A stretch of DNA of 45,000 nucleotides. Source: Candidatus Zixiibacteriota bacterium. GTDB taxonomy: Bacteria; Zixibacteria; MSB-5A5; CAIYYT01. Each line of letters opens with the position of its first letter. Within the stretch, counting starts at the first letter, position 1. The DNA lies in NCBI GenBank assembly GCA_020853795.1, contig JADYYF010000005.1, positions 1 to 45,000 of the forward strand, read 5' to 3'. A program made the position numbers and the translations under genes. The notes under the pieces were generated by a model that was given only the letters and a program-made list of their open reading frames with translations, was not told where the DNA came from and did not search any database. Of this stretch, positions 1 to 45,000 are shown piece by piece.

Positions 1-688
1 CCGACTTCTCCGATTGCAGGCAGAACGAATACAGCGCCGACGGATGCCCGACAATCATGCGTGGCTTGTACGCCGCCGCCGCCTCATAAATATGTCGGAA
101 ATCCTGGGGATTCAGATGAAACGTATTCAGCCAGAGGTTGGCTTCCAACAGGTCCAGGTGCGTGTAATGATGTTTCTGCGGGAAATCGAGCGGGCGTCCC
201 AATGTTACGCGCCGGTCCTTGAAACGATAGCCGAGGGCGTTGTAGTGCCGCCAAACCACCGCCTTGCGCAGCGATTCGTGCCGGGCGCTGCGATAAAGCG
301 TCAGCGGAAAGCCGGTGGTTCCGGAGGTGACGGTCAGGATCGGGCGCGTCTGCGCAAAGCTGCGCGGCTTCATCTCCTCAAGAAATTCGCGCACGACGGC
401 GCGATTGGTGGTCGGCAACTTGGCGAAATCGGCGGGCGTCTTGATATCGCCCGGCTCACAGCCGGCAGCGCCGAGAGTGCGTCGATAGTAAGCGGTCTCG
501 TTGTAGGCGAACGCGATCACCGCCGATAAGCGCTCCCAGACGTAGTCCTGGAGTTGTTCGTCACCGTACAACAGCGAATGTCTGAGGAATCCGAATTGGC
601 GCCGGAAGTCGCGGCCGTAGGCAAACGGAATCGGCGTCACTTGGTGACGCCAGCGCACTGAACGCTTGGCCAATTCGATCAGGTTCAT
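1..688 (-). CDS. PaaK/CapK-like adenylate-forming enzyme (3' end beyond window)
   Basis: Reading the minus strand from an ATG at 688 gives an open frame of 229 codons that runs off the left edge of the window, so the C-terminal half is missing. The product resembles the phenylacetate-CoA ligase/CapK branch of adenylate-forming enzymes, which activate a carboxylate as an acyl-AMP; several members sit in capsule or exopolysaccharide clusters. A glycine-rich ATP-binding loop TSGTTG lies at about residues 121-126, followed by FPLTLYRS, and GHPSALYSF appears near the cut end. The start overlaps the stop of the upstream gene in an ATGA arrangement, so the two are translationally coupled. It is clearly a paralogue of that gene: both share the TSG(T/S)TG-x5-YRS block, the R-x3-WRH-x-N block and a HPSAL block. 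The substrate cannot be read from the sequence. Confidence 0.88.
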   Translation of the reverse strand, partial: MNLIELAKRSVRWRHQVTPIPFAYGRDFRRQFGFLRHSLLYGDEQLQDYVWERLSAVIAFAYNETAYYRRTLGAAGCEPGDIKTPADFAKLPTTNRAVVREFLEEMKPRSFAQTRPILTVTSGTTGFPLTLYRSARHESLRKAVVWRHYNALGYRFKDRRVTLGRPLDFPQKHHYTHLDLLEANLWLNTFHLNPQDFRHIYEAAAAYKPRMIVGHPSALYSFCLQSEKS

Positions 689-2091
689 GCGCTCTCGGTG
701 ATCGCCGCCTCGCCCAGCCGCGACACGACCTTCGACTTCTTGAAGCCGGACGTCGGCGGGATGCGATCGACATACTCGACGCGGATCGCAAACCAGTCCT
801 TGGTCGCTTCCCGCAACTGCTCCACCAGGATCGGCTCGTCGCGCTCGCGCTCATACAGTGCGCCAGGCACCATGCGAAGGACGAGCGTATCGAGGTCGAT
901 TTGCTCGACTTGAATATCCTCCGGCATCGCAATCCCCTGCTTGTGAAGGATATCGTCATACTGGCAGTGCACGAGCCCGTGCCGCGAGATCAGGAAGTTC
1001 TTGTCGCGGCCGCCGACGAATTCGATTGTCGAATGCGCGTTGCGGCAGCGGTCACAGGGACGGATCTCAATCGCCAGATCGCGACAGTCATAGCGCAACA
1101 GCGGCATCGCGTAATTGACGAGGTTGGTGCCCAGTACCCGGCCCAGCGGCCGGCCGGCAAACTGCTCTGAACTGGGCGCCAGTTCATTGTAGACAAACTC
1201 GGAGTTGATGTGGTAGCGACCGCACGCCAATTGCGACGCGCTGACCGAATTCTCGCGATTGCCGTAGTGGTCATGGACGTTCGGCCCGATCCATCGCCGT
1301 AGCAACTCAAGTTGAGCGGCGCTGATCACCTCGGAGTAGACATACACCAGGGGGATGTTCAACGGCAGCAAGTTGGCCTTGCGCATCGCCGTCGCCAGCG
1401 CTGCCAGCGCTGACGGGTGAGCATAGAACATCCGCGGCTGAAAACGTCTGATCACTGCGCCGATGGCCTCGACGCTCTCCTCGTGCAGGAAGCGGCCGTT
1501 GAATGCGACCAGATTTTCGATCGGGTCGTATCGATACAGCAGGTCCGCCTCCTCGCCGACAAAAGGCACGTTGAGTGAGACGCGGCGCTGCTTGAATTCG
1601 TAGCCGATCTGGTTGAAATGCCGCCACTGCACCGCCCGCCGCATGGCTTCGGTATTCCAGGACCGATAGAACTTCAGCAGTCGGCCGGTCGATCCCGACG
1701 TCTGTGCCGGGGCGCCCCGATGCCGGGCATATTCCGATGAGGTGAAATCGGGCAGGTTTTCGTCGAGGTGCGTGCGGTTGATAATCGGCAGCTTGCGGAA
1801 ATCGCCCCAACTGCGGAAGTCCTCCGCCGTAGCCTGATGCTCGGCGCTCCAACGCTGGTAAAACGGCACCGTGCGCAAGGCGTGCGCAATGAGCGACTTC
1901 ACCTGCTGCCATTGATACTGCTCAATTCGCTCCGCCGGCCAGTGCAGCGATTGGCCGAGCATCACATAGTAGTCGGCGAATTCGGGACCATAGTGCGCCG
2001 GAATCGTACGCAGGCTCCAGCGCAATTTCCACGGGCGGCGCAGAAAATGGTGCCATGCGAAACTGAAATCAGGAAGTCGGTAAGAAGTCAT
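685..2091 (-). CDS. PaaK/CapK-like adenylate-forming enzyme
   Basis: This complete protein of 468 residues belongs to the phenylacetate-CoA ligase/CapK family. TSGSTG, the nucleotide-binding loop, lies about 130 residues in, followed by LLKFYRS; HPSALAALA and the later DHYGNRENS stretch match the adenylate-binding core of the family, and a C-terminal lid with ILVEQLREATKDWF is present. I chose the ATG at 2091; an in-frame TTG at 2109 would add six residues, and neither has a strong ribosome binding site. Its stop overlaps the start of the next, paralogous gene, and a HAD-fold gene lies 84 bases upstream, so the three probably form one transcript. Proteins of this type near glycosyltransferases often belong to surface polysaccharide loci, but here the role is inference only. 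Confidence 0.87.
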   Translation of the reverse strand: MTSYRLPDFSFAWHHFLRRPWKLRWSLRTIPAHYGPEFADYYVMLGQSLHWPAERIEQYQWQQVKSLIAHALRTVPFYQRWSAEHQATAEDFRSWGDFRKLPIINRTHLDENLPDFTSSEYARHRGAPAQTSGSTGRLLKFYRSWNTEAMRRAVQWRHFNQIGYEFKQRRVSLNVPFVGEEADLLYRYDPIENLVAFNGRFLHEESVEAIGAVIRRFQPRMFYAHPSALAALATAMRKANLLPLNIPLVYVYSEVISAAQLELLRRWIGPNVHDHYGNRENSVSASQLACGRYHINSEFVYNELAPSSEQFAGRPLGRVLGTNLVNYAMPLLRYDCRDLAIEIRPCDRCRNAHSTIEFVGGRDKNFLISRHGLVHCQYDDILHKQGIAMPEDIQVEQIDLDTLVLRMVPGALYERERDEPILVEQLREATKDWFAIRVEYVDRIPPTSGFKKSKVVSRLGEAAITESA

Positions 2092-2175
2092 GCCTGCTAT
2101 CTCGCTCAATCGCCTGCGCGCGTCGATCGCGGTCGTGGTTGCGCGCTGAAAACGTTAGCAGAATCTCGGGGGCAT

Positions 2176-2901
2176 TCAAGAAAAAACTCGCTCAACAACG
2201 CCGGGGAGTTCCGACCAGTCGCTGATCACGTAATCGGGCGGATTGCCGTCGGCCGCCTCGGCGTGGAAGCCGGTATAGAGCACCGCAGTCAGGCCCAGCG
2301 CCTTGGCGCCGCGCACATCGTGCGTCGGCAGATCGCCGCAGTGAACAGCGTTCGCCGGCTCGACCTGAAGACGTTGCAGCACATTCTGGAACTGCACAGC
2401 ATGCGGCTTGGCGCGCCCGGTTTCATCCGAAAACGAAAACGCGGAGAAATATTCCAGAACACCGTGCTTCGCCATGTGCCGCCGCAAGATTCGTCCCGGC
2501 GTATAGCCGGTGTCGGAGACAATGCCGAGCTTGAACTCGCGCGCCAGCTCGGCCAACATCGGTGCAGCATTTGGCGCCAGCGTTGGATCGAGCATCAAGC
2601 CCATCTCGGCGAAATCGTGCGCCAGACTCTCCAGTTCGGCGGGGCCGAGTCTGATATTGCAGTGGTTCAACACCCACGCCAGTCGCTCATCAACCAAAGG
2701 GGTGCGCTGCTCGTTGAGGTAGATATTCGTGAACCACGGGCGGGAGGACTCAAAAGCGGCATCCAGCGCGACGTGGCCGTCGTGGCCGCGCTCAGCCAGG
2801 AACCGAAGCATGAACTGCTTGCGGGCGGCAAGAGTCTCCCGCTCCTTCCAGTCGGAAAAAAGGGTTTGCCAGAAGTCGAACAAGATCGCGCGTTGAGTCA
2901 C
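2176..2901 (-). CDS. HAD-superfamily hydrolase-like protein
   Basis: The frame encodes 241 residues of a HAD-fold protein with a C1-type helical cap. Motif I is LFDFWQTLF near the N-terminus, motif II is GIVSDTG, the motif III lysine lies in GRAKPH, and motif IV is HCGDLPTHDVRGAKALG. The frame is open for 40 more codons upstream, but a GTG at 2901 has a GGAGAG ribosome binding site a few bases before it and gives the usual HAD start with motif I at residue 8, so I place the start there. An oddity is that motif I has Trp where phosphatases carry the second, acid/base Asp (DxD), which is closer to haloacid dehalogenases (DxY) than to classical phosphatases. It lies upstream of the two PaaK/CapK-like genes in the same orientation. 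The substrate is unknown. Confidence 0.85.
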   Translation of the reverse strand: MTQRAILFDFWQTLFSDWKERETLAARKQFMLRFLAERGHDGHVALDAAFESSRPWFTNIYLNEQRTPLVDERLAWVLNHCNIRLGPAELESLAHDFAEMGLMLDPTLAPNAAPMLAELAREFKLGIVSDTGYTPGRILRRHMAKHGVLEYFSAFSFSDETGRAKPHAVQFQNVLQRLQVEPANAVHCGDLPTHDVRGAKALGLTAVLYTGFHAEAADGNPPDYVISDWSELPGVVERVFS

Positions 2902-3073
2902 AGTCTCTCCCGTTAAATACGCCCACAGCGGGCGGATTCGTACTCTGTGATACGAAGAATCGCGGGCGGCCGCAAGGAATTCTCCCGGCCGTCGCAGAAA
3001 CACTACTATGTAGACAATCATTATTTCCCAACTGCGCTGTTGCGCCTCCGGCCGCGTCGATTATCATCTCCCA

Positions 3074-3739
3074 ATGCAAAAAATCGCCGCCGTCATTCCG
3101 GCCTTCAATGCCGCCGGCATGCTCTCGCCGCTGATCGAGGCGATTCACACCTCGTACCCGCATCTCTCCGTCATCGTCGTTGATGATGGTTCCACTGACA
3201 ATTCCGGCGACGTCGCGCGTTGGCACGGTGCGACCGTGCTCAGCCACGAGACCAATCGCGGCAAGGGCGCGGCGCTGAGAACCGGCTTCACCTACGCCCT
3301 CGAGCACGGCTTCGACGCGGTCATCACGCTCGATGCCGACTTGCAGCATGCGCCGGAGGAAATCCAGCGCTTCCTGGACGAGTATTTCTGGGATGACCTG
3401 ATCCTCATCGGCGTGCGCCGATTAGGGAGCGGCATGCCGCTGGAGCGCAAGATTTCCAACTCCCTCTCCAGCTTCGTCGCCTCCGTCGTATCCGGGGCCC
3501 GGATCAGCGACAGCCAGTGCGGTTTCCGGCTGATTCCCGCGCGCGTGCTCCGCAGCATCAACCTGCAGTCGACCCACTACGACCTCGAACCGGAACTCCT
3601 GATCCGTGCCGTCCGCGCCGGATTCCGCGTCCGGGGCATCCCCATCAGCACTATCTACAACGACAGCCCGAGCTCGATTCGCCCGGCGCGCGACACACTT
3701 CGGTTCTTGCAAATGCTGGTGCGATCCCTATTTTGGTAA
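3074..3739 (+). CDS. Family 2 glycosyltransferase (polyprenyl-phosphate sugar transferase-like)
   Basis: This 221-residue protein is a GT-A fold, family 2 glycosyltransferase. VVDDGSTD at about residues 35-42 and the DAD metal/nucleotide-binding motif at 87-89 (LDADLQH) are both present, and NRGKGAALRTGF at 61-72 is the typical segment of dolichyl- or undecaprenyl-phosphate mannose/glucose transferases. QCGFRLIPA follows. There are no obvious membrane helices, so it is a soluble catalytic domain probably working at the inner face of the cytoplasmic membrane. The gene ends four bases before surE, and the two are likely cotranscribed. The sugar donor and acceptor cannot be decided from the sequence. 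Confidence 0.92.
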   Translation: MQKIAAVIPAFNAAGMLSPLIEAIHTSYPHLSVIVVDDGSTDNSGDVARWHGATVLSHETNRGKGAALRTGFTYALEHGFDAVITLDADLQHAPEEIQRFLDEYFWDDLILIGVRRLGSGMPLERKISNSLSSFVASVVSGARISDSQCGFRLIPARVLRSINLQSTHYDLEPELLIRAVRAGFRVRGIPISTIYNDSPSSIRPARDTLRFLQMLVRSLFW

Positions 3740-3743
3740 ACTC

Positions 3744-4490
3744 ATGTTGGCCCTATTGACGAACGATGACGGTTACGAGGCCGAAGGCCTGCGCCGCCTT
3801 GCCAAAGAGGTCGCCAGGATCTGCTCGGTACTCGTCGTCGCCCCGCATATCAATCAGTCGGCTGCCGGCCACTCGCTGACACTGCAACGGCCATTGCGGA
3901 TCAACCGCATCGGCCCCGACTACTATTCCGTTGACGGCACGCCCACCGATGCGGTCATGGTGGCGATGTACGGCATTCTCAATAATCGCCGTCCCGACAT
4001 CATCCTCTCCGGCATCAATCGCGGACCGAACATGGGTGATGATGTCACCTACTCCGGGACGGTATCGGCAGCCTTTGAGGGCGCGATCCTGGGCATTCCG
4101 TCGATCGCCTTCTCATCGGTGGAGTTTGAAAACATCAACTATGTCGTCATGGCACGCTTTGCGCGCAAGTTGACAGCCAAGGTGCTGGAGCGCGGGCTAC
4201 CCGATTTTACGCTGCTGAATGTCAACCTGCCGAACCCTCCGGCCGACGGCTTCAAGGGAGTCATGGCGACACGGTTGGGCAAACGCGTCTACCGCGACAT
4301 TGTCGTGGAGAAAATCGACCCGCGCGGCGAAAAGTACTACTGGATCGCCGGCGAGCCGGAATGGAGCGATGCCGAATTGTCCGACTACTCGGCCACGAAA
4401 GAGGGCTACATCTCGATAACGCCGCTCAAGATGGACATGACCGATTTTTCATTCCGTGAAGAATTGGCCAGATGGGGTCTGAAACCCTAA
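3744..4490 (+). CDS. surE: 5'/3'-nucleotidase SurE
   Basis: The 248-residue product matches SurE, a metal-dependent nucleoside 5'(3')-monophosphate phosphatase associated with stationary-phase survival. The signature begins at the initiator: MLALLTNDDGYEAEG, where Asp8 and Asp9 bind the metal. NQSAAGHS supplies the conserved Ser, and SGINRGPNMGDDVTYSGT is the family hallmark with the metal-binding Asn. The frame stays open upstream, but that extension overlaps the glycosyltransferase and has no SurE homology, so the ATG at 3744 is the start. The length is normal for the family. The 3' end overlaps the convergent hydrolase gene by four bases, leaving no room for a terminator between them. Confidence 0.96.
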   Translation: MLALLTNDDGYEAEGLRRLAKEVARICSVLVVAPHINQSAAGHSLTLQRPLRINRIGPDYYSVDGTPTDAVMVAMYGILNNRRPDIILSGINRGPNMGDDVTYSGTVSAAFEGAILGIPSIAFSSVEFENINYVVMARFARKLTAKVLERGLPDFTLLNVNLPNPPADGFKGVMATRLGKRVYRDIVVEKIDPRGEKYYWIAGEPEWSDAELSDYSATKEGYISITPLKMDMTDFSFREELARWGLKP

Positions 4491-5134
4491 GACGCCGAGC
4501 ACTTGATATGCGCGGCGAGCCAGTCGCGGGCGGCGGCAATCTCCTGTGAAATCAAACCATGCCCGGCTTCGGCCCAGTGGATACTCACCGTGGCGCCGCT
4601 CTCGTGCAACAGCTCCGCTAACCGGACCGCCTCCGCCGGTGCCACGATTTCATCGTGACGACCGCCGGAGATGAAAACCTGGACGCCATCGAGGTTAGGC
4701 AGCTTCTGGGGGACCAGCGGCACCATCGGCCGCAGTAAGACCGCGCAGCGGAGCACGTCGGGAGCCAGAAGCAGCAGACTGGCGGCAATGTTGGCGCCGT
4801 TGGAGTAACCGGCTGCGACGACGCGGTGTGAGTTCAGTTGGTGCGTCGCCACCGCGCGCCGCACAAAATCAGCCAGCTCATTGGTGCGGAAGCGCAAATC
4901 GTCCAGATCGAAAACCCCGGGAGAGAGCCGCCGGAAGAAACGCGCCATCCCGTTTTCGGAAACTTTGCCCAGTGGGCTGAGGATGGCTGCCGCCGGATAT
5001 AGGCGTTCGCCCAAAGGGATCAGATCGTATTGCGTGCCGCCGGTGCCGTGAAGCACCAACAAGGTGACATCGTTATCGGGGCTGCGCGCCGGCAGAAATT
5101 CGTACTGAAATCCGAGATCGTTGGCTTGCAGCAT
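4487..5134 (-). CDS. Carboxylesterase/phospholipase-family hydrolase, MhqD-like
   Basis: This 215-residue alpha/beta hydrolase has the oxyanion motif LHGTGG at about 29-33, the nucleophile elbow GYSNGAN with Ser111, and Asp161 (GGRHDEIV) and His192 (EAGHGLI), which complete the triad. It belongs to the carboxylesterase/phospholipase group that includes Bacillus MhqD and YodD-type hydrolases. The gene begins four bases after the stop of a ring-cleaving dioxygenase on the same strand. In Bacillus subtilis, mhqD and mhqO lie in one operon that responds to methylhydroquinone and other quinones, so a role in handling quinone or catechol products is a reasonable inference. No MhqR-type regulator is visible next to it. 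Confidence 0.88.
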   Translation of the reverse strand: MLQANDLGFQYEFLPARSPDNDVTLLVLHGTGGTQYDLIPLGERLYPAAAILSPLGKVSENGMARFFRRLSPGVFDLDDLRFRTNELADFVRRAVATHQLNSHRVVAAGYSNGANIAASLLLLAPDVLRCAVLLRPMVPLVPQKLPNLDGVQVFISGGRHDEIVAPAEAVRLAELLHESGATVSIHWAEAGHGLISQEIAAARDWLAAHIKCSAS

Positions 5135-5138
5135 CGTC

Positions 5139-6083
5139 TTAGGTCAGTGCGGGGAGTTTCACCGGTGGTAATCGCAGTTCGATCTGCGCGCGGCTACCTT
5201 CGAGCCAGTCGGGTAGAGTAAGATTGGAGCCGAGCGCTTCCTCTGTCTGATCAACAGTGAAACCCGGTTCGTCAGTGGCGATCTCGAAGAGCACACCGCC
5301 CGGTTCGCGGAAGTAAATCGAGTGAAAATACTTGCGGTCGACGATCGGCGTTACCTGGTAGCCGAGTTCGGCAATGCGCGAACGCCATCCCGGCTGATCG
5401 GCATCGTAGCAGCGCCAGGCGATATGGTGCACGGTACCGGATCCGCCGCGTCCGTTGGCGCCGGCGGGCGGTTTGAGCAGATCTACGTACTGCGCGTTGT
5501 CACCCTCGCCGACACGGAAGCTGGCGCGATCCGCCGACGTGCCGAGTTCCTTCAGACCCAAATGTCGCTTCAACAACTCCGCCGTCTCGCCGTGATTAGT
5601 GATCGCCATGGTCACGCCATGGAAGCGGCGAATGGCATGCTCGGCAAGAATTTTGCCGGGCGCCCAGTACTTGCCGGCACGGGAGTCATCAGCGACCAAC
5701 TCCAGCGGCAAGCCGTCCGGATCGGCAAACGCAATCACGGCGCGACCATTGCGCTCGATCGGGCCGATCGCGCTGATACCCGCGCGGGCCAGGCGCAACG
5801 CCCAGAACTCCACCGCCGACGAGGCAATACTGAACGCGATAGCTGAAACCTGGCCTTCGCCCACCTTGCCGGGTCGCGCACCAACATAGGGGAAAAACGT
5901 CAAGATCGATCCAGGGCTGCCCTGGGCATCGCCAAAATACAGGTGGTAAGTACCGGGATCGTCGAAATTGACTGTCAATTTGACCAGCCGCAGTCCGAGG
6001 AGGCCGGAGTAGAAATTGATCCCGGCTTGCGGGTCGGCGGAGATTGCAGTGATGTGGTGAATGCCGTGAATTGGTTTCGTCAT
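5139..6083 (-). CDS. Ring-cleaving dioxygenase, glyoxalase/VOC superfamily (MhqO/MhqA-like)
   Basis: The 314-residue protein has two vicinal-oxygen-chelate domains, as in the MhqO/MhqA/LinE-type ring-cleaving dioxygenases. The N-terminal HGIHHITAI motif (His9/His10) and the second-domain GTVHHIAWR motif (His219/His220), with Glu267 in VLFEIATDEPG, give the 2-His-1-carboxylate iron-site pattern. LLGLRLVKLTVNFDDP is characteristic of this subfamily. It is expected to cleave hydroquinone or catechol rings in the cytoplasm with Fe(II) and O2. The esterase gene follows after a four-base gap, forming an mhqO-mhqD-like pair. The presence of an oxygenase suggests exposure to oxygen at least at times. 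Confidence 0.9.
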   Translation of the reverse strand: MTKPIHGIHHITAISADPQAGINFYSGLLGLRLVKLTVNFDDPGTYHLYFGDAQGSPGSILTFFPYVGARPGKVGEGQVSAIAFSIASSAVEFWALRLARAGISAIGPIERNGRAVIAFADPDGLPLELVADDSRAGKYWAPGKILAEHAIRRFHGVTMAITNHGETAELLKRHLGLKELGTSADRASFRVGEGDNAQYVDLLKPPAGANGRGGSGTVHHIAWRCYDADQPGWRSRIAELGYQVTPIVDRKYFHSIYFREPGGVLFEIATDEPGFTVDQTEEALGSNLTLPDWLEGSRAQIELRLPPVKLPALT

Positions 6084-6174
6084 CTGTCTCTTTCTGAATG
6101 TACCGAATTCTATACGGAGGAGCGGGGCGGCAAATTAGCGTAGGTCGAACGGAAAAATCTGATTTCTTATCCGG

Positions 6175-7185
6175 TCAGATCGTGACGCCCTGGTCGGCGG
6201 CCTCGCCGGAAGTGCGGGTCGGGGATTGCGATTTACGCAGTTGCGTGATGATCTTCTTGAGGCGCGGAAAACGATGGCGCGTCAGCACGATACAGCGATA
6301 GCGCACGCCGCCGAGCCGCTCTTTAAACCCCTCGAGGTTGAACCGGCCGAGGCTCATCCCCAGGCTGTATTCCTGAATGCCGCGCTCAGTCAGGCGTTTG
6401 ATAATCATGGCATGGACATAATTCGTGGCGCGTAATTGCTGGTATTCATACTTGAAACCGCCAAACAAATACGCGCCGGTCCGCCGATAGCCGCCGAAAA
6501 TGACGCTCGAGATCGCCTCACCCTGATAATAGCCCACGGCAATTTCCGCTGTCGATCCGGGGAATTGGAAGAGCCGTTCGATGCGGTCGAAACGATGGTA
6601 GGATGCGGTCGGGTCGCGACCCTGCCACCGTCGTACCGAATGCTCATAGATTTCGTAGAACTTCTCCAACTGCTCGCGGCCGCCGAATTTCACCTCAATG
6701 CCGACATTGGCGGCGCGCCGCAGTACGTTGCGCTGAACCGGCTTCTGGTTGAACCAGTCCTCATACGTCGGCCCCAGCACCGCCTTGTGGAAATCGTAGG
6801 CGCCCGACTGATAGTAGTTGAGCTTGGCGAACATCGCGCGGTTGGGTTCATATTCCGCGCTGGGGACATGAAGCGTGATCACGCAATTGCGCGGCAGCTC
6901 TGTTAGCCGGTCCAGCCAATCGGCCGTGACTTTCGGGATACCGAGGAAGCTGTTATACTGCACGCCAACCCAGTGGTCGGATGTCAGCAATCCCATATGC
7001 GTGCTTTTGCGCCGTGAAAACGGCAGGAACAGGTCGCCGGCGCTGTAGATGAACGTGTTATTCCAGGCGACATCCATGCTCGCGGCATATTCGGGGCCGC
7101 CGGTTGGACAGGGAGAAATACCGGTGCGGTCAACAGCTTCGCGCCACGCGGTGATGTGGGAGTCGGTCAAAGGAACCAGTGTCAT
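6175..7185 (-). CDS. FemAB/GNAT-like acyltransferase domain protein
   Basis: This 336-residue protein looks like the GNAT-fold FemAB/BioF2-like (Acetyltransf_6) group. The central and C-terminal segments carry the pattern of this group: LEKFYEIYEHSVRRWQGR, a strand followed by GEAISSVIFGGYRR, then YLFGGFKYEYQQLRATNYVHAMIIKR, and GIQEYSLGMSLGRFNLEGFKERLGG near the end. Such proteins transfer amino acids or acyl groups in cell-wall, exopolysaccharide or lipid synthesis. It lies 91 bases upstream of the dioxygenase on the same strand, but the functional link is unclear. No signal peptide is visible, so it is cytoplasmic. The substrate is not identifiable. Confidence 0.75.
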   Translation of the reverse strand: MTLVPLTDSHITAWREAVDRTGISPCPTGGPEYAASMDVAWNNTFIYSAGDLFLPFSRRKSTHMGLLTSDHWVGVQYNSFLGIPKVTADWLDRLTELPRNCVITLHVPSAEYEPNRAMFAKLNYYQSGAYDFHKAVLGPTYEDWFNQKPVQRNVLRRAANVGIEVKFGGREQLEKFYEIYEHSVRRWQGRDPTASYHRFDRIERLFQFPGSTAEIAVGYYQGEAISSVIFGGYRRTGAYLFGGFKYEYQQLRATNYVHAMIIKRLTERGIQEYSLGMSLGRFNLEGFKERLGGVRYRCIVLTRHRFPRLKKIITQLRKSQSPTRTSGEAADQGVTI

Positions 7186-7402
7186 CGGTCAACTCAATAG
7201 CAGCAGGGTAAGCATTGCCGTCCAATCGCACAACTAATACCGAATCAAAATCGACACACCCCTCCACGAGACCGCTGGCGCTTTGCCATCGCCGCGGGAA
7301 CTTTGCGCGTAATTTGTTGTAGATGACGATATAACCAGCTATTGGTTATGGAGATGTGAGCAATCACCGCGTTGTGCCGGCCGCGTCCGGAAGGAGGGAA
7401 TC

Positions 7403-8125
7403 TTGAACTATCGCAGAATTCTGTTTGCAGCCTCGATCTTTCTGATTTGCAGCCTGACCACAGCGTTTGCCGGCGCCAAGCTTGATATCAGCTCCACGAC
7501 CTTCGACTTCGGGATCATACCCCAGGTTGGAAAAGTCAGCCATACTTACTACATGAAATCCACCGGCACCGACTCCCTGCGCATCCTCGGAATCAAGCCG
7601 GGATGCGGCTGCACCAAGGCGCCGCTGGAAAAAGAAGTTGTGGCGCCCGGCGATTCGACCGGCGTCGAACTGATCTTCACCTCCAGCGAAGCCTATCGAG
7701 GCAAGACGCAGAAAACAGCTACGGTCACCTGCAACGACGACGAGCGCGGCAGCTTCCTGCTTCGGTTCAGCGCGCAGTTCAATACTGTTCCCGATAGCGC
7801 CAAGCCGATTCAATTGGCGCCGTGGAGCCTCGAAATCGCGGAAGGGGAGAGGGCCAAGGAGTTGTCAATAGCTGTAAAGAACGTCTCCGACCAGCCGTTG
7901 ACCCTCAAGATGGCCAGCCTGCCGCTGGGATTCCTCAAGGTGACCCTGCCGTCCACTCCCATCGCTCCGAATCAGACCGCCGCTATCAAAGTCCAGGTCG
8001 ATCCCAAGTGTAAAGCCAACGCATTCGAAAAGTCATTCACCCTTGAATGCAGCGACGACCAGACGACGCACTTCACCGTCCCGGTCGTCTTGGGCAAACC
8101 GGCCGCGGCCGGCGCCGGCCATTAG
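7403..8125 (+). CDS. Secreted DUF1573 domain protein
   Basis: The product of 240 residues has a signal peptide (about residues 1-24: hydrophobic stretch ending in TTAFA/G) and an N-terminal Ig-like DUF1573 domain with TFDFGIIPQVGKVSHTYY and the hallmark GCGCTKAPL. A second Ig-like domain follows with the typical N-x-T-A-A-I-K-V pattern, suggesting an ASPM/SPD-2/Hydin-like or second DUF1573-type fold. The start is a TTG preceded by AAGGAGG at 7391-7397 with a five-base spacing. Members are periplasmic or surface proteins common in Bacteroidetes, Planctomycetes and relatives; their function is unknown. The gene stands alone and is followed by a strong hairpin terminator. Confidence 0.9.
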   Translation: MNYRRILFAASIFLICSLTTAFAGAKLDISSTTFDFGIIPQVGKVSHTYYMKSTGTDSLRILGIKPGCGCTKAPLEKEVVAPGDSTGVELIFTSSEAYRGKTQKTATVTCNDDERGSFLLRFSAQFNTVPDSAKPIQLAPWSLEIAEGERAKELSIAVKNVSDQPLTLKMASLPLGFLKVTLPSTPIAPNQTAAIKVQVDPKCKANAFEKSFTLECSDDQTTHFTVPVVLGKPAAAGAGH

Positions 8126-8151
8126 ACCCGTGTCACTTCCTTTTTATGTCC

Positions 8152-8177
8152 GACGGGCGGTCACTTGACCGCCCGTC
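8152..8177 (+). terminator. Hairpin terminator after the DUF1573 gene
   Basis: A perfect 12-bp stem (GACGGGCGGTCA / TGACCGCCCGTC) with a two-base loop is followed by TTGCTTTG. It lies 26 bases after the DUF1573 stop and 24 bases before the convergent aminopeptidase stop, so it may serve both strands, although the T-rich side favours the plus strand. Confidence 0.75.
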
Positions 8178-8201
8178 TTGCTTTGCTCGCTCCTTGTTGG
8201 A

Positions 8202-9659
8202 CTACTTTCCAGTGGAGAGGATGCGGGCGAGCCGCACCAGCGTTTTGACGCCGAATCCTTTCGCGCCTTTGCCGAGATGGTCGAGCGCGGCCTCCTTGCA
8301 GCCGGGACCGGCCATGTCGATGTGCACCCACCTGGCGTCATCGGCTACCCATTGCTTCAGGAATACGGCCGCCGTTACCGCGCCGCCCCAGGCATCGCCG
8401 CGATTCTTCACGTCGGCGATCGTGGTCTTGATTTTCTCGCTGTGCGGCAGATGGAGCGGCAACTCCCAGAACAACTCACCCTCAGCCTGACCCGCCGCAA
8501 TCAACGACTGCGTGAACTTCGGGTCGGTGCCGAAAACGCCGGCGATCTCTTCTCCCAGCGCCACGACGCACGCGCCGGTGAGCGTGGCGGCATCAATGAT
8601 CCAATCCGGCTTGCGCTCGCCCGCAAGTGTCAACGCGTCGGCGAGAATGATGCGTCCCTCGGCGTCGGTGTGCTCGACTTCAATCGTCTTGCCGGAACGC
8701 GTTGTCAGCACGGCGGTCGTGTGGATGGCCTCGCCCGAAATGTCGTTTTCCGCCAGCGGCGTGATAACAGTCACTCTGAGCGGCAAACGCAACCGCGCAA
8801 TCGCCGTCGCCGCACCGAACATCGTCGCCGATCCGCCCATGTCGTATTTCATGCCGATCTGCGACGCCGCGGACTTCAGGCCATAACCGCCGGTGTCGTA
8901 GGTCACCCCCTTGCCGACCAGACATAGATGTTTGCGCGCGCCCCGCGGTGCGTACTCGGCGATTACCATTCGCGGCTTCGCCTTGGCGCCCATGCCGACG
9001 CCCAGCAGCCCGCCGCAGCCCTCACGCACCAGTCGCCGGTCATCCCAGACCTTGACGCGCAGCCCCGACTTGCGCGCCCAACGCTCATATTCTTTCGCCA
9101 GTGTAACCGGATTCTTGACGTTCGACGGCTCGTTCATCAAGTCGCGCGCGATGTTCGTGGCCTCAAAGATCACCTCCCGCTCGCGCAGCAGACGACCGAG
9201 TGCGCCGGTAGCGTTCAGCCCGGTCGCGACGATCGGAATCGGCTTGGCTTTCTTGGAAAGGTAGCGGTCAAACGAATACGCGCCCAGCCAGGCGGCTTCA
9301 TGCACATCAAGTAGCCAGTCGCTGTGCTGCGTATTGAGCAAAACCACCAGCCGCCTGCAACCTTCCTTCGCAGCCGTTGCGACCGTCGCCGCGACGGCCT
9401 TCTTCAGCTCGCGGTGCGAGTCCGAGTATTTGGCGTCGAGGCGCACGCTGCGCACCAGCAGGTCCCGGCCGCCGCTCTTGCCGCGCCAGAGGGTGAGATT
9501 GCCGCCGGCGTCCTTCGGCGAGTGCGCGATCTTCTGAATTTCCTTCGGCAGCGCCGATTTGACATACATCGCCTTCTCGCTGTCAAGGTACGGCAACAGC
9601 AGGCAATCGCCTTCCCGCAACCGCAGCTTCGGCATCAACGAAAACTTCGAGTACGGCAT
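8202..9659 (-). CDS. pepA: Leucyl aminopeptidase, peptidase family M17
   Basis: The 485-residue protein is a cytosolic M17 aminopeptidase with the usual N-terminal regulatory domain and a C-terminal catalytic domain. Catalytic-domain hallmarks are GKGVTYDTGGYGLK (first metal ligands and catalytic Lys), the KYDMGGSATMFGA segment, and HTDAEGRIILADAL, which corresponds to the family signature NTDAEGRL and supplies metal ligands and the catalytic Arg. His replaces the usual Asn in that signature. The ATG at 9659 has an AAAGGAG ribosome binding site. The gene starts 20 bases after the phosphoglycerate mutase stop, so the two are probably cotranscribed. It trims N-terminal residues from peptides during turnover; hexameric assembly is known for the family. 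Confidence 0.93.
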   Translation of the reverse strand: MPYSKFSLMPKLRLREGDCLLLPYLDSEKAMYVKSALPKEIQKIAHSPKDAGGNLTLWRGKSGGRDLLVRSVRLDAKYSDSHRELKKAVAATVATAAKEGCRRLVVLLNTQHSDWLLDVHEAAWLGAYSFDRYLSKKAKPIPIVATGLNATGALGRLLREREVIFEATNIARDLMNEPSNVKNPVTLAKEYERWARKSGLRVKVWDDRRLVREGCGGLLGVGMGAKAKPRMVIAEYAPRGARKHLCLVGKGVTYDTGGYGLKSAASQIGMKYDMGGSATMFGAATAIARLRLPLRVTVITPLAENDISGEAIHTTAVLTTRSGKTIEVEHTDAEGRIILADALTLAGERKPDWIIDAATLTGACVVALGEEIAGVFGTDPKFTQSLIAAGQAEGELFWELPLHLPHSEKIKTTIADVKNRGDAWGGAVTAAVFLKQWVADDARWVHIDMAGPGCKEAALDHLGKGAKGFGVKTLVRLARILSTGK

Positions 9660-9679
9660 CAGAGTCTCCTTTCCGCGAG

Positions 9680-10429
9680 CTACTTCTTGGCCTTGCCCTG
9701 CGCCGCCACGGCCGCCACGGCTGCCTGAACCTTCTCAGGGTCGGCCAGATAATAGTGCTGGATCGGCTTGAGGTCGGCATCCAACTCGTATACCAGCGGA
9801 ATCGCCGTGGGAATATTGAGTTCGATGATATCCTTCTCGGAAACGTTGTCGAGATATTTGATCAGCGCGCGCAGGCTGTTGCCGTGGGCGGCAATTAAGA
9901 CGCGCTGACCCGACTTGATCGCCGGTGCGATCTGCTCATGCCAGAACGGCAGCACGCGCGCGACCGCATCCTTGAGACACTCGGTCCGCGGCAATTGCTC
10001 CCGGGTCAGCGCCCGATAGCGCGGATCGCGGCCGGGATGGCGTTCGTCGCTCTCCTCCAGCGCCGGCGGCGGCACATCATACGACCGACGCCAGATCAAC
10101 ACCTGCGCATCGCCGTACTTGGCGGCAATCTCAGCCTTGTCGAGACCCTGCAACGCGCCGTAGTGCCGTTCATTTAACCGCCAACTGCGGATCACGGGAA
10201 TCCACATCAGATCCATCCCGTCCATCACGTACCACAGCGTGCGAATGGCGCGCTTCAACACGGAAGTGTACGCCAGATCAAACGTGTAGCCGCGCTCGCG
10301 CAGCGTTATCGCCGCTTCCTGCGCTTCCTTGCGGCCCTGTTCGGAGAGATCGACGTCAGTCCAGCCGGTGAAGCGATTCTCCTTGTTCCAGACCGACTCG
10401 CCATGGCGAAGCAATACGAGCTTATACAA
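9680..10429 (-). CDS. gpmA: 2,3-bisphosphoglycerate-dependent phosphoglycerate mutase
   Basis: This is a 249-residue histidine phosphatase-fold mutase interconverting 3- and 2-phosphoglycerate in glycolysis and gluconeogenesis. [20 protein letters not shown] at the N-terminus holds the phosphohistidine (RHG), [13 protein letters not shown] supplies the Glu acid/base region, and [15 protein letters not shown] contains the second catalytic His. The length and motifs match GpmA rather than shorter histidine phosphatases. The C-terminus is unusual in being Ala-rich and ends in GKAKK. It lies upstream of the aminopeptidase gene in the same orientation. Confidence 0.95.
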
Positions 10430-10520
10430 GCAGACAATTCCTCCACAGAATTCACTTCAATCGACCGGCAAGATGAGATGCACAATCCTCACCGCCAAGC
10501 CCTTTTTGACACCGCCGGGA

Positions 10521-10829
10521 CTACACCTGCGGATTTGTCCCTAGCCACTCGGCGAGGAACGCCTGGTGCCGGCCGGGAGTGAACTCGATCGGCTGAAAAT
10601 CCGCCACGCCGTTAATCCGATAAGGGTCGTCGGCAAGAAATCGATCCAATGCCGCGCGCGATTCGGCACGGGCGATGATCACGCCGCCGGTGCGCGGGTT
10701 TTGCGGCCCCGACAGCAACACGATACCGGCCTCGACGCCCCGCTGCAAATGAGCCCGGTGGTCCGGCACGATTGCCTCAAACTCGGCGAAGGGGCGACAA
10801 TAGTTGATCAGCACGACGTAATGGGGCAT
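10521..10829 (-). CDS. YciI-like protein
   Basis: The 102-residue protein has the YciI-like ferredoxin-type fold: MPHYVVLINYCRP at the start, DHRAHLQRGVEAGIVLLSGPQ with the conserved His/Asp region, and FLADDPYRINGVADFQPIEF near the end. The frame is open for nine codons further upstream, but MPHYVV aligns with the second YciI-like protein in this window (MPHYVIMY), and GAGGAG lies 11 bases before the ATG at 10829. The biochemical function of most YciI proteins is unknown; some act as small dehydrochlorinase-like enzymes or as accessory domains. It diverges from the SRPBCC-like gene. Confidence 0.87.
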   Translation of the reverse strand: MPHYVVLINYCRPFAEFEAIVPDHRAHLQRGVEAGIVLLSGPQNPRTGGVIIARAESRAALDRFLADDPYRINGVADFQPIEFTPGRHQAFLAEWLGTNPQV

Positions 10830-10958
10830 AAGCAGACTTCTCCTCGAATTGACCACTAAAGATAGAGATTGCCCGGTGAAAGTCGAAGCGATTATATTAT
10901 GTCATCATTGACGAGAACTGAAATCTGCGCCTGGCCGCGCCGGCGCCAAAGAGGATTC

Positions 10959-11540
10959 ATGAAAACGACCGGTTCTGGTACTGTTACCGAAAAGTATGCG
11001 GGAGTTACGACGGCGGCAGTCGAAAAAGCCACCGGCCGCGGCTGGAATGAGTGGACACGTATCCTCGACCGGGCCGGCGCTCGTAAGCTCTCTCACAAAG
11101 ACATTGCCAAGTTGCTGCGGGCAAATTACGGTGATGTCCTCAGCGCCTGGTGGTGTCAGATGATCACCGTCGGCTATGAACAGAAGTGCGGTATGCGGGC
11201 GGTCGGGCAAAAAACTGACGGCTTCTCCGCAAATGCGAGCAAGACCTTCTCTCTGCCGTTGTCGTCGGTGTATCGTGCCTTTGTTGATTCTCGCCTCCGA
11301 GGCCGCTGGCTCGGACAGGATGAGATGCGCATCAGCACAGCATCAAAAGCCAAGACCATCCGGATCGCTTGGCTCCGACCAGATAGCCGGGTCGTGGTCA
11401 ATTTCTATGAGAAGGGGGAGAATAAATGCCTCGTTCAGATCGAACACAGCCGATTGCCGAACGCCTCAACCCGCACGCGCACCAAACGATTCTGGGCTGA
11501 GCGCCTCGTGGCTCTGCACGCGCTGCTGAGCAAGAATTAG
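10959..11540 (+). CDS. DUF4287/SRPBCC-like protein
   Basis: The product of 193 residues appears to have two parts. The N-terminal part has TGRGWNEWTRILDRAGARKLSHKDIAKLL and WWCQMITVGYEQKCGMRAVGQ, a helical region similar to DUF4287-type proteins. The C-terminal part (FSANASKTFSLPLSSVYRAF, RLRGRWLG, then a strand-rich segment ending in FWAERLVALHALL) looks like a START/SRPBCC (AHSA1-like) fold. I chose the ATG at 10959 because AGAGG precedes it; the frame remains open 30 codons upstream. It lies between two YciI-like genes that point the opposite way. Proteins of this type are often near YciI or AHSA1 genes, but their function is not established. Confidence 0.75.
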   Translation: MKTTGSGTVTEKYAGVTTAAVEKATGRGWNEWTRILDRAGARKLSHKDIAKLLRANYGDVLSAWWCQMITVGYEQKCGMRAVGQKTDGFSANASKTFSLPLSSVYRAFVDSRLRGRWLGQDEMRISTASKAKTIRIAWLRPDSRVVVNFYEKGENKCLVQIEHSRLPNASTRTRTKRFWAERLVALHALLSKN

Positions 11541-11554
11541 ATTCCAGCGCCGCG

Positions 11555-11845
11555 CTACTTCCGCCACAGCGCCAGCTTGAAATCATCCACGCGCGCGCTG
11601 AAAACGCCCGCCTGCACCACCGGATCGCCTGACACAATCTCACGTGCTGCGGACAAATCGGTGCATTCGATGATCGCAATACCGTACTCGGCGTCGTCGC
11701 GACGCCCTGCCATCAGCAAGATACCGCGGTTCATTAGCTCCGTCAGGTAGGCAAAATGCTGAGAAACCGCAGCACCTTCCTCGGCAGTAGCATCGCTGGG
11801 AAAACTCGCGCGCGGCGGACGGTACATGATCACATAGTGGGGCAT
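11555..11845 (-). CDS. YciI-like protein
   Basis: This 96-residue protein is a second YciI-like domain protein. MPHYVIMYRPPR starts it, FAYLTELMNRGILLMAGRRDD contains the gain-of-turn region of the fold, and the AREIVSGDPVVQAGVFSARVDDF segment is the family C-terminal pattern. It ends 14 bases from the convergent SRPBCC-like gene. It is more distant from the other YciI copy here than a recent duplication would be. No substrate can be assigned. Confidence 0.87.
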   Translation of the reverse strand: MPHYVIMYRPPRASFPSDATAEEGAAVSQHFAYLTELMNRGILLMAGRRDDAEYGIAIIECTDLSAAREIVSGDPVVQAGVFSARVDDFKLALWRK

Positions 11846-11977
11846 GGATAGTCTCTCAATCCCAAAAAGGTTCGCGGTTTACGCTTGCTCTCAATCAGAC
11901 AAATAGTGTACGTATGTAGTTAGGTAAACGTCAAGCGCCGGGTCCGTATTGCCGGCGCCGGTGTCAACTACGACAGG

Positions 11978-12169
11978 ATGGAAACCTTGACTGAAGCTTT
12001 GCATTATCACCAGTGTCCCTACTGCAAGAAGACGTATTCCTGCACCGGCAACTGCTACACCAATCGCGTCAACAATATGATTTGTGCGGAATGTCGGGTG
12101 AAATGGGAGCGGGAACTAACCGAAATCAAGAAGCACGGGACCAACTGGCACAAAGATATTCACTTCTAA
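11978..12169 (+). CDS. Small Cys-rich (zinc-ribbon-like) protein
   Basis: A 63-residue frame begins at an ATG preceded by ACAGG and encodes five cysteines arranged as CPYCKKTYSC, C (GNCYTN) and CAEC (MICAECRVKW). The CPYC plus CAEC pair, about 20 residues apart, suggests a zinc ribbon or another metal site; the C-terminal part is charged and helical. I do not recognise the family. The gene converges with another Cys-rich gene only 10 bases away. Confidence 0.6.
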   Translation: METLTEALHYHQCPYCKKTYSCTGNCYTNRVNNMICAECRVKWERELTEIKKHGTNWHKDIHF

Positions 12170-12179
12170 GCATCGCCGC

Positions 12180-12605
12180 CTAAACGGCAAAGCTCTTCGG
12201 CCGCGGGGCGCCGGTGACCGGCTTGAGCTGGGACACCTCGCCACCTTTCGCGGCGATCATCTGGTGCATGAAGCGTCGGAAAGGGGCAAAATAGCACTCT
12301 TGGCCGCAAGCCGCCAAATCGTTCAGGTTGACGCAGTGCTGCTCGCAGCAGTCCCGATTGGTCAGCTTATGGCTCGGAAGTGGTTCGCCAATGTAGTCGA
12401 GGAAGAACTCGGCTTTGACCACAAAGCTCGTGCCGCAATCGACCAAATCGTGCTGGAAGAAATAGTAAACGCATTCGATCGAGTCGTCGGCAAAAGTCAT
12501 GCCGATCAACCGCACCTGCGGATCATTAACCAGCTGATCGAGGTTGATCCAAGCCTTGCAGTACGGGCACTCTTTGCGATAGATTTCCGTCATTGGGCGG
12601 GTCAT
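12180..12605 (-). CDS. Hypothetical Cys-rich protein
   Basis: The 141-residue product has ten cysteines, including ECPYCKAW near the N-terminus, DCCEQHC in the middle and ACGQEC further on, with no signal peptide, so it is a cytoplasmic candidate metal-binding protein. The central part FADDSIECVYYFFQHDLVDCGTSFVV looks like a compact beta domain. The ATG at 12605 is preceded by GGAGAGGAA. I cannot match it to a named family. It converges with the small Cys-rich gene on the other strand, which shares a CPYCK motif, and lies divergent from nadA, whose product is an iron-sulfur enzyme. The link is speculative. Confidence 0.72.
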   Translation of the reverse strand: MTRPMTEIYRKECPYCKAWINLDQLVNDPQVRLIGMTFADDSIECVYYFFQHDLVDCGTSFVVKAEFFLDYIGEPLPSHKLTNRDCCEQHCVNLNDLAACGQECYFAPFRRFMHQMIAAKGGEVSQLKPVTGAPRPKSFAV

Positions 12606-12782
12606 TTCCTCTCCATCTTAATCCTCTTATCGGCGCGGCAATGCCTTCGGCTTAGTCGTCGCGGATAGATTTGGCGATCTTTGGCTCACCGGCTGCCGCA
12701 AAGAGCACGGCGCAGTGATTCGTATCTGTTGTATCATGAGTGTGATTCAGTTAGTTTGCGCTACGAGAAACGAGATTCAACG

Positions 12783-13874
12783 ATGATGCCTGCCGCCTAC
12801 AGCACCACTCCGGAAACTTATCGCGCCATGAGCGACGATGAACTCCGCCGGCGCATCACCGCCATGAAGGCCGAATACGGCAAGCGCTTGGTAATCATGA
12901 CCCACCATTATCAGCGCCGCGCTGTGGTCGAGTTCGGCGACCATCAGGGCGATTCCTATGGCCTGTGCAAGATCGGTGCCGCTGTCGAAGCCGAGTTCAT
13001 CGTGTTCTGCGGCGTCCACTTCATGGCGGAGGCCGCCGTCATTCTCGCGCGACCGGAACAGAAGGTCTTTCTGCCGAATCCGCTCGCCGGCTGCCCGATG
13101 GCTGACATGGCCGCGATCGACTCGGTCTACGCCGCCTGGGACGAACTGCAGACGCTTCTCCCGGGTGCGAAGATTATCCCGATTTCTTACATGAATTCCG
13201 CTGCCGACCTCAAAGCCTTCTGCGGCAAAAACGACGGCGTCATCTGCACTTCGTCCAACGCGCATAAGGCGTTCGAATGGGCCTTCCAGCGCGGCGACAA
13301 GATTTTCTTCTTCCCCGATGAACACCTTGGCCGCAATACCGCCAATCGCTACGGCATTCCCAAAGACCAGTTCTTCGTCTGGGACTTTAACGCCGCGGCA
13401 GGGAAGCGCGATACTGCCGCCGTCCAGCGCGCGAAAGTGATCGCTTGGAAAGGCTACTGCCACGTGCATTCCGTCTTCCAGCCGCATCACATCACCGAAA
13501 TGCGCGCTCAGTACCCGGGCATCAAGATCGTCGTGCATCCCGAATGCACTGAAGAACTGGTTGCGCTGGCCGATTCAGTCGGGTCGACCAGCCACATCGT
13601 CAAGTATGTCGCCGAACAGCCGGCGGGAAGCGTGATTGCCATCGGCACCGAATTGAATCTGGTCGACCGCTTGGCGCACCTTCACACCGATAAGAAAATT
13701 CTCGAATTGGCCGGACAAACTTGCGCCATGTGCGTGAACATGTACCGCACCACGCTCAATGATCTGGCTTATACGCTCGATCACTTGGAGACTTTGAAGC
13801 CGATGACGGTCTATGACGACGTCAAGCACAACGCGCGCATAGCTTTGGAAAGAATGCTTGCCATCGCTGGATGA
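12783..13874 (+). CDS. nadA: Quinolinate synthase A
   Basis: The 363-residue protein is NadA, the [4Fe-4S] enzyme that condenses iminoaspartate with dihydroxyacetone phosphate to quinolinate in NAD synthesis. Key segments are MTHHYQRRAVVEFGDHQGDS near residue 40, FCGVHFMAEAA (Cys76, first cluster ligand), CTSSNAHKAFEWAF (second ligand), VHPECTEEL and the CAMCVNMYRTTL segment (third ligand region). The frame is open upstream for 34 codons, but the homology begins after the tandem ATGs at 12783/12786. No nadB or nadC is adjacent, so in this window the pathway gene is isolated. Confidence 0.95.
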   Translation: MMPAAYSTTPETYRAMSDDELRRRITAMKAEYGKRLVIMTHHYQRRAVVEFGDHQGDSYGLCKIGAAVEAEFIVFCGVHFMAEAAVILARPEQKVFLPNPLAGCPMADMAAIDSVYAAWDELQTLLPGAKIIPISYMNSAADLKAFCGKNDGVICTSSNAHKAFEWAFQRGDKIFFFPDEHLGRNTANRYGIPKDQFFVWDFNAAAGKRDTAAVQRAKVIAWKGYCHVHSVFQPHHITEMRAQYPGIKIVVHPECTEELVALADSVGSTSHIVKYVAEQPAGSVIAIGTELNLVDRLAHLHTDKKILELAGQTCAMCVNMYRTTLNDLAYTLDHLETLKPMTVYDDVKHNARIALERMLAIAG

Positions 13875-13970
13875 TCCTGTTATCATCTCAAGCTGTTTAC
13901 GGGGCGGCAAATCGGGCGGGACGCTCGAATTGATTCTGAATGTAGTTATTTGCGATAAGGAGTTGCGATA

Positions 13971-15239
13971 ATGGCTTATGTCTTGAAAGTCCCGCAAATG
14001 GGTGAATCCGTGGTGGAAGGGACTATCAATCAATGGTTTGTCGAAGTCGGCCAGGCGATCAAGAAGGATCAGCCGATCGTTGAACTGCTCACCGACAAGG
14101 TCAATGTCTCGGTGCCGGCCGAATCCGACGGCGTCCTCCTCGAGATTAAGGCCAAGGTCGGCGACATCGTTCCTGTCGGAAAAGAAATCGCCATTATCGG
14201 TGCCCCCGGTGAGAAACCCGGTGCCGCCACAGCGAGTGCGCCGGCTCCGGCGGCTGCTGCGCCCAAAGCGGCGGCCAAAGCTGCTCCCGCAGCGCCGGTG
14301 GCGGTTCACGCCCCGGTGGCAACTGCTCCGGCTGGACCAATGCGCCTCTCGCCCGTTGTGCGCCGGCTGATTAAGGAACACGGCATCGACGTCACCCAAC
14401 TGCACGGTACCGGCACCGACGGCCGCGTGACCCAAAAGGATGTCGAGGACTACATCGCCCAGCGCGGTGGTGGTGCTCCTGCTGCTGCAGCTCCGGCAGC
14501 GACCTACACTCCGGCGGCCGCGCCCAAACAGGTCTTTGATACCAGCAAGCGCGTGGAGGAAATCCCCTTGCCGCGCGTCCGCAAGCTGATCGCCGACCAT
14601 ATGGTGAAATCGAAACAGACTTCGCCGCACGTCACGACCTTCGATGAATGCGATTTCACTCGCCTCGTCGAGTTCCGCGCCCGCAACGTCGACCGCCTCG
14701 AAAAAGAGCACGGCATCCGCATCACTTACATGCCGTTTATCGTGGCCGCCGCCTGCAAAGCCCTGAAAGACTTCCCGCTGATGAACGCCTCGATGACCGA
14801 GGACAAGATCATCGTCAAGCACTACTTCAACATCGGCATCGCCGTCGCCCGCGAGTCGGGTCTGATCGTGCCGGTGATCAAGGCCGCCGACCAGAAGGGC
14901 GTGGTTCAGATCATGAAAGAGCTGAAAGACCTCGGCGATCGCGCTCGCGCCGAACGCCTCCTGCCGCAGGATATCGAGGACGGCACCTTCTCGCTCACCA
15001 ATGCAGGCGGTTATGGCGCGCTCAATTCGACGCCGATCATCAGCCAGCCGCAAGTGGCGATTCTCGGCATCCACGCGATCCAAAAACGCCCGGTCGTGCG
15101 CGACAACCAGATCGTCATCCGCGACATGATGAATTTCGGACTCTCCTTCGACCATCGCCTGATCGACGGCCACTACGCCGTGCAGTTCCTGCGCAAACTG
15201 ATCGGCTACATCGAAGAACCGGAACTGATGCTGCTTTAG
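13971..15239 (+). CDS. 2-oxo acid dehydrogenase dihydrolipoamide acyltransferase (E2)
   Basis: This 422-residue E2 has a lipoyl domain at about 2-78 with the lipoylated Lys in ELLTDKVNVSVP, an Ala/Pro-rich flexible linker at about 82-122, a peripheral-subunit-binding domain at about 124-163 (RLSPVVRRLIKEHGID, TGTDGRVTQKDVEDYI), a second linker and the catalytic acyltransferase domain from about 190. The active site HxxxDG is seen as His395 to Gly400 in SFDHRLIDGHYA. The LTDKV lipoyl sequence is closer to branched-chain and 2-oxoglutarate enzymes than to classic pyruvate E2. AAGGAG precedes the ATG. No E1 or E3 gene lies nearby; lipB, which supplies octanoyl groups for lipoylation, is the next gene. 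Confidence 0.94.
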   Translation: MAYVLKVPQMGESVVEGTINQWFVEVGQAIKKDQPIVELLTDKVNVSVPAESDGVLLEIKAKVGDIVPVGKEIAIIGAPGEKPGAATASAPAPAAAAPKAAAKAAPAAPVAVHAPVATAPAGPMRLSPVVRRLIKEHGIDVTQLHGTGTDGRVTQKDVEDYIAQRGGGAPAAAAPAATYTPAAAPKQVFDTSKRVEEIPLPRVRKLIADHMVKSKQTSPHVTTFDECDFTRLVEFRARNVDRLEKEHGIRITYMPFIVAAACKALKDFPLMNASMTEDKIIVKHYFNIGIAVARESGLIVPVIKAADQKGVVQIMKELKDLGDRARAERLLPQDIEDGTFSLTNAGGYGALNSTPIISQPQVAILGIHAIQKRPVVRDNQIVIRDMMNFGLSFDHRLIDGHYAVQFLRKLIGYIEEPELMLL

Positions 15240-15268
15240 CTCATCGTAATTCCTGAGCTGCGTGCTCG

Positions 15269-15319
15269 CGTCATTCTCGCGAAAGCTCTCGCGTCATTCC
15301 CGCGAAGGCGGGAATCCAG
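15269..15319 (+). repeat. Tandem GTCATTC hairpin repeat (REP-like)
   Basis: Two imperfect adjacent units read CGCGTCATTCTCGCGAAAG and CGCGTCATTCCCGCGAAGG; the second folds as ATTCCCGC-GAAG-GCGGGAAT (8-bp stem, 15296-15315) followed by CCAG. Elements of this GTCATTCCCGCGAA type are common small intergenic palindromes in many bacteria. Confidence 0.75.
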
Positions 15320-15372
15320 GTTCATTCAGTGCCCCACCGCCGGCACGTCCAGATGAACAAGGGATCGTCGTT

Positions 15373-15450
15373 GCGGCAGGTCTTCCCGCGAAGCGCCATC
15401 GATCCCTACCGATCCACGACTCTCGCGCACTTCGTGGGGCGACCTGCCGC
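15373..15450. repeat. 10-base inverted repeat with 58-base spacer
   Basis: GCGGCAGGTC at 15373-15382 is the exact reverse complement of GACCTGCCGC at 15441-15450. A shorter nested pair (GGGATCG at 15361, CGATCCC at 15400) lies alongside. It is probably a degenerate palindromic intergenic element. Confidence 0.5.
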
Positions 15451-15600
15451 TCTAACCGGCCAACACGACCAACCCGCACTTTCTGTCAACCCACCGCACT
15501 CGCCGATCCCGAATCCCCCTTAACAATGGGAGCCAGAGAGTCGGATTCCTCGTTCCCCCGCACAACACCTGCATACTCTTCCTCCACACTCCCGCCGTGT

Positions 15601-15679
15601 GTCATTGCGAGGAGCGCCCCTTCCGTCGACCCGTCCTCCGCCCTCGACCGCGACGAAGCAATCTCGTTTCGTAGGCCAC
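15601..15679 (+). repeat. Dispersed repeat, copy A
   Basis: Starts GTCATTGCGAGGAGCG and ends GCGACGAAGCAATCTCGTTTC followed by CGTAGG. A second copy with the same two ends lies at 44441-44509, with a divergent middle. It does not encode anything recognisable. Confidence 0.75.
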
Positions 15680-15749
15680 ATCCATCCTTCGCCTCGCGCC
15701 AAACACAACCACCACCATCACCAGCGAATCGAACGTATCACCAATACTT

Positions 15750-16427
15750 ATGAACGACACGACCCATACTCCAACGACCAAACCCCAGGCCCGCATCTTC
15801 GATCTCGGCCTTTCCGATTACGAGAAAGCCCGCCAACTGCAACTGCAAATGGTTGACAGGGTGATCGCCGGTGAAGCGCCCGATACTTTCATCTTCACCA
15901 GCCACCCCCCGACCATCACCGTCGGCCGCGGTAGCGACGTCGCCAACATCCTGGCCTCGGATGAGGAACTGCAAAAGCGCGGCGTCGCCAAATACGAGGT
16001 CGAGCGCGGCGGCGATGTCACCTTCCACGGCCCCGGACAGCAAATTGTCTATCCGATCGTCAACCTCGAACAGCGCGGCCGCGACTTGCACAAGTTCCTC
16101 CGCGACCTTGAAGAAGTCGTGATTCTCTTTCTCAAGGAATACAGTATCGAAGGGGAGCGCATCGCCGGCAAAACGGGTGTCTGGGTCGGCGGCAAGAAGA
16201 TCTGCGCTATCGGTATCGCTGTGAAACGCTGGGTTAGCTATCACGGACTGGCGCTTAATCTCGATACCGACCTCTCATATTTTCAACTGATCAATCCCTG
16301 CGGTTTCGCCCCCGACTCTGTGACCAGCCTCACCGAAGTAGCTGGTTCCGCGGTCGACCGCAGTCGCGTCTTCTACCAGTTATCAAATTCTATCGAGAAA
16401 GTGTTTGGGGTCACGCTGGTACTCTAA
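15750..16427 (+). CDS. lipB: Octanoyltransferase LipB
   Basis: The 225-residue enzyme transfers octanoyl groups from acyl carrier protein to lipoyl domains. RGGDVTFHGPGQ at about 86-97 is the family signature, Lys150 in GGKKICAIG and Cys184 in INPCGF form the Cys/Lys dyad, and SHPPTITVGRG is the conserved early segment. The ATG at 15750 has only a weak ribosome binding site and adds about 12 residues before the domain, so the start is slightly uncertain. It follows the E2 gene after a repeat-rich gap. No lipA is visible here, so the second lipoylation step must be encoded elsewhere. Confidence 0.95.
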   Translation: MNDTTHTPTTKPQARIFDLGLSDYEKARQLQLQMVDRVIAGEAPDTFIFTSHPPTITVGRGSDVANILASDEELQKRGVAKYEVERGGDVTFHGPGQQIVYPIVNLEQRGRDLHKFLRDLEEVVILFLKEYSIEGERIAGKTGVWVGGKKICAIGIAVKRWVSYHGLALNLDTDLSYFQLINPCGFAPDSVTSLTEVAGSAVDRSRVFYQLSNSIEKVFGVTLVL

Positions 16428-17003
16428 GTCTGGTAGAATGAACCACTTAGAAACATAACCTTGTCGGCTGCTGCGTTCAGAATCCGCACAGTCGTCGCCT
16501 GTATAGAACAAAGCCGCTGGCGATCTAAAGGTTAGTCACCGCCGATAACGCTGTTCAGTTTTCTCCCATTTTCTCTTTCCGCCCCCTAAAGCCCCAAGCT
16601 GAAACGCCGATCACTTAAGCAAAGCGCTGATCTCTCTTGTAGTTAGCGAAAAGTTTTATGTTGACAGTTTTGCGTTTTTCAACGCACTTTTCGAAAGAAG
16701 AATAAGCTCGTGATGTTTCATGGTCTCCGGCAAGGAGTGGCGGAGAAGATCACGTTTGTCGTGCCGCCGCAAGGATTCGTCGACACGCAGACGCCCCCGC
16801 CTCTATACACCGCACGGTAACGCCGCAGATCAAAGGGACTTCAGGATACACAATGAGGACTTTCGCGCGTTGATTTTAATTGGAGGCAAGTGAGATTTGG
16901 AAGTGAAACCCATCATCAGCACAGAGGAGGAATCCTATTGAACCCGTATGTTAACTCTGCACTTTTGCATGCGAATTCAAATCTATAACAGGAGGTTTTG
17001 GTT
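16428..17003 (+). promoter_or_regulatory. Long leader region upstream of the TonB receptor operon
   Basis: No gene of ordinary size fits these 576 bases. A -35-like TTGACA occurs at 16661-16666 but lacks a clear -10 at the usual distance. Downstream is a nested hairpin: CGTGAT at 16709-16714 pairs with ATCACG at 16749-16754, and inside it TCTCCG at 16724-16729 pairs with CGGAGA at 16741-16746. Two strong ribosome binding sites follow, AGGAGG near 16925 and AGGAGG at 16990-16995. I recognise no known riboswitch. Confidence 0.45.
16938..16988 (+). CDS. Candidate 16-codon leader peptide
   Basis: A TTG at 16938 follows GAGGAGG at a good spacing (about eight bases) and opens a 16-codon frame reading MNPYVNSALLHANSNL before TAA at 16986. 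The stop lies just before the AGGAGG of the TonB receptor gene, so translation of this frame could be coupled to that start. It is too short for a homology argument, and the purine-rich site may be fortuitous. Confidence 0.25.
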   Translation: MNPYVNSALLHANSNL

Positions 17004-19859
17004 TTGAAACTCAAACCAAAAGTAGCACTGGTTCTGTTTCTGATCCTCGCGCTCTGCAGCTTCTCGATGGCTGCAACGGTCGGCAAAATCGCCGGCAAGG
17101 TGACGGATAAGGAAACAGGCGCTCCGCTGCCGGGTGTCGCTGTGACGATCAACGGCACGACCATGGGAGCGCTCACGGATGTGGAGGGGAGATACTTCAT
17201 CCTCAACGTTCCCGTCGGAACTTACACGCTCAAGGCCGAAATCATCGGCTATGCCCCGGTCGAACTGCAGGGTCTTGCCGTTTCCGTCGATCTGACGGCA
17301 TCAGCGGATTTCCAACTGTCGTCCAAGGTGCTCGACATCGGCCAGACGCAAATCGTGATCGCCGAACGTCCGCTGGTGATTCTGGATCAAACCAAGTCGC
17401 TGAAAATCGTCAGCGGCGATGAAATCCAACAACTGCCGACGCGCGGTTATACCGATGTCGTCGGCCTGTCGGCGGGCGTCGTCGCCTACTCGGAAAACGT
17501 GGAAGCGTCCGCCGTCGGTACGCGCGGTGGCCGTGAGGCTTCCAACCAGCCGGCGTTGAACATCCGCGGTGGCCGGCAGGGCGACGTCGCCTATTTCGTC
17601 GACGGTTTCTCCCAGCAGGATCCGCTGACGAACATGTCGACGACCGCGATCAACAACAACGCCATTGAGGAGATTTCGATCTCCAATGGCGGTTTCAACG
17701 CCGAATACGGCTGGATTTCCTCGGGCGCGATCAACGTCACGACCAAGGAGGGCGCCAAGCAGTACTCCGGCGCGATTGAAGCGGTCACCGACGAGTTCAT
17801 GGGATCGGACAATCGCTTCAATTACAATGTTCTGGCCTTCAATCTCGATGGCCCGATCATGCCGAATAACGATAAGGCGAGCTTCTTCGCTTCAATGGAA
17901 CGCCGCCGGCTCGGCGATCGCGCACCCCGCGCAACTGCCGGTGGCCGGCTGCCGCACAACGACCTGTCCGGCTGGACCTGGCAGGGCAAGGTGCGCTACG
18001 ATCTCAACCAGAAGAACATCCTGCGCATCGGCACCCTTGGATCTTACGAGGAGTGGAACGAGTTCCGCATGAACTACTACTTCAATGGGACTCACGCGCC
18101 GCGCTATCTGGATGAAAACTACTCGTACTACGCCAAGTGGACGAACAACATCACCCAGAAAACCTTCTTCGAACTCGGCGGGACCTACTACATCACCAAG
18201 CGGTTCCGCGGTGACGCCACGCATTGGACCGACATCTATTCGTACCAGCGTCCCGACGGCAATCCGACCTTTGATGATACCCGGCTATTCTGGGCGGGCG
18301 ATGATCTGAGCACGCCGGAAGATGAAGGTCACGTGTGGGAAGACGTGCTGAAACGTCATTCGTCCTACATCGGCCTCAACTTCGATATGACCAGCCAGGT
18401 CAACGAATTCAACGAAGTGCAGTTCGGCGTCGATTTTGAACGCCACCAATTGCGCTATTACAACCACCTCGATCCCACCCGTATCGACACGACCATTGCC
18501 GATCCGGCGGACCGCGACCGCGTTTCCTGGCAGGATGCCAATTTCTACGGCTATGACAAGACCGGCCAGGAAAACGTCGACAATGGCCCCGACGGCGCCA
18601 AGAAGCCATACAACTTCGCGGTCTATCTTCAGGATAAGTTCGAGTGGGAAGGCCTGGTCGTCAACGCCGGTCTGCGCTACGACTACCTGAACGTCAACAC
18701 CGACCGTCTGCGCAACGAAGAGCGCCCGCTCGATCCGGATAACATCCTGGCCAATCCGGCCGCGCATACTCCGGAAGAGATCCAGGGCGCCACGCAGTTG
18801 ACCGACTCCGACTTCGAGAAGGCCAAGGCGGAGCAGAAGCTCTCGCCGCGTCTCGGCATCGGCTTCCCGGTCTCCGACCGCACCGTCCTGCACGTGAATT
18901 ACGGCAAGTTCTTCCAGCGCCCGGAACTGCAGTACCTCTACGTCGGTACGCAGTACCTGCAGCGCATGGTGAAGGACGCCCCGTATTATGCGGCGATTGG
19001 TAATCCCAATCTGCAGCCGGAAGAGACAACGGCGTATGAAGTTGGTATGGCGCACCAGTTAGGCGATTTCACCAGCTTCAACATCACCGCCTACTTCAAG
19101 GACCTCAAGGGCCTGACCCAGGTCATTAATCAGCCGTCCTCGCCAAACGCGTTCGCGACTTATCGCAACACCGACTTCGGCACCGTCAAGGGACTGGAAG
19201 TCGCGCTCAAGATGCGTCGCACCCGCTCGATCCAGGGCGAATTGAACTACTCGTTGTCTTACGCCGCCGGCACCGGCTCGTACGCGACTTCGCAGGGTAA
19301 CATCGCCTGGACCAACACCGAGCGCCCGATCCGCATCTCGCCGCTCGACTTCGACCAGCGCCACAAGATCACCGCGATCCTCGACGTGCGCGCCGGTGAA
19401 AATCAGGGGCCGCTGATGGGCACGATTCACCCGCTCGAAAACGCCGGGTTGAACTTCGTGTTCCGCGCTGCCTCCGGTACGCCGTACACCCCGATGGCGG
19501 TCTACAACGAAATCTCGCTGGCGTCGGTTACGCCGACTCCCGTGGGCAAGATCAACTCGCGCTCAGGCCCGTGGACCTATCGCCTGGATATCAAGGCGAA
19601 TAAGGGCTTCCAGGTCGCTCGCCTGAACTGGGATGTCTATCTCTGGGTGATCAACGTCTTTGACACCGACAATGCGATCGACGTTTACGAAGGTACCGGG
19701 CGCGCCGACAACACCGGTTGGCTGGCGACCGCCGAGGGCCGGACTTACGCCGAGACCTACGGCCAGGAGGGAGTTGACAAGTACAACTTCAAACAGGCCA
19801 ATCCCGGCAACTATGACACGCCGCGTCAGGTCCGCTTGGGCTTGCGGCTGAACTTCTAA
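17004..19859 (+). CDS. TonB-dependent outer-membrane receptor with carboxypeptidase-regulatory-like domain
   Basis: The 951-residue protein has a signal peptide (residues 1 to about 23), then a carboxypeptidase-regulatory-like beta sandwich (KIAGKVTDKETGAPLPGVAV through TYTLKAEIIGY), a plug domain (QLPTRGYTDVVGLSAGVV, LNIRGGRQGDVAYFVDG, NAEYGWISSGAINVTTKEG) and a C-terminal beta barrel that ends VRLGLRLNF with the terminal Phe expected of barrels. I take the TTG at 17004 as start because AGGAGG at 16990-16995 sits eight bases ahead; a TTG at 16998 is too close. It probably imports or exports a ligand across the outer membrane with TonB energy; its substrate is unknown. It heads an operon with the secreted 1006-residue protein and a PorV-like barrel. 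Confidence 0.93.
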   Translation: MKLKPKVALVLFLILALCSFSMAATVGKIAGKVTDKETGAPLPGVAVTINGTTMGALTDVEGRYFILNVPVGTYTLKAEIIGYAPVELQGLAVSVDLTASADFQLSSKVLDIGQTQIVIAERPLVILDQTKSLKIVSGDEIQQLPTRGYTDVVGLSAGVVAYSENVEASAVGTRGGREASNQPALNIRGGRQGDVAYFVDGFSQQDPLTNMSTTAINNNAIEEISISNGGFNAEYGWISSGAINVTTKEGAKQYSGAIEAVTDEFMGSDNRFNYNVLAFNLDGPIMPNNDKASFFASMERRRLGDRAPRATAGGRLPHNDLSGWTWQGKVRYDLNQKNILRIGTLGSYEEWNEFRMNYYFNGTHAPRYLDENYSYYAKWTNNITQKTFFELGGTYYITKRFRGDATHWTDIYSYQRPDGNPTFDDTRLFWAGDDLSTPEDEGHVWEDVLKRHSSYIGLNFDMTSQVNEFNEVQFGVDFERHQLRYYNHLDPTRIDTTIADPADRDRVSWQDANFYGYDKTGQENVDNGPDGAKKPYNFAVYLQDKFEWEGLVVNAGLRYDYLNVNTDRLRNEERPLDPDNILANPAAHTPEEIQGATQLTDSDFEKAKAEQKLSPRLGIGFPVSDRTVLHVNYGKFFQRPELQYLYVGTQYLQRMVKDAPYYAAIGNPNLQPEETTAYEVGMAHQLGDFTSFNITAYFKDLKGLTQVINQPSSPNAFATYRNTDFGTVKGLEVALKMRRTRSIQGELNYSLSYAAGTGSYATSQGNIAWTNTERPIRISPLDFDQRHKITAILDVRAGENQGPLMGTIHPLENAGLNFVFRAASGTPYTPMAVYNEISLASVTPTPVGKINSRSGPWTYRLDIKANKGFQVARLNWDVYLWVINVFDTDNAIDVYEGTGRADNTGWLATAEGRTYAETYGQEGVDKYNFKQANPGNYDTPRQVRLGLRLNF

Positions 19860-19895
19860 GGCGAGTTATCATAGGAAGGCTTCAGGAGGAAGCAG

Positions 19896-22800
19896 ATGAA
19901 AAAAACCAAGATCTTAATTTCCTTGATGATGTTCCTGATGATGACCACGCTCGCGTGGGGCGTCAGTAACGTCACTGGGAAGTGGCAGACCCCGTCGACT
20001 GCGTTGTTCAAGGACACGGATACCCGCTTGAATATGAACAATCTGGAAATGTTCGTATACAACGACGGTAACTTTGCCTACGACAACGCCAACGTACTGG
20101 GCAAAACCGACGGTCTCTATTTCCCGCGCGGAACGAAGAAGACCGTGATCTACGCGGCCGGTATCTGGATCGGCGCCAAGGTGGGTAGTGATATTCGCCT
20201 CGCCATCGCCGAGTACTCCTCGGAGTTCGTGCCGGGTCCCATGAAGGACGGCACCTACCAGCCGGACAACGCTAATTTCAAAGTCTATCAGGTGGAACGC
20301 GGCGACACTCCGGCATCCAATCCCGACTACGCGAATTGGCCGGTGGCCGATGGCGCCCCCGTGGACGAAGAGGGCAACCCCAAGATTCTCGGCGACCAGA
20401 TGTGCTGGTCGGTATTTAACGATGCCGACGCGGCTGGTCACATCAATGACGCAGCCGGCACTCAGCCGCTGGGCATCGAAGTCCAGCAGTCGGCCTTCGG
20501 CTTTGCCCGTGGCGGTGCGCTGGGAAACACCCTGTTCTTGAAGTACAAGATCATCAACAAGGGTACCAACACTCTCGACTCCACTTTTGTGGCGCTCTGG
20601 GCCGACCCCGACCTTGGTGATGCCTCCGACGACCTTGTCGGCTGCGACACCACCGTCTCTCTCGGCTACTGCTACAACGAAGGCGGCGACACCGACTACG
20701 GCTCCAAACCGCCGGCCGTCGGCTTTGACTTCTTCGAAGGCCCGATCGTCCCGTCCGAGGGCGACTCGGCGCTCGTTGACGGTAAGTGGCGTCAGGGCTT
20801 TCGCAACCTGCCGATGTACTCTTTCAACAAGTACATCAACGGTACCGACCCGGCCAGCCGCGTCGAAACCTACGGGTACATGCGCGGTCTGACCAAAGAC
20901 CCGAATTCGCAGGCGATGATCCCGACCGTGAATCCGACAACCAGCGAGGTCACCACGTTTGCGGTTTCCGGCGATCCGGTGACGCAGACCGGCTGGGTTG
21001 ACGCGTCGGCCGCCGACCGCCGCTTCATGATGTCTGCTGGCCCATTCACGATGGCTCCCGGCGACACGCAGGAAGTGGTCGCGGCAGTGATCGTGGCGCA
21101 AGGCGCCGATCCGCTCAATTCAATCATCGCGTTGAAGGAAGTGGATCGCCAGGCCCAGGTCGTGTTCGACCTGAACTTCGATATCCCGTCACCGCCCCCC
21201 TCGCCGAATGTCTACGCGCGGCCGATGGACGGCGCGGTGGAATTGATTTGGGACGATCTCCCGGTCGGCGATGTTGATTCCAACGCGACGCTGAACCAGG
21301 AATTCCATTTCGAGGGATTCAATCTTTATCAGGGCGAAGGACCGCAGGGACCGTGGAAGAAGTTCGCGACCTACGATCTGGAGAGCGAAGCGCTCTGTGG
21401 TGAAGATCTCTCTTGCCCGGTCGCCCTGATCTACAACGATCAGGTCAACCCCGAGGCCGGCGGTATCCAGCGCGTCATCATCCAGCAAGGTTCGGAGTCA
21501 GGTCTGGAGTTCCAGATCCGACTGACGAACAGCCAGATCGATGGCGTGCCTCTACTCAACAACCGACCATACTATTTCGGTGTCACATCCTATTCTTACG
21601 ATGTGCGCAATATCACACCGTTTAATGACCCCAACGGCAACTTCCTCGGCTTCATTACCGAGTCGCTGGAGAGCCCTGTCCGACCGATCGAAGTCCGGCC
21701 GCTGACCTGGCCCGGTACCTATGCGGATACCGCGACACACATCGGCAATTCCGACGGCTCGGTGGTCATCGAATACATCTATCCCGATTCGATTACCGGC
21801 CATGATTACGAGGTGACTTTCAACGAGGATGACACCTGGAATCTGACCGACAAAACCTCCGGCGAGGTCCTGCTCGAAAACCAGGACAATCAGACGCCGG
21901 GTTATGAGTTCCCGATTGTCGATGGCTTCATGATTCGCGTCATGGGCCCCTCGCGCGGAGTCAAGAGCGTCCGCGAAGTGCACAATGGCACCGCCGTGGT
22001 CGACCCGCCCGATAACGTGAACTTCTCGCTGAATTCTACCGGCGATTGGTACATGGACAATCTCGGCGACCACTCGTTCCCGCGCTATAATTGGTCGTAT
22101 CCGACCCTCGACGATTACGAGATTCGTATCGTCGACGGGCTGACGGAGAGCTGTTTCGACTGGTTTGGCCCCGATGGTTCGGCGGATTACGGTTACGTCA
22201 ATCCGTTCAAGGTTCCGATCGAACTCTGGAACATCGGTTCCAATACGGTCAATGACCCCTCCGACGACCGCCGCGTGTCGTTCATGTTGCTGGATGACAC
22301 TGATCCGATTGGCGAATTCAACTGGGGCGACGGGATCTACTTCCATGAGATTCCGTATGATGACGTGAACTGGAATGACCCCAACGACAATGCCGGCAAC
22401 TACGACCCGGATGTCCTGCTCTGGAGCTATCGCCGCTTCCGCTTCTATAGCGCTGCCGGCGACGTTGAAGGTTATCCGCCGGCCGGAACTGTCGTGCGCA
22501 TTCTCACCAATAAGGCGAACACGACAGCCGATCGCTTCACCTTCAAAACGACGAAGTACGATCAGGGCAACGGCACCTTCGTCCGCCAGAGTCTGGATGA
22601 CATCAGGGTGTGGCCGAATCCGTACTACGCCTTCAATCCGGAAGAACTCGACCAGTTCGATCGCATCATGTACTTCGAGAACGTGCCGCCAGGCAAGGAG
22701 ATGACCTTCTGCATTTACAACATCGCCGGTGACCTGGTACGCACGATTGTAAAACCCGCGAATAACTCCACCCGATTCAGCTGGGATCTCAAAACCGAGT

Positions 22801-22916
22801 CGGGTCTGTGGGTAGCCTCGGGTATCTACATTTGGGTCGTCGAAGCGGACGGCTTGGGAACCAAGTTCGGCAAGATGGCGGTCTTCCCCGAAGTCGAACA
22901 ATTGGATACTTACTAA
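19896..22916 (+). CDS. Large secreted protein with FlgD-like C-terminal domain
   Basis: The 1006-residue product has a signal peptide (MKKTKILISLMMFLMMTTLAWG) and no later membrane segment. The N-terminal half starts with a GKWQTPST segment and has GIWIGAKVGSDIRLA and a middle GGALGNTLFLKYKIINKGT. The C-terminal 100 residues, from IRVWPNPYYAFNP through MYFENVPPGKEMTFCIYNIAGDLVRTI, RFSWDLKTESGLWVASGIYIW, to KFGKMAVF, form the FlgD-like Ig fold used as a C-terminal module in many FCB secreted proteins. AGGAGG lies before its ATG at 19896. It is the second gene of the operon with the receptor and the PorV-like barrel. Its exact role is unknown; partnership with both neighbours is inferred from context. 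Confidence 0.85.
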   Translation: MKKTKILISLMMFLMMTTLAWGVSNVTGKWQTPSTALFKDTDTRLNMNNLEMFVYNDGNFAYDNANVLGKTDGLYFPRGTKKTVIYAAGIWIGAKVGSDIRLAIAEYSSEFVPGPMKDGTYQPDNANFKVYQVERGDTPASNPDYANWPVADGAPVDEEGNPKILGDQMCWSVFNDADAAGHINDAAGTQPLGIEVQQSAFGFARGGALGNTLFLKYKIINKGTNTLDSTFVALWADPDLGDASDDLVGCDTTVSLGYCYNEGGDTDYGSKPPAVGFDFFEGPIVPSEGDSALVDGKWRQGFRNLPMYSFNKYINGTDPASRVETYGYMRGLTKDPNSQAMIPTVNPTTSEVTTFAVSGDPVTQTGWVDASAADRRFMMSAGPFTMAPGDTQEVVAAVIVAQGADPLNSIIALKEVDRQAQVVFDLNFDIPSPPPSPNVYARPMDGAVELIWDDLPVGDVDSNATLNQEFHFEGFNLYQGEGPQGPWKKFATYDLESEALCGEDLSCPVALIYNDQVNPEAGGIQRVIIQQGSESGLEFQIRLTNSQIDGVPLLNNRPYYFGVTSYSYDVRNITPFNDPNGNFLGFITESLESPVRPIEVRPLTWPGTYADTATHIGNSDGSVVIEYIYPDSITGHDYEVTFNEDDTWNLTDKTSGEVLLENQDNQTPGYEFPIVDGFMIRVMGPSRGVKSVREVHNGTAVVDPPDNVNFSLNSTGDWYMDNLGDHSFPRYNWSYPTLDDYEIRIVDGLTESCFDWFGPDGSADYGYVNPFKVPIELWNIGSNTVNDPSDDRRVSFMLLDDTDPIGEFNWGDGIYFHEIPYDDVNWNDPNDNAGNYDPDVLLWSYRRFRFYSAAGDVEGYPPAGTVVRILTNKANTTADRFTFKTTKYDQGNGTFVRQSLDDIRVWPNPYYAFNPEELDQFDRIMYFENVPPGKEMTFCIYNIAGDLVRTIVKPANNSTRFSWDLKTESGLWVASGIYIWVVEADGLGTKFGKMAVFPEVEQLDTY

Positions 22917-22935
22917 GAGGAGAGGAGTGATAACG

Positions 22936-23961
22936 ATGAAGAAGATATTCTTGCTTTCGTTGGCGCTGCTTCTGGTTATGAGCGCTGTGCTCCTCGCCGG
23001 TAATGAGCAGCGAATCGGAACTGCCGGCGCGCAAGAGCTGCGCATTCCGATCGGATCGCGCGGTTCGGCCTTGGGGGGATCGGCGATCGCCAATGCCAGC
23101 GGCGCGGAAGCGTTGTACTGGAACCCGGCCGGGGTCGCCTCCATGAGCGGCACCGAGGCGATGTTCTCGCACCTCGAGTACTTCGCCGATATGAACCTCG
23201 AATACGTCGCCATGGCGACGACCATCGAGGGCTTCGGCACGCTCGGAGCCTCCGTCAAGGTGCTCTCGGTTGGTGACATCTTGAAAACTACAGCCAGCGA
23301 TCCCCAGGGAACGGCGGGCGAAACCTTTGGCCCGACGTTTTCTGTGATCGGTCTGACCTACGCCCGGCAGTTCACCGACCGCGTCTCCTTCGGCGCGACC
23401 GGGTACTTCATCAACGAGAAAATCGATCTCGTTGAGGCTCGCGGCGTGGCTTTCGATTTCGGCTTCACCTACGTGCCCAATTGGCGCGCGTTGAAGTTCG
23501 GCGTAGTCTTGAAAAACTTCGGACCGCAGATGCAATTCAGCGGATCGGGGTTTGACATCAAGACCCAGCCGCCCGGAACCGATCCCAACTCCGCCAACAA
23601 AACCCTGCGCAGCGAAAGCGAAGGGTTCGACCTGCCGTCGTCGATTCAATTCGGCGTGGCATGGAACGCCCTGGAAACCAACGAGATGAACAATCTCGAA
23701 GTTTCCGGCACTTTCCAGGCGAACAACTTCTCGCAGGATGAGTTCAAGGGCGGCGCCGAATACAGCTATAACGACATGTTCTTCCTGCGCGGCGGATTCG
23801 TTGGATCCAGCCAGGATGACTACACGTTTGGCGGCTCATTCGGTGCTGGCGTGAAACTCCACTGGGGCGAGTCGCATATCTCGTTGGACTACTCCTGGCA
23901 ACAGGTGGACGTCAACGGCTTTGACGACAACCAGTATTTCACGGTTAAATTCGCGTTCTAA
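22936..23961 (+). CDS. PorV/PorQ-like outer-membrane barrel protein (UPF0164-type)
   Basis: This 341-residue protein has a signal peptide (MKKIFLLSLALLLVMSAVLLA), then GTAGAQELRIPIGSRGSALGGS and EALYWNPAGVASM, the pattern shared by PorV/PorQ and UPF0164 barrel proteins of the FadL type. Alternating beta strands run to the end, which terminates YFTVKFAF, as expected for an outer-membrane barrel. An in-frame GTG at 22927 lies further up, but the ATG at 22936 has AGAGGAG at the right distance. PorV in Bacteroidetes is part of the type IX secretion and surface-attachment system, so export of the 1006-residue partner is possible. No other T9SS gene is seen in the window. Confidence 0.85.
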   Translation: MKKIFLLSLALLLVMSAVLLAGNEQRIGTAGAQELRIPIGSRGSALGGSAIANASGAEALYWNPAGVASMSGTEAMFSHLEYFADMNLEYVAMATTIEGFGTLGASVKVLSVGDILKTTASDPQGTAGETFGPTFSVIGLTYARQFTDRVSFGATGYFINEKIDLVEARGVAFDFGFTYVPNWRALKFGVVLKNFGPQMQFSGSGFDIKTQPPGTDPNSANKTLRSESEGFDLPSSIQFGVAWNALETNEMNNLEVSGTFQANNFSQDEFKGGAEYSYNDMFFLRGGFVGSSQDDYTFGGSFGAGVKLHWGESHISLDYSWQQVDVNGFDDNQYFTVKFAF

Positions 23962-23984
23962 GACGCGTTCGTATCGCACCTTCC

Positions 23985-24012
23985 ACCGGCGGAGACACCA
24001 GTCTCCGCCGGT
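23985..24012 (+). terminator. Strong hairpin terminator of the outer-membrane operon
   Basis: A perfect 12-bp stem ACCGGCGGAGAC / GTCTCCGCCGGT with loop ACCA, followed by TTTGT, starts 23 bases after the PorV-like stop. Confidence 0.85.
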
Positions 24013-24081
24013 TTTGTATAGCCGCCAACGACTCGCGACTTTTAGTTGAAGCCACTCGCGCGATTTGCCAAATTCCCCTCG

Positions 24082-24828
24082 ATGGAGAAATTGGTCGTCC
24101 GGGTCCCGGTGGCGGATATGCGTTCCGCGCCCCAGCATCGCGCCGAGCGAATATCCCAGGCGCTCTACGGACACGCAGTTGAAGTCCTCGCACAACAAGA
24201 TGAATTTGTACGGACGCGTGCCGACGACGGCTACTCCGGCTGGATTGCTTCGGACTACTTGCAGCCTCAGTCAATCTTGGCAGGGAATATGACGGTCGTC
24301 ACATCGCAAATTGCTGTCTTCAGCGGCAATGACGACAAACGCCGCCTGAGTCTGCCTTACGGCGCCGTGCTCCGCTCGGCCGGCGGCGAGCTTTTCTATG
24401 ACGTCCATGGCCGCGACCTGCATCTCGTCTTTGGTCGCTTGAGCCTGGCCGACAAGGTGGATCTGCCGGAAGCCCTCCGCGAAGCGCAATCGTTGATTTC
24501 CGTGCCGTACCTGTGGGGCGGTACTTCGTCGTTCGGCTACGATTGCAGCGGCCTGGTGCAGGCCATCTATCGACGCTGCGGTATCGTGTTGCCGCGCGAC
24601 AGCAAGGATCAGGCTGCGACTGGCACCGAGGTCAATCTGGCGGAGGCGGCCTCCGGCGATCTGGTTTGCTTTCCGGGACACGTTGCGCTCTATCTCGGCG
24701 AAGGACAGATCCTGCATTCCTCCCGCTTGCGGGCTGGCGTGCAGATCGAGTCGTTGCTGGCCGGCAGCGAAAACTTCCGCGCCGATCTCGCTGACAAAAT
24801 CACAACCATTCGGCGGGTGATACCATGA
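24082..24828 (+). CDS. NlpC/P60 peptidase with N-terminal SH3-like domains (YkfC-like)
   Basis: The 248-residue protein has N-terminal SH3-like domains (about 4-110: VVRVPVADMRSAP, GYSGWIASDYLQPQ) and a C-terminal NlpC/P60 papain-like domain with YLWGGTSSFGYDCSGLV, giving Cys155, His200 in FPGHVALYL and His212. The architecture matches gamma-D-glutamyl-L-diamino-acid endopeptidases such as Bacillus YkfC, which act on cell-wall muropeptides. There is no signal peptide, so it probably works inside the cell on recycled peptides. I use the ATG at 24082; a TTG at 24046 in the same frame would add 12 residues without homology, and neither has a clear ribosome binding site. It leads the murein-peptide operon; the next start overlaps its stop. 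Confidence 0.9.
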   Translation: MEKLVVRVPVADMRSAPQHRAERISQALYGHAVEVLAQQDEFVRTRADDGYSGWIASDYLQPQSILAGNMTVVTSQIAVFSGNDDKRRLSLPYGAVLRSAGGELFYDVHGRDLHLVFGRLSLADKVDLPEALREAQSLISVPYLWGGTSSFGYDCSGLVQAIYRRCGIVLPRDSKDQAATGTEVNLAEAASGDLVCFPGHVALYLGEGQILHSSRLRAGVQIESLLAGSENFRADLADKITTIRRVIP

Positions 24829-25766
24829 TTCTGCCGCAACGACTGATTCCGGGCAGCCGCCTGAAAGTCATTTTCCCGGCCGGCCCGCTCAAGGGCAGCC
24901 GCAACCGCGTTCGCTATTACAACGACGGCATCTCGCTTCTCGAGGCACATTTTGCGATCGAAGGCTCCCGGCTGCTCGAGCGCGAGGCGGACGGGTTTGC
25001 CGGCAGTGATGAACAACGGGCCGATGAACTGAACCAGGCGTGGCGGTCGGATCGCATTCACGCCCTGATCGCCGGTCGTGGCGGCTACGGCTGCCTGCGT
25101 ATTCTTAACGCCCTTGACTTCGACGCTGCCGCGCGCTCCCCCAAGGCTCTGATCGGCTTCTCGGATATCACGATCCTGCAGGCCGCCCTGTACCAGAAAC
25201 TGCAACTGATTTCGTTCTCCGGACCGATGCCGATCAATCTTGACTCTGCGGCGCTCAGCCGTTTGCTGCCGCTTCTGACGCAACCAACAACCGGGATCGA
25301 CCTGATCCCGGAGAAGAGCAAGGTCCGGATCGAGGTGCTGAGCGACGGCGAGGCCGAGGGCGTTTTGCTCGGCGGCAATTTGTTCTCGCTGGTACAATTA
25401 ATCGGTACCGGTTTCTTGCCGCGCCTGAATGACGCGATCTTCTTCTTCGAGGATATCAACGAGACGGTGGATCATATCGACAGCTTCCTGCATCACCTCA
25501 AACTGGCCGGGCTCCTCTACGGGGTCAAGGGCGTCATTGTCGGCGACATCAGTTGGCGGGAAACCGAAGCGAAGCTGTCGGCGCGCAAGACCAATTCCCT
25601 GATCTGCGATCGCCTGCGGACGATTTTCCGCAAAGAAATCCCGATCTTGTTCGGCGTGCCGTTCGGGCACATCGACAAGTCGATCACGATTCCGTATGGC
25701 GCGCGCGCCCGCCTGGATACCAAATCGAGGTCGCTGACACTACTGCAGGAGGTCACGGCTGGCTGA
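24825..25766 (+). CDS. LD-carboxypeptidase, family S66 (LdcA/YkfA-like)
   Basis: The 313-residue protein is an S66 serine peptidase that removes the terminal D-residue from L,D-bonds of recycled muropeptides (muramoyltetrapeptide carboxypeptidase). Family motifs are ALIAGRGGYGC near residues 81-90, IGFSDIT with the nucleophile Ser113, FFEDINE with Glu209, and GVPFGHID with His282, the expected Ser-Glu-His triad. No signal peptide is present, in keeping with cytoplasmic recycling. The ATG at 24825 overlaps the preceding stop as ATGA. Together with its neighbours it reproduces the ykfA-ykfB-ykfC content of Bacillus subtilis in a different order. Confidence 0.93.
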   Translation: MILPQRLIPGSRLKVIFPAGPLKGSRNRVRYYNDGISLLEAHFAIEGSRLLEREADGFAGSDEQRADELNQAWRSDRIHALIAGRGGYGCLRILNALDFDAAARSPKALIGFSDITILQAALYQKLQLISFSGPMPINLDSAALSRLLPLLTQPTTGIDLIPEKSKVRIEVLSDGEAEGVLLGGNLFSLVQLIGTGFLPRLNDAIFFFEDINETVDHIDSFLHHLKLAGLLYGVKGVIVGDISWRETEAKLSARKTNSLICDRLRTIFRKEIPILFGVPFGHIDKSITIPYGARARLDTKSRSLTLLQEVTAG

Positions 25767-25773
25767 TCCCCGG

Positions 25774-26778
25774 TTGGAATTGCGCCTCGTGCAGCTGCGA
25801 TTGAAGAAGGCGTTTAATCTGTCGCAGGGGAGCGCGGAAACCAAGCAGACGCTGGTCGCGCGCTATGGCAGCGGCCGCGGCGAGGGCTCCTCGTCGATTC
25901 ATTACGGCGTCCCCAGCGCCGAGTGTCTGCAACTGACAAACGACCTGCTGGGGCGGCTGGGTGACAGCCCCGCGCGCGCCTCGCTTGAAAGCCAGGTCGC
26001 CGTCCTCCCGCCGTCCCTGAACGTCAGCCGCTGCGCCATCGAGATGGCCCTGCTCGATCACGACGCGCGCCGCCGCGAGCTCCCCCTCTACCACTTCCTC
26101 GAACTGGATCCGCCCGGCGAAATCGCCAGTTCGGCTACGGTCACGCCCGGCTCCGCTGACGAACTGAAGCGGCAGATGGATGAATTTCGGGAGTTTCGCG
26201 CCCTCAAGCTGAAAGTCGGATTCAAGGATGATCTGCGCTTTGTCGATGAAGTGCTCAAACTGCGCGAAGCACGGTTGCGGCTCGATGCCAACGGCGGCTG
26301 GACGAAATCGGAAGCCATCGCGCGCATCAAGGCCCTGAACGGCTATCCGATCGACTTCTATGAACAGCCCCTGCCACAACCGGCACTGCGCGATCTCGAC
26401 GAGATCAAAACCCGGGCGGAGTGTACCCTGATTCTGGACGAATCCATCAAGACCATCGCCGACATCGAGACCTTCCGCTCCGTCTGCGACGGCATCAACC
26501 TTAAGCTGTCCAAGTGCGGCGGCATCACCCGAGTCATCGAGATGGCGAAACGGGCACGCACGCACGGGCTCAAGTTGCTCTTGGGCTGCATGATCGAATC
26601 AGCGATCGGTATCACCGCGGCCCTGCACCTGGCGTCGCTGTTTGACTACTTCGACCTCGATGCCATCCTGTTGACCGAAGACGACCCGTTCTGGGGCGCG
26701 CATTTTGAATGCGACCGGCTGCTGCTTCCGGGCGGCAGCGGCATCGGCATCGCCAGCGAGGAGACCATTCTTGCCTAA
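25774..26778 (+). CDS. L-Ala-D/L-Glu epimerase (enolase superfamily, YkfB-like)
   Basis: This 334-residue enolase-superfamily enzyme has the muconate-lactonizing subgroup layout: KLKVGF with the acid/base KxK (Lys145/Lys147), LDANGGW (Asp171), YEQPL (Glu197), LDESI (Asp222) and NLKLSKCGG (second Lys region). In this subgroup it converts L-Ala-D-Glu to L-Ala-L-Glu so peptides can be degraded. I place the start at TTG 25774; AGGAGG at 25747-25752 is better spaced for an in-frame CTG at 25759, which would give MADPRLEL and overlap the upstream stop, so a non-standard CTG start is possible. The gene sits between the LD-carboxypeptidase and amidase genes in one operon. Confidence 0.91.
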   Translation: MELRLVQLRLKKAFNLSQGSAETKQTLVARYGSGRGEGSSSIHYGVPSAECLQLTNDLLGRLGDSPARASLESQVAVLPPSLNVSRCAIEMALLDHDARRRELPLYHFLELDPPGEIASSATVTPGSADELKRQMDEFREFRALKLKVGFKDDLRFVDEVLKLREARLRLDANGGWTKSEAIARIKALNGYPIDFYEQPLPQPALRDLDEIKTRAECTLILDESIKTIADIETFRSVCDGINLKLSKCGGITRVIEMAKRARTHGLKLLLGCMIESAIGITAALHLASLFDYFDLDAILLTEDDPFWGAHFECDRLLLPGGSGIGIASEETILA

Positions 26779-28675
26779 GGCGATCGCAACTCATTCTTCA
26801 TCCCGACGCATCGCCGGACTTGCATCGCTCATCGCGTTGCTCTGGCTGGCTGGTACCTCGGCGCAAACGCAGCCTACCCTTAAGATCGATGTCATCTACC
26901 CCACCCAGAACCAGCGCATCGCCGCAGTCGATTCGCAGTTCATCTTTGGCAACGTCACCCCCGGCGCCACGCTAACGATCAACGGCACTTCGGTTCCGGT
27001 CTATTCCAACGGCGCGTTCCTGGCCTTCCTGCCGATTTCCTCGGGGCGCTTCACCTTCCGGCTCGAAGCCGCCTTGGGTGGCCAGAAGAAGACGCACGAG
27101 GTAGCGATCATTGTACCCGAACCCTACCGCATACCGCCGGCCGAGTCGACCGTGATTGTCCCCGGCTACCTGGTGCCGAGCGGCCGACAAACCTGGATGG
27201 AAGGCGACCTCGTCAATTTCGCCTTCCGTGGCACCCCCGGCTTGAAAGCCTATTTTCGCCTCTCGCACGACGAGAGACTGAGCGTAATGACCGAATCTCC
27301 CCCGGCGCCGCAAAGCTACTGGGCACAGGCGCTCTTCGGCGAAGGCGAAGTTCCGGATTCTCTGCTTGTCAAGGGCAGCTTCACCGGAAGCAGTGTGCTG
27401 CAAAGTCGGCACGTCAGCGACTCGCTCACCGTGACTTACTACCTCTGTCGCAGGCCGCTCAAAGACCTCGACAGCAAAGAGCGGGGCTTCAAGAGACAGC
27501 TTGAGACCTGCGGTTGCGTGACGCGCGAAAGCGATGCCGTTCTTACCGTCTGGCCCCAAAACAAAGTCGTCGTCGGTGAATTGAAAGACTCGCTGCAAAC
27601 CTTGCGCGTTGGCCCGCGCAAGGGCTACTTCTCCGTGTTTCAACCGCGCGGCCTGCGCTTCCGCATCACCGGCTTCGCCAATAACTCGTATCGCGCGCGC
27701 CTGGTCGAAGGCCAGGACGTCTGGATCGCCGACACCAGCCTGAAACTGCTTCCGGAGGGAAGCCGTATTCCCGGCGGCGAATTCAGCCTGATCCGCACTC
27801 GCAAGACCGACGGCGGCGTAGTTATCACGCTCAACCCGGGCGCCAAGCTGCCGTTTGATGTCGAATACGACCGCCTCGCCAATCGGCTGTATCTGCGGGT
27901 TTACAACTGCACCTCCAATATCGACTGGGTGCGTTACGACACCAGCGACAGCCTGATCGCCTCGATTCGGTACGACCAACCGCAAACCGGCGTCGTCGAG
28001 CTCGCAATCGATCTCTCGCGCACGCTCTGGGGCTACGACTGCCACTACGATCAAACCCAACTCAACCTGAAACTCGATGACCGACCCCACTTGGACACCG
28101 CTCTCAGCGGGTTGCGCATCGCTGTCGATCCCGGCCATTCGCCCGATCCCGGCGCCATCGGACCGACCGGATTCAAGGAGAAGGACGCCAATCTCCAAAT
28201 CGCGCTGGAACTGCGCAATCTCCTGACCGAGAAAGGCGCCTCGGTGCTGATGACGCGCGAAGGCGACACGCCTTTGGCATTGCACGACCGGGCGCCGCGC
28301 GCCTACGCCTTCAATGCCGATATCTTCGTCTCGGTGCACAACAACGCCCTGCCCGACGGCGTCAATCCCTTCACCAACAACGGCACCTCGTGTTTCTATT
28401 ATCACCCGCAGTCCATGGAACTGGCCGAAACGGTTCACCGCCGCATGGTCGCCGCCACCGGCTACAACGACTACGGCCTCTGGCACGGCAACTTCGCCGT
28501 GATCCGTCCCACCGGCTACCTGTCAATTCTGGTGGAGTGCGCATTCATGATGCTGCCGGAGCATGAGATCGACCTGCAGACGACGGCGTTTCGTCACCGG
28601 ATCGCGCAGGCCATCGCCGACGGCATTTGCGATTTCATTGAACGCGAACGCGCGCGCGCCGCGATCGGGAAGTGA
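26771..28675 (+). CDS. N-acetylmuramoyl-L-alanine amidase (Amidase_3) with N-terminal Ig-like region
   Basis: The product of 634 residues begins at a TTG with GAGGAG seven bases ahead and has a signal peptide (about residues 1-32, ending in GTSAQ). The first 380 or so residues include an Ig-like beta region and AMIN-like strands. The last 190 or so form an Amidase_3 catalytic domain: IAVDPGHSPDPGAIGPTG (first Zn His), GFKEKDANL (Glu ligand), FVSVHNNALPDG (second His) and LVECAFMMLPEHE (catalytic Glu). It hydrolyses the amide linking MurNAc to L-Ala in the periplasm, so it would generate the peptides that the other three enzymes process. It overlaps the epimerase by eight bases. The stop is directly followed by the convergent permease stop, with no spacer. 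Confidence 0.92.
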   Translation: MPKAIATHSSSRRIAGLASLIALLWLAGTSAQTQPTLKIDVIYPTQNQRIAAVDSQFIFGNVTPGATLTINGTSVPVYSNGAFLAFLPISSGRFTFRLEAALGGQKKTHEVAIIVPEPYRIPPAESTVIVPGYLVPSGRQTWMEGDLVNFAFRGTPGLKAYFRLSHDERLSVMTESPPAPQSYWAQALFGEGEVPDSLLVKGSFTGSSVLQSRHVSDSLTVTYYLCRRPLKDLDSKERGFKRQLETCGCVTRESDAVLTVWPQNKVVVGELKDSLQTLRVGPRKGYFSVFQPRGLRFRITGFANNSYRARLVEGQDVWIADTSLKLLPEGSRIPGGEFSLIRTRKTDGGVVITLNPGAKLPFDVEYDRLANRLYLRVYNCTSNIDWVRYDTSDSLIASIRYDQPQTGVVELAIDLSRTLWGYDCHYDQTQLNLKLDDRPHLDTALSGLRIAVDPGHSPDPGAIGPTGFKEKDANLQIALELRNLLTEKGASVLMTREGDTPLALHDRAPRAYAFNADIFVSVHNNALPDGVNPFTNNGTSCFYYHPQSMELAETVHRRMVAATGYNDYGLWHGNFAVIRPTGYLSILVECAFMMLPEHEIDLQTTAFRHRIAQAIADGICDFIERERARAAIGK

Positions 28676-29497
28676 TCAGCCCTTCAATGCGCCGGCAATG
28701 ATCCCCTCGGTGATTCGGCGCGAAAACAGCACAAACAGCACCATCGTCGGTAACGCCGAAATCGTGGCGGCGGCAAACAACTGCGGCAGATTGATGCTCT
28801 GATAACCCTGTAACAGCGCCAGCGCCACCGGCAGGGTGCGCATCGACTCCGATGACGTCAGAATGAAGGGGTAGATGAAGGAATTCCAGTTGACCAGAAA
28901 AACCTGCACGCCCAACACCGCCAGCGCCGGTCGACACAGCGGCATCACCACCCGCCAGATGATCGTCCACTCGCTCGCGCCCTCGATCCGCGCCGCTTCT
29001 TCCATGTCGGCCGGGATTGCGGAAATGTACTGCCGCATCATGAACACGCCCAGCGGCAACACGAGGAACGGCAGGATCAACGCCAGGTACGTGTCGAAAA
29101 TCCCCAGCCAGTTCGCAAGCAGATACATCGGAATGATGACCACGTGCGCCGGAATCATCAGCACCAGGATCACCGACAACATCACCAGCTTCTGGCCGCG
29201 AAACTCGCGCCGCGCCAAGACATAGCCGGCCAGCGTGCAAAACAACAAATTGCCCAGCGTGACCACGGCCGCCACCAGCAGGGAATTCAGCAGCGGGATG
29301 TACAACTGCGACTGCGAGAAGAGGAACGCGTAGTTGGTCAGCGTCCACGTAATTGCGCTCCAGTCGAGAGTCCCCGTTAACGTGAACGCGGTGGAGAATG
29401 AGCCGATCAGCATGTAAACGAACGGCGCCACGAAGACCGCCGCAATCACGAGTGCGATCAGGATTCGCAGGGTTGACTTCAGGGGCTGAGGCTTCAC
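28676..29497 (-). CDS. Sugar ABC transporter permease (MalG-type)
   Basis: The 273-residue protein has about six transmembrane helices and the EAA loop EEAARIEGASEWTIIWRVVM of importer permeases, which contacts the ATPase. MRQYISAIPADMEEAARIEG identifies it with the MalG/CUT1 type. It starts one base after the other permease's stop. It ends next to the amidase stop on the opposite strand, with no terminator between. The sugar is unknown. Confidence 0.93.
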   Translation of the reverse strand: MKPQPLKSTLRILIALVIAAVFVAPFVYMLIGSFSTAFTLTGTLDWSAITWTLTNYAFLFSQSQLYIPLLNSLLVAAVVTLGNLLFCTLAGYVLARREFRGQKLVMLSVILVLMIPAHVVIIPMYLLANWLGIFDTYLALILPFLVLPLGVFMMRQYISAIPADMEEAARIEGASEWTIIWRVVMPLCRPALAVLGVQVFLVNWNSFIYPFILTSSESMRTLPVALALLQGYQSINLPQLFAAATISALPTMVLFVLFSRRITEGIIAGALKG

Positions 29498-29498
29498 G

Positions 29499-30377
29499 TT
29501 ACACCGTCCGCTCCCGGATCAACTTCAACTCCAGCCAGGCGATCAGCGCGATCAGCGCGAAGAGCAGATTGGCCGCTGCTGCGCCATATCCGATGTTAAA
29601 CTTGTGCAGCCCCTCCTCGTACACGAAATAGACGATCGTCATCGTCGAATTCAACGGTCCGCCTTTCGTCATCACGAAAACCTCGACGAAGATCTGAAAC
29701 GACTTGATCGTGTTGAGAATCACGACGAACAAGAGCATCGGTTTGAGGTGCGGCAACGTCACAATCCGAAACCGCTGCCACCACGAGGCCCCCTCCAGCG
29801 CGGCGGCGTCGTACAGCTCGCGCGGAATCGACTGCAGTGCCGCCAGAAACAACAGCATGTAGTAACCGCTCGACATCCAGATATCCATCGCCATGATCGC
29901 CGGCAGCGCCGTCATCTGCGAGAAGAGAAAACCGTGTTCCGGCGCGCTCAAACCGGCCAGTTCGCCGAGCATCTGGATATACCCGCCGCGCGCATACAGC
30001 GAACTGAAAATCAGCGCCACCACGACCAGCGAGACGACCGATGGGAAAAAGTAAACCGATTGAAAGAACCGCCGCGCCGGCAGGTTGGCATTGAGAAACA
30101 ATGCCAGCAGAATCGCGCACGCCGTCGTCACCGGCAGCGTGCCCACCGTGAAGACCACCGTATTCAGGATCGCGCGCAGGAAGACATCGTCGGCAAACAG
30201 CCGGCGGAAATTCTCCGAGCCGACATACGCGAAGTTCCCCGAGAGGAGTTGGTAGTCCGTCAGCGAAACGGCAAACGAAGCGATGATCGGGAAGAGCCAG
30301 AACAGCAGCAGCGTCGCCAGCCACGGCGAGAGAAACAGCAGATCGGTGCGGCGAAAACTCCGTGAATTACCGGCCAT
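29499..30377 (-). CDS. Sugar ABC transporter permease (MalF-type)
   Basis: The 292-residue permease has about six membrane helices (LLFLSPWLATLLLFWLFPI at the N-terminus) and the EAA loop YDAAALEGASWWQRFRIVT, as in CUT1 importers. Its start overlaps the binding protein stop by 11 bases, and MalG-type permease follows after one base. Together with the lipoprotein they form a three-gene importer without an ATPase gene, which is common where one shared ATPase serves several CUT1 systems. Confidence 0.93.
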   Translation of the reverse strand: MAGNSRSFRRTDLLFLSPWLATLLLFWLFPIIASFAVSLTDYQLLSGNFAYVGSENFRRLFADDVFLRAILNTVVFTVGTLPVTTACAILLALFLNANLPARRFFQSVYFFPSVVSLVVVALIFSSLYARGGYIQMLGELAGLSAPEHGFLFSQMTALPAIMAMDIWMSSGYYMLLFLAALQSIPRELYDAAALEGASWWQRFRIVTLPHLKPMLLFVVILNTIKSFQIFVEVFVMTKGGPLNSTMTIVYFVYEEGLHKFNIGYGAAAANLLFALIALIAWLELKLIRERTV

Positions 30378-31605
30378 AACGACGCTGCAACACCTCGCCG
30401 CATTCGCGGTCGATCATCGCGAGCGCCTCGGCGGCGGAGAGTTTCTTGAAAATTGCCTGTTCAAGCCCCCGCTCCAGAATCTCCTCAACCGCCACCCAAT
30501 CCGGGTGCACCGGCGTCGCTCGCGATACCTTCAGCTGCTGCTGAAACACCGCCGCAACCGGCGCCAGCGCCGAGTCTAACGGCAACGGGGAATAACGATT
30601 CACCGGCGTAAAACTCCCCGTCGCCGCTGCGAATTTGCCGTCATTCTCCGGCAGTGTCAAGTGACGCAGCAGTGCCATCGCCAATGCGGGATTTGCACTC
30701 TGCGTATTCACGACCAGGTATTCGCCGCCGACAAACGAGACGCCGACTCCGGTCACCGTGTCGGCCGGCATCGCGGCCACTTCCCACTGCAACGCGGGGC
30801 GATCCTGCCGCAGGCGGCGCACCAGCCACTCTCCGGAAATGACGAAACCGACCTTGCCGGCCACGAAATATTCCTCCAACCGCGCTTGCGTCTCGATCAA
30901 GCCGGCATCGGACAACTGCAAGTAGAATTCCAGACTGCGCAGACCGGCAGAACTGCTGAACTGCGTGGAGGCTTGGTCGACGCCGAAAACTTCGCCGCCG
31001 GCGCTCCAGAAGAAGGGAAGGAACTTCTTGTAAAGCCGATGCCGCTCCGCCGAATTGCTGGCGAAACCAAAAATGTCGTTGCCGAGCGCATCCACCTTGC
31101 GCGCCGCATCCAGCAGCTCCGGCCACGTCCTCGGTACAAATTCCGGCGGATACCCCGCTTGCGCGAGCAATGACTTGTTACAGAACAAGACCCGTGTCCC
31201 CAGCATCCACGGCACGGCATAAGTCCCCCCGGCAAACTCCGCCGGCTCCCACATCAGCAGACTGTCGCGCAGGCCCCCAAGGTAAGGCGTCAAATCCAGC
31301 AATCGCCCGCCCGCCGCGAATTCGGCCACCCAGTCGGAGCCGAGCTCGATCACGTCGGGACCACCGCTGGCGGCCAGTCCGATCGCGATCTTCTCGTGGC
31401 CATCCGCCCAGGTGAGATCGCCCAACTGGACTTTCGCGGCCGCCTTGGCTTCGAAATCCGCCGCCATCCTCGTGACCACCGGCCGCACATCGGGGCTGGT
31501 CCAGAACTGCCACCAGGTCAACTGCTGCGGTCCGCCGGCTTGCTGCGAACACCCGGCCCCCATCAGGCCGATCATGATTAGCAATAAGAGTCGAGACTTC
31601 ATCAT
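30367..31605 (-). CDS. Sugar ABC transporter substrate-binding lipoprotein
   Basis: The 412-residue protein is a family 1 extracellular solute-binding protein. The N-terminus MMKSRLLLLIMIGLMGAGC has a lipobox, so the mature protein is a lipoprotein anchored at the membrane. LTWWQFWTSPDVRPVV, PDVIELGSDWVAEFAAGGRL and the later KVGFVISGEWLVRRL and NPALAMALLRHLT segments match the family. I chose the first of two adjacent ATGs at 31605; a further 13 upstream codons would put charged residues before the signal. It is the first gene of the importer operon. Upstream, towards the next gene, 176 bases carry no obvious terminator. Confidence 0.93.
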   Translation of the reverse strand: MMKSRLLLLIMIGLMGAGCSQQAGGPQQLTWWQFWTSPDVRPVVTRMAADFEAKAAAKVQLGDLTWADGHEKIAIGLAASGGPDVIELGSDWVAEFAAGGRLLDLTPYLGGLRDSLLMWEPAEFAGGTYAVPWMLGTRVLFCNKSLLAQAGYPPEFVPRTWPELLDAARKVDALGNDIFGFASNSAERHRLYKKFLPFFWSAGGEVFGVDQASTQFSSSAGLRSLEFYLQLSDAGLIETQARLEEYFVAGKVGFVISGEWLVRRLRQDRPALQWEVAAMPADTVTGVGVSFVGGEYLVVNTQSANPALAMALLRHLTLPENDGKFAAATGSFTPVNRYSPLPLDSALAPVAAVFQQQLKVSRATPVHPDWVAVEEILERGLEQAIFKKLSAAEALAMIDRECGEVLQRRYGR

Positions 31606-31811
31606 GCCACAACTGTGCCGACTTGCGGCACGCAAATCAACCAAAACACTGTAACTCCGGCGCCAAGTTTTTGTTGACCGCCCTCGCTGGCGCAGCCATG
31701 ATACTCACTGCTTTTGGCAACGACCGAATTCTGAGCGATTAATCATTCCGCCCGGGCACGGCATCCGGCCCTGCGTCGCGATTGCCGTTGTCCGCGGCCA
31801 ACGGAGCGCAC

Positions 31812-32573
31812 TTGCCGCAGTCAAATCTATTGCTCCTGATCTGGGTTCTGCTCGTCGCCGCCGTCGTGTTGTTCTTTACCCTGCGGCCGCGCGCCCTCCG
31901 CCGCGAGCTGCGGATGATCCCCGGCCTCAAAGCCGTTGACGAGGCCATCGGCCGATCGACCGAGCAGGGCCGCCCGATCGTCTTCACGACCGGTTGGGGC
32001 GGTGATATCCAGCGCGCCACGACTATCGCGGCGCTCAATATGCTGCGCCCCGTCGCTGCCCGAGCGGCCAGTTATGGCACCCGTCTGATATTTCCGACAC
32101 ACGACCCGGTGATCGCCGAGGCCGCCCGCGAGATCATCAAGGCTGCCTACGCCGAGCAGGGACATGCCGACCTGTTCCGCGAAGACGATATCGTCTTTGT
32201 GTCGCCCTCGCAATTCGGCTATGCCGCCGGCGTCGACGGCATCGTCTCCCGCGAAAAACCGGGCGCGCTCTTTCTCCTCGGGAGTTTCGAAGGTGAGGCC
32301 CTGATTCTCGCCGAAACCGGCAACATCAACGGCGCCCTGCAAATTGCCGGTACCGACTCGACGATTCAACTGTCGTTTTTCATCGTCGCTTGTGACTACA
32401 CCCTCATCGGCGAGGAGCTGTTTACCGCCTCGGCGTATTTGACCGCCGACGAGAAAGTGCGCGCTTCGATGATCGCACAGGATGCTCTCCGCTTGCTCTT
32501 GGTGGCGCTGCTGTTGTTGTTGCCGGTACTGGCGCTATTCGGCATTAATGGACACCGGAGTCTATTGCCATGA
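31812..32573 (+). CDS. Membrane protein with DUF6754-like soluble domain
   Basis: The 253-residue product has an N-terminal transmembrane helix (LLLLIWVLLVAAVVLFF), an alpha/beta soluble domain (EAIGRSTEQGRPIVFTTGWG, LNMLRPVAARAASYGTRLIF, VFVSPSQFGYAAGVDGIVSR) and a C-terminal hydrophobic segment. The EAIGRSTEQGRP segment recalls DUF6754 family proteins from Chloroflexi and other lineages; this assignment is from memory and not certain. The TTG at 31812 has a GGAG six bases ahead, so I prefer it to a TTG ten codons upstream. It overlaps the following gene as ATGA and begins the operon of unknown membrane proteins. Confidence 0.8.
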   Translation: MPQSNLLLLIWVLLVAAVVLFFTLRPRALRRELRMIPGLKAVDEAIGRSTEQGRPIVFTTGWGGDIQRATTIAALNMLRPVAARAASYGTRLIFPTHDPVIAEAAREIIKAAYAEQGHADLFREDDIVFVSPSQFGYAAGVDGIVSREKPGALFLLGSFEGEALILAETGNINGALQIAGTDSTIQLSFFIVACDYTLIGEELFTASAYLTADEKVRASMIAQDALRLLLVALLLLLPVLALFGINGHRSLLP

Positions 32574-33181
32574 GTGCGCGTTTGGCTGCTATCGTTGCCA
32601 CGATCGTCGGGCTGTTCATGGTCGCGCAATACTTCGTTCAGACCGGCGTCACCGCGACTATCTATCGCACCTTGCTCGACTACTACCAGATCATCTTTGC
32701 CGCGACAATGGTCGTTGGCGGTATTAGCGTGCTCAAGCATCACGCCCTGAGAGCCCGGGCCGGCCGCTCTGCTGCGATCTACAGCGGCTTGACGATTGCC
32801 TCACTGCTGTTCATGGTCATCGCCGCCGCCATCTTCGGCATCGATGCAAATTCGCCGTATCAGTGGGCCTTCAATAATCTGCAAGCCCCACTGCAGGCCA
32901 CCACCTTTTCTTTGCTGGCCTTCTTTGTGGCCTCGGCAGCCTATCGCGGCTTCCGTGTGCGCTCCCGGCCGGCGTTGGTGCTGGCGCTGACGGCGGTGAT
33001 CGTCCTGCTTGGCCGGAATGTCATCGGCGAAACCGTCAGCCGGGTGCTCCCCGATGTCGCCGCCTGGATCTTCAACAACCCCTCCTCGGCCGCCAAACGC
33101 GGGCTCCTGATCGGCGTCGGACTCGGCTCGGTCGCCACCGCCTTGCGCGTAATCCTCGGCGTCGAACGGAGCTACAGTTGA
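32570..33181 (+). CDS. Polytopic membrane protein of unknown function
   Basis: The 203-residue protein has about six hydrophobic helices (for example LAAIVATIVGLFMVAQYFV, IIFAATMVVGGISVL, LTIASLLFMVIAAAIFG, LVLALTAVIVLLG and the last, GLLIGVGLGSVATAL). SPYQWAFNNLQAPLQATTFSLLAF is the most distinctive part, with polar residues between helices. I cannot name a family. It overlaps the DUF6754-like gene by four bases and precedes an alpha/beta membrane-anchored gene by seven, so all are coexpressed. The pattern suggests a membrane subunit of a complex. Confidence 0.8.
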   Translation: MSARLAAIVATIVGLFMVAQYFVQTGVTATIYRTLLDYYQIIFAATMVVGGISVLKHHALRARAGRSAAIYSGLTIASLLFMVIAAAIFGIDANSPYQWAFNNLQAPLQATTFSLLAFFVASAAYRGFRVRSRPALVLALTAVIVLLGRNVIGETVSRVLPDVAAWIFNNPSSAAKRGLLIGVGLGSVATALRVILGVERSYS

Positions 33182-33188
33182 GGCAATC

Positions 33189-34007
33189 ATGACCAAACCG
33201 AGCGGCCGCCAAATCGTCTTCCTCGTCGTCGCCCTCGCCGTCACGTTGCCGGTGCTGCTGCAATTGCACCCGGCGAATGAGCCGTCCGACGAAACTCGCA
33301 ACTTCTTTGCCGCGATTGACTCGTTGCCGGCCGGCGCGACCATCCTGGTTTCCTTCGATTTCGAGGCCTCGGCCTACGCCGAAATTAAACCGCTTGGCGA
33401 TGCGTTGGTGCGGCACGCATTTGCGCGCAACGTCCGCATCCTCGGGCTGTCACTCTTTGCCGAAGGCACCGCCCTCGGCGCGCAATTGCTGCAATCCGCC
33501 GCTGATGAAGCCGGCAAAACGTACGGCGTCGACTACGCTTTCCTCGGCTTTCGCCCGCAATTTCGCTCGGCAATCCTCGCTCTGGCCGATACTATCACCA
33601 AGGAGTTTCCCAGCGATTACTACGGCCGAAGATCCGCAGGACTGCCGTTATTGCGCGAAGTCGTCAACTACGACAACCTGGCTTTTGTCGTCTCGCTCGC
33701 CGATGGCTCGATGCCGACCTATTGGGTCGAACACGCCGTGCTCCCTTACAAAGTTCGTCTCCTGACGATGTTGACCGCAACCATGGCGACCTCGTTTTCA
33801 CCCTATATCTCTTCGGGACAGATTGTGGCCCTGGCGTCGGGACTCAAGGGCGCCGCTGAATACGAAACCCTCCTGAAACAACCGGCCGCAGGGGCGCGCG
33901 GCATGTTTGCACTCTCCGTCGCCCAAATTGTAATCGTCCTGATTATCGTTGCCGGCAACGTCGCCGATCGTCGACGTCGAAGCACATCGCCGGAAGCAGG
34001 GAACTGA
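33189..34007 (+). CDS. Bitopic membrane protein with alpha/beta domain, unknown function
   Basis: This 272-residue protein has an N-terminal helix (IVFLVVALAVTLPVLLQL), a soluble region with alternating strands and helices (ATILVSFDFEASAYAEIKPLG, RNVRILGLSLFAEGTALGAQLLQ, VDYAFLGFRPQF) and a C-terminal helix (FALSVAQIVIVLIIVAGNVA). Its topology resembles that of the DUF6754-like protein two genes upstream, with a soluble alpha/beta domain held between terminal helices. TYWVEHAVLPYKVRLLTMLTA is a conserved-looking segment near the end. The first base of the next gene overlaps its stop. Confidence 0.78.
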   Translation: MTKPSGRQIVFLVVALAVTLPVLLQLHPANEPSDETRNFFAAIDSLPAGATILVSFDFEASAYAEIKPLGDALVRHAFARNVRILGLSLFAEGTALGAQLLQSAADEAGKTYGVDYAFLGFRPQFRSAILALADTITKEFPSDYYGRRSAGLPLLREVVNYDNLAFVVSLADGSMPTYWVEHAVLPYKVRLLTMLTATMATSFSPYISSGQIVALASGLKGAAEYETLLKQPAAGARGMFALSVAQIVIVLIIVAGNVADRRRRSTSPEAGN

Positions 34008-34636
34008 TGGACTGGGCCACCCTCGCAGCCGCCGCGGCAACGATCGCGATCCTTTCATTCCTATATCGCGACAACCCTCTCTATCGTGCGGCCGAACACA
34101 TCCTGATTGGCCTTTCCGTCGGCTTCACCGTCGTGTTGTTGTGGACTTCCGTGCTGCGCCCGAAACTGCTGTTGCCGTTATTTGGACAGGGAAATCTCTG
34201 GTCGTTGATTCCCCTGGCCTTAAGCCTGCTGATGCTGCTCCGCTTGCGCTCCGCCTGGGTCGGCTTGAGCAGACCAGTAATTGCGCTGGTCATCGGCGCT
34301 GGCGCCGGACTCTCGATCCCTGCCATGCTCGATGCGCGCATCCTCAAGCAGATGACGGCAACAATCGCCCCCTTCGCCGCCATCGGCGCAGCTCCCGGCA
34401 CCGATTGGGGGCTGCTGATTGACGCATCGGTGGGACTGATCGGCTGTTTGAGCGTGATGGTGTATTTCTTCTACACCCGCAGTAACCGCGGCCTCGCTCG
34501 CTGGGGCAGCAATGTCGGCGTATATTTCCTGATGATCTTCTTTGGCGCAACTTTTGGCTATACGGTGACCTCGCGCATCACTTTGCTGATCGGCCGGATC
34601 GAATTCCTGCTGGGGGACTTCCTGAAACTGCTATGA
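34007..34636 (+). CDS. Polytopic membrane protein of unknown function
   Basis: The 209-residue protein is mostly hydrophobic with six or seven helices, beginning WATLAAAAATIAILSFL and including LIGLSVGFTVVLLWTSVL, LVIGAGAGLSIPAML and YFLMIFFGATFGYTV. The ENPLYRAAEHI-type stretch (here DNPLYRAAEHILIGLSVG) and the terminal LIGRIEFLLGDFLKLL are notable. I do not recognise the family. It is the fourth gene of the membrane module, overlapped at its 3' end by the 41-residue zinc-ribbon gene. Confidence 0.78.
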   Translation: MDWATLAAAAATIAILSFLYRDNPLYRAAEHILIGLSVGFTVVLLWTSVLRPKLLLPLFGQGNLWSLIPLALSLLMLLRLRSAWVGLSRPVIALVIGAGAGLSIPAMLDARILKQMTATIAPFAAIGAAPGTDWGLLIDASVGLIGCLSVMVYFFYTRSNRGLARWGSNVGVYFLMIFFGATFGYTVTSRITLLIGRIEFLLGDFLKLL

Positions 34637-34758
34637 CCTGTCCGCGCTGCAAGGTTCGCATGAAGGAAGAAAAACGCTCCTTCCATAAACAGCGCAAATG
34701 GGTTTGTCCCCGCTGCGGCCGGGTACGCTTTCAGCAGCCGAAAGGAAAGAGCGAATGA
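34633..34758 (+). CDS. 41-residue double-CxxC zinc-ribbon protein
   Basis: Reading from the ATG at 34633 gives MTCPRCKVRMKEEKRSFHKQ continuing to a second CPRCGR motif and ending in PKGKSE, 41 residues in all. CPRC near the N-terminus and CPRC 22 residues later form a four-Cys zinc ribbon. Both ends are coupled: ATG overlaps the upstream stop (ATGA), and its TGA at 34756 overlaps the next ATG at 34755 in the same way. This arrangement on both sides is good evidence that it is a real gene despite the length. Its function is unknown; small ribbons of this kind often bind nucleic acid or act as assembly factors. Confidence 0.75.
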   Translation: MTCPRCKVRMKEEKRSFHKQRKWVCPRCGRVRFQQPKGKSE

Positions 34759-35540
34759 CGACGAAGGGCACTGTCAAAGTCGGAACTTCCGGCTACTCGT
34801 TCGCCGACTGGCAAACCGTGTTCTATCCGCCGCGATTGCCCAAGGCCAAAATGCTCGACTATTATGCCACCCAGTTCGATACTGTCGAGATCAACGCCAC
34901 TTACTACCGCATCCCGCCGCCGCCGACATTCGCAAGTATGGTCAGGCGCACCAAACCCCACTTCGAGTTCATGGTCAAAGCGCACGAATCGCTCACCCAC
35001 AAACGGCACCAGGCTCGCGAACTGACACCGGTATTCCGCGACGCTATTGCTCCCCTGGCTGAATCGGGGCGGCTTCAGGGGATTTTGGCGCAATTCCCGT
35101 GGTCGTTCGTGCGCAACCCGCAAAATCTGGATCACATTAAGACTTGCCGCGAGCTTTTAATCGATTATAATTTGTTCGTCGAATTCCGGCACGCCAGCTG
35201 GATTCGAACGGAGATCTTTGACTTATTGCGCGCCTTGGAGATCGGCTTCGTTTCTGTGGACGAACCCCAACTGGAACAAATGGTTCCGCCGGTCGCGGTG
35301 GCCACGATTCCGGTCGGCTATGTCAGATTCCACGGCCGAAATGCCGATAAATGGTATACCGGTGAGGGGTCCGATCGCTATGACTATCTCTACAGCGAAT
35401 CGGAATTGCAAGAGTGGATAACTAAGATCGAGGCACTGCGGTTAGAGGCAAAGACCGTGTACTTGTTTTTCAACAACTGCCATCAAGGGCAAGCGGTTAC
35501 CAATGCCCGGCAGATTCTGGAGATGCTTGATGTCTCTTAA
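34755..35540 (+). CDS. DUF72 family TIM-barrel protein
   Basis: The 261-residue protein belongs to DUF72 (YecE-like), seen in VKVGTSGYSFADWQTVFYPP at the N-terminus, DTVEINATYYRIPPPPTF, GILAQFPWSFVRNPQN and YVRFHGRNADKWYTGEGSDRYDYLYS. YLFFNNCHQGQAVTNARQI is the C-terminal family motif. I chose the ATG at 34755, which overlaps the zinc-ribbon stop; the open frame upstream lacks homology. The biochemical role of DUF72 is not settled. It overlaps the carboxypeptidase gene at the 3' end. Confidence 0.93.
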   Translation: MTTKGTVKVGTSGYSFADWQTVFYPPRLPKAKMLDYYATQFDTVEINATYYRIPPPPTFASMVRRTKPHFEFMVKAHESLTHKRHQARELTPVFRDAIAPLAESGRLQGILAQFPWSFVRNPQNLDHIKTCRELLIDYNLFVEFRHASWIRTEIFDLLRALEIGFVSVDEPQLEQMVPPVAVATIPVGYVRFHGRNADKWYTGEGSDRYDYLYSESELQEWITKIEALRLEAKTVYLFFNNCHQGQAVTNARQILEMLDVS

Positions 35541-36417
35541 GGCACTAAAGCGAATCTTCCTCCTCTTGGGAGCCACGGCGTTTACGCTGATGGTCGCCTT
35601 GGTGTCCCCCGCCAATCTCGCTATCACCAGCGGCCTCGTCGGACCGCTGCCACCGAAAGTGGATATCACCCGACCAGCGCCGTATCTGAACTGCGAATCC
35701 GCCTGCCTGTTCGACAACTACAACTCCATCAAACTCTACGGCAAGGATGAGCACATTGTCCGCCCCATCGCCAGCATCACCAAACTTCTCACCGCACTCA
35801 CCTTCCTCGACTATAAAGTCGACTGGAACAAGGAGGTCCCGATGATCATGGCTGACGTCGAGAACTCCAGCCGCTCGGTGCTCCGTGCCGGACACATCTA
35901 TCGCGTCCGTGACCTGATCCATGCTAGTCTGATGGGCTCCGATAACCGCGCCACCCGTGCTCTGGCGCGCTCGACCGGCGTCAGCCCCGATTCCTTCGTC
36001 ATCGCCATGAACGCCAAGGCGCGCGAACTGGGACTGCTGTCGATCCACGTCGAAGAACCGACCGGCTTGTCGGAAAATAACGTCGCCAATGCCGAAGACG
36101 TCGCTCGTCTGCTCAATACCGCTGCCAACAACCAAACGATCTCGCAAATCTTGCAGGAGAAGCAGTACACGTTTTCCTCGGTCAACAAGCACCGCCAATA
36201 TACCTTCGGCAATACCAACCGCCTGTTGCACGGCCGCTACGAGGTTGAAGGCGGCAAAACCGGCTACATCGAAGAAGCCGGTTGGTGTTTCACCGCCCGC
36301 GCTACCGACCGCGACGGCCACGACCTGACCGCCGTGGTGCTCGGCGCTCATTCCAACGGCCAGCGCTTCACGCAGGCGCAGAAGCTGTTCGACTGGGCTT
36401 TCAAACAACTGGACTAA
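35530..36417 (+). CDS. D-alanyl-D-alanine carboxypeptidase/endopeptidase, family S11
   Basis: The 295-residue protein is an S11 penicillin-binding protein that trims the D-Ala-D-Ala terminus or cross-bridges of peptidoglycan. It has an N-terminal hydrophobic signal/anchor (LKRIFLLLGATAFTLMVALV), the ASITK SxxK motif with Ser82 and Lys85, SDN at 137-139 and KTG at 243-245 (GGKTGYIEEAG). GSDNRATRALARSTG is typical of the PbpG/DacA group. It lacks the long C-terminal amphipathic helix of DacA, being closer in size to PbpG. The ATG at 35530 lies inside the end of the DUF72 gene, with a GGAG before it. It is the last gene of the operon. Confidence 0.93.
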   Translation: MSLKALKRIFLLLGATAFTLMVALVSPANLAITSGLVGPLPPKVDITRPAPYLNCESACLFDNYNSIKLYGKDEHIVRPIASITKLLTALTFLDYKVDWNKEVPMIMADVENSSRSVLRAGHIYRVRDLIHASLMGSDNRATRALARSTGVSPDSFVIAMNAKARELGLLSIHVEEPTGLSENNVANAEDVARLLNTAANNQTISQILQEKQYTFSSVNKHRQYTFGNTNRLLHGRYEVEGGKTGYIEEAGWCFTARATDRDGHDLTAVVLGAHSNGQRFTQAQKLFDWAFKQLD

Positions 36418-36457
36418 CGCAATCCGTTCGCCATTGTCGAACTCTCTGCCGCCGATC

Positions 36458-38212
36458 CTACTCCACCGGACCGGTAACCCTCAGGATCCGCCGCTGGCCG
36501 CCGACAAGGGCGTCAGCTGTTACATACGCCACCCAGAATGGCCCGCCGGGGCGCACCGATGACCACACATCGTCAGTGTCGGAATAGACCAGGTGCTTGC
36601 TGCCCGCAACATAGCCATCGGGGCCGGCCGTGTTGGGGTTCTGCTTGTACAACGCGACGTAGTCGTAAAGCCCCTCATCGCTCACCTTCCAGGTAACTTC
36701 AAGAAATCCCAGCGGCCGGCGCGTCAGCGTCAGCTTTGCTGGCGTTTTCGCGGTATACGGCGCGGAGCGGGCAATGACGCGGCCAAAACCGTCAACATAG
36801 GCTGCCCGAAGGCCTTCGCTCTTGGCTTGCGGAGTTTGCTTGGAGCTGGCTTTGACGACCCATTCCCAATCGTTCGCCAGGGGGTTGAAAAAGTCAATCT
36901 CCGTAGGGCAATTGTCGCAGAGAATGACGCGATCGCAGGGCCCCTGGACGACGCCGCTCCAAGCGAGTTTCATGCGGCCGTTGTCGACGCTGATCGCGAC
37001 AGTCGGCAAGCCGGGTGTTTCGACCTCCTCCAACCGCGTGATGTATTTCTCGCGATCGTGACCGACCAATGCTTCATAACTCCACGGCACCAATTGTGTA
37101 ACCGGCCCGCAGTCGCTTATGTCTTCGCCCCCCGCAAATTCGAGGCGTGTTGCCGTGATCGCGCCGGTGCCCGAGACGCGGGAATTGATGATGGCAACGC
37201 GCCAAATATGCTCATACGTCGGGAGCAGGTAGGGCACGGGGTCGGTCTTTTCCATGATGGCGCAGCTGTTGGGTACTCGCGCCGAAAACGAACCCTGCAA
37301 TGACGGCTTGAACGCCCGTGGCGCCGCCACCGAATACATCACGACGTGATCGCGTTGAAACCCCTTCGTGTCAACCAGCCAGTCGACGAGATCGAGAGCA
37401 GCGATCGTCGCCAACGCGCCACCCAAGCTATGCCCGGTGAAGTAGACGCGTACATTCGCTACCTCATCGAGTTCGTCGATAGCAGATTCGAGCTCAGTCT
37501 TCAGTGCAGCCTCCACGCTTTGGTAGGCGCAGAGAAATCCTTTGTGTACCGAATTGGGAATGATCGTGCCATCGTCGAACTGCCAGTCAACCGCATCAGC
37601 AAATTGCGCGTTGCTGATCCAGTCCTGGAGCGTGCCCGAGCCGCGAAACGAGACGACAATGTCTCCCGTCCAGGGATCGCGTGCCAGAAACAACTGCGTA
37701 TCCTCAAAACTGGGAATTTGCGGAACATCACAGTCGAAATTCGGGTCGGACTGGAGAAACCTGATTCCCTCCCAGCAACTCGTAATAATATCCGCCGCTG
37801 AAAGCGCCGGTCCGGCCTTGTAGGCGTGATTCGCGAGTTTAGCCATCTGCAGTGCCGTGACCAGATCAAATGATGTTGTTGTCGGGCGCGGACAATAGTC
37901 GGCACCGGTTGGGCAACAAGGCGCCGGCCCGCCAAGGTCGTAGAGATAGCTGATCAGGTAAACGCAATCGGCGATGTCGATGGCGCCGCTGCAGTCCTGA
38001 TCTCCCAGCTCGAGCGGATCGGGCGCCGGCCCCCCACTGAAGAGATAGTTCACGGTGAAATTCACGTCCGCGAGATTGACCGTACCGGAGCTGTCGGCAT
38101 CACCGCACACGATTTTGGAAAGATTGACAATCTTGGCCCGGACCGGTTGAAGTGGAGCGAAGAGCACCAGGTACGTCATCGCCAGAGCGGCCGCCGTTAG
38201 AGAAACACGCAT
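36458..38212 (-). CDS. Secreted class 3 lipase with N-terminal dockerin-like repeat pair
   Basis: The 584-residue product has a signal peptide (about 1-26), then two dockerin-like calcium-binding repeats at about 36-95 (CGDADSSGTVNLADVNFTVN and DQDCSGAIDIADCVYLISYL), a class 3 lipase domain at about 115-400 with GHSLGGA (Ser262), KTDPVP (Asp324) and GHDREKY (His385), and an Ig-like C-terminal part. MRVSLTAAALAM at 38212 has GGAGG at the right distance, so I use it although the frame remains open for 52 codons upstream. It would be secreted and hydrolyse acylglycerols or other esters. Dockerin-type repeats usually lie at the C-terminus, so their N-terminal position here is unusual. It faces the operon to its left convergently. 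Confidence 0.9.
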   Translation of the reverse strand: MRVSLTAAALAMTYLVLFAPLQPVRAKIVNLSKIVCGDADSSGTVNLADVNFTVNYLFSGGPAPDPLELGDQDCSGAIDIADCVYLISYLYDLGGPAPCCPTGADYCPRPTTTSFDLVTALQMAKLANHAYKAGPALSAADIITSCWEGIRFLQSDPNFDCDVPQIPSFEDTQLFLARDPWTGDIVVSFRGSGTLQDWISNAQFADAVDWQFDDGTIIPNSVHKGFLCAYQSVEAALKTELESAIDELDEVANVRVYFTGHSLGGALATIAALDLVDWLVDTKGFQRDHVVMYSVAAPRAFKPSLQGSFSARVPNSCAIMEKTDPVPYLLPTYEHIWRVAIINSRVSGTGAITATRLEFAGGEDISDCGPVTQLVPWSYEALVGHDREKYITRLEEVETPGLPTVAISVDNGRMKLAWSGVVQGPCDRVILCDNCPTEIDFFNPLANDWEWVVKASSKQTPQAKSEGLRAAYVDGFGRVIARSAPYTAKTPAKLTLTRRPLGFLEVTWKVSDEGLYDYVALYKQNPNTAGPDGYVAGSKHLVYSDTDDVWSSVRPGGPFWVAYVTADALVGGQRRILRVTGPVE

Positions 38213-38366
38213 AGTCACGCCTCCATGATTCGATTTATGTGATTTCCCGATTAGGGATTGAGTCGTAACTTGCGCCCTGACGGCGTCACCTCTCGTGCCT
38301 TGGTAGTCGCCGGTGATACTGGGCGCATGCGAAGCGCGGCGCAGGGGTGTTGCCGTCCTGTAATAC

Positions 38367-38394
38367 ACTGTACATCATAGATCGATTTTGTCAA
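38367..38394 (-). promoter_or_regulatory. Sigma70-like promoter of the lipase gene
   Basis: On the minus strand, TTGACA (38394-38389) is followed after 16 bases by TACAGT (38372-38367). Its start would leave a 5' leader of about 150 bases before the lipase ATG. Confidence 0.5.
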
Positions 38395-38534
38395 GTAATT
38401 AGATTATCTTCTCAAACTCACCGCCGTCCGGGGTTTCACGACTCCTGGGTAGGCAGAGGCGCGGAAGACTTGCCCGCCTGCAAAACCTCTGCACGGAGGC
38501 AGACGCGCCTGTCGCGAGGCAACTGCTAAAATCG

Positions 38535-38562
38535 TTGACATTTTGAATTCAATCGATAGATT
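38535..38562 (+). promoter_or_regulatory. Promoter of the tRNA pair
   Basis: TTGACA at 38535-38540, a 16-base spacer and TAGATT at 38557-38562 lie 17 bases before the mature 5' end of tRNA-Phe. Confidence 0.6.
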
Positions 38563-38578
38563 ACCCGCCTTGCAAACT

Positions 38579-38651
38579 GGCGCCCTAGCTCAGTTGGTAG
38601 AGCAGCAGACTGAAAATCTGCGTGTCCCCAGTTCGATTCTGGGGGGCGCCA
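38579..38651 (+). tRNA. tRNA-Phe (GAA)
   Basis: A 73-base cloverleaf with acceptor stem GGCGCCC/GGGCGCC, D arm with GCTCAGTTGGTAGAGC, anticodon GAA at 38612-38614 in the loop between CAGA and TCTG, and T arm CCCAG-TTCGATTC-TGGGG. The 3' CCA is not encoded; the discriminator is A. Confidence 0.95.
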
Positions 38652-38708
38652 CTTTGATCGATCGAATCCCTTGCTGTTTCGATCGTTATTCGCACCGCCT
38701 GTTTATCG

Positions 38709-38781
38709 GCCACCCTAGCTCAGCTGGTAGAGCAGCTGATTCGTAATCAGCAGGTCATCGGTTCGAATCCGATGGGTGGCT
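38709..38781 (+). tRNA. tRNA-Thr (CGT)
   Basis: A 73-base cloverleaf with acceptor stem GCCACCC/GGGTGGC, D arm GCTCAGCTGGTAGAGC, anticodon CGT at 38742-38744 and T arm ATCGG-TTCGAAT-CCGAT. It lies 57 bases after tRNA-Phe without an intervening terminator, so both are probably one transcript. CCA is not encoded. Confidence 0.93.
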
Positions 38782-38854
38782 TATCTAAGCGCGGATCTTT
38801 CCTCAACCTCGCTCCCTGTAAAGTGGCTTCGGACGAAGTCTTAATAAATTATTG

Positions 38855-38884
38855 TTGACTAAACAGCCCCATTTAGGCTAACTT
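38855..38884 (+). promoter_or_regulatory. Possible promoter of the modular surface protein
   Basis: TTGACT at 38855-38860 is followed after 18 bases by TAACTT at 38879-38884. The 125 bases between it and the ATG at 39010 contain small inverted repeats but no leader I recognise. GGAGGG lies at 39001-39006. Confidence 0.4.
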
Positions 38885-39009
38885 GCTTCTGAGTATCGAC
38901 GAAAGTCGCTTCCCATTTTCATAAATCCATTGCTCACATAGCCACTGGTCGGCACTGGTGGGTAACCAGACCGGCCGCAAGTACTGTATCTGCTTCCTCT
39001 GGAGGGAAC

Positions 39010-39942
39010 ATGGCAAGTTGGCGTGATCGGCGGCAAGCTCTAAGTTGGCGCCTGATCCTCGTCTGCCTGATGGCCACGACGCCGGCATGGGCCGGAGCTG
39101 CGACCATTTCCGGCCTCGTCTTTACCGACCGCGACTGCGATGGCAGCCAGGACTCGTTCGACCCGGCGCTGCCGGGTTGGACTGTCTATCTGCGCGCAAT
39201 CGGCGGCGGTCTGCCGCCCAGCCTCGACTCGGCGACCACCACAACCGACGGACTCTTCACCTTCGCCGGACTGCCGGCCGGTGACTATGCTGTCGCGATT
39301 CAACAGCGACCAGGTTACCTGCAGTCAGCCCCTCACTCGGTCGACTATCGCCTGACGCTCGGCGCCGGCGATGTTGTCAGCGGCCGGACCTTCGCAGTCA
39401 AAGCGATCGCCACTTGCGACACGACCCAGACCTTTTCCTGTCTGGGCGGCGTTAACGACAACTTCGACGGCGGCAACGGTCCGGAACCGGCCTCGCCCAG
39501 CGCCGGCCTGCTGGCTCAATTGAATTCCTGCGGCAGTGCGTTGACGTTTTTCGATCAACCGGCGGGTGCCGATGCCTGCTTCGGGCATACCCTCAGTAAT
39601 TGTTGGGGAACATGCGCCCCGATCCGGGCGACAATTCAAATGCGGCTGCGCGCCTCGGCCGCCGGCAGTCAGGATGACGAACTCCACTTCGGCGCTTGGC
39701 CGAGTCCGGGGAGCATCTGGCATGCGAGTCTTAGCAATCTGCTGGAACTGGCAACGGGCGGTGCCGATGTCAGTTGGGATCCGGGCGACACGATGACGGT
39801 TACCCTCGATCTGGCCAATCTGCCTCTCGCCGACCGTGGCATCACGAACATCATGGCCGCCCTTCAGGACGGCGACCTCGATATCTATCTGCGTAACAAT
39901 ACCGAGGTCGACTACTCCGGCGGCGGCTGCAGCGGTGGCTGA
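39010..39942 (+). CDS. Modular surface protein, N-terminal part (ends at in-frame TGA)
   Basis: This 310-residue frame has a signal peptide (about 1-28, ending AWAGA) and one SdrD/CNA-B-like beta domain (ATISGLVFTDRDCDGSQDS, GWTVYLRAIGGG, LFTFAGLPAGDYAV), followed by a Cys-containing module with FDQPAGADACFGHT and GADVSWDPGDTMTVTLDLAN. It stops at a TGA at 39940-39942. The sequence after the TGA remains open in exactly the same frame, with no other stop for almost 3 kb, and resumes with another copy of the same two-domain module. The two frames are therefore almost certainly one gene of 1315 codons (39010-42957) interrupted by a single TGA. Whether it is a recent nonsense mutation, a sequence error or readthrough cannot be decided here. 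Confidence 0.82.
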   Translation: MASWRDRRQALSWRLILVCLMATTPAWAGAATISGLVFTDRDCDGSQDSFDPALPGWTVYLRAIGGGLPPSLDSATTTTDGLFTFAGLPAGDYAVAIQQRPGYLQSAPHSVDYRLTLGAGDVVSGRTFAVKAIATCDTTQTFSCLGGVNDNFDGGNGPEPASPSAGLLAQLNSCGSALTFFDQPAGADACFGHTLSNCWGTCAPIRATIQMRLRASAAGSQDDELHFGAWPSPGSIWHASLSNLLELATGGADVSWDPGDTMTVTLDLANLPLADRGITNIMAALQDGDLDIYLRNNTEVDYSGGGCSGG

Positions 39943-39969
39943 CCCACGCCGCAAGGCGAACTTCACGGT

Positions 39970-42957
39970 GTGAAGTATGAAGACTTAGACTGCGACGGTG
40001 TGCACGATCCGGGTGAACCGGGGCTCGCTAACTGGATCATTTGCACGACCGATTACTACGGAACGTTCTGCGACACGACCGATGCCACCGGTGCTTACGC
40101 GATCTACGGTCTGGCCTCGACCTACCTCCACTTTGTCTACGAGACACAGCAGCCGGGCTGGATTCAGACCGCGCCGTCTACGATCCAGTACAACGTCTAC
40201 CAGCCGCTTTACAACTCGATCATGACCGGCTATGACTTTGGCAACCTCGACACCTCCAAGTGTGCCGCGATCGCATACGATACCTGCGTTGCCGGCAAGC
40301 CGGACCATTTCCAGCCCGATGCGCCGGAACTGCCGACGCCCTCACCGGCACTGCAGACTTTCTTGGCTGAGCTGTGTCAGGGCGCGCCCAATTTGGCATT
40401 CGACCAACCGGCGTTTAATCAGTGCTTTGGCCACACCTTCAATAACTGCTTCGATACCTCCTGCTGTGTCGTCTCCGCCACGCTCTGCCTGCGCCTGATG
40501 GGGATCAACGCTGGCTGCGAGGATGACGACCTGCAGTTGGGCGACTATCCCGGTACGGCCAGCATCTATCATCTCAGCTTGAGCCAATTGCTCGGGATCC
40601 ACACCGCCGGCGCCGACACGATCTGGAATCCAGGCGACACCATGACCGTCTGCCTCGATCTGGCCAATCTTCCGCCGTACGGCTTCATCACCAGCGTCAT
40701 GCCGCTCCTGCAGGACGGCAAGATCGACTTCCTCCTGCACGACGACACCATGATCGACTTCTTGCGCCTCGAAGTCGGACGCTGTTGCCCCGGTGCCGCC
40801 AACGATTGCAGCATCAGCGGCCGCAAGTGGAACGATTACGACCGCGACGGCGTGCACGATCCCGGCGAGCCGGGTCTCGGCGGCTGGACGATCGAGCTCT
40901 ACTATCAGGGCGGCCCGCTTTACGCCAGCACTACCACCGCCGCCAATGGTGCTTATGCTTTCACCAATCTGCCCTGCACGACCTTCACGGTGGTCGAGGT
41001 CAACCAGCCCAACTGGGTGCAAACCTATCCGTCGCCGAGCGTTCACAATCTCACTCTCGGCTCCGGTACCAACCAGACGAACATCGACTTCGGCAATTTC
41101 ATGTGCTCGGACAACCCGGCGGACACCTGCTGCGCCCGCGTCCCGGGGCAGATGATTGCCTGGTACTCGTTTGACGAAACCGCTCCGGCCACGGCCTTCG
41201 ATCTTGCCGGCGGCGACAATCCCGGCACCCATCTGGGGACCTTTTCGTTTGGTCCCGGACAGGTGAACGGCGCCTATCGTTTCGGTCCGACACTGGCGAA
41301 TCAAGACATCGTTCGCGTTTACAGCGATCCGTTTGTCACCGTTGCCGGCGGCGATTTCTCCGCCGATGCCTGGATTCATCCGACCAGCTTCAGCGCCAAT
41401 TGCAGTGTCTTCCTGACCAACCCCGGCAATGCGCCGTGCGTTGACCCGATCTTTGACAACCGTCAGTGGTTCTTCGGCGGCTCGGGTCTCGATGGCGTCT
41501 GTTTCTTCGTCAAGGATGATGGCCAGGGCACCAACACCGGTAACCTCGGCTTGGTGATGAGCAGCTTCCCGACTCCGCAGACGACCTTCATGACACCCCC
41601 CGGCGTGGTCGCTCTCAATCAGTGGCAGCACGTGGCTGTGACGGTCTCGCGCAGCACCGGCGTCGGCACGTTCTATTTGAACGGCGTTGTCGTCGGCACC
41701 TTCACGCCGATCGCCGGTCCGCTCTTCAGCACCAATGCCGGACCGATCCTCGACATCGGCCACGGTACTTTCTTGAACACCGGCAGCTGCTACCTGACCA
41801 ACCGCTATTTCGACGGCTGGATCGACGAGTTGGAACTGTTCAACCGCGCTCTTGCCCAGAGCGAAGTCCAATCGCTTTACGCCGCCGGCAGTTCCGGCAA
41901 ATGCCGCGTGCACTGCAAGATTCCGTCGATGCTGATCTTCTGTAAGGGACAGAACACCAAGATTCTGAACCTGACGATCTGCAACGACGGTGCTTCGCCG
42001 GCCACTATCAATTACTCGCTGGCCGGCATGGCTTCCGGAAGTGGCTGCAACGTTTCCGGCATCGGCTTCACGTTCTCACCCGCCAACGGCACCACGCCGC
42101 TGCTGGCGCCGGGGCAGTGCATCACTATCCCGATCACCGTGACCAGGCCCTTCTCGTTCGTAGCCGGCAACATCGCTTGTTTCTCGGTCTCGATTATCGA
42201 TCCCGTCACCGGTGCCAGCTCGACCTGTTCGGGCAAGTTCGTGGCGCCAGGGAAGTGGTGCTTCATCGCGGTCGAGCCGAACTTCCCGAGTCCCCTGCGC
42301 GTTGGGCAGCCGCAGGCAATGCTGTTTAACCTCCTCAACGACGAGGACTCCTCGGGAATACTGCGCTATCGCATCAACGCGCTCGATGACCATGGTGAGT
42401 TACCGTCCGGCATCGTCAGCCTCAACGGCCTGCCTCCCGGCGAACCGGTTCTGGGCCAGCGCTCGATCAGTCTTGGTTCAACCGACAACATCCAGGTCGA
42501 GTTGGCTCTGACTGAATTCGAAGCACTCACGATGCCGACGATCCTCTTTTCCGTCGATGACGACAACGATGGCGTCTATGACCCGATCGGCGCCGGCGCG
42601 GTACAGCCGTTGTCGATCGTCGACTGCAACGGCAACGGTGTCGACGATCTGGTCGATATCGGCGCGGGCACGTCGCTGGATGCCAACGGCAACGGCGTCC
42701 CTGACGACTGCGAGGCTGTCTGCAACGCCGGCTATTGCTCCCGCTGCTACATCTGCGGCGATGCCGACGCCAGCGGTGCCGTCACGATCTCCGATGCCGT
42801 CTACCTGATCAACTACATCTTCGCCGGCGGTGCGCCTCCGAATCCGGTTCTGGCCGGCGATGCCGACTGCAGCAATCAGGTGACGATTTCCGATGCCGTC
42901 TTCTTGATCAATTATATCTTCGCCGGCGGTGCGCGTCCGTGCGCGGGCTGTCCGTAG
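39970..42957 (+). CDS. Modular surface protein, C-terminal part (LamG and dockerin-like pair)
   Basis: The frame of 995 residues begins at a GTG with no ribosome binding site, in phase with the preceding frame. It starts inside an SdrD/CNA-B-like repeat (DLDCDGVHDPGEPGLANW), followed by a second copy of the Cys-rich module with FDQPAFNQCFGHT and GADTIWNPGDTMTVCLDLAN. Another SdrD-like repeat (DYDRDGVHDPGEPGLGGW) comes next, then a LamG-like concanavalin fold (MIAWYSFDET through DELELFNRALAQSEVQSLYA), Ig-like domains, and two dockerin-like repeats (CGDADASGAVTISDAVYLIN and the GDADCSNQVTISDAVFLINY pair) at the very end. It would be secreted or displayed, perhaps binding carbohydrate. It is probably not translated independently; it is the rest of the gene starting at 39010. 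Confidence 0.8.
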   Translation: MKYEDLDCDGVHDPGEPGLANWIICTTDYYGTFCDTTDATGAYAIYGLASTYLHFVYETQQPGWIQTAPSTIQYNVYQPLYNSIMTGYDFGNLDTSKCAAIAYDTCVAGKPDHFQPDAPELPTPSPALQTFLAELCQGAPNLAFDQPAFNQCFGHTFNNCFDTSCCVVSATLCLRLMGINAGCEDDDLQLGDYPGTASIYHLSLSQLLGIHTAGADTIWNPGDTMTVCLDLANLPPYGFITSVMPLLQDGKIDFLLHDDTMIDFLRLEVGRCCPGAANDCSISGRKWNDYDRDGVHDPGEPGLGGWTIELYYQGGPLYASTTTAANGAYAFTNLPCTTFTVVEVNQPNWVQTYPSPSVHNLTLGSGTNQTNIDFGNFMCSDNPADTCCARVPGQMIAWYSFDETAPATAFDLAGGDNPGTHLGTFSFGPGQVNGAYRFGPTLANQDIVRVYSDPFVTVAGGDFSADAWIHPTSFSANCSVFLTNPGNAPCVDPIFDNRQWFFGGSGLDGVCFFVKDDGQGTNTGNLGLVMSSFPTPQTTFMTPPGVVALNQWQHVAVTVSRSTGVGTFYLNGVVVGTFTPIAGPLFSTNAGPILDIGHGTFLNTGSCYLTNRYFDGWIDELELFNRALAQSEVQSLYAAGSSGKCRVHCKIPSMLIFCKGQNTKILNLTICNDGASPATINYSLAGMASGSGCNVSGIGFTFSPANGTTPLLAPGQCITIPITVTRPFSFVAGNIACFSVSIIDPVTGASSTCSGKFVAPGKWCFIAVEPNFPSPLRVGQPQAMLFNLLNDEDSSGILRYRINALDDHGELPSGIVSLNGLPPGEPVLGQRSISLGSTDNIQVELALTEFEALTMPTILFSVDDDNDGVYDPIGAGAVQPLSIVDCNGNGVDDLVDIGAGTSLDANGNGVPDDCEAVCNAGYCSRCYICGDADASGAVTISDAVYLINYIFAGGAPPNPVLAGDADCSNQVTISDAVFLINYIFAGGARPCAGCP

Positions 42958-42979
42958 CGGGGCGAAGCGTCCAACACAA

Positions 42980-43006
42980 CCCGGGAGCCCGATTTGGGCT
43001 CCCGGG
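42980..43006 (+). terminator. Hairpin after the modular surface protein
   Basis: An 11-bp perfect stem CCCGGGAGCCC / GGGCTCCCGGG with loop GATTT lies 23 bases after the stop. A T-tract is missing, so it is a weak or Rho-assisted terminator. Confidence 0.6.
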
Positions 43007-43130
43007 CCGCTTGACTCAGGCGGGTATCCCGCGAGATTCTCGCCGGCAGCCTGCAATGAGCGGGAGTAATGTTGCGTATAACGGTCAATACGGCTCAAGC
43101 ATTGGCACTGACCCGAAGGCGCGTCAACTG

Positions 43131-43159
43131 TTGACGAGTGCCGCAGTTTTGCCGATACT
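43131..43159 (+). promoter_or_regulatory. Promoter of the greA-like gene
   Basis: TTGACG at 43131-43136 is followed after 17 bases by GATACT at 43154-43159. The -35 overlaps a palindrome (CGTCAACTGTTGACG, 43122-43136), which could be an operator. Confidence 0.5.
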
Positions 43160-43183
43160 TGCCAAGGTAATGAAAGAGGCGTA

Positions 43184-43657
43184 ATGCAGGTCCCGATTCT
43201 CAGAAGCACTTACAAAACCCTGACTGAACGTATTGCCGCCCTGAAAAAGGATATCGACCAAAACTCCAAAGATATCGGCGCTGCCGCTGCGCTGGGCGAC
43301 CTCAAGGAGAATTCCGCTTATCACAGCGCACGCGAACGCCAAGTGCTCCTGCTCGAACGGATGCAGCGTTTCAACGGTTACCTCCGTGGCCGCATCATCG
43401 ACCTCAACGGCGACCGTCCCGAGAAGATCACCTTCGGCTGTTCCGTCACGGTCGTCGACGACAAGTCCGGCGCCAATCACACCTTCAACATCGTCGGTCC
43501 GGTCGAATACGAACTCGATCTGGTCTCCGATATGGTCACGATCTCGGCTCCGATGGCGCGTTTGCTGATGGGCAAGCAGGTGGGCGATAAGGTCGAGGTT
43601 AACTTCGGTTCCAACCCCTGGACCGGCACAATTACGGAAATCAAGCCAATCGCATAG
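43184..43657 (+). CDS. greA: GreA-family transcription elongation factor
   Basis: The 157-residue protein has the GreA layout: an N-terminal antiparallel coiled coil (about 5-75) with the acidic tip segment GDLKENSAYHSARERQ, matching the GreA DLRENAEYH region that enters the RNA polymerase secondary channel, and a C-terminal FKBP-like domain (VTVVDDKSGANHTFNIVGP, TISAPMARLLMGKQVGDKVEV). It rescues backtracked polymerase by stimulating transcript cleavage. AGAGG lies ahead of the ATG at 43184. GreB-type basic patches are not obvious, so GreA is the better name. It precedes an unknown gene by nine bases. Confidence 0.92.
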   Translation: MQVPILRSTYKTLTERIAALKKDIDQNSKDIGAAAALGDLKENSAYHSARERQVLLLERMQRFNGYLRGRIIDLNGDRPEKITFGCSVTVVDDKSGANHTFNIVGPVEYELDLVSDMVTISAPMARLLMGKQVGDKVEVNFGSNPWTGTITEIKPIA

Positions 43658-43666
43658 GAAAGCACT

Positions 43667-44242
43667 ATGGGCGACCCACCTCCGACCAAAATATTCATTG
43701 ACTTCGCGTGCGCCACACTCTCCGACGAGAACACTTTGGCGCTGGCGCGCTACATCACGATGGACCCCGGCGGCAACGCCCAGCTCCATCTCGATGCCTA
43801 CCTCAAAGGCACCGGCATCGACATGAAAGTCAATCTGAGCAAGGTCCTGGTGGACGACGAAGGCGTTCGCGAAGAAGTCACCCGCGAAATCATGCTCGCC
43901 GTCCAGAAAGGCCGAACCTCCGGCTCCGTCGCGATCCCGCAAAGCAAGTATTCCAACCACGACTGGCAGTTTGCCATCGGCAGCATGAACATCAACTGGA
44001 GCGTCGTGCCCGGCACGACCAAGTATCGCCTCAACTTCCGCAACAAGTACCGCTGGCATCCCAACGAAGCCCGCCAGACCCAGTGCGTCCACAAGGCCGC
44101 CGAAAACCTCAAGCTCAAAGGCGCCAAAGATTACTGGATGTACGGAGACGCCGTCGTCGAAATCGCCACCGAAGACAATGTCTCCAAAGGCTGGAGCAAT
44201 TTCAAAAACCCCATCCTCAAAGTCCTCTCCAGCCCGCTGTAA
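43667..44242 (+). CDS. Hypothetical protein
   Basis: The 191-residue product has no signal peptide and begins MGDPPPTKIFIDFACATL, followed by ALARYITMDPGGNAQLHLDAYL, a basic middle, and LNFRNKYRWHPNEARQTQCVHKA; aromatic and basic residues are frequent there. It has mixed alpha/beta character, with YWMYGDAVVEIATE near the end. I cannot assign a family. A ribosome binding site (AGGAAAG) precedes the ATG, and the nine-base gap after the GreA-like gene indicates a shared transcript. The tail ends just before a repeat-rich stretch leading to the rRNA leader. Confidence 0.75.
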   Translation: MGDPPPTKIFIDFACATLSDENTLALARYITMDPGGNAQLHLDAYLKGTGIDMKVNLSKVLVDDEGVREEVTREIMLAVQKGRTSGSVAIPQSKYSNHDWQFAIGSMNINWSVVPGTTKYRLNFRNKYRWHPNEARQTQCVHKAAENLKLKGAKDYWMYGDAVVEIATEDNVSKGWSNFKNPILKVLSSPL

Positions 44243-44330
44243 GCCGGATCCACACTGCACCAACCAGGCCGTGCGGAAGATGGAGCTTCTGAACTAGCTC
44301 AGACTGACTGTTGCGGGGCACTTCGAATCC

Positions 44331-44358
44331 GGCCGGGCAGGGAAGCCCCTACCCGGCC
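44331..44358 (+). terminator. Inverted repeat after the hypothetical gene
   Basis: GGCCGGG at 44331-44337 pairs with CCCGGCC at 44352-44358, with CAGG and CCT extending the stem inside. No T-tract follows. It may end the greA transcript, which stops 89 bases earlier. Confidence 0.4.
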
Positions 44359-44440
44359 GATCCTGTCGATGTACCCCACTGGAACGGTGGGAAACCTTGA
44401 CCTCTCTGCAACCTCACTATTCCCGCACCGTGTGAGTTTC

Positions 44441-44509
44441 GTCATTTCGAGGAGCCAACGCTCACGCAACCTGTCTCCGCCCGTGCTGGCGACGAAGCAA
44501 TCTCCTTTC
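44441..44509 (+). repeat. Dispersed repeat, copy B
   Basis: Starts GTCATTTCGAGGAGCC and ends GCGACGAAGCAATCTCCTTTC, the same two ends as copy A near 15601, with an unrelated-looking middle and CGTAGGTCAAATCC following, also shared. The two copies are 28.8 kb apart. Confidence 0.75.
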
Positions 44510-44705
44510 AGCTATGTCACATTCTCAGCTTCGTAGGTCAAATCCCGTCTCTCTCAACGACCTCCGCACGTTATCGAGCCACTGCCCGCCCCCACAAACA
44601 TCGACTCCAACCAACGAATGGATTTGACGACCTGCTTCAATCCCCCCGAAAACCGGACACTTTCACCCTGCCTAAAATATTTCCGAAATTTCTCAATCAA
44701 TCCCC

Positions 44706-44733
44706 TTGACATCGCCCTTGCCATACGTATATT
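44706..44733 (+). promoter_or_regulatory. Sigma70-like promoter of the rRNA operon
   Basis: A near-consensus pair, TTGACA at 44706-44711 and TATATT at 44728-44733 with a 16-base spacer, lies about 95 bases ahead of a boxA-like sequence, as expected for an rRNA promoter. Confidence 0.7.
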
Positions 44734-44824
44734 GGTCGTCCGCTGATCGGGCAGTTGTTCCTTCACAAAGGATTTGCGACTGTGACTGGTAGCGTTCCGA
44801 GGCTCCCGGTTCGGGAGACTTATC

Positions 44825-44836
44825 GCTCTTTGACAA
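44825..44836 (+). promoter_or_regulatory. boxA-like rRNA antitermination element
   Basis: GCTCTTTGACAA closely matches the rrn boxA consensus TGCTCTTTAACA, where NusB/NusE bind to give antitermination. A second 'TTGACAAGAAAATAGTG' overlaps it and might otherwise be taken for a -35, but there is no -10 after it. Confidence 0.65.
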
Positions 44837-45000
44837 GAAAATAGTGTGCCAGCTAATAGAAAGCTTGTGATACGGGCAAGGTAAAGTCTGCCGCAAGGCA
44901 GTCAATACCCTTGTCTTTCCTAAACACAGCTAATCTGAACATCCAGTGGCTTCAAGGTCTCCTTGAAGTCACGGAACTTCGTGATAGCGAATATGATAGG
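44837..45000 (+). other. Leader of an rRNA operon (16S gene lies beyond window)
   Basis: The last 164 bases have no protein-coding gene. Short hairpins are seen, for example CTGCC-GCAA-GGCAG near 44890, with the usual AT-rich pre-16S look. No part of the 16S sequence (AGAGTTTGATC) is reached before 45000. Confidence 0.5.

Follow-up and report, generated by a model that had tools for sequence, protein, structure and literature searches.

Four adjacent genes of a Candidatus Zixiibacteriota genome, here termed P1 to P4, constitute a strictly ordered unit that is inherited and duplicated whole. Their products almost certainly act together and probably form one inner-membrane complex, for which the gene neighbours in other genomes suggest, as our best single guess, a motor-linked, envelope-spanning role. 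Nearly all genomes sampled from two uncultured phyla, Zixibacteria and WOR-3, carry the unit, yet only one of its proteins has a DUF name; the unit probably plays an important part in envelope building in these cells or in their feeding through the envelope. The window analysed is a stretch of 45,000 nucleotides at the start of contig JADYYF010000005.1, from a source genome of 3.56 Mb in 215 contigs. The unit and its surroundings in the window comprise the following features:

28676..31608, minus strand: carbohydrate-type ABC importer (solute-binding protein and two permeases), divergent, a conserved neighbour (solute-binding protein family match; recurrence)
31812..32573, plus strand: P1, DUF6754 protein, TM - cytoplasmic alpha/beta domain - TM (PF20539, AF2 model, topology, SD GGAG)
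32570..33181, plus strand: P2, six-helix membrane protein, predicted N-in/C-in (no family above cut-off)
33189..34007, plus strand: P3, TM - periplasmic alpha/beta domain - TM (AF2 model, topology; no family)
34007..34636, plus strand: P4, six-helix membrane protein, predicted N-out (no family above cut-off)
34633..34758, plus strand: P5, 41-aa zinc-ribbon protein, accessory of the window's locus class (CxxC...CxxC; 44 related loci)
34755..35540, plus strand: DUF72 protein (PF01904, E 1.1e-66; 32 loci with the same neighbour)
35503..36417, plus strand: S11 (D-Ala-D-Ala carboxypeptidase family) peptidase, longest ORF (PF00768, E 2.7e-43; neighbour in 29 loci)

The five open reading frames P1 to P5 lie where the sequence-only reading had placed them and are as tightly coupled as it proposed, with overlaps of 1-4 bp or a gap of 7 bp. 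P1 and P2 overlap by 4 bp (32570-32573), P3 and P4 share one base (34007), P4 and P5 overlap by 4 bp (34633-34636), and the 7 bp gap separates P2 from P3. A GGAG about 5 bases upstream of the TTG at 31812 leads us to prefer that start of P1 over the longest ORF (31782). The zinc ribbon had been taken for an integral fifth member closing the set, which is not borne out: the operon extends beyond P5 into the DUF72 gene, whose ATG at 34755 overlaps the P5 TGA by 4 bp, and the S11 peptidase gene then follows, its longest ORF overlapping the DUF72 gene. P5 is limited to one locus class, being present in 44 loci of the window's class, with no clear copy in the tandem array of the source genome. DUF72 and S11 peptidase genes also lie downstream in 32 and 29 related loci. 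On the other side of P1, the ABC importer families recur in divergent orientation in 55, 50 and 48 loci, so that these genes (28676-31608 in the window) are kept beside about 50 Zixibacteria loci.

The recurrence of the four-gene order elsewhere, which the sequence-only reading had proposed as a check, is observed on a large scale and includes a second phylum. Public genomes yielded 406 P1 copies. In 322 of them P2, P3 and P4 come next, in this order and on one strand; 63 reach a contig end and 21 are without a partner internally. The order is thus kept in 322 of the 343 copies not cut by a contig end (94%). The collection partly overlaps itself, and these counts refer to places rather than independent lineages; the single collection-wide scan took in its best 80 loci. 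P1 was found in all 118 evenly sampled Zixibacteria genomes, mostly in 4-6 copies each, and in 94 of 100 sampled genomes of the WOR-3 phylum. Copy number in the two phyla is usually 2-6 per genome, often as tandem arrays of whole modules, and the P1 family was found in none of 14 well-known control genomes. A lone module sits in a record named Deltaproteobacteria RBG_16_49_23 (L056), whose phylum is otherwise without the family (P1 in 1 of 148 genomes, P4 in 2 of 59); horizontal transfer or a misbinned contig would account for it. Two apparent extensions of the range, in records labelled 'Calditrichaeota' (L041) and 'Ignavibacterium' (L043), were discarded, the matches lying at identical coordinates in the Zixibacteria genomes G077 and G036.

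The source genome itself carries four further P1 copies. Three form a tandem (P1-P2-P3-P4) x 3 array on contig 136 (L086 9352-19997; L088), while the fourth, on contig 154, belongs to a partial module cut by the contig end. Genes near the triple array encode succinyl-CoA synthetase, 2-oxoacid:ferredoxin oxidoreductase, a lactate-racemase-like protein, malate dehydrogenase and a PEP-synthase-like protein. Between the array and the PEP-synthase-like gene lies an ORF (L086 8692-9249) with a low-complexity, repeat-like translation, which probably represents intergenic repeats rather than a protein. Triple arrays are common across Zixibacteria, and in the P1 tree copies from positions 1, 2 and 3 resolve, phylum-wide, into clades that are for the most part distinct. 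The single-copy locus of the window falls in a further class, clearly set apart, and the triple arrays of WOR-3 are of independent origin. A mirror-tree comparison gives correlated distances for P1 to P4 (r 0.83-0.90). Across 8178 comparisons, the nearest copy from a different array occupies the same register for P2, P3 and P4 in 81-83% of cases, where chance would give 44%. Both observations indicate that the modules duplicated whole.

Family searches name only the first protein. P1 matches PF20539 (DUF6754) with an E-value of 8.6e-83 and 277.8 bits against a curated cut-off of 27 bits, its residues 6-247 aligning to positions 11-252 of the 257-position profile; it is a full-length member, which bears out the earlier impression of a DUF6754-like protein. 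No Pfam or NCBIfam match above cut-off was obtained for P2, P3 or P4, or for the CxxC...CxxC mini-protein P5, and homologue sets of P2-P4 (67-76 sequences) point to no single Pfam family; the weak Pfam hits that P2 and P4 gave across numerous membrane families were taken as noise. P2-P4 are therefore assigned to none of the well-characterised, unrelated families that such searches might have revealed. A sequence search of P1-P4 against solved structures found no relative. The AF2 models are of good quality (pLDDT 87 for P1, 94 for P3) and depict both domains as Rossmann-like alpha/beta folds with the same order of elements. Their best Foldseek neighbours come from this broad class, which takes in GT-B transferases, SIS isomerases and LOG proteins, but the PDB matches are all weak (best E 1e-2 for P1; E 8e-4 and TM-score 0.36 for P3), with TM-scores to the query of at most 0.38, suggesting a shared general alpha/beta architecture rather than membership of these families. 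A viral fold search with P3 gave no match, and an interleukin-like (ILEI) match of P3 was set aside as weak (30 members, best E 0.004). Homology between P1 and P3 is only suggested, the profile comparison not being significant (second-best local alignment near full length, E 0.05), and homology between P2 and P4 was rejected at an hhalign probability below 5%.

Averages of hydropathy and charge over 180-212 homologues of each protein confirm the alternation of bitopic (P1, P3) and polytopic (P2, P4) proteins recognised in the sequence-only reading, and assign six helices each to P2 and P4. Long forms of P1 bear a signal peptide and an FN3-like region (a weak Ig-type Pfam match) ahead of TM1, an N-terminal extension that places the DUF6754 domain in the cytoplasm; the array copies have this signal peptide and periplasmic FN3-like domain, whereas the P1 of the window, a short form (TM-domain-TM), has neither. 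In P3 both ends are positive and the domain is net-negative, which predicts a periplasmic location for its alpha/beta domain. In the loci L071, L075 and L083 the P3 ORF is extended, and in L071 (1144-3066) the periplasmic domain has an insert of repeated coiled-coil-like segments. From their charge distribution P2 and P4 are predicted to have opposite orientations, N-in/C-in and N-out, respectively. Conserved motifs are SAxRGFRxR in a cytoplasmic loop and a C-terminal GIER in P2, and SFLYRDNPxYxxAEH in P4; the conserved polar residues of both proteins lie largely in cytoplasmic loops. Away from the helix ends no charged residue of the P2 and P4 helices is conserved at 70% or more, and proton conduction by these proteins themselves is therefore unlikely. 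A ligand site at the strand ends of P1 and P3 was also considered and rejected, conserved polar residues not being enriched there (p = 0.47 and 0.38).

Residue couplings are modestly in favour of a single complex. They were computed from 266 concatenated modules, whose effective number is small (Neff 174 at 80% identity and 43 at 62%). The pair P2 L74-P4 A28 ranks second of 410,030, and P2 L74-P4 I32, P2 S78-P4 I32 and P2 S78-P4 L36 support it in helical register, a pattern suggestive of a parallel contact between P2 TM3 and P4 TM2 that would fit the predicted orientations. Further clusters link P1 L236/V239 with P3 V254, residues of the P1 domain with the cytoplasmic end of P2 TM6, and, on the periplasmic side, P2 K176/L180 with P3 S202/Y206. 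Of the top 60-100 inter-protein pairs, 13-18% contradict the topology, versus 32% of all pairs (shift null, p = 0.02); taken individually, only one protein pair falls below p = 0.05. The recurring gene order and the lack of a characterised family for P2-P4 support the earlier proposal of a membrane complex built from paired topologies.

Additional clues on the role of the module come from its neighbours. Seven WOR-3 loci show the co-directional order P1-P2-P3-P4-DUF4388-n18-n19-two small TM proteins-ExbB-ExbD-ExbD, with most gaps of a few bases and a TonB-type gene next where examined; one of the seven has a single ExbD at its call threshold. A Roadblock assignment of n18 was not supported. 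Four WOR-3 loci carry MutL (GlmL family) and n0 directly upstream of P1, and some WOR-3 loci have capsule/export protein neighbours. In Zixibacteria, some arrays adjoin MutL-n4-n0-TolQ-ExbD-TonB-TolB-Pal (an OmpA/Pal-type gene): MutL is nearby in 35, n0 in 33 and TolQ in 14 of 74 array loci, compared with 4 and 4 of 106 single loci for MutL and n0. Since the arrangement differs between and within phyla, the linkage is not simply inherited synteny. Motor genes nonetheless adjoin a minority of copies (ExbB in 11 of 80 WOR-3 loci), and the window copy is without them. The protein n0 is a highly conserved soluble protein of 375 aa, present in 59 of 60 Zixibacteria and 55 of 60 WOR-3 genomes, with only a weak RnfC/NqrA barrel-sandwich match; examples next to a GlmL/MutL-like gene are L145 13230-14357, G000:C17:8000-9124 and L256 10680-11804. 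By their conserved linkage, the TonB/Tol motors, the GlmL-like protein and n0 are concrete, testable candidate partners of the module.

In this context, we put forward that P1-P4 are likely to be the subunits of one inner-membrane complex. The bitopic P1 and P3 would expose their alpha/beta domains on opposite membrane faces, P1 inside and P3 outside, and the six-helix proteins P2 (N-in) and P4 (N-out) would supply the membrane part. Such a complex would form the inner-membrane core of a machine that spans the envelope, is coupled to a proton-motive-force motor, of either the ExbB/ExbD-TonB or the TolQ/TolR kind, and most likely moves something across the envelope; the array copies would have specialised by ancient duplication, and the window copy would stand apart as a single-copy class that has a zinc-ribbon accessory. 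To this explanation as a whole we give an even chance. The earlier suggestion of transport, signalling or envelope assembly is not firmly narrowed by these data, although the linkage to ExbB/ExbD/TonB and Tol-Pal favours the envelope-spanning, motor-linked option. The genes that flank the unit in the window (ABC importer, DUF72, S11 peptidase) point away from this option.

The presence of an ABC importer beside the window copy agrees with an alternative scenario, in which P2 and P4, as an inverted pair, form the pore of a transporter or channel that acts on its own, independently of any Tol/TonB motor, with P1 as its cytoplasmic and P3 as its periplasmic gating or substrate-binding domain. The six helices of each protein in opposite predicted orientation, the glycine-rich helices lacking conserved buried charge, as in passive channels, and the central-metabolism genes beside the array copies of the source genome are consistent with such a pore. 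P2 and P4 are, however, without detectable homology, and there is no clear ligand site, given the strand-end result for P1 and P3; we consider this scenario unlikely. Domains on both membrane faces would also suit a transmembrane sensing or regulatory complex, with P3 and the FN3-like part of P1 sensing the periplasm and P1 relaying to cytoplasmic partners, candidates for these being the soluble proteins that share the operon in WOR-3, cytoplasmic DUF4388 among them, and the MutL/GlmL-type protein of both phyla. Yet two large polytopic subunits are unusual for sensors, and no known output domain, be it a kinase, GGDEF, HAMP or another, was found in the module; we regard this reading as decidedly unlikely.

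A structural or biogenesis platform of the envelope (scaffold, division, lipid or protein insertion), without transport of its own, would fit the near-universality of the module within the two phyla, its Tol-Pal and TolB neighbours and the capsule/export proteins at some WOR-3 loci. Specialised paralogue classes within one genome nevertheless fit different substrates better than a single scaffold, and such a platform likewise appears decidedly unlikely. That P1-P4 are unrelated membrane genes, neighbours by chance, has nothing in its favour except the missing homology to known complexes; duplication as a unit and an order conserved, over two phyla, in 94% of the copies uncut by contig ends contradict it, leaving it practically negligible. 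Returning to the motor-linked complex, it is possible, and we say so only tentatively, that the module defines an undescribed class of machine, composed of half-modules P1+P2 and P3+P4 in opposite orientation and driven by motors of the ExbB/ExbD or Tol type, a class that would be nearly universal in Zixibacteria and WOR-3 and would have diversified there by repeated whole-module duplication. The family libraries and literature searched hold no described system matching the four-protein module, and DUF6754 is named in no paper of that literature; the module could yet turn out to be a remote relative of a known system. The Pfam entry PF20539 covers P1 alone and is silent on P2-P4, topology, arrays and neighbours.

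Among known systems, ExbB/ExbD-TonB and TolQ/TolR-TolA/Tol-Pal are likewise inner-membrane, envelope-spanning machines, and their genes adjoin the module in both phyla. In contrast to them, P1-P4 have no MotA_ExbB, ExbD or TonB domain, the motor genes being separate neighbours, and the helices of P2 and P4, to which this comparison refers, have no conserved mid-membrane charged residue. The module differs from an ABC transporter in having no ABC ATPase among P1-P5, and the adjoining ABC importer is divergent and separate. Transporters of dual or opposite topology are represented by the SMR and Fluc types. Like these, the module has two membrane subunits of equal helix number, for which the charge distribution predicts opposite orientations; unlike them, P2 and P4 share no detectable homology, span the membrane with six helices each and are accompanied by two bitopic alpha/beta partners.
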